A stretch of 40,941 nucleotides of DNA. Source: a virus. Below the pieces are notes generated by a model. That model was not told the origin of the DNA and did no database searches. It saw nothing but the letters and a program-made list of their open reading frames with translations. The DNA is taken from positions 1-40,941 of the IMG/VR virus record IMGVR_UViG_3300050132_000138; one strand, written 5' to 3'. Positions 1-40,941 of this stretch are shown here, one piece after another. The translations under genes were made by a program, and so were the position numbers. Position 1 is the first letter of the stretch. Every line of letters starts with the position of its first letter.

Positions 1-174
1 CGGCTCCGGCTCCGGCTACGGCTACGGCTACGGCTACGGCTCCGGCTACGGCTACGGCCCCGGCCCCGGCTACGGCTACGGCTACGGCCCCGGCTCCGGC
101 TCCGGCTACGGCTACGGCTACGGCCCCGGCGACGGCTCCGGCTACGGCTCCGGCCCCGGCTCCGGCGACGGCTC
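1..174. repeat. Direct terminal redundancy, left copy (matches 40768-40941)
   Basis: Aligning the two ends by eye with an offset of 40767 gives 173 of 174 identical bases. The single difference is A at 48 against C at 40815, a Tyr-to-Ser codon change in the Gly-X repeat. The simplest reading is a circular molecule of about 40,767 bp opened inside the repeat, with the overlap left untrimmed. A true phage terminal repeat is less likely, because the redundancy lies entirely inside a low-complexity tract and inside a gene. Confidence 0.8.
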
Positions 175-208
175 CGGCCCCGGCTCCGGCTCCGGCGACG
201 GCGACTAG
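1..208 (+). CDS. Gly-X dipeptide-repeat protein, 3' part (continues from the right end of the window)
   Basis: This is the C-terminal part of a repeat protein whose start lies at 40472. From position 2 the frame reads GGC-NNC dipeptides without interruption (Gly-Tyr, Gly-Ser, Gly-Pro, Gly-Asp) and stops at an in-frame TAG at 206-208 directly after Gly-Asp-Gly-Asp. Because 1-174 repeats 40768-40941, the unique part here is about 175-208. Joined across the circular junction the protein is 167 aa: 19 non-repetitive residues plus 74 dipeptides. The C-terminal units hold all the Asp. No domain, signal peptide or membrane segment is visible. The next gene starts 18 bases after the stop. The function is unknown. 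The length may be wrong, because repeats of this kind collapse in assemblies. Confidence 0.6.
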   Translation, partial: GSGSGYGYGYGYGSGYGYGPGPGYGYGYGPGSGSGYGYGYGPGDGSGYGSGPGSGDGSGPGSGSGDGD

Positions 209-226
209 AAAGAATATTGGCGGAGA

Positions 227-487
227 ATGCCTTTGAATTCCGATCGACTCAGCAATCGGCAGATCGCGACCTTAAAGCAGCTCGCGATCTGCTGTGCCAA
301 AGGCAATCCGGTCAGACTTACCCGCGACCAGCGCGAGGCAATGACGCCGCTGTGGCGCAAGGACATCGTCGAAATCTGGTGGAAAAGGTCGCCCCAGGAA
401 CGCGCGCTTTTGGGGCCGTATTTCCGCCCCACCGAACAAGGACTCGCGCTGATCCTCGCCATCCTTGCAGCGAAAAAGGCCGCATGA
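227..487 (+). CDS. Small protein of unknown function upstream of the excisionase candidate
   Basis: This 86-residue protein starts with ATG at 227, with a GGCGGAG ribosome-binding site just upstream. It is soluble, mixed in charge and has no signal peptide or membrane segment. The N-terminal half (RQIATLKQLAICCAKG, then TRDQREAMTPLW) looks helical and resembles small helical phage proteins, but I recognise no family. Its stop overlaps the next start at 484-487 (ATGA), so it is translationally coupled to the helix-turn-helix gene. It sits between the Gly-X repeat gene and the integration genes. Confidence 0.7.
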   Translation: MPLNSDRLSNRQIATLKQLAICCAKGNPVRLTRDQREAMTPLWRKDIVEIWWKRSPQERALLGPYFRPTEQGLALILAILAAKKAA

Positions 488-906
488 TGCGCCAACCCCC
501 TTCCGAAGATGCCGCGCTGGAAACCGCCTTTTCTGGCCATCTGACCATCGGAGCGCCGGCGGCGGCCCGCCTCCTGGATATGGACATCAAGACCCTGCAG
601 CGGCACGTTGCCGCCGGCCACCTGGTCGGCCGGCTCAAGGGCCTGGGCCGCGCCCGGCGACACCGGGTGTTTTCCCGCGAGGATATCGCCCGGTTTCTGC
701 AGCTGATTTCGGAGGTTGTTTCATGTCCCTCTATCGCGACGCCCGCTCGAAATTCTGGCGGTTCGACTTCCAGATCCAGGGTTATCGCTTTTCCGGTTCA
801 ACCAAGTGTCAAAGCAAACGTGACGCTGAGAAAATCGAAGCTGCCGAAAAAGCAAAAGCCGGAATCCTGGTCGACCGGCTCATCCGAACCGCCGCCGGCC
901 CCATGA
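484..906 (+). CDS. Helix-turn-helix DNA-binding protein, probable excisionase or integration regulator
   Basis: The product is 140 aa, starting at the ATG in the ATGA overlap with the upstream gene. Residues about 20-75 (APAAARLLDMDIKTLQRH, then a basic stretch and FSREDIARFL) form a MerR/excisionase-like winged HTH: a recognition helix followed by a basic wing. Its position directly upstream of the integrase fits an Xis or directionality factor. The 3' end is odd: the frame stays open for 184 bases inside the integrase reading frame and yields a Ser/Pro/Lys-rich tail of about 60 residues with no domain character. The useful protein may be only the first 80 residues. Family assignment is by motif only. 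Confidence 0.65.
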   Translation: MMRQPPSEDAALETAFSGHLTIGAPAAARLLDMDIKTLQRHVAAGHLVGRLKGLGRARRHRVFSREDIARFLQLISEVVSCPSIATPARNSGGSTSRSRVIAFPVQPSVKANVTLRKSKLPKKQKPESWSTGSSEPPPAP

Positions 907-1877
907 CGATAGAGGCCGCTTGCACCCGCTGGTGGAACGAGCACGGCCGGCACCTGGCGGATCCGGCGCTAAAAGGCCGGCTCGATTGGCTGGTGGCGCA
1001 GATCGGCCCCAGGACGCCGCTGCATGCGATTTCCGACGACACAGTGTCGCGCCTGGTCGAACAACGCAAACTCGACGTGCGCCGCGCGGGCTGCGACCAG
1101 GATGGCGCCCAGCTCTATCGCCCGATCACCGCCAACACCGTCAACAAAACCACCATCGTGCTGCTGCGTCGGGTGCTGCGGCGGGCGCGCGACAATTGGG
1201 ATGCCGCGATCCTGCGCGAACCGGTCTGGAAAAAGCACGTCTTGAAGGAAACCCGCCGGCCCGTGCGCGAACTTTCGGCGGCCGAGGATCTCTTGCTCGA
1301 TGCAATCGAGAGCCCCGATTTTATCGCGCTGCGGCGGTTCGCCGAGATCACGGGATTGCGCCGGCGCAACCTGCTCTTGACCTGGCCGCAGGTTGATTTC
1401 GAGCTCGGCGTCATCCGAGTTGTGACAAAAGGCGGCGTGCCGCGGACGCTGCCGCTGACCAAGGAGGCTTACGCGATCCTTTGGGCGCAGCGAGGCAACC
1501 ATCCGCAAGCGGTTTTCACCTATGTGGCGCGCAAGACGCGCAAAATCCCGAAAGCCGGTGTCGAGCGCATCAAGGGCAGCCGCTACCCGATCACGTTGTC
1601 GGGCATGGCGTCGAACAAGCGTAACTGGAAGGGCGCCGGCGTCGACGCGCGGATCCACGATCTGCGCCACACGGCGGCGATGCGCACCCTTCGCGCCACC
1701 GGTAATCTGCGCCTGGTGCAAAAGCTTCTCGGCCATACCGACATTGCGATCACCGCCAGATTTTACACCGACGCCACGCTCGAGGATCTGCGCAGCGCGA
1801 TGGAATTGACGGCGCAGGCGTTGCCGGTGGCGCCGCCGATGCTGGAATTCAAGAAAACGGAAGGCGGCGAACCATGA
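723..1877 (+). CDS. int: Tyrosine-family site-specific integrase
   Basis: This 384-residue recombinase integrates and excises the phage chromosome. The start at 723 is preceded by GGAGG (710-714). The N-terminus has the arm-binding form common in phage integrases (SLYRDARSKFWRFDF), followed by a core-binding region at about 60-180. Catalytic residues visible are Arg213 in GLRRRN, His312-x-x-Arg315-His316 in IHDLRHTA, the LGH motif near 338, and the Tyr348 nucleophile in ARFYTD. The full R-H-R-H-Y set suggests an active enzyme. A tRNA-like attachment core lies about 550 bases downstream, the usual int-attP arrangement. The 5' end overlaps the HTH gene by 184 bases, and the stop overlaps the next start (ATGA). 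Confidence 0.95.
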   Translation: MSLYRDARSKFWRFDFQIQGYRFSGSTKCQSKRDAEKIEAAEKAKAGILVDRLIRTAAGPMTIEAACTRWWNEHGRHLADPALKGRLDWLVAQIGPRTPLHAISDDTVSRLVEQRKLDVRRAGCDQDGAQLYRPITANTVNKTTIVLLRRVLRRARDNWDAAILREPVWKKHVLKETRRPVRELSAAEDLLLDAIESPDFIALRRFAEITGLRRRNLLLTWPQVDFELGVIRVVTKGGVPRTLPLTKEAYAILWAQRGNHPQAVFTYVARKTRKIPKAGVERIKGSRYPITLSGMASNKRNWKGAGVDARIHDLRHTAAMRTLRATGNLRLVQKLLGHTDIAITARFYTDATLEDLRSAMELTAQALPVAPPMLEFKKTEGGEP

Positions 1878-2077
1878 GCCTGCAGCAGGTCTACACGCCG
1901 GCCGCCCGCGATCGCCACCTCGAGCTGATGGCGCGCGGCCGGCTGGAACGCTGGCGGATCCGCGGCGAGACGGCGCGACGGACCGGCCGATGCCGGGTGC
2001 CACCAGTGATCCGCGGCAACGATCCCGATGCCAGCCGCGCCGCATGGCTTGCCGGCTATGATGGGAGAACGCGATGA
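1874..2077 (+). CDS. Small basic protein coupled to integrase, unknown function
   Basis: The product is 67 residues, rich in Arg, and starts within the stop of the integrase (ATGA at 1874-1877). No domain is recognisable. The middle part (RHLELMARGRLERWRIRG) is amphipathic and basic, so nucleic-acid contact is possible but unproven. The stop overlaps the start of the following gene in another ATGA. The double coupling is the main evidence that it is a real gene. Confidence 0.6.
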   Translation: MSLQQVYTPAARDRHLELMARGRLERWRIRGETARRTGRCRVPPVIRGNDPDASRAAWLAGYDGRTR

Positions 2078-2391
2078 AAACCCGCAGCGAACTGGAACAG
2101 CGCATGGCCGAGCTCGTCGCCAAAAACGCGGCTGCCACTTCCTGGGGTGCAGCGGTCGGCGCCCGGCATGAGGAAATCAAAGAGATCGAGGCGCAGCTGC
2201 GGCAGCTCGATCGAACGCCGCCGACGCTTGCGGCCGGCTCGAGCTTGACGATCGACCACGTCGCCGCGGCGCAGGATTGGCTGCGCCTGGCAACGCTAAT
2301 CCGAGCGTTGGATCCAATGCAGAATAAGCTCGGTCGTCGAATTCCCGGACAGCGTTCCGGAGCACTTGAGATCATTGATATAAGCCATTGA
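2074..2391 (+). CDS. Small coiled-coil protein, last gene of the integration operon
   Basis: The product is 105 residues with no recognised family. The first 50 residues are charged and helical with heptad-like spacing (LEQRMAELVAKNAA, then EEIKEIEAQLRQLDR), consistent with a short coiled coil. It begins in an ATGA overlap with the preceding gene and ends about 35 bases before the attachment core. It is the last gene read rightward in this operon. Confidence 0.6.
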   Translation: MKTRSELEQRMAELVAKNAAATSWGAAVGARHEEIKEIEAQLRQLDRTPPTLAAGSSLTIDHVAAAQDWLRLATLIRALDPMQNKLGRRIPGQRSGALEIIDISH

Positions 2392-2424
2392 TTTAGTGGC
2401 ATAAATCGCCGCCGAGCCAAAAGC

Positions 2425-2469
2425 TTTCTACTCCGTGGGTTGCAGGTTCGAATCCTACTGGGATCGCCA
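2425..2469 (+). other. attP: Probable attP core: 3' half of a tRNA-Arg (UCU-type) gene
   Basis: The stretch carries the 3' part of a tRNA: an anticodon-loop-like TTTCTAC (2425-2431, anticodon TCT), the 3' anticodon strand, a variable loop GGGTT, a T arm with GGTTCGAATCC, the acceptor strand TGGGATC, a discriminator G and an encoded CCA (2467-2469). No matching 5' half lies upstream, so it is not a functional tRNA gene. A tRNA 3' half beside an integrase gene is the classic phage attP identity core, which rebuilds the host tRNA after integration. One T-stem pair is mismatched (C43/A57 in the 24xx numbering). The anticodon assignment is inference. Confidence 0.8.
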
Positions 2470-2640
2470 GCTAAACCCCTTGAAATCGTTACCCTTTCAG
2501 ATTTCGGCACCCGCGCCATAAACAGAACGCAAGGGGATCAAAAGGGACATTCGGGGACCGAAACGGAACAAAATCCCCCGATAAATCCCTCGACTTATTT
2601 CGCAATGCGAAACACGCCGCGCCCTGGCATGCCAGATACG

Positions 2641-2672
2641 AAAAAGCCCGCGGCGCCGGGAGCACCGCGGGC
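2641..2672 (-). terminator. Rho-independent terminator closing the leftward late operon
   Basis: A perfect 8-bp stem, GCCCGCGG (2646-2653) with CCGCGGGC (2665-2672), encloses an 11-base loop. On the minus strand it is followed by TTTTT (complement of 2641-2645). It lies downstream of the last minus-strand genes and shields attP and the convergent integrase operon. The stretch 2392-2640 holds only the attachment core and no convincing gene. Confidence 0.85.
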
Positions 2673-2758
2673 AGTCTAGGGAGGAAACGCCCCAACATGC
2701 AGGGCACCGCGGCCGCGAGCATGCAGCCGAGGTTTCGGACGGCGCCAGGCGGCCGAAT

Positions 2759-2854
2759 TCAGGATCGAAACATTTTCAGCAGCAGATTTGCCAGCCACTG
2801 CAGGAACAGTGGCCCCAGCACCAGCAGCAGCGCGACGATCAGCACGGTCAGCAT
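2759..2854 (-). CDS. Very small single-pass membrane protein
   Basis: The product is 31 residues, almost entirely one hydrophobic helix (LTVLIVALLLVLGPLFLQWL) with a basic end (LLKMFRS). The ATG at 2854 sits two bases past the stop of the preceding membrane-protein gene (2857), which suggests coupled translation. Its place at the end of the lysis cassette makes a holin, antiholin or pinholin-like role possible, but length and topology alone cannot decide this. The codons are GC-rich like those of its neighbours. Confidence 0.45.
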   Translation of the reverse strand: MLTVLIVALLLVLGPLFLQWLANLLLKMFRS

Positions 2855-2856
2855 GA

Positions 2857-3042
2857 TCAGCGCCCGACCAGGTAGAGCACGGCCAGCAGCAAGCCGGCAA
2901 CGAGAGCGCCGGTCAGCGTCCCGGAAAGGACCGCAACCAGCACGCGGAACAGATCCGGCCGGCTATCGCGCAGCGTTTCGACGCCCCAGGCGACCAGCAA
3001 AATCGCGCCGACGATGGCGAGCGTGAGCAGCGCTTTCATCAT
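2857..3042 (-). CDS. Small two-pass membrane protein, holin candidate
   Basis: The product is 61 residues with two predicted transmembrane segments, about 4-20 (LLTLAIVGAILLVAWGV) and 36-58 (VAVLSGTLTGALVAGLLLAVLYLV), joined by a charged loop (ETLRDSRPDLFR). This hairpin topology is compatible with a class II holin. It is the only two-segment small protein in the lysis region and starts in a 4-base overlap with the RlpA-like gene. No sequence family is recognised, so the holin role rests on topology and position. Confidence 0.6.
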   Translation of the reverse strand: MMKALLTLAIVGAILLVAWGVETLRDSRPDLFRVLVAVLSGTLTGALVAGLLLAVLYLVGR

Positions 3043-3392
3043 TCGATCACCTCGGCCTCGATCTGCGCCACGCCGGCGCCGATCATTCCAATTTTGCGCG
3101 CGGCGGCGGTGGAAAGGTCCAGCACCCGGCCGCGAACGAATGGCCCGCGATCGTTGACGGTGACGATGACCTGGCGCCCGCCCCTGGTGACGCGCAGGCG
3201 GGTGCCGAACGGCAGCGACCGGTGTGCGGCCGTCAGCAGCCGCTCATCGAAGCGGACGCCGGAGGCGGTGCGGGATCCGCTTTCGTTGCCGTAGAAACTG
3301 GCGCGGCCGGAAAAATGTTGGCCGGTCGCCGATGCGGCCACGGGCAGCGCCGGCGCGATCGCCATCATGAACAAGATCAGGCGCCCGCTCAT
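3039..3392 (-). CDS. RlpA-like double-psi beta-barrel protein, secreted
   Basis: The product is 117 residues. The start chosen at 3392 gives a signal peptide (MSGRLILFMMAIAPALPVAASA) and lies in an ATGA overlap with the upstream peptidase gene; a longer reading to 3458 lacks this. The mature part carries the RlpA double-psi beta-barrel pattern: GRASFYG (residues 29-35), TAAHRSLPFGTRLRV, then VTVNDRGPF with the conserved Asp near 82, and LDLSTAAARKIG. Family members are lytic transglycosylases acting on peptidoglycan lacking stem peptides. It is short because the SPOR domain of bacterial RlpA is absent. It probably assists cell-wall degradation at lysis. Confidence 0.85.
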   Translation of the reverse strand: MSGRLILFMMAIAPALPVAASATGQHFSGRASFYGNESGSRTASGVRFDERLLTAAHRSLPFGTRLRVTRGGRQVIVTVNDRGPFVRGRVLDLSTAAARKIGMIGAGVAQIEAEVIE

Positions 3393-3988
3393 CGCCGGCG
3401 CCGGGCATGCCGGGCGCGGTGATGGCCGCCGCCGCCATGGCGAAACCTCGCGCCCCATTCCCGCCGGCCGTCCGCATCATAGGAAATATGGACATGGCGC
3501 ACCGCGGCGTAATCGATCGAAAAGCCGCCGGGCCAGCCGGCCAGGTGCGCATAAATGCAAGCTGGGTTGCCCGACATATCGACCGCTCGGCCCGAGGCGT
3601 GCAGGCTGACCAGGCGCGTGCCGGCAACGAAGGTATGGCGCAGCCCCGAGATCACGCTCGAGCCGCAGGAGGCGGCAATCTCAGCCGCTTTCGTCGCCAG
3701 CGGCGCGACCAGGGCGCCGAGCCCCAGGGAAGGCCGTACAGCGCGCTGGACCGGCTGGGCCTCATTGATACGGGGCCGCCGTTTTAACGCACCACGAGTC
3801 ACGGCTGCCGGTCGCGCGACGGCGAATTCGACCTGGCACAGCCTCGCCGGATCCAAACTGACGCAAATCGGCTGCACCGACGCCCTAACGATATGGTGGC
3901 CGCCATGGTGGCGATGACGGGCAGACGCGGGACCAGCGCCCAGCACCAGCGCAACCGCCAGCGCCGCGCCAAAAATGGCTCGGATCAT
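3389..3988 (-). CDS. Secreted M15-type peptidase, putative second endolysin
   Basis: The product is 199 residues from the ATG at 3988, which gives a signal peptide (MIRAIFGAALAVALVLGAGPASA) followed by a His-rich stretch. The C-terminal half matches the zinc D-Ala-D-Ala carboxypeptidase-like M15/YcbK pattern: SLHASGRAVD with His130 and Asp137, and HVH at 165-167 as the third metal ligand. The end is a His/Arg-rich tail. Such enzymes cleave peptidoglycan stem peptides. It is adjacent to an RlpA-like protein and spanins, so a role in lysis is likely. The cluster therefore has two different bond specificities in addition to the main endolysin. Confidence 0.8.
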   Translation of the reverse strand: MIRAIFGAALAVALVLGAGPASARHRHHGGHHIVRASVQPICVSLDPARLCQVEFAVARPAAVTRGALKRRPRINEAQPVQRAVRPSLGLGALVAPLATKAAEIAASCGSSVISGLRHTFVAGTRLVSLHASGRAVDMSGNPACIYAHLAGWPGGFSIDYAAVRHVHISYDADGRREWGARFRHGGGGHHRARHARRRR

Positions 3989-4016
3989 GTCGACCTCGAT
4001 TGATGGAAGGGATCGG

Positions 4017-4340
4017 CTAGTGGAACAGGCGCGCTTTGATCTCGGCGCCGAAAAACGACAGCGAGTGCCAAAGGAAAGCAACGACGCCCATCACCAGGAT
4101 GCCGCCGAGCCAGACATAGGCGCCGACGCGCAGGCGAAACTTGTCGAATTCGTCGACCTTTGGCTTGAGATCGGCGACGACAGCCACCACAGGATGGATG
4201 GTGTCGATGCGCTCGCGGATCTCGACCTGGCCGGCCTCGAGGCGGTTGCGCTGATCCTGGCCAGAATCGAGCCTGGAATTGATCGCGCCGATTTCGGTTT
4301 TGATGTCGAGCAAAATCGAAATGTGGTCTGGCGCCATCAC
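4017..4340 (-). CDS. Small coiled-coil membrane protein of the lysis cassette (XhlA/DUF1515-like)
   Basis: The product is 107 residues. The first 65 are charged and helical (ILLDIKTEIGAINSRLDSG, VEIRERIDTIHPV) and one membrane helix follows (about 74-93, AYVWLGGILVMGVVAFLWH). An N-terminal coiled coil with a C-terminal membrane anchor is the layout of haemolysin XhlA-like and DUF1515-like phage proteins, which work with holins or endolysins. The assignment is by architecture only. The start overlaps the stop of the Rz1-like gene (4337-4340). Confidence 0.6.
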   Translation of the reverse strand: MMAPDHISILLDIKTEIGAINSRLDSGQDQRNRLEAGQVEIRERIDTIHPVVAVVADLKPKVDEFDKFRLRVGAYVWLGGILVMGVVAFLWHSLSFFGAEIKARLFH

Positions 4341-4639
4341 TGCCCCCGGTAGGTTTTGCGAACCGATTCATACCAGCCGGCCGAGGCCGACAGGCGCGCA
4401 TTGGCCTCGATCAGGGCCGAGCTCGTCAGCCGCAGTGCCGCGCGGGCGTCCTCGCCCTTGTAGAGAACGGGAACGGCGACCGGGCGCATCAGCCTACCAG
4501 GTGCGGCCGGCAGGCTTCGCGCGACCGGGCCGGGATTTGTCGTCTGGCACCCCGCCAGGCAGATCGATCCCATCAAGAGCGCAGGAAGGACTAGCCTTGA
4601 GGGCTGCGATATAGTCGGCGTCTTTTTGGTGCTGATCAT
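4337..4639 (-). CDS. Rz1-like outer-membrane spanin lipoprotein
   Basis: The product is 100 residues with a lipoprotein signal sequence ending in the lipobox LAGC (cleavage before Cys near residue 31), then a Pro-rich mature part (NPGPVARSLPAAPGRLMRP). Its first 146 bases lie inside the 3' end of the Rz-like gene in another frame, the usual overlapping arrangement of spanin pairs. Spanins join the inner and outer membranes for the last step of lysis in Gram-negative hosts. It is longer than most Rz1 proteins. Confidence 0.75.
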   Translation of the reverse strand: MISTKKTPTISQPSRLVLPALLMGSICLAGCQTTNPGPVARSLPAAPGRLMRPVAVPVLYKGEDARAALRLTSSALIEANARLSASAGWYESVRKTYRGQ

Positions 4640-4967
4640 TGGCAGTTGCCTCGATGGTGGTTGCGCGCGCAGCCTCGTCGGCCGCCGATTGTTTTGCGGC
4701 CTCGAGATCGGCCGCCTGGTTGCGGATCACCGCGGCGAGCTCGCCGGCGCGGCAATCTAGCTCGGCCTGGTGATGGCCGAACCACCAGGAGGCGAGACAG
4801 GCGCCGATCGCCGCTGCCGCGTAAAGGCACGGCCGGCAGGAGATCACGAACGCCACGATCTTTTGCAGGATCGGCATCGCCACCGCCGGCGCCAGCACCA
4901 GGGCCGCAATCGTGCCGGCGGTGCCGAGCGTGGCGGCAATGCCGAGAAACCAGGTCAGATAGATCAT
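4494..4967 (-). CDS. Rz-like inner-membrane spanin
   Basis: The product is 157 residues. The start at 4967 (MIYLTWFLGIAATL) is chosen because it overlaps the endolysin stop (ATGA) and begins with hydrophobic segments (about 1-30 and 36-64). A charged helical region follows (HHQAELDCRAGELAAVIRN, then LEAAKQSAADEAARAT), as expected of the periplasmic coiled coil of an i-spanin. The C-terminus overlaps the Rz1-like lipoprotein gene in a different frame. Two membrane segments instead of one is unusual and the topology should be predicted. Confidence 0.7.
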   Translation of the reverse strand: MIYLTWFLGIAATLGTAGTIAALVLAPAVAMPILQKIVAFVISCRPCLYAAAAIGACLASWWFGHHQAELDCRAGELAAVIRNQAADLEAAKQSAADEAARATTIEATANDQHQKDADYIAALKASPSCALDGIDLPGGVPDDKSRPGRAKPAGRTW

Positions 4968-6328
4968 TGGCGCATGTTCACCGCGGAACGGTGATCCTCT
5001 AGTCGCTGCTTGATGATGTCGCCGCCGAATTTTGCCGCGAAAACCCCGCCCAGGATGGCGAACAGCCACCAGTAACCGAGCGCCCAACTGCCGAGCGCCG
5101 ACACCTTTTCGACGACGCCCTGCAGCGTGCCGAGCTGGTCGGCCGCGCCCGATACGCTATCGAGCAGCCTGACCTTGCCGGCGCCTTGCGCGCCGCCGGT
5201 GCCGAGGCCGAGCAGCGCCAGGCCTTTGCCCCAGAACGTCAGGCGATCGCCGGTGGCGACTTCCGGAGCGCCGGCCGCGCGCAGATCGGCCGCGGTGGCA
5301 TTGCTGCGCTTTTCGGCGATCGGTTTTGGCGGTGCCGTCTTGAGCATGGCCCTGGTAGCGGCGTCGACCTCGCCGGTGGTTGCGATCAGATTGTCGGCCT
5401 GGAACGCCAGCACGGCGGCGCGGGTACCGCCTTTGAATTCGCCATCGATCTCGCCGACCATGTAGCCCAGCGATACCAGTTTTTCCTGCAGCGCCTTGAC
5501 CTCAAAACCCTCGGCGCCGTAGCGCAGCACGCCATCGTCGACTAGCGTCGCGCTTGCGATCGCGGGCTCGTCGACCGGTGCCAGATCCGGCGCATCGGCT
5601 GCGACCTGGTCGCCGGCGGCCGCATCGCTCGACAGCAGCGCCGCCGGCGCGACCATGCGCTGCGGCGCCGGCGCATTGGCAAATCCCTTGAGGGCAGCCC
5701 ACCAGCGGTCAAACCAGGCCTTGCGCATCGAAGCGCCGATCTGGCCGCCGTTCAGGTGCTGCGTGACGCCGTGGATATCGCCGAGCGGCAGCCCCGGCCG
5801 CGGCGCACAGAACGGCAGGCAGCCGCAAATGATAAAATCGGCGACCATGCATTCAAGGAAATTGTGCGGATCGTTTTCCAGATCCGGATTTTGCAGCAGC
5901 GGCAGCCCGGTTTTCTTCGCGAGTTTTGCGTATCCCTGCTCGCCGGTGGTCTGCGGGCCGCCGCGGCCGCGATAATTCCAGCCGTCATCGGACCCGACAC
6001 GGTTGCCCATGCGGCCGTTATAGGCCTGGTCGGCGATGGCCCGCGGGTTGTGCGCCATCCTGGTCGCCTGCGCCGGCGTAAAATGGCTCGGCCACTGCCG
6101 GCTCAATTGCTCGGCGCGGTAGTTGAGATTTTCCACCACCTCGAGGCCGGCGTTACACTCATGGGACATCTGCGCCATGATATGCGCGACCGTCAGCCAG
6201 GAGGTGATGCCGTTCTGCGCGAACACCCGCTCCGAGCTCGCCGCGATGCCGGCGACCAGGCCGGGCACCTTGGCATCGCCGTGCGGCCACATTTTCCGCA
6301 ATAGGGTTTCCGAGATTGCAACGCCCAT
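4964..6328 (-). CDS. Endolysin: GH19-like muramidase with peptidoglycan-binding domain and C-terminal membrane segment
   Basis: The product is 454 residues. Residues about 1-215 resemble the GH19 chitinase-like lysozyme fold: QMSHECNAG with a candidate catalytic Glu57, ENLNYRAEQL, YNGRMGN and NYRGRGGPQTTG. Residues about 265-340 form a peptidoglycan-binding type 1 domain (VKALQEKLVSLGYMVGEIDG, then TRAAVLAFQ). The C-terminus adds an amphipathic stretch and a hydrophobic helix (WALGYWWLFAILGGVFAAKFG). Most endolysins lack a C-terminal membrane segment, so this enzyme may be membrane-tethered or fused to a small membrane protein. No N-terminal signal peptide is present, so a holin would be needed for release. 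Confidence 0.85.
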   Translation of the reverse strand: MGVAISETLLRKMWPHGDAKVPGLVAGIAASSERVFAQNGITSWLTVAHIMAQMSHECNAGLEVVENLNYRAEQLSRQWPSHFTPAQATRMAHNPRAIADQAYNGRMGNRVGSDDGWNYRGRGGPQTTGEQGYAKLAKKTGLPLLQNPDLENDPHNFLECMVADFIICGCLPFCAPRPGLPLGDIHGVTQHLNGGQIGASMRKAWFDRWWAALKGFANAPAPQRMVAPAALLSSDAAAGDQVAADAPDLAPVDEPAIASATLVDDGVLRYGAEGFEVKALQEKLVSLGYMVGEIDGEFKGGTRAAVLAFQADNLIATTGEVDAATRAMLKTAPPKPIAEKRSNATAADLRAAGAPEVATGDRLTFWGKGLALLGLGTGGAQGAGKVRLLDSVSGAADQLGTLQGVVEKVSALGSWALGYWWLFAILGGVFAAKFGGDIIKQRLEDHRSAVNMRQ

Positions 6329-6397
6329 GACAAAACCTCGCCCGATGACGATGGTTGAAAACGCAAACGGTGAAAGGTTAGCGCCAGCGCCTCGCCG

Positions 6398-6715
6398 TCA
6401 GGCGGCGGCAGATTCCGGCAGCGCGGCCGGCGGCGCCGGCACATAAGGCTTGGCGCCGAGAATATCGTCGATGATGGCAAGCAGCGTGCGGTCGGCGATC
6501 GCCCAGGGCATCGCGTTGACCGCCTCGGACAAGGTCGAATAGTCGCTTTCCTCGAGCAGCAGCACGCCATCCTTGGCCGCGTCCAGCGCATCGAGCACGC
6601 GAATCCGCGAGCGCATCTGCGTGACGTTGATACCGGAGGCAGCCCCGCTGACGGCCGAGGTGATGATGGCGCTGGTGGTGAAGGCGCCGGCGTCGCGAAG
6701 CGGGATCGATTTCAT
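6398..6715 (-). CDS. Phage protein of unknown function between fibres and endolysin
   Basis: The product is 105 residues with a GGAG ribosome-binding site before the ATG at 6715. The first 30 residues are Ala/Ser/Thr/Ile-rich, the middle is acidic and helical (RIRVLDALDAAKDGVLLLEESD), and the tail is Ala/Pro-rich. No signal peptide or clear membrane segment is seen. Its position after the tail-fibre genes suggests a structural or assembly role, but no family is recognised. About 70 bases without a gene separate it from the endolysin. Confidence 0.65.
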   Translation of the reverse strand: MKSIPLRDAGAFTTSAIITSAVSGAASGINVTQMRSRIRVLDALDAAKDGVLLLEESDYSTLSEAVNAMPWAIADRTLLAIIDDILGAKPYVPAPPAALPESAAA

Positions 6716-6766
6716 TTTGAATTCTCCAAAAATGTCGGTTTCAGGAAGGTGTCGGGGTAGGATGGT

Positions 6767-7099
6767 TTAGGGCGCAGGCGGCGTCGCAGCGGCGGCGGCA
6801 ATATCTGCCGTGCGCCAAGCGTCGATCCACGCCGCGATCAGCGTGGCGATCTCCGCGCCCGTGATGACGCCAGCGGTCGCAGGCGTGAACGGTAGCGTTG
6901 CCGTGGCGACAGCGGAGAGATTGCGGGTCGTCGTCGGCGCGTTGTCGATGGCGATCAGCGAACCATCAGCGGCGGTACGGACCACCTGACGATAGCCGGT
7001 GACAACGGGATCAGCGAGCCGCGCCGTCTCGATATTGATGCGCCATGTGCGCTCTTGGGACGTTACCGCGAGCGTTGCGGTGCCTTGTGATATTGCCAT
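6767..7099 (-). CDS. Small tail-region protein, unknown
   Basis: The product is 110 residues, beta-rich at the N-terminus (TATLAVTSQERTWRINIE), with a Thr/Ala-rich middle and a Pro/Ala-rich end (AAAAATPPAP). An AAGGAAA ribosome-binding site precedes the ATG at 7099. It lies directly downstream of a fibre gene and has the composition of small virion accessory proteins. No family is recognised. Confidence 0.65.
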   Translation of the reverse strand: MAISQGTATLAVTSQERTWRINIETARLADPVVTGYRQVVRTAADGSLIAIDNAPTTTRNLSAVATATLPFTPATAGVITGAEIATLIAAWIDAWRTADIAAAAATPPAP

Positions 7100-7111
7100 G
7101 TTGGTTTCCTT

Positions 7112-8527
7112 TTAAGCTACACGCATCAACAGTGTTGCAAAATCGCAAGAAGCATTTTTGTTGTTGTAGATTCGATACGTCGCTGTTCCAGCGTCATATG
7201 CCACGCTAAAATTTCCAGATGGTGGGCTGTTTGTGCTTGCCACCCAAGTGAGGGTTCCAGAGGCGGTGACCAGATTTGCTTGCCCGTTGGCTAGAAGCCA
7301 AAGCGCCTGATTTCCAGTAATAGTATCCTCTACAACGTAGAGCAGAAAATATGTTCCACCAGAAGCAGTTGTGATTGCGACACTTCCACCAAGTGTGGTC
7401 ATAAAATTAGAAGACCCTACTGAGCTAAAGTGTGGCGTCGTTCCGGCCGCTGCGGATAGAAAATTATTCGCGCTTACCTGACCGTTGACCCCAAGACCTG
7501 CACCCGTGCCGGACAGCACCAGCGCGCCGTTGGTGGGTAAGGTTGAGGCGGTGGTGCCGGGAATGGAGACACCGCCAGCCTGACTAATCGAAAGTCGCGT
7601 CGTCTGCGAAGTGCCGTTGCTCGTCGTGATGATGGCATTGCTGGAGCCGTCAATACCGAACGCAACACCCGTTGCCGCAATCGTGCCGGGAGGGGAGCCA
7701 TACGCAAAGCCGATACCGGGGTTGCCGGATATGATGCCATCACGGCCAGCAGCCCAATAGGGGTTGGCGTCTGAACTGCAAAACTCTGCAACGCCCTGTG
7801 AACCACCGGAGGCGTTAAGGCGAATACCAGTGCCGCCCGATGCACCGACAATCGTATTCCCCGTCAGCGTACTCGCACCCGTAACCGCCAGCGTTCCACC
7901 AACCGCAACCGCGCCCGCCGACGAAACCGTGAGCTGATTGGTGGCGCCGATCTTGACCAGGCCGGTCGAGACGCTGCCGATCGTAACGGTGCCCGTGCCC
8001 TTGGCATCAATCGTCAGGTTTTCGTTGGCGCCCGACGACAGCACCGACAACGCCAGGCCGGCTGCGGCCGCCGCCGACTTGATCAGGAAGCCGGTCGCGG
8101 CCGATGCCGTCGAGCCGTCGACCTGCAGCGTTGGATTAGTGGCGCCGTTGGGGCCGACCACCAGCGAGCTAGCGGTCGCATCCGTGATGGTGCAGGCTTG
8201 GGAAGCCGGCAGCTTACCGAGCAGCCGCCACACATTATCGCCGAGCGAGCGCAGGATCGCGGAATCGCCGGCGGCAAACACCATATTGACGCCGCCGGGA
8301 CAAACGAGGCTGGCCGAATTGACAAACGTCGGCGCGGCCAGGAAATACAGCGTGACCAGCGTTCCCTCCGGCAGCGCCGTCAGTTTTGAGACGCTGCCGG
8401 AATCGCTGACCGTATAGGACGAATTCATCCGGTTGACCGGCAGCTCGGCCGACAGCGACGACAGCGTGCCGCCGTAGCCGTCCGCCAACGGCGACTTGGA
8501 AAGGCCGAGCGAGGATCGATTGTCCAT
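7112..8527 (-). CDS. Tail fibre / receptor-binding-type protein
   Basis: The product is 471 residues, rich in Gly, Ser, Thr and Ala. It is largely short beta repeats such as LAVTGASTLTGNTIVG and NLTIDAKGTGTVTIGS, typical of trimeric beta-helical phage fibre shafts. The N-terminus (about 1-110) is a globular module. The last 100 residues are less repetitive and may be the distal tip (LWLLANGQANLVTASGTLTW). Its base composition at 7100-7900 is visibly lower in GC than the neighbouring tail genes, which suggests recent exchange of the distal part, as is common in host-range genes. Confidence 0.8.
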   Translation of the reverse strand: MDNRSSLGLSKSPLADGYGGTLSSLSAELPVNRMNSSYTVSDSGSVSKLTALPEGTLVTLYFLAAPTFVNSASLVCPGGVNMVFAAGDSAILRSLGDNVWRLLGKLPASQACTITDATASSLVVGPNGATNPTLQVDGSTASAATGFLIKSAAAAAGLALSVLSSGANENLTIDAKGTGTVTIGSVSTGLVKIGATNQLTVSSAGAVAVGGTLAVTGASTLTGNTIVGASGGTGIRLNASGGSQGVAEFCSSDANPYWAAGRDGIISGNPGIGFAYGSPPGTIAATGVAFGIDGSSNAIITTSNGTSQTTRLSISQAGGVSIPGTTASTLPTNGALVLSGTGAGLGVNGQVSANNFLSAAAGTTPHFSSVGSSNFMTTLGGSVAITTASGGTYFLLYVVEDTITGNQALWLLANGQANLVTASGTLTWVASTNSPPSGNFSVAYDAGTATYRIYNNKNASCDFATLLMRVA

Positions 8528-8572
8528 TGCAAAATTCCCTTAAAGATCAGGTCCGGCCGAACGCCCTGGCTG

Positions 8573-8956
8573 TTAGAAGTTGCCGCCCTTGGCGAAGATC
8601 TTGAAGGCCTCGGCGTTATGGGTCGACGCGCGCAGCTTCCAGGTCGAGGTCGGCAGCACCAGGCCGTCGGCGTCCCATTCGCCTTCCCACACCGCGATTG
8701 ATGTCGACGGCGTGATCGCCTGCACCAGGATTTCCTTGATCAGATAGGTGTTGGTGCCGTCATAGAGATAAAGCCGGATCACGCCGGCCGAGCAGCTGCC
8801 GGAAGCCGCGACACGCACCTTGTCGATGCGCGAGCCGGAAGCGCCACCAGTGACGAGATCGACGATCGTGCCGGTGCCGTCGCGGTTGGTGTTGGCGGCG
8901 GAAAGAGCGGCCTGCCAAACCTGCGGCGAGCCGACGAAAATGGGTGCGGAGGACAT
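8573..8956 (-). CDS. Small virion protein, probable fibre or baseplate component
   Basis: The product is 127 residues with predicted beta-sandwich character throughout (RIDKVRVAASGSCSAGVIRL, IAVWEGEWDADG). An AAGGAAA ribosome-binding site precedes the start at 8956. It has no Cys pairs, signal peptide or membrane segment. Its position among the fibre genes indicates a structural role. The family is not recognised with confidence. Confidence 0.7.
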   Translation of the reverse strand: MSSAPIFVGSPQVWQAALSAANTNRDGTGTIVDLVTGGASGSRIDKVRVAASGSCSAGVIRLYLYDGTNTYLIKEILVQAITPSTSIAVWEGEWDADGLVLPTSTWKLRASTHNAEAFKIFAKGGNF

Positions 8957-8988
8957 TTAGGCGTTTCCTTTTTGCGGGCTTGCTGGAT

Positions 8989-9228
8989 TCACGGATAGAT
9001 CGTGTTTTGCGCCAGATAGAGGTTCTGGAACACGCCGGCGGCGAGCAGCGCGATCTGCGTCTGGACGTAGGATTCGGTCGCCTGCGGAAAGCCGCCGACA
9101 GTGGCGCCGTCATGCAGCACCAGGCGCATGTTGGTCATGTCCGGCGTCACTTCGCCGGCCGCGCCCGTAAAGGCCGCGACACCCGCCGCGGTGTTGCGGC
9201 GCAGTTGTAACTGGGTTGCTGTCGTCAT
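8989..9228 (-). CDS. Stand-alone fibre attachment module (major tropism determinant N-terminal-like)
   Basis: The product is 79 residues. The first half follows the attachment-domain pattern found at the N-terminus of many phage fibres (LQLRRNTAAGVAAFTGAAGE, then MRLVLHDGATVGGFPQA). In most phages this motif starts a much longer fibre; here the protein stops after about 30 more residues. It starts in a 4-base overlap with the stop of the collagen-like fibre gene. It may be a small adaptor, or the remnant of a longer fibre. Confidence 0.7.
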   Translation of the reverse strand: MTTATQLQLRRNTAAGVAAFTGAAGEVTPDMTNMRLVLHDGATVGGFPQATESYVQTQIALLAAGVFQNLYLAQNTIYP

Positions 9229-10655
9229 GCGGCGACTCCATAGTCAAAGGATTGCAAAACGGTTCCGGTCGTCAGCCCGAGATCGCCGACAGGGATATTG
9301 CCGCCGATCGGCGTCGGGCCGGCCCAATCGGCCGTGGTGTTGGAAGCCTTCACCCATAGCTGGAACGGCGAGATGTCTGTTTCGAGAAACGCATAGCCGG
9401 TTGTTTGAGCATCATAGGTGCCGCGCTGCGCCAGCGTTCCGCTTGCGCTCCAGGAAAACCCCTGCCCGGTCGCGCCCTGCGGTCCAGGTACGGTCGAGGC
9501 CGCGCCCTCCGGCCCCGCATTGCCTTGCGGCCCGGTGTCACCCTTGGGACCGGACGGCCCCGCCGGCCCCTGCAAGCCCTGCTCGCCGGTGATGGTGACG
9601 GTCCATGTATTGTCCGAGCCGGTGCCCTGCGTGGTGTCGACGTTGAGCACCAGGGTCGATCCGGAATAGGACGCCACCAGGCCGGTCATGACTCGATCGC
9701 CGCCGGCGTTGACCGCGCGCAGCCGCTCATTGACGGCCCAGGACAGCCCCGATTGCGTCACGAATGATTTCGATCCGGCGCCGACTGTCACCACCGAGGT
9801 CGAGGTGCCCATGATGACCGGTGAAACGCCGTTGCTGCCGTTGGTTCCGGCCGCGCCCGTCGATCCCGTGTCGCCTTTGTCGCCTTTTGGAATGCCGAAA
9901 TTCAGCGTGGCCGCCGAACTTGATCCGGCATTGGCGACGGTGGCCGAACTGCCGGCCGCCAAGGTGGTGACGCTTCCGACCGCGATGGTCGCGGCTGCGC
10001 CAGCCGCGCCCGTCGATCCCGTCGATCCCGTGCTGCCCGTTGATCCCGTGTCGCCCTTGGCGCCGATCAGCGCCCAATAGGTCGCATTCGGCGGCACATT
10101 GTTGGTGTTTGGCAGAATACACAGATAGGCGCTTCCGCCGGACGCCGCCACGTCATTGACGGCGTAGGTGGTCGAGGATGACCATGCGCCCTTGTTGTCG
10201 ATGCCGACCGGTGTTCCCTGCGACACCCAGGATCCAGAGCTCTTGATCCATTGCTGCCAGGGCGACGAATTGACCTTGATGGCGATATTGCCATCCTCGC
10301 CGAGCGAGGGATCCGGCGAGGCCCCCGTGACCTGATAGAATACGGTTGCGCCATTGAGGATCGCGAGCAGCGCCGCCACGTCCGCCATCGCCGTGCCGCC
10401 GACAAAGCGCAGCGGCGAATAGGGATAGATTTCGTAATTGCTGGCCGTGATCGCCGAGCCCTTCCAGGGCTTGACGGTCAGATGCGTGGTGTCGGTGACA
10501 CCGAGGATCTGGCACATATACCCGGTGGCGGGATCGCGAATGAAATCGCCCTCCTGCGCGACGCTATTGGTCCAGACCGTCGAGGATCCGGTGACGGTGG
10601 TGCCGTTGGATGCAACCGTAACTGTGCCGGTCGTGTAGGGAGGCAAAAGCGACAT
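9225..10655 (-). CDS. Collagen-like tail fibre protein
   Basis: The product is 476 residues. Residues about 1-110 form a phage fibre head (TTGTVTVASNGTTVTGSSTVW, a common start motif). Several Gly-X-Y collagen-like blocks follow, for example GDTGSTGSTGSTGSTG, GDKGDTGSTGAAG and GPAGPSGPKGDTGPQG, separated by globular modules with an LAAGSSATV-type pattern. Such blocks form triple-helical shafts in trimeric fibres. Its position next to the J-like tip protein supports a side-fibre or tip-fibre role. Confidence 0.9.
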   Translation of the reverse strand: MSLLPPYTTGTVTVASNGTTVTGSSTVWTNSVAQEGDFIRDPATGYMCQILGVTDTTHLTVKPWKGSAITASNYEIYPYSPLRFVGGTAMADVAALLAILNGATVFYQVTGASPDPSLGEDGNIAIKVNSSPWQQWIKSSGSWVSQGTPVGIDNKGAWSSSTTYAVNDVAASGGSAYLCILPNTNNVPPNATYWALIGAKGDTGSTGSTGSTGSTGAAGAAATIAVGSVTTLAAGSSATVANAGSSSAATLNFGIPKGDKGDTGSTGAAGTNGSNGVSPVIMGTSTSVVTVGAGSKSFVTQSGLSWAVNERLRAVNAGGDRVMTGLVASYSGSTLVLNVDTTQGTGSDNTWTVTITGEQGLQGPAGPSGPKGDTGPQGNAGPEGAASTVPGPQGATGQGFSWSASGTLAQRGTYDAQTTGYAFLETDISPFQLWVKASNTTADWAGPTPIGGNIPVGDLGLTTGTVLQSFDYGVAA

Positions 10656-10657
10656 CT

Positions 10658-10852
10658 TCAGGCCTCGACCGTTTTCTCGACAATCGTCAAGGTTTTGAGA
10701 TCAACCTTGTGTGTCGAGTGATGGATGAACTGATGCGGCAGCATCAAGATCCGATGGCCGTCGAAATGGCTGGCCGAGCCGTGCTCGTACTCGGCATTGC
10801 CCCAGGAGATGATTTCTCCGCTGTCGACGGCATAATGCACATTCATTTTCAT
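10658..10852 (-). CDS. Small His-rich protein between tail tip and fibre genes
   Basis: The product is 64 residues with six His residues (HFDGHRILMLPHQFIHHSTH) and an acidic beta-like N-terminus (VHYAVDSGEIISWGNAEYEH). It is tightly packed: its start overlaps the J-like gene stop and its own stop is two bases from the fibre start. It may be a chaperone or small structural subunit. No family is recognised. Confidence 0.65.
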   Translation of the reverse strand: MKMNVHYAVDSGEIISWGNAEYEHGSASHFDGHRILMLPHQFIHHSTHKVDLKTLTIVEKTVEA

Positions 10853-13800
10853 CGGATAATGCCCTCGGCAAAGCAGGTGCCACTTTCGATCGTGGCGCTG
10901 TTGTTGTTGGCCGAACTGTTCCAGGTGGCGATGACCTGCACGGTTATCAGGCCGCCGGTGCCGAGCACCTGCAGGCCGCCGGTCAGCACAAAGAACGGCA
11001 GCGGCGTGCCCTCCGGCGTCGAATAGGACTGCACCAGATTATTTCCGGTGGCGCCGGGAGGGTTGATAAACAGAAATGCCGCGGTCGAGTGGCTGTAACC
11101 GGAGGCAAAATTTACCTGGCATTGGATGTTGACATAAAAGGTGATGGTCTTGCCGGCGAGCCCCGTGGTGTCGACCGTGATCGGAAAATTGTAGATCGTC
11201 CGAGGGCTCCCGACACCGCCTATCACCCCGACAGTCTGCACGATCGGAACGGTCACGGCGTTATCGCCAATCGATAGTGACTTGACACTGAGCGCGCCGA
11301 TCACGCCGGAATCGGACGTGATCGCGCCAGCCTTGATTTTGACCGCGGTCACCGCGCCGGTGGCAAGCGATGCCGTTTGAACCGAGCCGCTAACGATGAC
11401 ATTGCCGTCGATGGCGAGCGTATAGCTGACGGTGCCGTCGAGCTTTTCAACGCCGGACAGCACATAGCCACCGGTGGTGCCATCGATCGAAATCGTGACG
11501 CCGTACTGCCCGTAAAGGCCGTCGATGCTGGCCTGCACGGTGTTGAGCGTAGAGGTGTGGCCGCCAACCGTCGTCGAAAGCGAGCCGACCTGCGCCGAAA
11601 TCGATTTGATCTTTGAGGTGTACGGTGTGCCCGTGGTCGGATCAATCACCGCGGAACCGTTGGGATAGGTAAAGGAAACGTCGAGCCCGGTATCCGACAC
11701 CGCGGTCAGCAACTGGCTGGTCAGATTGGCCTGAATTGCGAGTGCATTATTGTCGCTGCCGACCTGGCCGTTGAGGTCGCCGACCTGGCTGTTGAGGCTT
11801 GTGACCTGCGCGGCCAGGCCGCCGCCGGCGTTCACCTGGGTGTAGAGCCCCTGCACCGCGGATGCCGTCACCGCGACGCCGTTGGTCGGATCGTTGACGG
11901 TATCCTGCAGCGCCGTCACCTCGCCGGAAATCACCGAAACGGTATTGCCGAGACTGCCGAGGCTGCCGCTGAGTGAGCCGAGGGTGCTGTTGACGGCGCC
12001 AAGCCCGGTCGATCCATTGGTGATTTCGCTATAGAGCGTCTGCGTGGTCGAGGCCGTGACGGAAAGGCCTGTCGTGGGATCATTGACCGACGTTTCCAGC
12101 GCCAGCGCGCGCTCGGCCAAAGCATCGGTCGCGTCCGTCAAGGTCGTGTCGACCTGCGTGATGGTGGCTAGCGTATTGTTTGTCTGCGACGACAACTCGC
12201 TGCGCAACTGTTGCTTGTCGAGCCAGTTGCGCGCGATGTCGATCGAGCCGATTGAGCCGATCAATTGATTGACCGCGTTTGCGGTCGCCTGCAGGTCATC
12301 GAGCGCGGTCGTAACCTGGAACTGCAATCCGGCGATCAGCGACGACAGCGCCACCGTCTGGCTTGAGATCACGATGGTCGGTGCGTCGCAGGTGACGCTG
12401 GAATAAGGCCCATGCAGCAGCGGCGTCACCGCCTGCACCCGCAACGTCAATGCTGCCAGCGTGACCGTCTTGGAAAAACTGTTTCCGGCGTCGCCATAGA
12501 TCTGCGACCAGGTCTGGCCGCTATCATAGGAGACTTCGGCGATATAGGAGATCGCGCCCGCGGTCGGGAACCAGCTGGCGCTCAATTGCGGCTCGGCGAT
12601 GCCCTGGCCGAAATTGGCATTGAGCCCGACGATCAGCGGCACGCTCGCGTTCGAGGGATATTGTGCCGTTGGCAAGGTCGGCGGATCGCCGAGATCAGTG
12701 GCGTGCACGCGCTCGTCGTCGACCACCATCGACAGCGTGCACAATTCGCCATTGGGCACGCCCGACAGCACCAGGCACAGCTTGGACTCGGTGGTGGCAG
12801 TCCCGAGCTCGAAGGATGGATATTCGCCGCCCGTTTCGCGCGCCAGCACCGCGGCCAGCGTGGTCGATTGTGCGGTCTGCGCCGCCGAAAGGCTGGAGGC
12901 GTCGAGCACGGCGATCGTGGCATCGCCGCCTTGCGTGCAGAGTACCGGCCCGAAATATGTCCCATTCGGCATCCGCAGCCGAATGTAAAACGGCCCGGCA
13001 TCCCAGACCGGCGCCGGATCCAGCGTCAGGCTGTCGCCGGACACCGCGACCACCGCGCCGCCCCAGCCATAGGCCTGCGGCAATTCCGACTGCAGCCGCA
13101 GCACCGAGCCCAGCGTGATCGCCCTGCCCTCATATTCGCAACCGATCTGTACCGCCTCGCGACGATAGATCGACTGCAGATAGAAGAACGCGCATTCGCG
13201 ATAGGCCTGCGCCCGGTCGGTGATGCCGTCGAGCCGTTTTACCTCGGCATTGGCAGCCGTAAAACTATCGCTATTGGGCGGATACTGCACCTGCGCCGGC
13301 AGCCAGGTGCCGTTGTCGACATATTCCAGGATCAACGCGTCGGGATCCTCGTCGCCGAGCATGGTCCACGTCACTTGCGTGGAATCGCGCACGATCTCGC
13401 GATCGGTCAGCATCATCGAGGGCACGTCGCGCCACTCGTCGCGCACCAGGCTCACGGTATCGCCGAGCCAGAAATGTTTTGCCCGCGTCGGCGCCAGGAT
13501 CTTGTCGAGCGCCGCGGGAACACTGACTGCGCTGGAAAACATATAATCGAAGGAATCGCCTCGCGTATCCGCGCCGGCTGCCAGCGATGTCACCGAATTA
13601 AAATCAACATTGGTGATCGGCAAGCCGGATCCGTATTGCGAATTCGTCACCGCGTCGAGAAACGCCCAGGCCGGATTGCGCGTGGCCTGCGTGACAAACG
13701 CCGAACCATTCCAAACCGGCAATTTACGGGTCGCCAGTACACCGAACTTGTAGGATCCTTGCGTCGACAAGGTCGCCAGGATGCGGATCGCCACCGTGGC

Positions 13801-15147
13801 GACATCCGGGAAGCTGTTGGATCCCTGCAAATACGATCGCAAACCAGCCCATAGACACAAGCTGACGCTCGGCGATCCCGCGGTTTCGTCGCCGCGCTGC
13901 ACCCGCACGGTGTAGCGGCCCGGCGTGACATCGGTCTTGATGGAATCGCGGATCGGCGAGCTCGAACAGTAATTCCGGGTGATGTCGAAAAGCGTGGTGA
14001 ACGAGCCGGTAATGGTGCCGGCGTCATTGACCGGCGCATATTGGGCGATCAGCCGGAACGGGCGCGCCAGGTAATTGTTGGGCTGGCTGTTGTTGATGGC
14101 ATAGCAGCCGCCGGGAAACACGAAATCGACCACGATCGACGAGGCCAGCGTCGCCGACGGGTTGGTGATGAATGGCCCCAGCACTGCGACCGGCACGCCA
14201 GTGCCCTGGTAACTGTCGCCTGACCCATCCGGGAATTGCTGGCCCGACACCTCGATCGATGAGTCGACATTGACCGGGAACAGCGTGACCGTGGCGCCCG
14301 GCTCATAGAACGCCACCTGGGCGCCGATATTGCCGGCAGAGTCCGTCGCGCTGAATGTCGAATTGACGCCGTTGACGGGATCCCACAGCACGGTTTGGTC
14401 GACATAGAGCGCGGCATAATCCAGCGAGCCCATGCCGACCGACAGCAGCACGTTGAGATATTGATCGTTGCCGATGAATTCGCCCCAAGGTGTGGCGGCA
14501 AAATCCGGGTAGCTCAATAATTGCCCGTACCAGACCGGCAGCGGCTGACCGAGTTTTGCCACGTTGCCGGCGGCCGACACCGAATAGATCTGGTCGGTAG
14601 TGGCGGCCGGATTGTTGGTGGCGCCGGCGTTGGGATTGACCAGGGCGTTGACCAGGAGCGAGCCGCCGGTGGCGATCGCCGCGGTAGCGAGGCCGCCGAC
14701 CAGGGTCGAGCCGGCGATCAGCGGCCCCGCCCAGATCGCGAACGCCGCGACCGCCACCAGCGCCACCAGGCCAACCACCTGTTTCGTGGTCGAGGATCCG
14801 CCACCGCCGAGCGGATAGGACACAAAGCGGGCGTTATCGTTGGCGGCGATCCGGCGCCGGCGCCAATGCTTGCGCAGCACCGCCTCGCCGTTGATTTCCA
14901 GGATTGTCGGCAACCCTTTTTTGAACTGCCAGCCGTAAGCCTTGTCGAAGGTGGCCCAGCCGATGCGGCGCAGGAAGCCTGCTACCGTCTCCCTGGGCTT
15001 TATTTCGGCCTGGGCCAGCTCCATGCCCGGCATCACCAGATGACGCACCACGGCCCGCGCCTGACGATTGGCGCGCCGTTCCCGCCGCGGGCGCGGCTTT
15101 GCGGCCGGCACGGTCAAGGCCTGGTGCTTTGGGAAGGGTGAATGCAT
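10849..15147 (-). CDS. Tail tip / host-specificity protein (lambda J-like)
   Basis: At 1432 residues this is the largest gene. Residues about 1-110 are basic (RPRRERRANRQARAVVRH), then a hydrophobic Gly/Ala-rich segment follows (about 130-175, VVGLVALVAVAAFAIWAGPL). This start resembles a lambda I-like assembly part joined to J. The middle (about 200-900) has the baseplate-hub and FNIII-like character of J proteins. The last 500 residues hold coiled-coil and beta stretches with many Asn/Ser/Thr (TANAVNQLIGSIGS). J proteins form the central tip and recognise the receptor. The gene follows the NlpC/P60 gene as in lambdoid tails, with a one-base stop/start overlap. Confidence 0.9.
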   Translation of the reverse strand: MHSPFPKHQALTVPAAKPRPRRERRANRQARAVVRHLVMPGMELAQAEIKPRETVAGFLRRIGWATFDKAYGWQFKKGLPTILEINGEAVLRKHWRRRRIAANDNARFVSYPLGGGGSSTTKQVVGLVALVAVAAFAIWAGPLIAGSTLVGGLATAAIATGGSLLVNALVNPNAGATNNPAATTDQIYSVSAAGNVAKLGQPLPVWYGQLLSYPDFAATPWGEFIGNDQYLNVLLSVGMGSLDYAALYVDQTVLWDPVNGVNSTFSATDSAGNIGAQVAFYEPGATVTLFPVNVDSSIEVSGQQFPDGSGDSYQGTGVPVAVLGPFITNPSATLASSIVVDFVFPGGCYAINNSQPNNYLARPFRLIAQYAPVNDAGTITGSFTTLFDITRNYCSSSPIRDSIKTDVTPGRYTVRVQRGDETAGSPSVSLCLWAGLRSYLQGSNSFPDVATVAIRILATLSTQGSYKFGVLATRKLPVWNGSAFVTQATRNPAWAFLDAVTNSQYGSGLPITNVDFNSVTSLAAGADTRGDSFDYMFSSAVSVPAALDKILAPTRAKHFWLGDTVSLVRDEWRDVPSMMLTDREIVRDSTQVTWTMLGDEDPDALILEYVDNGTWLPAQVQYPPNSDSFTAANAEVKRLDGITDRAQAYRECAFFYLQSIYRREAVQIGCEYEGRAITLGSVLRLQSELPQAYGWGGAVVAVSGDSLTLDPAPVWDAGPFYIRLRMPNGTYFGPVLCTQGGDATIAVLDASSLSAAQTAQSTTLAAVLARETGGEYPSFELGTATTESKLCLVLSGVPNGELCTLSMVVDDERVHATDLGDPPTLPTAQYPSNASVPLIVGLNANFGQGIAEPQLSASWFPTAGAISYIAEVSYDSGQTWSQIYGDAGNSFSKTVTLAALTLRVQAVTPLLHGPYSSVTCDAPTIVISSQTVALSSLIAGLQFQVTTALDDLQATANAVNQLIGSIGSIDIARNWLDKQQLRSELSSQTNNTLATITQVDTTLTDATDALAERALALETSVNDPTTGLSVTASTTQTLYSEITNGSTGLGAVNSTLGSLSGSLGSLGNTVSVISGEVTALQDTVNDPTNGVAVTASAVQGLYTQVNAGGGLAAQVTSLNSQVGDLNGQVGSDNNALAIQANLTSQLLTAVSDTGLDVSFTYPNGSAVIDPTTGTPYTSKIKSISAQVGSLSTTVGGHTSTLNTVQASIDGLYGQYGVTISIDGTTGGYVLSGVEKLDGTVSYTLAIDGNVIVSGSVQTASLATGAVTAVKIKAGAITSDSGVIGALSVKSLSIGDNAVTVPIVQTVGVIGGVGSPRTIYNFPITVDTTGLAGKTITFYVNIQCQVNFASGYSHSTAAFLFINPPGATGNNLVQSYSTPEGTPLPFFVLTGGLQVLGTGGLITVQVIATWNSSANNNSATIESGTCFAEGIIR

Positions 15148-15560
15148 CAGGTTTTCGGCTCGTAAAAGGAAAGATTGCGCCAGCCCATCATCTGCAGCGC
15201 CAAAACCGGCTCAAAGCAGACGCCGTGAGCTTCCGAGCAATGGATCACGCGGGATTCAGGTTTCAGCCAGACCCCGACATGGGCGGCGTGCTTGAGGTGG
15301 GCCATCAGCACCAGGGCGCCGTCGGCGGCAGCGATCATGCCGTGGGCCGAGGGCGCGACTTCCTGCCAGAGATCCCGCTCGGGATTGTTGGCGATCTCAT
15401 CCAGCACCCATCGCTTTGACAGCTCGGCCGGCACCAGGACGCCCGGCAATTCGCGGCCGAATAGCTCGCGCTCGACGTGACAGGCAAAATCCCAGCAGTT
15501 GCGGGATTGCCAGGCCCAGGGCTGTCCGATCAATGGCGCGAGGAATTCGGCGCGGTTCAT
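15147..15560 (-). CDS. NlpC/P60-family tail peptidase (lambda K-like)
   Basis: The product is 137 residues. It keeps the papain-like triad layout of tail-tip NlpC/P60 hydrolases: Cys in SRNCWDFACHV (near 22), His in KHAAHVGVWL (near 93) and a second His in SRVIHCSEAHG (near 107). In lambda-type tails this protein cleaves peptidoglycan during DNA entry and is needed for tip assembly. It lies between the DUF1833 protein and J, the normal order. Confidence 0.85.
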   Translation of the reverse strand: MNRAEFLAPLIGQPWAWQSRNCWDFACHVERELFGRELPGVLVPAELSKRWVLDEIANNPERDLWQEVAPSAHGMIAAADGALVLMAHLKHAAHVGVWLKPESRVIHCSEAHGVCFEPVLALQMMGWRNLSFYEPKT

Positions 15561-16081
15561 GGCAGCAGGCTCGGAAACTGGATATAATCATAATTTTTCG
15601 TCAGCCGCGGGAACCGCTTGTTCTGCAGGTTCTTCACAACGGCGACGCCGGTCAGGCGCGCCCCGACCATCTGCACATTGGTCAATTGAAACGTGATCGG
15701 CCCATAAGCCGGCTCGGTCAGGTCGCTCGACAGATATTCGCGATAGAGCACCTGGATATATTCGCGGGTGCCGAGCGCAGCGCGGATCTGCGGCACCAGC
15801 TCGCGATTGACGTTGTCGATCGCGATTTTAGTCGACGGCGGTTGCCCCTCGCGCTGCTCGGGATACTCCGCCGAGAATGGACAGGCCAGAAACGTCACGG
15901 TCGAACCGCCATCGCGCGGCGCACCAGCCTCGATCCCGAAACTCATGTCGTCGCCGACATTGGCGACCACGCGGGCGGCCTGGGCAAAACTCGACTGCCA
16001 GATCTCTAGCGTGAAATACACCCGCGCGCTCGGCGGGCAGGAGGCATAAGCCTCGAGCAGCGCTTCGTTCTGTACCGGCAT
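15557..16081 (-). CDS. DUF1833-family minor tail protein
   Basis: The product is 174 residues, starting MPVQNEALLEAYASCP. It is beta-rich (ARVYFTLEIWQSSF, STVTFLACPFSAEYPEQREG, TKIAIDNVNRELVPQIRAAL) and matches, by recall, the DUF1833 family found between the minor tail and NlpC/P60 proteins of lambda-like tails, where it is thought to help build the tip hub. The stop overlaps the NlpC/P60 start by four bases, and the start overlaps the previous gene by one. Confidence 0.8.
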   Translation of the reverse strand: MPVQNEALLEAYASCPPSARVYFTLEIWQSSFAQAARVVANVGDDMSFGIEAGAPRDGGSTVTFLACPFSAEYPEQREGQPPSTKIAIDNVNRELVPQIRAALGTREYIQVLYREYLSSDLTEPAYGPITFQLTNVQMVGARLTGVAVVKNLQNKRFPRLTKNYDYIQFPSLLP

Positions 16082-16455
16082 CAGACGTCAAATACCCGTA
16101 GCGCCATGGTCACGTTGACCACGTCGGTCGACAAATAGGCATAGGTCAGGTTGGTGCCCGGCTTTATCAGCTGGCAGGTTTTGCTGACGAATGAGGATCC
16201 GAGCCACACATTCATGGTGAAACGCGCAGTACCGTTGTTGAGCGTGGTTTTCACCCAGGCCACAAACGTATCATGGTCGGCCATCGTCATCTGGATGGTC
16301 TGCTTGATGGTCCCGACATTGTCGCCAGGCCGCGGTCGCTCCCGCGTGTTGCCGCCCTCGAAATCGGTCGCGATCGGATCGAGCATGCGCTGCAGCGACG
16401 CAAAGCTATCCTGCTGCGGCGCATAGTTTGAGATCGGCCAGGTCGGCAACGTCAT
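16081..16455 (-). CDS. Minor tail protein (distal tail-type)
   Basis: The product is 124 residues and beta-rich, starting MTLPTWPISNYAPQQDSFAS. The pattern of a short Trp/Pro start, an acidic charged middle (DPIATDFEGGNTRERPRPGDN) and a beta C-terminus (TYAYLSTDVVNVTMALRVFDV) is that of small minor tail proteins encoded just after the tape measure. It probably sits at the distal tail ring that carries the hub. Assignment is by position and composition. Confidence 0.7.
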   Translation of the reverse strand: MTLPTWPISNYAPQQDSFASLQRMLDPIATDFEGGNTRERPRPGDNVGTIKQTIQMTMADHDTFVAWVKTTLNNGTARFTMNVWLGSSFVSKTCQLIKPGTNLTYAYLSTDVVNVTMALRVFDV

Positions 16456-16458
16456 GGC

Positions 16459-18681
16459 CTACTGCCCCGCGAACGGCTTGATGCCGTATTGTTTCGAGAG
16501 CACCCGCATGCCCGATCCGCTCGACATGGAATCACCGACCGCGCCGTCGATGGCTTTTTTGAGCGTGATCGTGACATCGCCATTGCTACCGGTCGACACC
16601 TGCGGCTGCGCCTCGGTGTGGTTGTGGATGGTGATCTGCGGCGCAGATCCGCCGCCGAGCGCCGCCATCTGCCCCGCGGTAAAGACGCCCTCGCCCTTGC
16701 GCGCGATGATCGGCACCTCGTCGCCGGCGATGCCGCCGGTATGGAACCGCGGCGCGTCGTTGAAATGCGCCGGATGCACATAGCGGGTAAAGGTCGCCTC
16801 CGATCCGACGATGCCACCGCCATGCAGACCGACCAAGGCGCCACCGCCCACCGAGGTTGGTCCGAGCGCGCCGGCGATCGAGCCGTCAGCGTTCACGGCG
16901 CCGGAAAAGCCGCCGAGACCGAGCGAGCTCGCGCCTCCCTGCAGCGCCTTCATCAAGGGCTCGACAATGGTCAGTTTGATGATCATCTGCTCGATCGCCT
17001 TGACGATGGCGTTGCCCATTTCGGTAAAGCCCTGGCTGACCGATTTGGTGCCGGACACGATGTCGGTAAGGCCCGTGGTGAGGCCGCTTTCGATCGCCGT
17101 CGACACCGACTTGAAAGCAGTATTGACGCGGATCGCCGCGGCCTCGGTCGAGGCGAGCGCCGCCGGCACATCGTTGCCGTAGATGCCCTTGAGCTGGTTG
17201 GCGATCGCGACATCGTCGGCCGAAAGGAACGCCGTCTTGCCGGCAAAATCGATCGAGGCCGACACTTTTGCTTTGGCGAGCGCATCGGCCGCGGCCATCG
17301 CAGCGTCTTTGAGATCGGAGAACTTATCGACCTGGGCGTCGGTTTCCTTGCCGCCATTGGCCAGCACTGCGGCAGTCTCGGCCGCCTCGGCCTTGAAGCC
17401 GGCGAGCGCGGCGTCGCCGAGACCTACGGCCTGGGTATCGGCGAGTTGCTGCTCGGTATGCTTTGTCAGCGAATTGATGGCGCGATCGACCGCGTCGCCG
17501 CTGGTGTCCTTTGCCGCTACCGCCGAGCCGCCACCGGCCGCATAATCGGAGGCCGATAGCCCGGCCAGGGGACGCGCGCGCGAGCCGGGATTGGCAGGAT
17601 TCGCCTTGTCGAAAGCTGCATCCATCGCAGCCTGGTCGGGATAGCTCGGTTCCGTGATCTGGCCCGCGGCATAGCCGGGGATCGATTGCGACGCCTGGTC
17701 GGGCGTCATCAGGTGGACGCCTTGGGAAAACGCCCGACCGAGCGCAGTCCAGGCCTCGGCCGAAAAGATCGAATTGTTCTGCCAATCCATCAATGCCTGA
17801 TGCATCGGATCGGCGTCGATATGGATGACGGCGCTATCCGGAACGCCCACCGCGTCGCCGCCGGCTTTGAGCTGGCTATCCGCGGCGCTCTGGATGTCGC
17901 TTTTGCTGAACGATTTGGCGAATTTAGCGGCGCGCACGATCAGATCGTCGACGATCGGCAGCAATTCCGCCATCGCCGCTTTCATGTAGCTAGAAAACTC
18001 GACCGAGCTCTTGCGCCACTCCGCATCAAATGCTGCCGCCTTCTGGATAGTGGCGTCATCGATCACGGCGCCTGCGGCTTGCGCCTCGGTTCCGAGCTGC
18101 GACATCGCGCCCGAGCCCTGCTCGAGCAGCGGAATCCACTCCTTGGTGAAACCCAGCATCTGCGCGATCGCCAGCGCATCGCCGGGATTGTTGGCGTTTT
18201 TGATCAGGTCGGCAGCGATGCCGAGCAGCTGGTTTTCGCTGATCAATTGGCCGTTGGTGTTTTTGACGGAAAGCCCGTTAGCCTCGAGCTCTTTCGAAAG
18301 CGAATTCGAGTTGCGGCTGGCGTCATTCAAAAGCGCGGCCGACTTTTCCAGGCCGGAATTGATCTGATCGGTCGACATGCCCGCGACCGCGCCCCCGAAC
18401 TGGATGCCCTGGAAATCGGTCAGGGTCAGGCCGACCTGGTGCGACACCGTCTGCATGTCGGCCAGCGCTTTGTTGGCGCTGATGACATAATCGGAAACCT
18501 GCTTGATGCCCTCGACGGCCGCGATCGCGCCGGCGCCGAGCGCGATCAGACCGAGATTCCAGCCGCCGAGCGACGCAGTGCCACTTGACGCCGCCTGCTC
18601 GGCGCCGGCCATCGCCTGGGTGAACTTGTCGGCCCCGGAGACATCGGCGTCGATGACGAGGGAGGTAACAACTTCGCTCAT
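16459..18681 (-). CDS. Tail tape-measure protein
   Basis: The product is 740 residues, mostly helical and Ala-rich, starting MSEVVTSLVIDADVSG. The N-terminus (TQAMAGAEQAASSG) and the hydrophobic segment at about 45-65 (LGLIALGAGAIAAVEGIKQ) are typical. The C-terminal part (IVKAIEQMIIKLTIVEPLM, then Gly-rich and GGGIVGSEATFTRYVHPAHF) matches lambda-like tape measures. At about 1.5 angstrom per residue, a tail near 110 nm is expected. It starts in an ATGA overlap with the frameshift extension of the tail chaperone, the canonical order. Confidence 0.92.
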   Translation of the reverse strand: MSEVVTSLVIDADVSGADKFTQAMAGAEQAASSGTASLGGWNLGLIALGAGAIAAVEGIKQVSDYVISANKALADMQTVSHQVGLTLTDFQGIQFGGAVAGMSTDQINSGLEKSAALLNDASRNSNSLSKELEANGLSVKNTNGQLISENQLLGIAADLIKNANNPGDALAIAQMLGFTKEWIPLLEQGSGAMSQLGTEAQAAGAVIDDATIQKAAAFDAEWRKSSVEFSSYMKAAMAELLPIVDDLIVRAAKFAKSFSKSDIQSAADSQLKAGGDAVGVPDSAVIHIDADPMHQALMDWQNNSIFSAEAWTALGRAFSQGVHLMTPDQASQSIPGYAAGQITEPSYPDQAAMDAAFDKANPANPGSRARPLAGLSASDYAAGGGSAVAAKDTSGDAVDRAINSLTKHTEQQLADTQAVGLGDAALAGFKAEAAETAAVLANGGKETDAQVDKFSDLKDAAMAAADALAKAKVSASIDFAGKTAFLSADDVAIANQLKGIYGNDVPAALASTEAAAIRVNTAFKSVSTAIESGLTTGLTDIVSGTKSVSQGFTEMGNAIVKAIEQMIIKLTIVEPLMKALQGGASSLGLGGFSGAVNADGSIAGALGPTSVGGGALVGLHGGGIVGSEATFTRYVHPAHFNDAPRFHTGGIAGDEVPIIARKGEGVFTAGQMAALGGGSAPQITIHNHTEAQPQVSTGSNGDVTITLKKAIDGAVGDSMSSGSGMRVLSKQYGIKPFAGQ

Positions 18682-19118
18682 TTTGTCGCCTTGGCGGAAA
18701 GAAACAGGGAATCGAGATCCTCGAGGATCTCGAGCTCAAAGGAATCGAGTTTTAACCGTGTGAGTTCACAAAACGCCGAGATCTCGAGATAAGAGATCGG
18801 CGACGGCCCAAAACCGTTGCTGGCGCGGCGCTCGGAAAGCCTTCCGAACAGCCGCCAGAGGTGACCGAGCGCGTGCGGGAAAGGTGGCCCGTAGAGCTCG
18901 GCCTCGATCTCGGCGCGCCTGGCGGGTGTTTTGGCCCGCGCCAGCGCGCCCTCGAGTCTGGTTTTGTAGCTGACGCCCTCGTCGAGGACGTTGATCGAAA
19001 AGTGATGTTTCGCGTAAGCCCTTAGAGCGTCTCTAAGGGCGGCATAAAAGCCCGTTCTGAATTCAGATAGTTGGTGATCTGAATAAAGAAACCGGCCATT
19101 TCCGGCCGCAAAAACAAT
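18678..19118 (-). CDS. Tail assembly chaperone extension (T part, made by probable -1 frameshift)
   Basis: This frame is -1 to the preceding chaperone gene. It opens after a TGA at 19119-19121 and ends with TGA at 18678-18680, overlapping the tape-measure start. It has no plausible start codon. The coding part (about 114 codons past 19022) ends in SPISYLEISAFCELTRLKL and EDLDSLFLSA, the helical end typical of siphovirus T proteins. It would be made only by -1 frameshifting between 19118 and 19022. Candidate slippery runs in minus-strand reading are GTTTTTG (19115-19109) and two T-rich spots further on; none is a perfect X-XXY-YYZ heptamer. Confidence 0.75.
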   Translation of the reverse strand: MVFAAGNGRFLYSDHQLSEFRTGFYAALRDALRAYAKHHFSINVLDEGVSYKTRLEGALARAKTPARRAEIEAELYGPPFPHALGHLWRLFGRLSERRASNGFGPSPISYLEISAFCELTRLKLDSFELEILEDLDSLFLSAKATK

Positions 19119-19474
19119 TCAGTTGCGGCAGCGACGGAAAACTCGATCGGCGTTGCCTGCACGCTTTTGAAGGTCGGGTTTGGATCCCAGGACACAATAC
19201 GCCGGCAGACTCGTCCGACCGATTTGCGCCGGCGCATCTGGATTGTCTCCTGCGCCTCATCGGGACGCTGCCCGGTCGCCGCGGCGAGCTTCGCCGCCTT
19301 TTCTTCCTCGAGAAAATCGCGCCCGGCGTCATTCGACACCGCGATCGATTGCGCGTGTTGCGGCCCGGCCAGGGTGATTTTCCAGCCCGTGGGTTTTTTG
19401 CTGGCCGGGTGCAGGATCTCGAGCACAAACGTCTCGCCTGGCACAGCGTCGGAAAGGTCGATGGTATCGGTCAT
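19022..19474 (-). CDS. Tail assembly chaperone (G part)
   Basis: The product is 150 residues from the ATG at 19474 (MTDTIDLSDAVPGETFVLEI). A beta-rich N-terminal domain binds substrate amid typical chaperone features (HPASKKPTGWKITLAGP), and a helical C-terminus ends LNSERAFMPPLETL. It lies between the tail-tube and tape-measure genes, the position of lambda gene G. The chaperone coats the tape measure during tail building. Codon reading can shift -1 near its end to give the G-T fusion. Confidence 0.85.
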   Translation of the reverse strand: MTDTIDLSDAVPGETFVLEILHPASKKPTGWKITLAGPQHAQSIAVSNDAGRDFLEEEKAAKLAAATGQRPDEAQETIQMRRRKSVGRVCRRIVSWDPNPTFKSVQATPIEFSVAAATELFLRPEMAGFFIQITNYLNSERAFMPPLETL

Positions 19475-19498
19475 TGATTTGCCTTTTGTCGGAAAGGT

Positions 19499-19526
19499 GG
19501 CGGCGACCTCCGACAAGGCCGCCGCC
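19499..19526 (-). other. Stem-loop between tail-tube and chaperone genes
   Basis: GGCGGC (from 19499) can pair with GCCGCC (19518-19526), with further partial pairing inside. No U-run follows on the minus strand, so it is not a standard terminator. It lies just upstream of the chaperone start, downstream of the abundant tail-tube gene, in a gap of 127 bases without a gene. A role in damping expression after the tail-tube gene, or in mRNA stability, is inference. Confidence 0.4.
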
Positions 19527-19601
19527 GGTTGCGCGCAACCATCTCGCGCCGCCGCATGGGCGGACTCGAGGTTTCGGCGATGTCGGCGCCGAGACAAACT
19601 T

Positions 19602-20822
19602 TTAGCTGTTATTCGAAATCTGGATCGACATTGCGGTGTCGTCGTAACCCGATCCGGTGGTGTCATGGCCGACCAGGGCAGCCGGCACCGAGATCGTGAT
19701 ATCGCGCGGGCCGCCGGCGCTCGACATCGCCGACAGGTCGGCGGATCCGAGCGTGAAATTCGGCACGTTGATCGAGATAAAGTTTTTCGGCTGCGCCGAA
19801 TTGTCGACCGCCAGCAGCGACAGCGAAAAGCCGGTTTCGCCCAAAAATGCCGACACCCAGCTCATATCCTTCTGCAGGATCTTGAGCGACATCGAAACCT
19901 GGTTCATGCCGGGCATGACGGTCGGCGAGAGTTTTGAGCCGACCACCGCGGGCGCCACTGCGCCGTTTTCGATGGTGAGATCGAACGACGAGATGTCGGC
20001 GATATCGTTACCGCCCAGGCGCAAGGTAGCGTCGACCACCGCCATCGGCACCGAGGTCGGCAAGGTCGGCGTGGTCAGGATCGGTGTCGAGGCATTGACC
20101 GTCATCGCGCCGGTGCCGATCCAGCTCGGCTCGAACATCACGAGGTTGTTCGGCGTCATGGAGATTTTGGCGGTTTTCCAGAAACAATCCGTGAAGACGC
20201 GGCCCTGGGCGAGATCGCTCTCATATTCCTCGATCGTGAAATAGCGATTCACCAGGGATCCCGCCGGCGGCATGATCACCTTGCGGCCGCGCCGCTTGAG
20301 CACCGCGGTGGTATCAGCAGTCGCGTCGACCGTCAGGGTTTCAGCCGTGGTGATGGTGGTGGCGGAAATGCCGGTGATGCGGATGTCGCGCGAAGCGTTG
20401 CCGGCATCCTCGGCGGTGGTCAGCTCGATCACGTCATTGACGCGAAAACCCTTGGTGATCGGGTTGCCGGAATTCCATACGATACTGTTGGCGCCGTAGG
20501 TCAGCGACGTGAAATCGGCCGAGGTCGCCGAAATCTCGGTGTCCCAGGTGCCGCGCAGCAGCGCCTGCAGGATCGCATCCCAGGAACCGATCGAGAGCTC
20601 GCCGGTATAAGGACCGCCAACGGTGGCCTGCATGCCATGGCGGCCCCGCGCCGGTTGCGCGTCCTGGCGGATTTCCTTTGACGATATCGAGCTCATCGAC
20701 AGCTTGCCCGGCGTGCCGCCGGCCTGGCGCAGGATCTGGCCGCCGGATCCGCTGGCCTGGGTGCCGAGCGCCGACTGCACCAGGAACGCGGTATAACCGT
20801 GAAAATTACTTTGATAGGTCAT
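19602..20822 (-). CDS. Major tail tube protein
   Basis: The product is 406 residues, starting MTYQSNFHGYTAFLVQSALG. It is beta-rich with a regular alternation (ILTTPTLPTSVPMAVVDATL, TTTITTAETLTVDATADTT) and lacks hydrophobic segments. The motif near the middle (DLAQGRVFTDCFWKTAKISM) and the C-terminal MSMQISNNS-type end fit long tail-tube proteins of HK97/lambda-like phages that carry an extra Ig-like part. Its position after the tail terminator and before the chaperone/tape-measure pair is the standard order. Confidence 0.85.
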   Translation of the reverse strand: MTYQSNFHGYTAFLVQSALGTQASGSGGQILRQAGGTPGKLSMSSISSKEIRQDAQPARGRHGMQATVGGPYTGELSIGSWDAILQALLRGTWDTEISATSADFTSLTYGANSIVWNSGNPITKGFRVNDVIELTTAEDAGNASRDIRITGISATTITTAETLTVDATADTTAVLKRRGRKVIMPPAGSLVNRYFTIEEYESDLAQGRVFTDCFWKTAKISMTPNNLVMFEPSWIGTGAMTVNASTPILTTPTLPTSVPMAVVDATLRLGGNDIADISSFDLTIENGAVAPAVVGSKLSPTVMPGMNQVSMSLKILQKDMSWVSAFLGETGFSLSLLAVDNSAQPKNFISINVPNFTLGSADLSAMSSAGGPRDITISVPAALVGHDTTGSGYDDTAMSIQISNNS

Positions 20823-20839
20823 GGCTTGCCGCTCCTGGT

Positions 20840-21307
20840 TTAGCCGTGGTGATAATATTCAAAGGGAATGCTGCAGGTGATGCGCCACTGGTTGCCGTTG
20901 TCGGCATCCTTGGCGCCGCCATCGGTCTGCGGCGCGTAGCAGATGATTTTGGCGCCCGCGCCGTCCTGGTAGAACGTCTGCGCCCGAAAAATCTCGCCGG
21001 CGGCGACCGCGAACGCCTCGGCGTCGTCGGTGCCATAATCGGCCGGCACAAAGACGTGGACGAAGATATGCGCCTTGTAGAGCCAGAGCAGCGAGCCCGG
21101 CGCGCCGCAGCTGCGCAACGCCGCGCCGTTGCCGATCACCTCGAAATAAACCCAGGGCACCGGCGCGCCGCTGCCGTCGATCGGCGGCCAGGTCTCGGCC
21201 GGCGGGATGGTGTTGGGATAGGCGATCGGCACCGCCGGATAGGCGGCCGCCCAGGCCGCAGCAAAGGCGGTGCGCAGGGCGGCGATGGCGCCAGCATAAT
21301 TTGCCAT
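20840..21307 (-). CDS. Tail terminator protein
   Basis: The product is 155 residues. It begins with a helix (ANYAGAIAALRTAFAAAWAA), continues with PAVPIAYPNTIPP and then beta strands (PVPWVYFEVIGNG, AHIFVHVFVPADYG), the alpha-beta layout of lambda U-type tail terminators (DUF4128-like). It is placed directly upstream of the tail-tube gene. It would cap the tail and join it to the head. The identification is by fold pattern and synteny. Confidence 0.75.
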   Translation of the reverse strand: MANYAGAIAALRTAFAAAWAAAYPAVPIAYPNTIPPAETWPPIDGSGAPVPWVYFEVIGNGAALRSCGAPGSLLWLYKAHIFVHVFVPADYGTDDAEAFAVAAGEIFRAQTFYQDGAGAKIICYAPQTDGGAKDADNGNQWRITCSIPFEYYHHG

Positions 21308-21310
21308 GGT

Positions 21311-21784
21311 TCAACCGCGTTGAGTGATCTGCAGCGCCGGCTGGCGCACCAGCCAGTCGGCGCGCGCCTTGTCGCTTAACTTCCGGCCGGTCCGCTGCAT
21401 TTTCGTGAAAGACGCCCAGGCCGCCTGATTGCCGAACACGACAGGCATATAGACGAACTTTACGTCGGCCTGGTTGCCATAGCGATCGGCGACGATCTGG
21501 GCGGTGTCCTCATAGATATGATTCGGCACCGAAAGCTGCATGCGACCGGATTCGATCTTGCGAGAGTATGGTTCCGGGTTGGAAATATTGATCTGCTGGC
21601 CTGGCTGCCAGCCCGAGGCATCCGGCACGACATGACCGTCGATAAAGATCATATGGCTGTTTTTGTAGAGTCCCGGATGCTTGTCGCGGCCACTTCCGAC
21701 CGGCGACTTGTCCTTGAGCGTCTGGATCGCAAACTCGACCACCTCGGTCATATAATTGTAGGCGATCACGATGCGGATATTCAT
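21311..21784 (-). CDS. HK97 gp10-like neck / tail-completion protein
   Basis: The product is 157 residues. The sequence (YMTEVVEFAIQTLKDKSPVG, then SHMIFIDGHVV and ISNPEPYSRKIESGRMQLS) has the helix-plus-beta pattern of gp10-like head-tail joining proteins, which contain an SGP.Y..I.YG-like core. The C-terminus is basic and helical. It lies between the small connector gene and the tail terminator, starting in an ATGA overlap (21781-21784). Confidence 0.75.
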   Translation of the reverse strand: MNIRIVIAYNYMTEVVEFAIQTLKDKSPVGSGRDKHPGLYKNSHMIFIDGHVVPDASGWQPGQQINISNPEPYSRKIESGRMQLSVPNHIYEDTAQIVADRYGNQADVKFVYMPVVFGNQAAWASFTKMQRTGRKLSDKARADWLVRQPALQITQRG

Positions 21785-22080
21785 CGCTCAAAACTTGCCT
21801 TGTCGATCGGCTGGCCGTCGACCGTCACCTGATAGTCGCTGGGATGGTTGATCGCGACCAGGTCGTCATGCAGCGATTTTGCTTTTTCGCGCATATCCTG
21901 TTGCGCGCGCAGCAGCGCCGAATTCAGCGCCTTGGAAAAGCCGCCCTCGTCAAAGGTCCAGCGCGAGCGGTCGACCACGTCGACGGCGCTGGTGTTGCCG
22001 ACCAGGGCCTGGCGCCAGGTCTGCTCGTCCTGCGCCGTGTCGCGGTAGGCGATCGTTTCGGTCGGATCCCCTGTTGGCAT
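21781..22080 (-). CDS. Small head-tail joining region protein
   Basis: The product is 99 residues, starting MPTGDPTETIAYRDTAQDEQ. It is hydrophilic and acidic at the N-terminus, with a helical C-terminal part (LNSALLRAQQDMREKAKSLH). An AGGAT ribosome-binding site lies eight bases before the ATG. No family is recognised. By position it may be a connector or a scaffold-like accessory of the neck. Confidence 0.65.
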   Translation of the reverse strand: MPTGDPTETIAYRDTAQDEQTWRQALVGNTSAVDVVDRSRWTFDEGGFSKALNSALLRAQQDMREKAKSLHDDLVAINHPSDYQVTVDGQPIDKASFER

Positions 22081-22083
22081 TGA

Positions 22084-22158
22084 TCAGATCCTATGCGGCG
22101 GGCGCCAGGTCCGGCGCGCCTGGTGGCGCCACCAGCGAAACAACCAGCGCCCGATCAT
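22084..22158 (-). CDS. Possible Arg/Trp-rich micropeptide
   Basis: This is a reading of only 24 codons (MIGRWLFRWWRHQARR and on, five Trp and eight Arg). The ATG at 22158 overlaps the stop of the preceding 34-residue membrane protein (ATGA) and the stop lies just ahead of the next gene start. The coupling fits the neighbours, but the length is at the limit of what can be believed. It might only keep ribosomes moving into the next gene. Confidence 0.3.
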   Translation of the reverse strand: MIGRWLFRWWRHQARRTWRPPHRI

Positions 22159-22259
22159 CGCTTGAAAATAAAATGCCAGGCCGCAACACCGAACAGCGCC
22201 AGCACGCCGGCGAATACGGCGAGCGAGGAAACCAGGCCGATCAGCTCCTGGCGGCCCAT
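22155..22259 (-). CDS. Small single-pass membrane protein inside the neck-gene cluster
   Basis: The product is 34 residues: a short head (MGRQELIG), one hydrophobic helix (LVSSLAVFAGVLALFGVAAW) and a basic tail (HFIFKR). A GAGGG ribosome-binding site lies in the end of the preceding gene, whose stop is at 22261. Membrane microproteins are not expected among head-tail joining genes. Superinfection exclusion or a lysis role is possible but unsupported. Confidence 0.5.
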   Translation of the reverse strand: MGRQELIGLVSSLAVFAGVLALFGVAAWHFIFKR

Positions 22260-22260
22260 C

Positions 22261-22605
22261 TTAGCCCTCGACCTGGATGTCGAGGCCGATCAGCACGCCG
22301 GCGATGCGCCGGGTATCGTCATCGACCGATTTGATCGCGCATTCCTTGCCGCGGATGACGATCTTGTCGAAGGTCGACAGCGGCAGCACCGCGGCGAGCG
22401 TGTCGACCAGCGCGATGACATGGCGGTCGCCCTGCACGATCTCGCCGATCAGATCCTGAGCCCGATAGGCCGCGACGCGCGCCATGGTGTCGGTGTCGAC
22501 ATGGCTGCGCGAGGGGCCAGCGCCGCTATAGCGCCGCACCGTGACGGTCTCGCCGTTCATGCTGATCTGGCGGCGCAATGACGCCAGCGCCTGGTCGGGC
22601 CTCAT
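22261..22605 (-). CDS. Head-closure / connector protein
   Basis: The product is 114 residues. The ATG at 22605 overlaps the stop of the preceding connector gene (22602-22605), which fixes this start; the frame is open further upstream but that part is a shadow. The sequence (RRQISMNGETVTVRRYSGAG, then VIALVDTLAAV and FDKIVIRGKECAIKSVDDDT) is a beta-barrel-like pattern seen in small head-completion proteins such as the HK97/SPP1 stopper. The family is inferred from position. Confidence 0.7.
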   Translation of the reverse strand: MRPDQALASLRRQISMNGETVTVRRYSGAGPSRSHVDTDTMARVAAYRAQDLIGEIVQGDRHVIALVDTLAAVLPLSTFDKIVIRGKECAIKSVDDDTRRIAGVLIGLDIQVEG

Positions 22606-23222
22606 TCCCAGATCTCCGCGTCGAGCAGGATCGAGGCGGCGTCCGGCAACAGCGTCACCGAGCCGGGATCCACCTGCATGTAGAGATCGCCGACGCCGGC
22701 GACGGAATCGCGCCGCACGAAAATATTCTGGTCGGCGAGCGAGTAGAGATGCCGCACCGTCAATAGAATGGCGTTCTTGACGTTGTTCGGCACCAGGCTC
22801 GGATCCGAGCCCGCATTGAAATTGATCACGATCGGCTCCGGCGAGAACGGGAACACGATCGGCCAGATGGTGCCAAAGGTCGGAAAGATCCGCACCGTGG
22901 CGCCCTTGGTCTGCACCACGTAGAGCGACGGATCCAGCGTGACCGTCGCCATCGTCACCCAATCGGTATAGATGATCGAATTGACGCCGTTTTTCAGCAC
23001 CGGCGCGATCGGCAGCTCGATCACCGGGTGCCATTGCTGCATCACCCACTCGACCTCCTGCGTCACGAACAGCCGCTGGGTGTAGGCCTGGGCGGATAAT
23101 GTCGCCGCCGAGATCAAGGCGGTGATATAGGCCTCCTGGCTGTCGTCGGTCAGCCGCAGCAACGCCTTGGCGTCGGCATAGGCGACCGGATCGGCGGCGG
23201 CTGGTGTGATGGTGCGAAGCAT
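22602..23222 (-). CDS. Head-tail connector (HK97 gp6-like)
   Basis: The product is 206 residues. The N-terminal half is the helical adaptor fold (AYADAKALLRLTDDSQEAYI, TALISAATLSAQAYTQRLFV), followed by a beta insert (VEWVMQQWHPVIELPIAPVL) and a C-terminal helix (NVKNAILLTVRHLYSLADQN). This is the pattern of gp6-like connectors, which form the ring under the portal. It lies two genes downstream of the capsid gene, as expected. Confidence 0.85.
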   Translation of the reverse strand: MLRTITPAAADPVAYADAKALLRLTDDSQEAYITALISAATLSAQAYTQRLFVTQEVEWVMQQWHPVIELPIAPVLKNGVNSIIYTDWVTMATVTLDPSLYVVQTKGATVRIFPTFGTIWPIVFPFSPEPIVINFNAGSDPSLVPNNVKNAILLTVRHLYSLADQNIFVRRDSVAGVGDLYMQVDPGSVTLLPDAASILLDAEIWE

Positions 23223-23287
23223 GGGTTTTCCCGGTCGAGAACGGATCCGCCGCGGGAAAACCGCGGCGGATTATTCGGCGGTGCAGA

Positions 23288-23740
23288 TCAGACCACTTGC
23301 TCTTGCGAGGACGCGCAGTTGGTCGAATCCGAGGCGAAGCCGTAACGCGGGTCGACGCCGAGCACGACGCCGCCGATCAGGGCCGCCTCGACCGAGGGCG
23401 TGATCGAGAGCTGGAAAAACTTGAAGCCGTTGGCGATGTCGAGATCCTCCTGCTTGAGGTTGATCAGCGCCTGCTCGTTCGGATTGGTGGTCTGGGTCAT
23501 CTGGGTGATGGCCTTGCCGGTGACATCCTTGGCGCCGGCGCCGCCGCTCGAGGTGGCCTGCTGGATCTTGGCGTCGACCAGGCCGGTCGAGATCATGGCG
23601 CCGACCTCGACGATCGCGAGATAATTGTGAAACACGGTGGCGTCGAGCCAGCCGGACACCTGCACGGTGGTGGCCGACTGCGGGTTGATGGCGCCGACCA
23701 CGCCGACGCGCTGGGATGGTTTGAGATTGATATCGGGCAT
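23288..23740 (-). CDS. Small virion protein downstream of capsid, function unknown
   Basis: The product is 150 residues. The start at 23740 (MPDINLKPSQRVGVVGAINP) is supported by a strong AGGAGG ribosome-binding site; a longer open frame to 23818 lacks one. It is moderately Gly/Val/Thr-rich with beta character and no membrane segment. In the HK97-type order this slot often holds a decoration or head-accessory protein. No specific family is recognised. Confidence 0.7.
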   Translation of the reverse strand: MPDINLKPSQRVGVVGAINPQSATTVQVSGWLDATVFHNYLAIVEVGAMISTGLVDAKIQQATSSGGAGAKDVTGKAITQMTQTTNPNEQALINLKQEDLDIANGFKFFQLSITPSVEAALIGGVVLGVDPRYGFASDSTNCASSQEQVV

Positions 23741-23856
23741 GGATGCCCTCCTGATGTCTGGATGATGAAAGGGAAACGCGGAAGGCAAACGAAGCCTTGG
23801 CGCGGCCGGCGTTGGCACCGGCCGCGCGGGATGTCGGCGAAAGCTGCGCTTCGCGA

Positions 23857-25152
23857 CTAGCGAGCCTGCAGCGCGACGAAGCTCGACTTGGTGTTGCTGC
23901 CGTTGGCCGGCGACACCGGTTTCGACAGATAGGGCTGGCCGCCGAGGCGGAAGGTCCAGCGGAACGCCGACATATTGTAGTCAAAGAACAGATGGATCGA
24001 GGACGCGAACTCGATGCCCTGGCCGATCTTGGTGGCGAGCGCGTAGCCCTTCAAGTCGACCAGCATGATGTCGCCGAGCGAGGAGAAGGTCTGGGCGTGC
24101 TCGTTGAAGTAGATGGGATGGCCAAGCAGCGTGCCGCCGGGACCGCCGACGACACCCTGGTTGAAGGGCACCCAGGCGGGCTGGTTGCCGATGGTGAGCC
24201 CGATCAACGCCGGCAGAACATCGCGGTTCATGATCCAGGCCGGCTCACCGCCCTGCGCCAACAGCCGCGCCAGCATGTTGGAGAGGTTGGCAACGGTCAG
24301 GGTCAGGGTCGCCTGGCCGGAGGTTTTCGACACGGTGACCAGCGCGCCGGAATTCATGAAGCCGAGCGGCTTGCCGTTGCCGTCGCCCCAGATCACGGCG
24401 TCGGTGGCCTTCCAGTTGATGGCGCGGCCGGCCTGCAGGGTCAGCCGGCTGTTGAGCCGCGGCGCGTCGTCGAGCAGCTCGGCGGTCGCGATGCAGAACG
24501 CGAACAGCTCATGCAGCTGCAGCTGAGTGCCGGTGAGGCCGACTTTCGAGGCCAGCATCTGGTTGCCTTCCGAGCGCCATGCCGACTGCACGCCGGCAGC
24601 ACCCCAGGGCGTCGTCTCGTCTTTCGGGATCGAGATCGAGTTGGAGTTGGTCGGCTCCTGGTTGCACATCGACAGAAGATCATTGTCGGGGAAAGCGATG
24701 CCCCAGATCTGATCACGATACTCGGTCGGCACCAGCATGCCCTCGCCGGCCGAGCCCTGGTTGCTCTCGAAATTGGCCGGCGCCGCGCCGAAACGCGGAT
24801 CCATGCCGCCGCCGGTGAAGCGATCGCGAACCGCGAGCGCGAATTCCGCCAGATTGGCGAAACCGCCGGTGCGCGCCGGATCGATGTCGTTGACGATGAT
24901 CGAGCGCGCCGGCGGCGCGTTGAACAGCGTGGCGCGCTTCTGCGCCTTTTCCTCGGTGGCGATTTCGACATCGAGCGCCGCGAGCTCGGTCTCGATCGCA
25001 TCCACCTCAACCTCGAGCGCCGCCATCTGGGCGGTCTCGGCCTCGTTAAGGTCCGGCTTGGCGATCAGCGCATTGAGCGCGGTGAACTTGGTCTTGCCCG
25101 ACTTGGCCTTGTCGGCCCGCGCCTGGCGCAGTTTCTTCAGATCCTTTGGCAT
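23857..25152 (-). CDS. Major capsid protein, HK97 fold
   Basis: The product is 431 residues. The first 90 form a charged coiled coil (LEVEVDAIETELAALDVEIA), the delta domain that scaffolds the prohead and is later removed by the protease encoded next door. From about 100 the HK97-fold body follows, with typical segments (LAEFALAVRDRF, DNDLLSMCNQEPTNSNSIS, INWKATDAVIWGDGNGKPLG, AWIMNRDVLPALIG, GYALATKIGQGIEFASS). The C-terminus ends in a short Asn/Ser/Lys-rich tail. There is a clear RBS-like AGGAG run upstream. Confidence 0.95.
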   Translation of the reverse strand: MPKDLKKLRQARADKAKSGKTKFTALNALIAKPDLNEAETAQMAALEVEVDAIETELAALDVEIATEEKAQKRATLFNAPPARSIIVNDIDPARTGGFANLAEFALAVRDRFTGGGMDPRFGAAPANFESNQGSAGEGMLVPTEYRDQIWGIAFPDNDLLSMCNQEPTNSNSISIPKDETTPWGAAGVQSAWRSEGNQMLASKVGLTGTQLQLHELFAFCIATAELLDDAPRLNSRLTLQAGRAINWKATDAVIWGDGNGKPLGFMNSGALVTVSKTSGQATLTLTVANLSNMLARLLAQGGEPAWIMNRDVLPALIGLTIGNQPAWVPFNQGVVGGPGGTLLGHPIYFNEHAQTFSSLGDIMLVDLKGYALATKIGQGIEFASSIHLFFDYNMSAFRWTFRLGGQPYLSKPVSPANGSNTKSSFVALQAR

Positions 25153-25170
25153 GAGCCATCTCCTGCTTGG

Positions 25171-25234
25171 GTTGCTCGGACGAAAAAGCGCTCATTGGCT
25201 CCCGCCGTCCGAGCGGACGCGGGGAGAGAGCAAC
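25171..25234 (-). other. Stem-loop in the protease-capsid intergenic gap
   Basis: The 105-base gap between protease and capsid genes has a perfect 9-bp inverted repeat, GCTCGGACG (25174-25182) with CGTCCGAGC (25206-25214), plus an outer GTTGCTC (25171) with GAGCAAC (25228-25234) that competes for the same bases. A short palindrome CGTCCG-AG-CGGACG lies inside. No U-run follows, so a terminator is unlikely. It may set the ratio of capsid to protease by mRNA structure or processing. Confidence 0.5.
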
Positions 25235-25257
25235 TAAAAACACGGGTGGAAAATCGG

Positions 25258-26115
25258 CTATTCGAACGCCAGCGCCGAACGCCGGCGCGCGGCTTTGCTC
25301 GGCTTTTGCGTGAGACCGCCGATCACGTCGTCGAGCGTGCCGACGCGATCGACCATGCCACGCGACAGCGCCTCGCGCGCGCCATAGACGCGGCCCTTGC
25401 CAAAAGTGTCGCGGACATTGGCTTGTGTGGTGCGACGGCCAGCCGCGACCGCCTTGATGAAATCGACACCGGCCTCGTCGACGCGAGACTGCAGGAACGC
25501 GGTCGCCTCATCCGACAGCGGCGCAAACGGATGCGCCTCGTTTTTGGCCGGCGAGATCTCCGATCGCAGCATGGTCAGCTTGATGCCCATCTCGGCCAGG
25601 GCTTCCGACATGTCGGCGTGCAGGATCATGGCGCCGATCGAACCGACATCGCCGGACGGCGACATCACGATCTCGGAACATTGCGAGGCGATCCAGTAGG
25701 CGGCCGAAGCCGCCAGCGAGTCGACCATGGCGATGACAGGCTTTTGCGCGGCCGCGGCCTTGAAGGCGGCAGCGGTTTCCGGCGTGCCGGCGACCGTGCC
25801 GCCGGGTGAATCGAAATGCGCGATGATCGCGGAAACATCGGGATCGGCGGCGTGCTGCGCGACCTGGCTGCGCAGGCCATCCATGCCCGTGAAGGATCCG
25901 TAGAGCGAGCGGCCGCCGCGCGGATAGAGCGCGCCATGGACCGGCACGATGGCGACGGAGCCCTGCCGCGCCGGCACGCCAGCCGCGGCCGCAAGGCCGC
26001 CGTCGCGCGCCACGAAATCGGCCAGGCACGCCAAATCGATAGCGCCGCATTCGTCGACCGCGGCGAGCTGCAGCACGATGTCAGAGACGCTAAGGCGCTT
26101 TGGGATTTTCGGCAT
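25258..26115 (-). CDS. S49-family prohead protease (SppA/ClpP-like)
   Basis: The product is 285 residues. Residues about 50-200 show the S49 pattern: VAIVPVHGALYPRGG, then ISAIIAHFDSPGG-like FDSPGGTVAG, and DSLAASAAYWIASQC with the candidate nucleophile Ser. GDVGSIGAM and SPAKNEAHPFAPLSDEA with the candidate general-base Lys complete the set. S49 proteases cleave the capsid delta domain during maturation in many HK97-like phages. The Arg/Lys-rich C-terminus may bind the prohead. It starts 26 bases inside the portal gene end. Confidence 0.92.
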   Translation of the reverse strand: MPKIPKRLSVSDIVLQLAAVDECGAIDLACLADFVARDGGLAAAAGVPARQGSVAIVPVHGALYPRGGRSLYGSFTGMDGLRSQVAQHAADPDVSAIIAHFDSPGGTVAGTPETAAAFKAAAAQKPVIAMVDSLAASAAYWIASQCSEIVMSPSGDVGSIGAMILHADMSEALAEMGIKLTMLRSEISPAKNEAHPFAPLSDEATAFLQSRVDEAGVDFIKAVAAGRRTTQANVRDTFGKGRVYGAREALSRGMVDRVGTLDDVIGGLTQKPSKAARRRSALAFE

Positions 26116-27409
26116 CTTTTTCGTCCTCGTTGTCCGCCGGCGTCTTGGCCGCGCCGGACGGCCCGGCGGATGTCACGGGATTGTTGTAATCGTCGCCGCC
26201 CTCATCCTTGCGCGGCGAGAGGTTTTCCATCCGCAGCACGTCATTGGCCGAGAGCCATTCGCCCTGGCGGCCGATCAGATAGGCGGCATAACGGCTGCGC
26301 AGATCGCCGCGCAACAGCGCGTTGAAATTGAACTCGACGAACAGCTTTTCGGCGCCGTCGCCGAGCAACAGATCGCGCTCGGCGCCCTGCTCGATCGCGA
26401 TCGCGAGCGGCGCCAGGCAATAGACGACGAAATCGAGCGATTGCTGTTCGATGTTGGAAAACGTCGCCTTATCGAGGCGCCCGGCGCGGTGCGGTGGAAA
26501 ACTCCACAGCCCGAAAATATCGACGTCCGAGCCCTTCTCGGTCTCGAGCAGCTGGGCCTCGGCATTGGTGACCTTGATCGGGTTGTATTTGACGCCGTGC
26601 GTCAAAAGCCGATCCTTGTGGCGATTGCGGCCAGTGCCGCTTTCGCGCCAGTTTTCCATGAACGTCCTACGATCGTCCTTGTCCTTGAAGGTGCCGGGAT
26701 GTTCCAGCGTGCCGCCGCTCTGGCCGGAATTCTGGAACCAGATATCGCCGTATTCATGCACGGCGATCGCGCGGCCGAACACCTCGCGCGCCGTTTCCCA
26801 GATCGGCATCCCGCGCAGACCATCCTCGGTCAAGGGATTGCCGCGCAGGTGCCAGATATCGTCGTCGCGAAAGGTCTGCGGAGCGGGCAACGCGGTGACC
26901 TGGTTGACGGTCACCGGCGGATTGAAGGTGTAGTAGACGTGACCGTCCTCGGCGAGCCAGATTTTTGCCAGCCGGCTCGGATGCAGGATCTCGAGCGAGC
27001 CGATCGCGTAGTCGTCGCCAGGCCGAATGCGGCAATAGGCGTTTTTCCAGTACGACAGATGCCAGGCGATCTCGCCGAAGAATTCCGCCGGCGTGTTTCG
27101 ATCGTTTGGCCGCGCGCCGAGCAGTCTTGTCAGGGGATTGTCGGGCTGCTCTTTCCGAGCGCCATTCTTGCCGCGCTTGTAGACCATCACAGGCAGCGAC
27201 GACATCGCGCCCGACAGGCCAAAGCGCACCGCCTGCACCGCGCCGAGCTGCGAGGTACTGCGCTCGGTGACGCGAACGCCGGCGATCGAGCGGGAATTGC
27301 CATAATCGGCCCAATAGGCCGGATTCGACATGTCGCGCGGCACGCTCGGATCGAAACTATCCGCCACCAGGCGGATGCCGCGGCCGAGTCCTGAGAGAAG
27401 TCCCATCAA
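26090..27409 (-). CDS. Portal protein, HK97 family
   Basis: The product is 439 residues. It shows the HK97 portal pattern: AVQAVRFGLSGAMSSLPVMV, PNDRNTPAEFFGEIAWHLSY, WKNAYCRI, DDDIWHLRGNPLTEDGLRGM, then GRAIAVHEYGDIWFQNSGQS and HRAGRLDKATFSNIEQQSLD. Twelve copies form the dodecameric portal at the head vertex, used for DNA entry and exit. The C-terminus is Pro/Asp/Glu-rich (GPSGAAKTPADNEDEKDA). The start overlaps the terminase stop. Confidence 0.95.
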   Translation of the reverse strand: MMGLLSGLGRGIRLVADSFDPSVPRDMSNPAYWADYGNSRSIAGVRVTERSTSQLGAVQAVRFGLSGAMSSLPVMVYKRGKNGARKEQPDNPLTRLLGARPNDRNTPAEFFGEIAWHLSYWKNAYCRIRPGDDYAIGSLEILHPSRLAKIWLAEDGHVYYTFNPPVTVNQVTALPAPQTFRDDDIWHLRGNPLTEDGLRGMPIWETAREVFGRAIAVHEYGDIWFQNSGQSGGTLEHPGTFKDKDDRRTFMENWRESGTGRNRHKDRLLTHGVKYNPIKVTNAEAQLLETEKGSDVDIFGLWSFPPHRAGRLDKATFSNIEQQSLDFVVYCLAPLAIAIEQGAERDLLLGDGAEKLFVEFNFNALLRGDLRSRYAAYLIGRQGEWLSANDVLRMENLSPRKDEGGDDYNNPVTSAGPSGAAKTPADNEDEKDAENPKAP

Positions 27410-29067
27410 ATCACCGTCAAGATGTCGGCCGAAGTCGTCAGCATCTGGTTTTCGCCCTTGGCGGCGATCGCGAGCGCATTGACCAGCGCTGCAATGCCGT
27501 CGATCCGCTCGGTCGATTTGTTTTTCGCCGGTTTTATGTTGTCGGCGGCGTCCGGCCCCTCGATCGCAACCACCTGGGCGTGCCGGCGCAACACCGGATG
27601 GCCGCCATGATGGAAACCGTTCGACATCACCAGGCGCTCGAGCTCTTTCGAGGGCGCGCCGAGCGAGGCATAGCCCTGCCCCATCAGCACCACCGGCAGC
27701 CCGTGCTGCTCGAGCTCGATCGCGGTGTCGGTGGCGTTCCAGCGGTCGATTGCCAGACCGCCCTCATGGGCCTCGCGCTTGTAGTTGCCGACATGCGCGA
27801 CCTGAAAGACCTCGGCGTCCCGGTAGATCTGCTTTCGGATGAAAGCGTAGTCGATGACGTTGCCGGGCGTGGCGTGCAGCGCGCCGATTTCAGCCCATTT
27901 TTCGTAGGGCAGCTTGTCGCGCTTGGCGTGAGCCTTGAGCAGCATCTGCGGCTTGAAAAACCGGCAGATCACGCGCGGGATCTCGAGCCCCGGCTGGATC
28001 GGAAACCACCACACCAGCGCCGAAAGGTCGATGGTCGAGGATAGATCGAGGCCGCCGAAACAGGTCTTGCCGGTCAGATCCTTTTCGATTTCCGTCCAGG
28101 GCACGGCGCCGGCGCAATGGTCCCAGCCGAACTTATTGCCATCGTCGTCGATGCCGTCGATCGGCAGCCAGCGCACCGCCTGCTCGGTCCAGAGGTTGAG
28201 GTGGTAGCGCTTGAAATCGTTTTCGAGCCGCGGCAGCTGCTGGGCGCGCCGCGCGTCGGTTGCGAGCGCCTCGAGCTTTTTCGACACGCCGAGGTTGGGA
28301 TTGGCTTTCGCCCAGGTTTCGGGCCTGGTCCAGTCATCCTCGACGCCGGCCGCGTACACCACCACCAGGGTTTCGGGATCCTCGATCGTGCCGTCGAGAA
28401 TTTTTTGGCACTCATCCCAGATCTGCTCACCGTAGCCGCCCTTTTTGCCGGCGGTCGAGATCAGGAATTCCAGCGGCTGGCGCCGGGCGCCTTCGCTGTC
28501 ATGGATGAACCCGTAGAGCTCGCCGTCGCGCCATTCGTGGATCTCGTCGCCGATCAGGCCAGAGGTCGAAAGCCCGTGCTTGCCGCCAGGCTTGCCGGAT
28601 AGCGGCTTGAACGATGCATTGAGCCCAGGGCAATAGATCGACGGTTTCAGGCAGACGAGCTCGCCGGACAGCGTTTGCGATTTCGCGACCATCGCGGTCG
28701 CCTTATCGAACACCAGGCGCGCCTGGTCTTTTTCCGAGGCGATCGAGAATACCTGGCCGCCCTGCTCGGCATCGCCCAGCAGCATCAGAAGCGCCACGCC
28801 GGCCGCGAGCTCGGTCTTGCCGTTTTTTCGCGGGATCCAGACGTAGCAGCGGCGATAGCGCCGCAGCCCATCGGGACGTTTCCAGCCGAACAGCGGCCGG
28901 ATGATATCGTTAGCCTGCCAGCCCTCGAGCGCGAACGGTCGGCCCGACCATTCGCCTTCCGTCAGGCAGAGATGGTCGGAAAAGAACCGCACCGCGGCGT
29001 CGGCGGCGCGGGCATCAAACCAATAGTCGCCGGGCTCGGCGAGCGTGACCGCGGCCTGGGGCGCCAT
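27406..29067 (-). CDS. terL: Terminase large subunit, HK97 type (Terminase_1)
   Basis: The product is 553 residues. The N-terminal ATPase has Walker A IPRKNGKT (residues 78-85) and Walker B LIGDEIHE (about 171-178). The nuclease half shows CFGGLDLSSTIDLSALVWW with the first acidic residue, and FQVAHVGN with GLAIDRWNATDT. This is the HK97 gp2/YmfN branch, which generally cuts at cos sites and is often accompanied by an HNH protein, as here. The gene starts four bases after the small subunit gene and overlaps the portal start. Confidence 0.95.
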   Translation of the reverse strand: MAPQAAVTLAEPGDYWFDARAADAAVRFFSDHLCLTEGEWSGRPFALEGWQANDIIRPLFGWKRPDGLRRYRRCYVWIPRKNGKTELAAGVALLMLLGDAEQGGQVFSIASEKDQARLVFDKATAMVAKSQTLSGELVCLKPSIYCPGLNASFKPLSGKPGGKHGLSTSGLIGDEIHEWRDGELYGFIHDSEGARRQPLEFLISTAGKKGGYGEQIWDECQKILDGTIEDPETLVVVYAAGVEDDWTRPETWAKANPNLGVSKKLEALATDARRAQQLPRLENDFKRYHLNLWTEQAVRWLPIDGIDDDGNKFGWDHCAGAVPWTEIEKDLTGKTCFGGLDLSSTIDLSALVWWFPIQPGLEIPRVICRFFKPQMLLKAHAKRDKLPYEKWAEIGALHATPGNVIDYAFIRKQIYRDAEVFQVAHVGNYKREAHEGGLAIDRWNATDTAIELEQHGLPVVLMGQGYASLGAPSKELERLVMSNGFHHGGHPVLRRHAQVVAIEGPDAADNIKPAKNKSTERIDGIAALVNALAIAAKGENQMLTTSADILTVI

Positions 29068-29071
29068 GCTA

Positions 29072-29641
29072 TCAATTCAGAAACCCGATCGCCGATTTCT
29101 CTTTCGACTGATCGGCGTCATTGCCATGGGCACCATCCTGCGGTGCTTGTGCCGCGACCTGGCCGAACAGATCCCCGGCGCCGGCCGCCTGGGCGCGGCT
29201 GGCGAAGATGCGCTGGCGCTCGGCCGGATTGAGGCCAAAGCGATCCTCGGCGGCGAACAGGTTCTTTTCCAGCCGCTCGGCGATCGAGAACGCCGGATGA
29301 ATCCGCCAAAGCTTGCCGTGCGCGCTTTCGCTTTCGTAAAATTCTTTGTTGCGGTCGACCATGGCCTGCATCTTGTGCCAGCGCGCGAAGTTGCGGCAGT
29401 AGCGGCCAAAGGTCTCGGCGTCGATCTGGCTCAACAGCCGGCGCGCGGTCAGCTGCGGCGCCAGGCGATGCCAGACCTCGAGCCCCTTGCGCTTGAGCCA
29501 GACCGGCGGCTGCACCTGGCCGGACGCCTGCGGATCCGCAACAGCGGGCGCGGCGGCATCGTCACCGATCGGCCGATGGCCAGGATTGCCCTTTGCCAGC
29601 TTGACGCTGGCCGGTTCCGGTTTAGGTCCGCGCGGTGCCAT
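29072..29641 (-). CDS. terS: Terminase small subunit
   Basis: The product is 189 residues, starting MAPRGPKPEPASVKLAKGNP. The pattern of a Pro/Lys-rich start, PIGDDAAAPAVADPQASG, then a helical region (VWHRLAPQLTARRLLSQIDA) and FGRYCRNFARWHKMQAMVDR is the P27-family small terminase found with HK97-type large subunits. It binds the packaging site and regulates the ATPase. The C-terminal end is acidic and Ser/Lys-rich. Confidence 0.9.
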   Translation of the reverse strand: MAPRGPKPEPASVKLAKGNPGHRPIGDDAAAPAVADPQASGQVQPPVWLKRKGLEVWHRLAPQLTARRLLSQIDAETFGRYCRNFARWHKMQAMVDRNKEFYESESAHGKLWRIHPAFSIAERLEKNLFAAEDRFGLNPAERQRIFASRAQAAGAGDLFGQVAAQAPQDGAHGNDADQSKEKSAIGFLN

Positions 29642-29654
29642 GGCATGTGCCTCA

Positions 29655-29772
29655 ATAAAAAAAGTTTCGCAAAACCCGCGGCGAAATGTGTGTTTCTAGA
29701 CTACCGGTCCCAGGGAGTATGGCCGGAGGGATTTGACCACCCCCCCACCCCATGGCGCTCCCGGTCGCAAAG
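29655..29772 (-). other. Gap between terminase and HNH genes, candidate packaging (cos) region
   Basis: No gene is seen here. The stretch contains seven consecutive C at about 29741-29747, an A-run, and the short palindrome-like CCGGTCCCAGGGAG. In HK97-type phages the cos site lies near the small terminase and HNH genes, which makes this the best place to look. Nothing in the sequence shows the cut itself. Confidence 0.25.
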
Positions 29773-30180
29773 TCAGGTGATGTCGAGCTCGCGGGTCAAC
29801 TTGACGGCGATCCGACTGTCGAGCCAGAGATCGCTGACCACGATCTCGCAGCGCTCATACATCGCCTCGAGCTTCTGCTTAACCACGTCATGGTGCCAGG
29901 CGCAGCAGGCCTGCCACATATCGGCATTCCAGAACTTGACCTGGTTGCCCTTGTGCGGCTCGACGTGATCGGTGACGGCACTGACTTCAAGCCGCCCTGC
30001 AGCCTCGCAACCCAAGCACAGGGGATGTGACCGCCGGAACGCGCTCGAGGCCTTGTCCCAGGCCGCGCTATAACCGCGCTCGCGCGCCGAACCGCGACGA
30101 GCGTCATATTCGGCGCTGATCACCGCTTGCGACGGTTGGGAATGCGATCGGAACGTCTGCGGACGCATGGGCATACCCAT
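29773..30180 (-). CDS. HNH endonuclease next to terminase
   Basis: The product is about 135 residues. The start is uncertain: ATGs at 30180, 30174 and 30168 all lie past the strong terminator, whereas a start at 30228 would place the terminator inside the gene, which I reject. The HNH core is visible: HPLCLGCEAAG (zinc-binding Cys pair), VTDHVEPHKGN (DH of the beta-beta-alpha motif) and MWQACCAWHHDVVKQK (Asn-replaced centre and distal His). In HK97-like phages the HNH protein works with the terminase for specific DNA cutting, so this position is meaningful. Confidence 0.82.
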   Translation of the reverse strand: MGMPMRPQTFRSHSQPSQAVISAEYDARRGSARERGYSAAWDKASSAFRRSHPLCLGCEAAGRLEVSAVTDHVEPHKGNQVKFWNADMWQACCAWHHDVVKQKLEAMYERCEIVVSDLWLDSRIAVKLTRELDIT

Positions 30181-30186
30181 GACAGC

Positions 30187-30215
30187 AAAAAACCCCGCAT
30201 CGCTGCAGGGTTTTT
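30187..30215 (-). terminator. Bidirectional Rho-independent terminator at the end of the early operon
   Basis: AAAAACCCCGCA (30188-30199) pairs with TGCAGGGTTTTT (30204-30215) with one mismatch and a four-base loop. The minus-strand transcript ends in a run of six U and the plus strand in five U, so it can stop both directions. It lies about 100 bases past the NusG-like gene and just before the HNH and terminase genes, so late genes require read-through or another promoter. Confidence 0.88.
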
Positions 30216-30320
30216 GATCTCTGGACATTTTTCCGGCAGCTGGCTTGACTCGATTTCTCGAGAAGCCATGCGCCGAAAGCCTTATTTGCTTTCGTTCGAA
30301 GCGTTCCGCGACCTTGGCCG

Positions 30321-30926
30321 CTAAACCGCTTCGATGTCACTTTCCGAAACGACGCTCGGAGTGATGCGCCCGAATATCTCGATCCCTATTGTGATTCGAG
30401 ATCCTGAGTCAACTCTTTCGACCAACGCGCAGAACGAACGAAACGGCCCATTGACGACGCGCACAAGCTGACCAATCTCAAACGCTCGCTCGCGCTTGCT
30501 TTTCGGCGTGTTGCCGATCGCTTCGATGCAGCGAATATCGAAAAACAGTTTTGGCGTCAAAAACGCGGTCCAATCGCCAAACCGCAACAGCCCGATGACG
30601 CCGTCGACCTCGTATCGATGCTTTTCATCGAATTCGAAATCGGGAATGAACAAAAGCCCCGGAAATAGCGGCAAACTGACGTTTCGCTGAATTTGATAGT
30701 CAAAGCCGCGACGGCATTGCGTGACGGTTTGCGACGAGGTGATGGTCGGCAGATAAGCGCTGATGTTGCGCTGGCGAAATGTCCGCATCACCTTCGCTTC
30801 GCGGTTTGGGTGCAATTTCAAAACATACCATTTTTTCGGAATTCGCACCTCGAGCGGCCCGAACTGCGCCAAATCGACCATTTCGACGAATTCACCTTTT
30901 TTGAAAAGCCGCTGCTCGACCATCAT
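30321..30926 (-). CDS. NusG-like transcription factor (phage antiterminator candidate)
   Basis: The product is 201 residues. After a short extension (MMVEQRLFKKGEF) a NusG N-terminal domain is clear: KKWYVLKLHPNREAKVMRTF, RQRNISAYLP and LPLFPGLLFIPDF. The C-terminal KOW domain (IGQLVRVVNGPFRSFCALVE, IGIEIFGRITP) follows a linker. NusG binds RNA polymerase and can suppress pausing and termination. Its place as the last gene before a strong terminator and the 27 kb late operon suggests a specialised role in late gene expression, like RfaH-type paralogues. It starts in an ATGA overlap with the replication gene. Confidence 0.88.
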   Translation of the reverse strand: MMVEQRLFKKGEFVEMVDLAQFGPLEVRIPKKWYVLKLHPNREAKVMRTFRQRNISAYLPTITSSQTVTQCRRGFDYQIQRNVSLPLFPGLLFIPDFEFDEKHRYEVDGVIGLLRFGDWTAFLTPKLFFDIRCIEAIGNTPKSKRERAFEIGQLVRVVNGPFRSFCALVERVDSGSRITIGIEIFGRITPSVVSESDIEAV

Positions 30927-32137
30927 GCCGCATCCCCCGTTTCCGATGACAGATTTCCATCCTTGCGCGGTGGCCACGGCCACGGCGCGAATATTCCCGA
31001 TCGCTTGGCATCGCCGAGACCGCGGTCGACGATCAGCGGCGGCCGCGCGCCGAGCACGTTGGCGCTCAGAAAACTCGACCAGGCGCCTATCTGCTGGCGA
31101 TCCTCGATCCATTGCCAGGACGAGCTGGCGCCGGCATCGGCGAAGGCCAGGATCTGCGGCGTTACCTCGCGGGCATAGACCACGCATCCCCTGGTCTCGA
31201 ACGGCCTGGCGCGCGCCACGGCGTATAGCGCCACAATCGCGTTGCCCTCGCGGCTTTCGACATCGAACGAGGTGCGCGACGCCGCAGGATCCGTCTGCAG
31301 CGCGCCTGGAAATTCCTCGAAACCGCGGGCGCGGATCCACAGATGAAAATTCGGAACCCGCGTTCGGCCGAGCCGATCGAGCGCCGCATTGAACAGCGGG
31401 ATGGCATTGCGGCAGATCCGCTGTTTTTCGGCTGGCAGCTTTCGGAACTCGTCGAGCGCGAGATCTCGCCGCATCGCCTCATGGCCGCGCCAGGCCGCCC
31501 AGGCAGCCGCAAAATGCTCAGGCTCGGTTTCTTCACCAGGCGAAGCCGGCTCACTCACGCCCCCTTGGGGGCCTATGGGGGAGTCCGGTTCAGGTTCAGG
31601 TTCAGAGATTAAGCCCTCGCCCGTGTAGCTAGGGCTAACCGAGTCCTGACCGAGTCCTAACCGAGGGCTAATCAACATATGGGGATTTGATGTATCTTCG
31701 ACTACATCTAGCCCTTGCTGCTGGCTAGGGCTAATCACCGTTGATTTTGTTGGGTTTTCTGGCTCGTTTCCAGCTGCCAGATATTCGATTTCGACCTGGT
31801 CGCCCTCGATCAAAAGCTTGATCAGATCGGTGGTGCGCTTGCCGCGGCCGAGGCTATTTCGGTTGCCGTTTTCGTCGAGCCATTGCGGCACCCGCGCGAT
31901 GGCGCCGATTTCCTCGAGCCAGCCCAGGCGCCGGCGCACGGTGTCAGGTGACAGCTCACAATCCTCGGCGAGCGACGGGATACCGACGAAGGCAGAGCCC
32001 TCGCCGTCGACGTAGAGCGTCAGCATGCTCAACACCATTTTGGCGTGCAGGTTGCCGAGCCGTAGATTGCGCGCCCAGGCGTGCGCCTCGTCGGCGGCGA
32101 TGCGTCGCGGCCGGCGTTTTGCGCGGTCGTTTGTCAT
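30923..32137 (-). CDS. Phage replication initiator with N-terminal helix-turn-helix
   Basis: The product is 404 residues. Residues about 20-110 form a winged-helix HTH of the type in phage replisome-organiser proteins (AWARNLRLGNLHAKMVLSML, VGIPSLAEDCELSPDTVRRR). The middle is a Pro/Glu/Gln-rich linker with a Ser/Pro-rich patch that overlies the iteron-like repeats. The C-terminal part (AAAWAAWRGHEAMRRDLALD, FHLWIRARGFEEF) resembles the helicase-loader-interacting end of such proteins. The gene is in the early operon, 70 bases after the gene upstream. The lambda O parallel (origin inside the gene) is inference. Confidence 0.75.
   Translation of the reverse strand: MTNDRAKRRPRRIAADEAHAWARNLRLGNLHAKMVLSMLTLYVDGEGSAFVGIPSLAEDCELSPDTVRRRLGWLEEIGAIARVPQWLDENGNRNSLGRGKRTTDLIKLLIEGDQVEIEYLAAGNEPENPTKSTVISPSQQQGLDVVEDTSNPHMLISPRLGLGQDSVSPSYTGEGLISEPEPEPDSPIGPQGGVSEPASPGEETEPEHFAAAWAAWRGHEAMRRDLALDEFRKLPAEKQRICRNAIPLFNAALDRLGRTRVPNFHLWIRARGFEEFPGALQTDPAASRTSFDVESREGNAIVALYAVARARPFETRGCVVYAREVTPQILAFADAGASSSWQWIEDRQQIGAWSSFLSANVLGARPPLIVDRGLGDAKRSGIFAPWPWPPRKDGNLSSETGDAA
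31631..31737 (+). repeat. 11-bp iteron-like repeats within the initiator gene
   Basis: Four tandem units with an exact 11-bp period run from 31631 to 31674: AGGGCTAACCG, AGTCCTGACCG, AGTCCTAACCG, AGGGCTAATCA. A fifth (AGGGCTAATCA) lies at 31727-31737. The AT-rich stretch 31670-31710 lies between. A period of 11 is not a multiple of three, so the repeats are not caused by a repeated peptide. It matches one DNA helical turn, as in origin iterons. Function as an origin is inference. Confidence 0.6.
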
Positions 32138-32209
32138 TTTTAGCTTCTTAATATTTCGGATTAAACTTGACGCAAAAGCAACGGGAAACGCTTAGTTTTT
32201 ATCTTCCGT

Positions 32210-32491
32210 TTACGGCAAGGGCGGCGCCAGGATCCGCTCGACGATCTGATCGACCGACAGCCGCTCGAAAGCGCCAACCTCGACCGCGCGGTGCAGCCGC
32301 TCGAGCCAGATTTTCGGGATCAGTTTTACCGTGCGCACCGGTTCGCCGTCGGCGCCGACGATCTCTTTTTCCTCGAGCGCGCCGAGCTCGGAGCCATCCC
32401 TGACCAGCCTGCAGATCGCCTGCGCGAGGTCGTCAGCGCGTTTTCCGCTCTCGGCGAGGAATGGCAGCAGGTTTCGGCCGACCTCGCTCAT
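32210..32491 (-). CDS. Small early-region protein, unknown
   Basis: The product is 93 residues. The ATG at 32491 overlaps the stop of the DUF4326 gene, which fixes the start. It is helical and charged (LLPFLAESGKRADDLAQAIC, then KLIPKIWLERLHRAVEVGAF) and has a helix-like end (LSVDQIVERIL). No domain is recognised. About 72 bases without a gene separate it from the replication gene. Confidence 0.65.
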   Translation of the reverse strand: MSEVGRNLLPFLAESGKRADDLAQAICRLVRDGSELGALEEKEIVGADGEPVRTVKLIPKIWLERLHRAVEVGAFERLSVDQIVERILAPPLP

Positions 32492-32859
32492 AGCGCCTCG
32501 CAAGCGGGTTTGTGGGCATTGGCGATCTCGAGCAGCACGTCGCCATGACAGGCCGACGAGATCGAACACCAGCACGCCAGGTTTTTGCCCTTAATGGTTT
32601 TCCAGTGGCCGGCGGCATGTTCGACAAAAATACGCTGCGCCTCGAGAGGCGCGCGGTGCGAGGCCGCGAATTCGCCGTTCAGCAGATCCCGGAACAGCGC
32701 GATGCAATAGGGCCGCGTTCCGGCCTCGCCGACGACGAACGGATTTCCCCAAGGGCCCGGCCTTGCGATATTGACGGCAGCGAGGCCATTGAGTGCGATC
32801 GAGGCCGCCTGCAGGCTAAACCCCTTGGCGCGCGATAGTTGGATCCGGCGCGGCGTCAT
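32488..32859 (-). CDS. DUF4326-family protein
   Basis: The product is 123 residues. The start at 32859 is chosen for its ATGA overlap with the upstream membrane-protein gene. The motifs KGFSLQAASIALNG-like start, ARPGPWGNPFVVGEAG, YCIALFRDLLNGEF, then KGKNLACWC and ACHGDVLLEIAN match the DUF4326 family, common in phages and in operons of DNA metabolism. The conserved WGNPF and CWC/CHGDVL motifs suggest a small enzyme or nucleotide-linked role; the activity is not established. Confidence 0.85.
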   Translation of the reverse strand: MTPRRIQLSRAKGFSLQAASIALNGLAAVNIARPGPWGNPFVVGEAGTRPYCIALFRDLLNGEFAASHRAPLEAQRIFVEHAAGHWKTIKGKNLACWCSISSACHGDVLLEIANAHKPACEAL

Positions 32860-33056
32860 CGCGAGCCCCGCGCCAGCAGCAGCAATTGCAGGATCGCTCG
32901 CATGATCAGGGAGCAAAGAAACATCGCCAGCGAGACGGCGCCGAACAGCAGGGCGATCAGCGCCACACCGAACAGCGCAAACGCCGCCAGCGGGATCCGC
33001 GGCCACGCGATGCAGACCGAGGCGATCGCGATCGCCAGCATGAGAGGATCCATCAT
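32856..33056 (-). CDS. Small two-pass membrane protein, early region
   Basis: The product is 66 residues, nearly all hydrophobic, with two predicted membrane helices (about 4-20 and 24-62, the latter ALFGVALIALLFGAVSLAMF). The basic end (LLLLARGSR) would face the cytoplasm. It lies between two cytoplasmic early genes in a 4-base overlap chain. Early membrane proteins of this size are often exclusion factors, but nothing here proves it. Confidence 0.65.
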   Translation of the reverse strand: MMDPLMLAIAIASVCIAWPRIPLAAFALFGVALIALLFGAVSLAMFLCSLIMRAILQLLLLARGSR

Positions 33057-33292
33057 GCCGACACCTCGAGGTTTTCAGCCGTATCGCGCTCGAGCCTGGC
33101 GTCGCACAGCGGCGTCGCCTCACATTGGATCCGCTCGCAATCGCGCCAAAACTCTTTCCAGTATTTCGGCCGGCCACCCTCGAATTCCTTGCGCGAGGCC
33201 ATGACCATTTCGCAGCGGACGCATTCCCGCTCAGATTTATGCGGCGATATATCGATCTTTTTTGCCCAACTATGGCGCGTCGATTTCGTCAT
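33053..33292 (-). CDS. Small cysteine-containing (zinc-ribbon-like) protein
   Basis: The product is 79 residues. The start at 33292 (MTKSTRHSWAKKIDISPHKS) overlaps the stop of the HD-domain gene. Four Cys are seen: CVRC (near 24-27) and C-x(5)-C in DCERIQCEATPLCDA, compatible with a zinc finger. The rest is charged (KYWKEFWRDCER). It could bind DNA or RNA. No family is recognised. Confidence 0.65.
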   Translation of the reverse strand: MTKSTRHSWAKKIDISPHKSERECVRCEMVMASRKEFEGGRPKYWKEFWRDCERIQCEATPLCDARLERDTAENLEVSA

Positions 33293-33825
33293 CGGTGCCA
33301 CACGCCGGCGAGCCGGTCATAGGCGGCCAGAAATTCCGCGCGGGCCTGTTCGGGAGTCCAGAATTGCAGCTTGACGCCGAGCGGGCTGAAATCGCCGGAC
33401 CACTGATGCGGCGACGGCGCCATGTTCTGCTCGCGCTCATCCAACAGGATCGAGCGATCGAGATGCTTGATGCTTTCGGGGCAGCCAAGATGCAGGTTAA
33501 AGCGCACGGCGATCGCGCGCGTCACCTTGGCCTCGGTATCCTGATAGCCGCCGAGGAAACGCTTGATCGGCCTGGGCACGTCGACCAGATAGGCCTCACT
33601 GGCATCGTGCAGCAGCGCCCAGAGCTTATCCTGCGGTCGCGCCGCCCGCGACAGCAGCACCGAATGCTCGGCGACGCTGTAGAAGCGCAGGCAATGGCCG
33701 CCGAACCGGCACAGCAGCGATAGCGCATGCGCGATATCGTCGATAAACACCTCGTCGGGCCGAGGATCCATCGGCCAGAACTGCCGCCCCATCGCGGTCT
33801 GCATCCAATCGCCTCGCCCGATCAT
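33289..33825 (-). CDS. HD-domain phosphohydrolase (YfbR-like 5'-nucleotidase)
   Basis: The product is 178 residues. The start at 33825 (MIGRGDWMQTAMGRQFWPMD) has a weak AAAGG upstream. The HD motif is visible: CLRFYSVAEHSVLLSR (first His), LLHDASEAYLVDVPRPIK (His-Asp) and a later Asp/Glu-rich helix (AEFLAAYDRLA). This is the pattern of YfbR-type deoxynucleotide 5'-nucleotidases and related HD enzymes in phages, which salvage or degrade host nucleotides. The substrate is not determined. Confidence 0.8.
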   Translation of the reverse strand: MIGRGDWMQTAMGRQFWPMDPRPDEVFIDDIAHALSLLCRFGGHCLRFYSVAEHSVLLSRAARPQDKLWALLHDASEAYLVDVPRPIKRFLGGYQDTEAKVTRAIAVRFNLHLGCPESIKHLDRSILLDEREQNMAPSPHQWSGDFSPLGVKLQFWTPEQARAEFLAAYDRLAGVWHR

Positions 33826-33860
33826 GGTGCCAGCCTTTGCTTGATCAGCATTTCGTTTTC

Positions 33861-34021
33861 CTACAGCCAGACCAGCGTGGCGCGAACGGCACGCATCAGG
33901 TCCAGCTGGTAGTTGGCGTGGGATTCCCGCAGTTTGCGCGTCGCCACCAGGCGCGCGTAAACGTCTTTTCGAGCCGCCAGCTCGCGGTCGACCTCGGCGA
34001 TCTGCGCCTGCAGCGAAAATT

Positions 34022-34025
<4 letters not shown>
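33861..34025 (-). CDS. Small helical protein upstream of the methyltransferase stop
   Basis: The product is 54 residues (MKFSLQAQIAEVDRELAARK and on), almost entirely helical with charged heptads (YARLVATRKLRESHANYQL). It starts in an ATGA overlap with the methyltransferase stop (34022-34025), which supports it. No family is recognised. A short coiled-coil adaptor is likely. The gap to the HD-domain gene is about 35 bases. Confidence 0.6.
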
Positions 34026-35787
<1,762 letters not shown>

Positions 35788-35791
<4 letters not shown>

Positions 35792-36216
35792 TCCAGCGAC
35801 CTCCCGGAACGGCGCGTTAATTCCATCAACCTGTTGAACTCCTCCTCGGTCAGATCCCCGTTAAGAGCGCCGGTGGTTCGCCCCCTCGCCCGCATCGCGG
35901 CCGGCGCGATCGAGCGATCATCGGTCGGGATGTATAAGTGGGCCATCGCGTGGTGGTTGGGGCAGAGCCAGACGAGTTCCTGGTCCGGGTAGACGAAACC
36001 CCGGTCATATTGCGCGGTCAGCGGAACCACATGATGAGCATGGGCGATGCTTTTGAATTTGCCGCAGACCCAACAAGGCTGCCGAGCACCGGGAGCAAAA
36101 ATGCGCCGCGAGGCCATAATCCAGGCATCGCGGTCGATGGCCGGTCCCAACCGCCTCCGCTCGACCAGCAGCTGCTGCTCGAAAATGCGCTGCAATTCGT
36201 CGTCGTTTTCGCTCAA
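35788..36216 (-). CDS. HNH endonuclease
   Basis: The product is 142 residues. The core is complete: ARQPCWVCGKFKSIAHAHHV with a CxxC pair and the HH start of the motif, PLTAQYDRGFVYPDQELVWL, then CPNHHAMAHL with the distal Cys and His pair. The C-terminus is charged and helical (LTEEEFNRLMELTRRSGR). Free HNH nucleases in the early region can be homing or recombination enzymes. It overlaps the methyltransferase start by four bases. Confidence 0.85.
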
Positions 36217-36698
36217 AACGGCACCTCCTGCGGTTGGGAAAAGCCGTGCTCGGCCATCAGCTGCAGCACGATCGCCTCGAGCGAGGGAATGCTCGCGCGC
36301 GGGTGCCGGTTGAGGGTGTTTTGCGCCTTGGAAACCCAGGCGAGATTGGTTTTGCGGTTGTCCAGCGTCTGGCCGTTGTCGTGGTCGACCGGGTGCGCCG
36401 CCATGAAATCTTCCGGGCGCGGATCACGCCGGATCATGATCTCGCGGTGCATACGCAACGTGGCGCGATCGCGACCGACATTGCGCTTGGCGTAGAGCTG
36501 CCACGGTGTGCGGCCGCCCCAGCTCACATTCCAGGTATTTTGCGACAGCCAGGGAAAATCCTCGGCGTCGACCAGGCACCAGATATTATCCCGCGCCGAA
36601 AGCGTGATGCGGCGCCAGGGCGTAGCCGACAGATCGATGAAATCGCTCGGCGCCGAGGCGGTGATGAGCTGGGACTGGCTGATCTCGGCCCGCATCAT
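36213..36698 (-). CDS. HNH/AP2-like DNA-binding endonuclease
   Basis: The product is 161 residues. The N-terminal half is beta-rich (ITLSARDNIWCLVDAEDFPW, NTWNVSWGGRTPWQLYAKRN), as in AP2/ERF-type domains of homing nucleases. The C-terminal half has the HNH_3 signature: LRMHREIMIRR, AHPVDHDNGQTLDNRKTNLA and VSKAQNTLNRHP. This resembles HNH proteins that recognise a target and cut one strand. It starts in a 4-base overlap with the gene upstream. Confidence 0.82.
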   Translation of the reverse strand: MMRAEISQSQLITASAPSDFIDLSATPWRRITLSARDNIWCLVDAEDFPWLSQNTWNVSWGGRTPWQLYAKRNVGRDRATLRMHREIMIRRDPRPEDFMAAHPVDHDNGQTLDNRKTNLAWVSKAQNTLNRHPRASIPSLEAIVLQLMAEHGFSQPQEVPF

Positions 36699-36979
36699 GC
36701 GCCGAAATCCTCAATCACCATGCAATCGGCGCGGTAGGGGCGCGTCTGCTGATAGGCCAGCACGTCGACACGATTGACGCGCAAAAACGGTTCGCCCTCG
36801 AACATGACGCAGGCCGGCGCATGGTCGTCGGTCACCATGGTGACGAAGGCGATGCGCACCCCGTCGAGCCCGATCAGCTCGGCGGCGCGGGCGCGGATGA
36901 CGGGAGCGAGGCGAGCGTGGCGACCGCCGTCACCCCGGAGGGCGCCGGGTGAGCGACGATCGCCACGCTCGCCGCTCAT
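36695..36979 (-). CDS. Early-region protein of unknown function
   Basis: The product is 94 residues, with the start at 36979 in an ATGA overlap with the membrane-protein gene. The first 24 residues (GERGDRRSPGALRGDGGRHA) are low complexity and coincide with a 14-bp inverted repeat in the DNA; the rest (ELIGLDGVRIAFVTMVTDDH, EGEPFLRVNRVDVL) is protein-like and beta-rich. A start further downstream is possible. No family is recognised. Confidence 0.6.
   Translation of the reverse strand: MSGERGDRRSPGALRGDGGRHARLAPVIRARAAELIGLDGVRIAFVTMVTDDHAPACVMFEGEPFLRVNRVDVLAYQQTRPYRADCMVIEDFGA
36910..36973. repeat. Nested inverted repeat at the start of the 94-residue gene
   Basis: A perfect 14-bp inverted repeat, GGCGAGCGTGGCGA (36910-36923) with TCGCCACGCTCGCC (36960-36973), encloses 36 bases that include an inner TCACCC/GGGTGA pair (930-935, 947-952 in 36xxx). 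It covers codons 3-24 of the gene. It might be a hairpin that controls translation, or an inserted REP-like palindrome. Confidence 0.6.
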
Positions 36980-37161
36980 GACCGAGGCCTTTCGGAGGGA
37001 ACCCTGGGAAGGTCGCCAAACGGCTCGGCATGAGGGTCGATGCGGATCCTGGGCGCGAACGGCCAGAGGATCACGGTTGCGAGCGCGCAGAACAGCAGCA
37101 GGATGCCGACCACACCGAGGTAGAACCAGGTTTCGACTTCACAGAAGGCCGATCGCAGCAT
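36976..37161 (-). CDS. Small single-pass membrane protein, early region
   Basis: The product is 61 residues from the ATG at 37161 (MLRSAFCEVETWFYLGVVGI), which has a good GAGGGGGAA ribosome-binding site; a longer open frame to 37272 has none. One hydrophobic helix spans about 13-34 (YLGVVGILLLFCALATVILW) and is followed by a Pro/Arg-rich cytoplasmic tail (PHAEPFGDLPRVPSERPRS). It is early, after the Cro-like gene. The role is unknown. Confidence 0.65.
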   Translation of the reverse strand: MLRSAFCEVETWFYLGVVGILLLFCALATVILWPFAPRIRIDPHAEPFGDLPRVPSERPRS

Positions 37162-37230
37162 CGTTTCCCCCTCTTGAGCGCCCGATGCGCCGCACCCCGT
37201 AAAACAAAGCGGAATTCGAGTTTTCAACAG

Positions 37231-37298
37231 CCGTCCACAGGCCGCGTGCAGAACTCGGCGAAGGTTGTCCACAGGGGCGCGAACCGCGCTTATCCACA
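37231..37298 (+). other. Cluster of three DnaA-box-like 9-mers in an intergenic gap
   Basis: Three same-direction 9-mers lie at 37231-37239 (CCGTCCACA), 37265-37273 (TTGTCCACA) and 37290-37298 (TTATCCACA, the perfect consensus). The gap 37162-37368 holds no convincing gene. Nearby AT-rich segments are short. DnaA-dependent origins exist in some phages, so this is a rival to the iteron-like repeats at 31.6 kb. It is not shown that the phage uses it. Confidence 0.5.
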
Positions 37299-37368
37299 GG
37301 CCGAAAATAGGAGCGCGGCAGGCAAAACGGACGGTTGATCAAGAGCCCCTTGAGGCCGCTGATACGGC

Positions 37369-37560
37369 TCATGGAACCGCCCCGTTGCTTTCGATGTCAG
37401 AGATCTCGCGCTCAATCGCCTTGCGCGCCGACCCGCGGCTGGGCGGCCCCTTGGTCTCCCAACGGTGGATGGTGGTCTGATCGACCCCAAACCTTGCCCC
37501 GAAAGCGGTCTGACTCTCGCCGACCCGATCCCGCGTTCTGCGAATCATAGATGCATCCAT
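37369..37560 (-). CDS. Cro-like helix-turn-helix repressor
   Basis: The product is 63 residues. The HTH core is VGESQTAFGARFGVDQTTIH with RWETKGPP (the recognition helix region) near 14-40. It is the first gene of the leftward early operon and divergent from the S24 repressor, the classic cro position. The promoter at 37567-37594 places the transcript start about at its ATG, so the mRNA may be leaderless, or use the second ATG at 37548. It would repress the repressor promoter in the lytic cycle. Confidence 0.82.
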   Translation of the reverse strand: MDASMIRRTRDRVGESQTAFGARFGVDQTTIHRWETKGPPSRGSARKAIEREISDIESNGAVP

Positions 37561-37566
37561 GGCCGA

Positions 37567-37594
37567 AGTATGCGCAACGCTTAGTATCGGTCAA
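37567..37594 (-). promoter_or_regulatory. Leftward early promoter
   Basis: On the minus strand TTGACC (complement of 37589-37594) and CATACT (complement of 37567-37572) form a sigma-70-type -35/-10 pair with a 16-base spacer. The start point would fall near 37560, the Cro-like ATG. A TATGCG motif (37569-37574) overlaps the -10, so a repressor bound there would block the promoter. Confidence 0.7.
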
Positions 37595-37628
37595 TTCCTA
37601 ACGCATACCATCCCTATGCATTATGCAT
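37568..37628. promoter_or_regulatory. Immunity operator region with shared TATGCG/CGCATA motifs
   Basis: GTATGCG at 37568-37574 and its inverse CGCATAC at 37602-37608 form a wide dyad around the leftward promoter. A perfect palindrome ATGCATTATGCAT (37616-37628) overlaps the first ATG of the repressor frame. The same TATGCG/CGCATA motif returns at 38844-38881 upstream of the rightward operon. These are likely repressor or Cro sites; binding is inference. Confidence 0.55.
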
Positions 37629-37630
37629 TG

Positions 37631-38245
37631 ATGAACGAACCATTTGAACGATTGCAAAAGGCCCGCAAAGAAGCCGGCTACCAGGAGGCGGCCGATGCGG
37701 CGAGGGCGCTAAATATCCCCGAACCGACCTATTTTGGGCACGAAAATGGGCATCGCGGACTTTCCCGTTCGGGGCGCCGCTATGCTGAATTCTTTCGAGT
37801 TTCGTTCGACTGGCTCATGACAGGCAAAGGCCAACCCCGCCCCTCGCGGGCCAGGGCAGCGGAACTGCGGCTGGTTCCGCTTGTGGGATACGTTTCGGCG
37901 GGTGCGGCGACACACTTTTTTCCACAGGATTCCGGCCATCTGGATGAAGTCGCCGCGCCAAGCGATGCATCCGACGCGACGGTCGCCGTCGAGATCCGGG
38001 GCGAAAGCCTGGGGACATTTTTCGATCGATGGCTGGTTTACTACGACGATGTCCGCCGCCCAGTAACCAATGACCTTATTAACAAGCTGTGCGTCGTCGG
38101 CTTGGAAGACGGTCGGATTCTGATCAAAAAAATACAGAAAAGCAAAATGCGCGGCTATTTCCACCTGCTATCGCAGACGGAAGACCCCATCACCGACGCC
38201 CGGATCGAGTGGGCAGCCAAGGTCAAACAAATGGTGCCCAGATGA
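37631..38245 (+). CDS. S24-family phage repressor (CI/LexA-like)
   Basis: The product is 204 residues from the ATG at 37631; an ATG at 37616 would add five. An N-terminal HTH region (about 1-60, FERLQKARKEAGYQEAADAA, YFGHENGHRGLSRSG) precedes an S24 peptidase domain: a candidate Ala-Gly cleavage site in LVGYVSAGAATHF, catalytic Ser126 in IRGESLG and Lys166 in GRILIKKIQKS. The intact Ser-Lys pair suggests self-cleavage after host SOS. It is divergent from the Cro-like gene and overlaps the secreted-protein gene downstream. No clear ribosome-binding site is seen, so a leaderless mRNA is possible. Confidence 0.88.
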   Translation: MNEPFERLQKARKEAGYQEAADAARALNIPEPTYFGHENGHRGLSRSGRRYAEFFRVSFDWLMTGKGQPRPSRARAAELRLVPLVGYVSAGAATHFFPQDSGHLDEVAAPSDASDATVAVEIRGESLGTFFDRWLVYYDDVRRPVTNDLINKLCVVGLEDGRILIKKIQKSKMRGYFHLLSQTEDPITDARIEWAAKVKQMVPR

Positions 38246-38838
38246 AACGCATCACCTTCGTCGTTTCGGCCGTTCTGCTGGCCGGGCAATCACTTGCAGC
38301 GGATGAACCGGCGAGCAGGATAGACGCCATCACGAAGTCAGCGCGGGATATGCTGCCTGGCCTCCCGTCGATTACGATGCCATCAATGCCGGATATTTCG
38401 ATGCCGGATCTTTCCGGCGTCGGATCCTCGCTTATCGGCGAATTCAACCTTTTTACCCAACAGGTTGCGGATGCAATGCCGCTGCTCGAGGAAATGGGCT
38501 ACGAAGTCACAACCTTCCGCGTGCAGTGGGGTTTACCTCCGAAAGCCAAGCTTCGATTGCGATCGAAAGACACTACGGAACCAGCAAAAATAGACGCTAT
38601 CGCGGCGCGCGCGACAGGGGGCGCCCTGGTAACGGCACTTGTTTCAAGCGCCGCTACAGCCAAGAAAATCCAGCGGACCATGAAGATGGGGACGGCAATA
38701 CTGGATGTCGATTTTGCGCTGCCGCCCAAAGTTCGCATGTCATTCCTAAGCGCCAAAGCGACCAAGGAAATCGAAAACGGCGGCCGCGCCCCGGAAGATC
38801 TCGACCTGGCGTGCGGCCAGGCGCTAAACGCCAATTAG
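38242..38838 (+). CDS. Secreted protein co-transcribed with the repressor, possible lysogenic-conversion gene
   Basis: The product is 198 residues. An N-terminal signal peptide (MKRITFVVSAVLLAGQSLAA) is followed by a Pro/Met/Ser-rich stretch with DIS.PDLSG-like repeats (PSMPDISMPDLSGVGSS) and a helical/beta body (QVADAMPLLEEMGYEVTTFR, TRTMKMGTAILDVDF-like). The ATG overlaps the repressor stop (ATGA), so it is probably expressed in the lysogen. Genes in this place often change the host surface or exclude other phages. No family is recognised. Confidence 0.72.
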   Translation: MKRITFVVSAVLLAGQSLAADEPASRIDAITKSARDMLPGLPSITMPSMPDISMPDLSGVGSSLIGEFNLFTQQVADAMPLLEEMGYEVTTFRVQWGLPPKAKLRLRSKDTTEPAKIDAIAARATGGALVTALVSSAATAKKIQRTMKMGTAILDVDFALPPKVRMSFLSAKATKEIENGGRAPEDLDLACGQALNAN

Positions 38839-38909
38839 GTCAGTATGCGTTTCGCATTGACCTGACTACGAGATTCGCATAGTCGTGTTTCCCGTGAAAC
38901 AAACGGGAA
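38837..38909 (+). promoter_or_regulatory. Regulatory region with three dyads and a candidate promoter for the rightward operon
   Basis: Three inverted repeats follow one another: AGGTCA...TGACCT (38837-38863) with inner ATGCG/CGCAT, GACTA...TAGTC (38864-38884), and TTCCCGT/ACGGGAA (38889-38909). TTGACC (38857-38862) and CATAGT (38878-38883) resemble the leftward promoter, though the spacer is only 15. TATGCG (38844) and CGCATA (38876) match the immunity motifs. The first dyad could also act as a weak terminator after the secreted-protein gene. Confidence 0.5.
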
Positions 38910-38918
38910 TCACCCACC

Positions 38919-39203
38919 ATGCGCCGTTCCACCTGCAATCGCCTGCCCGGCATCAGCCGCCCGCTCGCCGCCGTTCCCCAGATACCGCCTTACATCAAAT
39001 CCGCCCTGGTAAAGCCGCGCGCCGGCCTCGAGGGCCACGCCGCGACCGCCCAGCTCGCCGAGGACATGCGCCAGGCCAGTAGCCGCGAGGGCGGCATTTC
39101 CCGCGACGATCTCGAGCTGCTCGGCTGGACGCCGGCCCAGCTCGACGCGCTCGGTGCCAAGGCCCGCCAGCGCGCCCAGGCCCTCGCCGGCATGACGGTG
39201 TGA
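38919..39203 (+). CDS. Small protein, first gene of the rightward operon
   Basis: The product is 94 residues. It begins MRRSTCNRLPGISRPLAAVP, then a helical region (ALVKPRAGLEGHAATAQLAE) and a C-terminal motif ISRDDLELLGWTPAQLDALG that resembles a small helix-loop-helix contact module. No domain is named. It starts 10 bases after the last dyad and its stop overlaps the next start (GTGA). Confidence 0.6.
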   Translation: MRRSTCNRLPGISRPLAAVPQIPPYIKSALVKPRAGLEGHAATAQLAEDMRQASSREGGISRDDLELLGWTPAQLDALGAKARQRAQALAGMTV

Positions 39204-39616
39204 TCATGCTGAAATGGCTAAAAAAGCTATTTTCGCGAGCGCCTTGGCCGGAAGGCGAGCCGCTAACGAGCGGCGGCGTGCGCTTTGGCACTCGCCTCGT
39301 CGACGGGAGCATCCAATTCGCTTCGGGTTTCCAGGGTATCCACTTCACGCCCCTGCCGGTTTGCAGCCTGTGCCAGCAGCAGTTTGACGACGCCGAACTT
39401 AAGAAGGGCGCCGTTCTGGATCGCCTGAAAGCAGGCTATCGGCCAGTGCACGTAACGTCAGAGCAAACCGCAAAGCTTGAGCGTGGGTCAATCCGATCTG
39501 AACCGCACTTCGAACTATGGTCGTTCCATCCGCGCGATGCGCGACGACTAGACGAAGCGCGATCCCCATCTCCATCACCGTCACAGCGTCAAAATCCAGG
39601 AGAGGATCAATCGTGA
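39200..39616 (+). CDS. Small protein with CxxC motif, GTG start
   Basis: The product is 138 residues, starting with GTG at 39200 in a GTGA overlap. Residues 1-80 are protein-like: a basic helix (MLKWLKKLFSRAP), beta strands (GVRFGTRLVDGSIQFASGFQ) and CSLCQQQFDD. The last 60 residues turn Ser/Pro/Arg-rich and use fewer G/C third bases than the first part. The opposite strand has a good gene there (39399-39653). Both end junctions (GTGA) support translation through the whole frame. Confidence 0.6.
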   Translation: MIMLKWLKKLFSRAPWPEGEPLTSGGVRFGTRLVDGSIQFASGFQGIHFTPLPVCSLCQQQFDDAELKKGAVLDRLKAGYRPVHVTSEQTAKLERGSIRSEPHFELWSFHPRDARRLDEARSPSPSPSQRQNPGEDQS

Positions 39617-39653
39617 CCTCGCCATTGCCGTCCTTGTCCCAATCTTCCATCGC
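39399..39653 (-). CDS. Antisense small protein overlapping the operon
   Basis: The product is 84 residues from the ATG at 39653 with a strong GGGAGG ribosome-binding site. The start has DKDGNGEVTIDPLL, then VMEMGIALRLVVAHRADG and IGLTHAQALRFALTLRALAD, a pattern of strands and an amphipathic helix that looks like a real small phage protein. It overlaps the 3' half of a coupled plus-strand gene. One of the two may be non-functional, or both are used. Confidence 0.5.
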   Translation of the reverse strand, partial: AMEDWDKDGNGEVTIDPLLDFDAVTVMEMGIALRLVVAHRADGTTIVRSAVQIGLTHAQALRFALTLRALADSLLSGDPERRPS

Positions 39654-39897
39654 CCGCCCTCCCGTTTCCGAAAGCGAGCGTAGCTGCGCGCGGGAACCTG
39701 CACAAATCTCGCCTGGCGCGCTCGACCGCGCCTGCGCCGAGATTTTCCGCAATTGGCGCCGCTTCAAGCCCGAATCCGAGGCCCGAGCGGAGGCCGACGC
39801 CTTCCGGCGCCGCTGCGAAGCCATGGCCGCGCTCAATCACCTAACCGAGGCAGAGCTCGACGCCACGCTCGAGATCGTCGCCGAGGAGATACAATGA
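39613..39897 (+). CDS. Small helical protein, GTG start
   Basis: The product is 94 residues. The GTG at 39613 lies in a GTGA overlap and is preceded by GGAGAGG. The N-terminus is Ser/Pro-rich; the rest is a charged helix pair (ACAEIFRNWRRFKPESEARA, NHLTEAELDATLEIVAEEIQ). A longer frame from 39517 lacks a ribosome-binding site. No family is recognised. Confidence 0.6.
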   Translation: MTSPLPSLSQSSIARPPVSESERSCAREPAQISPGALDRACAEIFRNWRRFKPESEARAEADAFRRRCEAMAALNHLTEAELDATLEIVAEEIQ

Positions 39898-40082
39898 GGC
39901 CGCTTTGCGAATATGAGCGGTTTTACCTGAAACTGCTGCGGCTGGCGCCATTTGTCCGGCGCCCGGGCGGCTGGCGTTTTGGCGCCCGCCGGATCTCCGA
40001 CGAGGTGGTCGAACGGTTGATCGCCGCCGGCCTTGCGCGGTCCGATGGCAGCTTTGTGCGGCCGATCGAGGTGACGCCGTAA
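39894..40082 (+). CDS. Small winged-helix-like protein
   Basis: The product is 62 residues, starting in an ATGA overlap (39894-39897). The sequence MRPLCEYERFYLKLLRLAPF, WRFGARRISDEVVERLIAAG and RSDGSFVRPIEVTP has the pattern of a small winged helix: helices followed by a beta wing. It could be a DNA-binding accessory. About 96 bases without a gene follow. Confidence 0.6.
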   Translation: MRPLCEYERFYLKLLRLAPFVRRPGGWRFGARRISDEVVERLIAAGLARSDGSFVRPIEVTP

Positions 40083-40178
40083 GCAACGAATTTTCCGTGC
40101 GTAGGTGCCGGACCGCACCATTCAAACCAGGTTCCAACCGTGCGCCTCGGCGGATCCCAGGGGCAGGAGCGACTAAAA

Positions 40179-40471
40179 ATGGCTAACCACCCGAACCGAG
40201 CGAAACAGGAAGAACGCGCCGTGCTGGTCACGACATCGCATCGCGGCGTGTTTTTCGGTTACGCGACCGAGACCGACGGCGCCACGATCGCGCTACGCGC
40301 CGCGCGTAACTGCATCTACTGGCCCTCGGAAAATAAGGGATTCATGGGCCTGGCGAACATGGGGCCGCTGAAAGGCGCGCGCGTCGGCCCGGCGGCCGAC
40401 ATCGAGCTGCGCGATATCACCTCCGTCGCCCTGGTCACCGATGCCGCCGTGGCCGCGTGGGAATCCGCGCC

Positions 40472-40481
<10 letters not shown>
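40179..40481 (+). CDS. DUF6948-like protein upstream of the Gly-X repeat gene
   Basis: The product is 100 residues from the ATG at 40179, which has a GGAG site; an earlier start at 40140 has none. The core (ERAVLVTTSHRGVFFGYATE, LRAARNCIYWPSENKGFMGL, ELRDITSVALVTDAAVAAWE) is a small beta-rich module that I recall as the DUF6948 family of phage proteins. The activity is unknown. Its stop overlaps the start of the Gly-X repeat gene by ten bases, so the two are translated together. Confidence 0.68.

Positions 40482-40941
<460 letters not shown>

Follow-up and report, generated by a model that had tools for sequence, protein, structure and literature searches.

Organization of the locus

The stretch of DNA analysed here, hereafter the window, is a 40,941-base IMG/VR virus record in which a minus-strand early operon leads into co-directional late genes spanning about 25 kb. 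The early operon, headed by a cro-like ORF lying opposite the gene for a CI-type repressor, comprises HNH genes, the genes for a DNA methyltransferase, an HD-type phosphatase and an O-like initiator, and lastly the gene for a NusG paralogue (nusG), which at its start overlaps the 3′ end of the initiator gene. Past nusG come a two-hairpin element, a terminator, an HNH endonuclease gene and the two terminase genes, with portal, protease, capsid, tail and endolysin genes following on the same strand beyond terL (Table 1). The layout is of the lambda Q type, i.e., a gene at the end of the early operon and then a terminator before the late genes. A sequence-only reading of this DNA had proposed that a NusG-like gene closes the early operon and that a bidirectional terminator lies about 100 bases on, ahead of the HNH and terminase genes; the first is borne out by Pfam, PHROG, AlphaFold2 and Foldseek, and the second by a terminator about 105 nt past the nusG stop.

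Two smaller features of the window may be added. The conserved block between the HNH and terS genes contains a G-run, ACCGG and a T-run, and resembles the cos site of HNH-terminase phages. The methyltransferase ORF (34022–35791, minus strand) has a run of alanine codons about 13 residues long.

Table 1. Features of the locus and, in the last row, of the sRNA gene found in relatives.
Feature	Position	Strand	Basis or remark
CI-type repressor	37559–38245	+	PHROG 4, 2.7e-18; first-ATG ORF, true start maybe ~37619
Promoter-like site preceding cro-like ORF, likely early promoter	37567–37594	−	Consensus match only
cro-like HTH ORF, first early gene	37369–37560	−	
Replication-initiation O-like protein	30923–32137	−	PHROG 1032, 3.9e-08; upstream neighbour, kept in relatives
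NusG paralogue (NGN + KOW), 201 aa	30321–30926	−	Last early-operon gene
Two-hairpin element, candidate loading site	30238–30300	−	Covariance-model match, covariation, fold z, pattern unique in window
Bidirectional intrinsic terminator, early/late boundary	30188–30215	−	Fold; class enrichment
HNH endonuclease, first late/packaging gene	29773–30180	−	PHROG 2323, 2.7e-25
cos-like conserved region, HNH/terS gap	29640–29765	−	Seen in sequence; same arrangement in L002, L003, L004
Terminase small subunit (TerS)	29072–29641	−	PHROG 83
Terminase large subunit (TerL)	27406–29067	−	PHROG match
RF00519 suhB/mmgR	L020:1255–1331; L028:2327–2407	−; +	Similarly in L030, L035, L036, L037, L038, L040, L042

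The NusG-type protein

The protein encoded by nusG, P0001, is a member of the NusG/Spt5 superfamily with both an NGN and a KOW domain. It matches Pfam NusG at 2.1e-10 (41.4 bits against a cut-off of 22.2) and, over residues 31–199, PHROG 6386, named “transcription antiterminator,” at 8.9e-20. The Pfam KOW match is weak (15.2 bits, under the KOW cut-off); nevertheless, the AlphaFold2 model, calculated from 28 aligned sequences (mean pLDDT 85.7, pTM 0.60), has a five-strand KOW barrel in addition to the NGN fold, and Foldseek matches the model to NusG and RfaH. An RfaH-like helical C-terminal domain was considered and rejected, as AlphaFold2 predicts β structure there. AlphaFold is unable to exclude fold switching.

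Housekeeping NusG, a host gene located before rplK, has the same domain architecture, and the KOW domain of P0001 keeps the GPF and IFGR motifs in common with it; the identity to Bradyrhizobium host NusG is, however, 28%, and in the NGN tree the host proteins form a clade separate from those of the phages. In NCBIfam, P0001 falls far under the cut-offs for NusG, UpxY, RfaH (equivalog; 55.1 against 144.5 bits) and LoaP (22.9 against 125 bits).

The terminator and the start of the late genes

The terminator, AAAAACCCTGCAGCGATGCGGGGTTTTTT, has a 12-bp stem, and is bidirectional because the fold is stable on both strands: −17.1 kcal/mol (z −4.8) on the late-gene strand and −12.7 kcal/mol (z −3.3) on the opposite one. 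Only about 7 nt separate it from the likely HNH start at 30180; as a 151-aa ORF beginning at ATG 30228 would take in the terminator, the HNH start is probably 30180 or later.

A terminator at this position is typical of the class. Sixty of 61 NGN loci have one within 300 nt past the NGN stop, compared with 17 of 61 shuffled gaps, and 101 intrinsic terminators in total start in that interval, with a median start at +97 from the NGN stop. Read by eye, ppBeUSDA76-1 seems to carry a tandem array of about four. The supposition that many later terminators are also passed draws no support from the sequence: between positions 6500 and 26000, both strands counted, there are 24 terminator-like sites, only mildly above the 15.7 of shuffled sequence.

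A conserved two-hairpin element

Past the nusG stop and before the terminator, two hairpins connected by a GCGCA linker at 30273–30269 form the element (fold z −3.99). The first has a stem pairing 30294–30288 with 30280–30274 and the loop AAATAAG, while the second has its 5′ arm at 30268–30258, a GAAA loop at 30257–30254 and a 3′ arm, with a TC bulge, at 30253–30241. No Rfam family matches at the element.

The covariance model R1, built from six relatives with the window excluded, gives a single match in the window, which is the element (17.7 bits), and one site directly past nusG in each of L182, L130, L239, L240, L060 and L244; its good matches in phage loci are found only after nusG. Across 266 genomes, true sites score 78–85 bits and unrelated background in GC-rich genomes reaches 24–30 bits, so that R1 cannot call weak members alone, and the 17.7 bits of the window, weak as a score, carry weight only in view of the limited search space, the precise position, the unique pattern and the likeness to L244. 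That pattern, TTCGAACG...CGGCGCA, occurs once in the window and in none of 100 shuffles. The layout in L244, whose NusG is 54% identical, is nearly the same, with the stem CGAAAGC/GCTTTCG in the window and CGAAGGC/GCCTTCG in L244.

Covariation is extensive. In an alignment of 13 sequences fitted to the element structure, 98.4% of the pair cells are paired, and double changes are seen in 12 of the 15 pairs; no shuffle out of 500 reaches the observed result, and slid structures pair to 51% at most. An ordinary MAFFT alignment of the six relatives behind R1, not fitted to the structure, gives 98.9% paired, with both sides changed in 6 pairs. The element alignment has 7 G-U cells versus 3 non-pairing cells, an excess that weakly hints at the late-direction strand being the one that folds. 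A few relatives (e.g., L057, L058, L177) have no recognisable element, yet a terminator follows. Judged by these sequence comparisons, the element is a conserved folded RNA (or DNA) signal; it is previously undescribed in the literature searched.

An ops-like loading site had also been suggested. The ops sequence GGCGGTAGNNT is absent from the window, and what lies just upstream of the terminator instead is a structured element specific to the subtype. In relatives, GCGGTAGC was considered as an ops site; it forms part of the 5′ stem of a hairpin associated with mmgR and was dropped because that hairpin varies in sequence.

Conservation of the gene order

The order initiator, NusG, gap, HNH, TerS, TerL is also found in Bradyrhizobium ppBdUSDA122-1 and ppBeUSDA76-1, in Labrenzia vB_LagS-V1, and in more than 15 further divergent prophages from genomes and viral contigs, with NusG identities of 25–57%. 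Searches for close relatives with P0001 or P0005 alone (viral contigs) or with A3 (genome contigs) returned none, and it was alignments and P0004 that found them. NusG is present in all 13 Bradyrhizobium prophage loci whose TerL shares 69% identity or more with the one in ppBdUSDA122-1. In L215, L222 and L223, which have a more distant TerL, the same slot is occupied by a very divergent NGN protein with no KOW match; the two of these proteins that were scanned match Pfam NusG at 6e-15 and 4e-15. Six order-level matches (L045–L050) were discarded, being host NusG beside rplK wherever a flank was inspected.

In many relatives, the NusG/HNH gap contains an RF00519 suhB/mmgR (alpha-r8) sRNA gene (E down to 3e-13), which is absent from the window. 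The mmgR core motif matches more than 120 viral-contig stretches. In the mmgR-pattern set of 120 stretches, an NGN ORF lies upstream of mmgR in 37, and by inspection all stretches that continue straight into an HNH gene and extend far enough upstream carry one, a count not independent of the starting set since HNH detection used queries from NusG phages.

Some loci have features of their own. In L246 and L248, the NGN gene overlaps at TGATG with a following ORF that resembles a GcrA-type regulator, and L245 has an apparent tRNA-like sequence about 150–235 nt past the NGN stop, before the terminator. In Microcystis phage vB_MweS-yong2 (OM681334; L250/L251), NusG is last and terS first in the linear record, giving the same gene order if the genome is circularised.

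Element type and NGN clade

The kind of element changes with the NGN protein. Clade T loci have CCTGATTCCAGG..GACGCGCG in place of the two-hairpin element, a pattern with 8 matches in 266 Bradyrhizobium genomes, 8/8 of them just past a phage nusG (reversed control, 0). In the KOW-less clade C the element position is taken by a GAAGC...GCTTC hairpin, and in group R by 11–12-nt tandem repeats: in L113, L178 and L114, and more weakly in L092 and L187, the first 75 nt past the NGN stop hold four to five of them, with units AGCCACCC.., GATCACGA.. and CGTCACG.., and the periodicity is reached in 0 of 2000 shuffles for L113, L178 and L114. The classes W, T, C and R, assigned by eye from the sequences, require three changes on the NGN tree, the minimum possible; linkage contributes to this agreement and could by itself keep the element matched to the gene type. 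The elements persist where NGN proteins share just 35–45% identity.

A probable NusG-based late-gene switch

The arrangement of NusG, signal and terminator, maintained in widely differing phages of soil bacteria, is most likely a NusG-based late-gene switch, and we consider it probable that the window locus works as one, the NusG paralogue loading at the element and reading through the terminator(s) into the late genes. After induction, transcription from the early promoter would proceed leftward along the replication genes and then nusG, halting at the terminator before the HNH and terminase genes. The accumulated paralogue would be recruited to later RNA polymerases as the element is transcribed, the element being recognised most likely as nascent RNA, as for LoaP, and less likely as exposed non-template DNA, as for RfaH at ops. 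The polymerase thus modified would pass the terminator, and possibly more, into the genes for packaging, head, tail and lysis, with the NusG paralogue filling the place of lambda Q. Binding of protein to element, antitermination and the absence of a separate late promoter are what we infer here. Of the original proposal of a NusG alternative to lambda Q, the core has gained comparative support from the conserved slot, the enrichment of terminators and the substitution of NGN types, while the ops-like site gives way to the structured element and the passage of many later terminators draws no support from the sequence. Phage phiLM21 counts against the switch, as its clear terminators lie past HNH and not in the NusG/HNH gap.

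The antiterminator might instead load elsewhere, in the early leader or at an RfaH-like DNA site, with the element being an mRNA-end, processing or stability structure. We regard this as unlikely: the element does lie at the end of the early mRNA, where 3′ hairpins often stabilise transcripts, but a simple stabiliser is not expected to track the NGN clade, the clade-T motif is found a single time in each prophage and at no other place, good R1 matches in phage loci are confined to the position past nusG, and there is no ops near the gene.

A late-gene switch at the terminator also has to be weighed against a late promoter. A strict sigma-70 scan gives just two promoter-like sites on the minus strand, 37648–37620 and 37594–37567, both in the cI/cro region, leaving none between 26000 and 37500, and a relaxed scan adds three weak sites within nusG, a density close to background. 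In these scans, as in the earlier reading, no late promoter is obvious, and nothing stands clearly above background. No strong dedicated late promoter with a binding element emerged from these consensus scans, which are weak for such hosts, as GC-rich alphaproteobacterial promoters can evade them. It is this evasion, with the weak matches at 30560 and 30412 within nusG, that speaks for late genes under their own promoter (e.g., in nusG or the cos region) and another factor, NusG and the terminator insulating or tuning early transcription. We find this somewhat harder still to accept. The 7 nt or so between terminator and HNH leave no space for a promoter, one of the matches in nusG arises from the codons of the conserved KOW V-D-S motif, and the NGN protein is kept exactly before terminators despite the change of subtype.

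Least probable is that P0001 is a NusG-like terminator or host-takeover factor (e.g., via Rho or ribosome coupling) with no antitermination: contacts to S10 or Rho may persist through the GPF and IFGR motifs, but the C-type proteins in the same slot have no KOW match, and the constant place before terminators with a matching element suits antitermination better.

Relation to known systems

The closest worked-out parallel for the proposed switch is LoaP of Bacillus. This NusG paralogue binds to a hairpin in the RNA ahead of intrinsic terminators and causes readthrough, of further terminators too (PMC12691694). Common to both are the NusG paralogue, the small RNA hairpin before an intrinsic terminator and the long operon downstream. 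LoaP, however, acts through a UNCG-type hairpin on antibiotic operons, whereas the window has a different, two-hairpin element with the loops AAATAAG and GAAA, and a phage late operon. RfaH is likewise a specialised, operon-specific NusG paralogue, differing in its ops site near the gene, which the window lacks, and in its α-hairpin KOW domain, which is predicted to be a β barrel in P0001. We know of no NusG fold in Q or GafZ. The position at the end of the early operon is shared with lambda Q, and the terminator guarding late genes and the predicted processive antitermination with Q, other phage late antiterminators and Caulobacter GafZ (PMC11150451); unlike the proposed window system, Q uses DNA elements at promoters for loading, as GafZ putatively does.

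The nusG-type gene is no novelty in itself, as both the name of PHROG 6386 and the annotation of phiLM21 gp34, “NusG-like transcription anti-terminator” (KJ743987; PMC12429752), precede it. The latter is also NGN-like and lies immediately ahead of HNH, where the early region ends; it differs in that we found no cis element, terminator array or mechanism described for it. A paper on RfaH evolution mentions rfaH-like genes on prophages (PMC7593976). In the literature searched, which included few subscription papers, no phage NusG paralogue is described as a late regulator, nor is such an element, and the NusG reviews consulted describe no phage late regulators. Phage late antiterminators (Q types, GafZ-like) and NusG paralogues (RfaH, LoaP, UpxY) have so far been separate stories; if the switch is real, phages have reused the universal elongation factor NusG as a late switch with a testable RNA signal.

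A wider reading seems to us evenly balanced between right and wrong: NGN proteins of alphaproteobacterial phages would be widespread, fast-diversifying late antiterminators, each subtype paired with its own cis element between gene and terminators (the covarying two-hairpin RNA, the CCTGATTCCAGG motif, the GAAGC hairpin or the 12-nt tandem repeats), forming orthogonal systems, some of them KOW-independent. If true, these many divergent protein–element pairs are natural experiments on the specificity of NusG paralogues.

Finally, L054, L056, L014–L016 and L070 have about 1–3 kb of extra DNA in the NusG/HNH or HNH/terminase gap, a moron-like position comparable to that of the genes behind Q in lambdoid phages.
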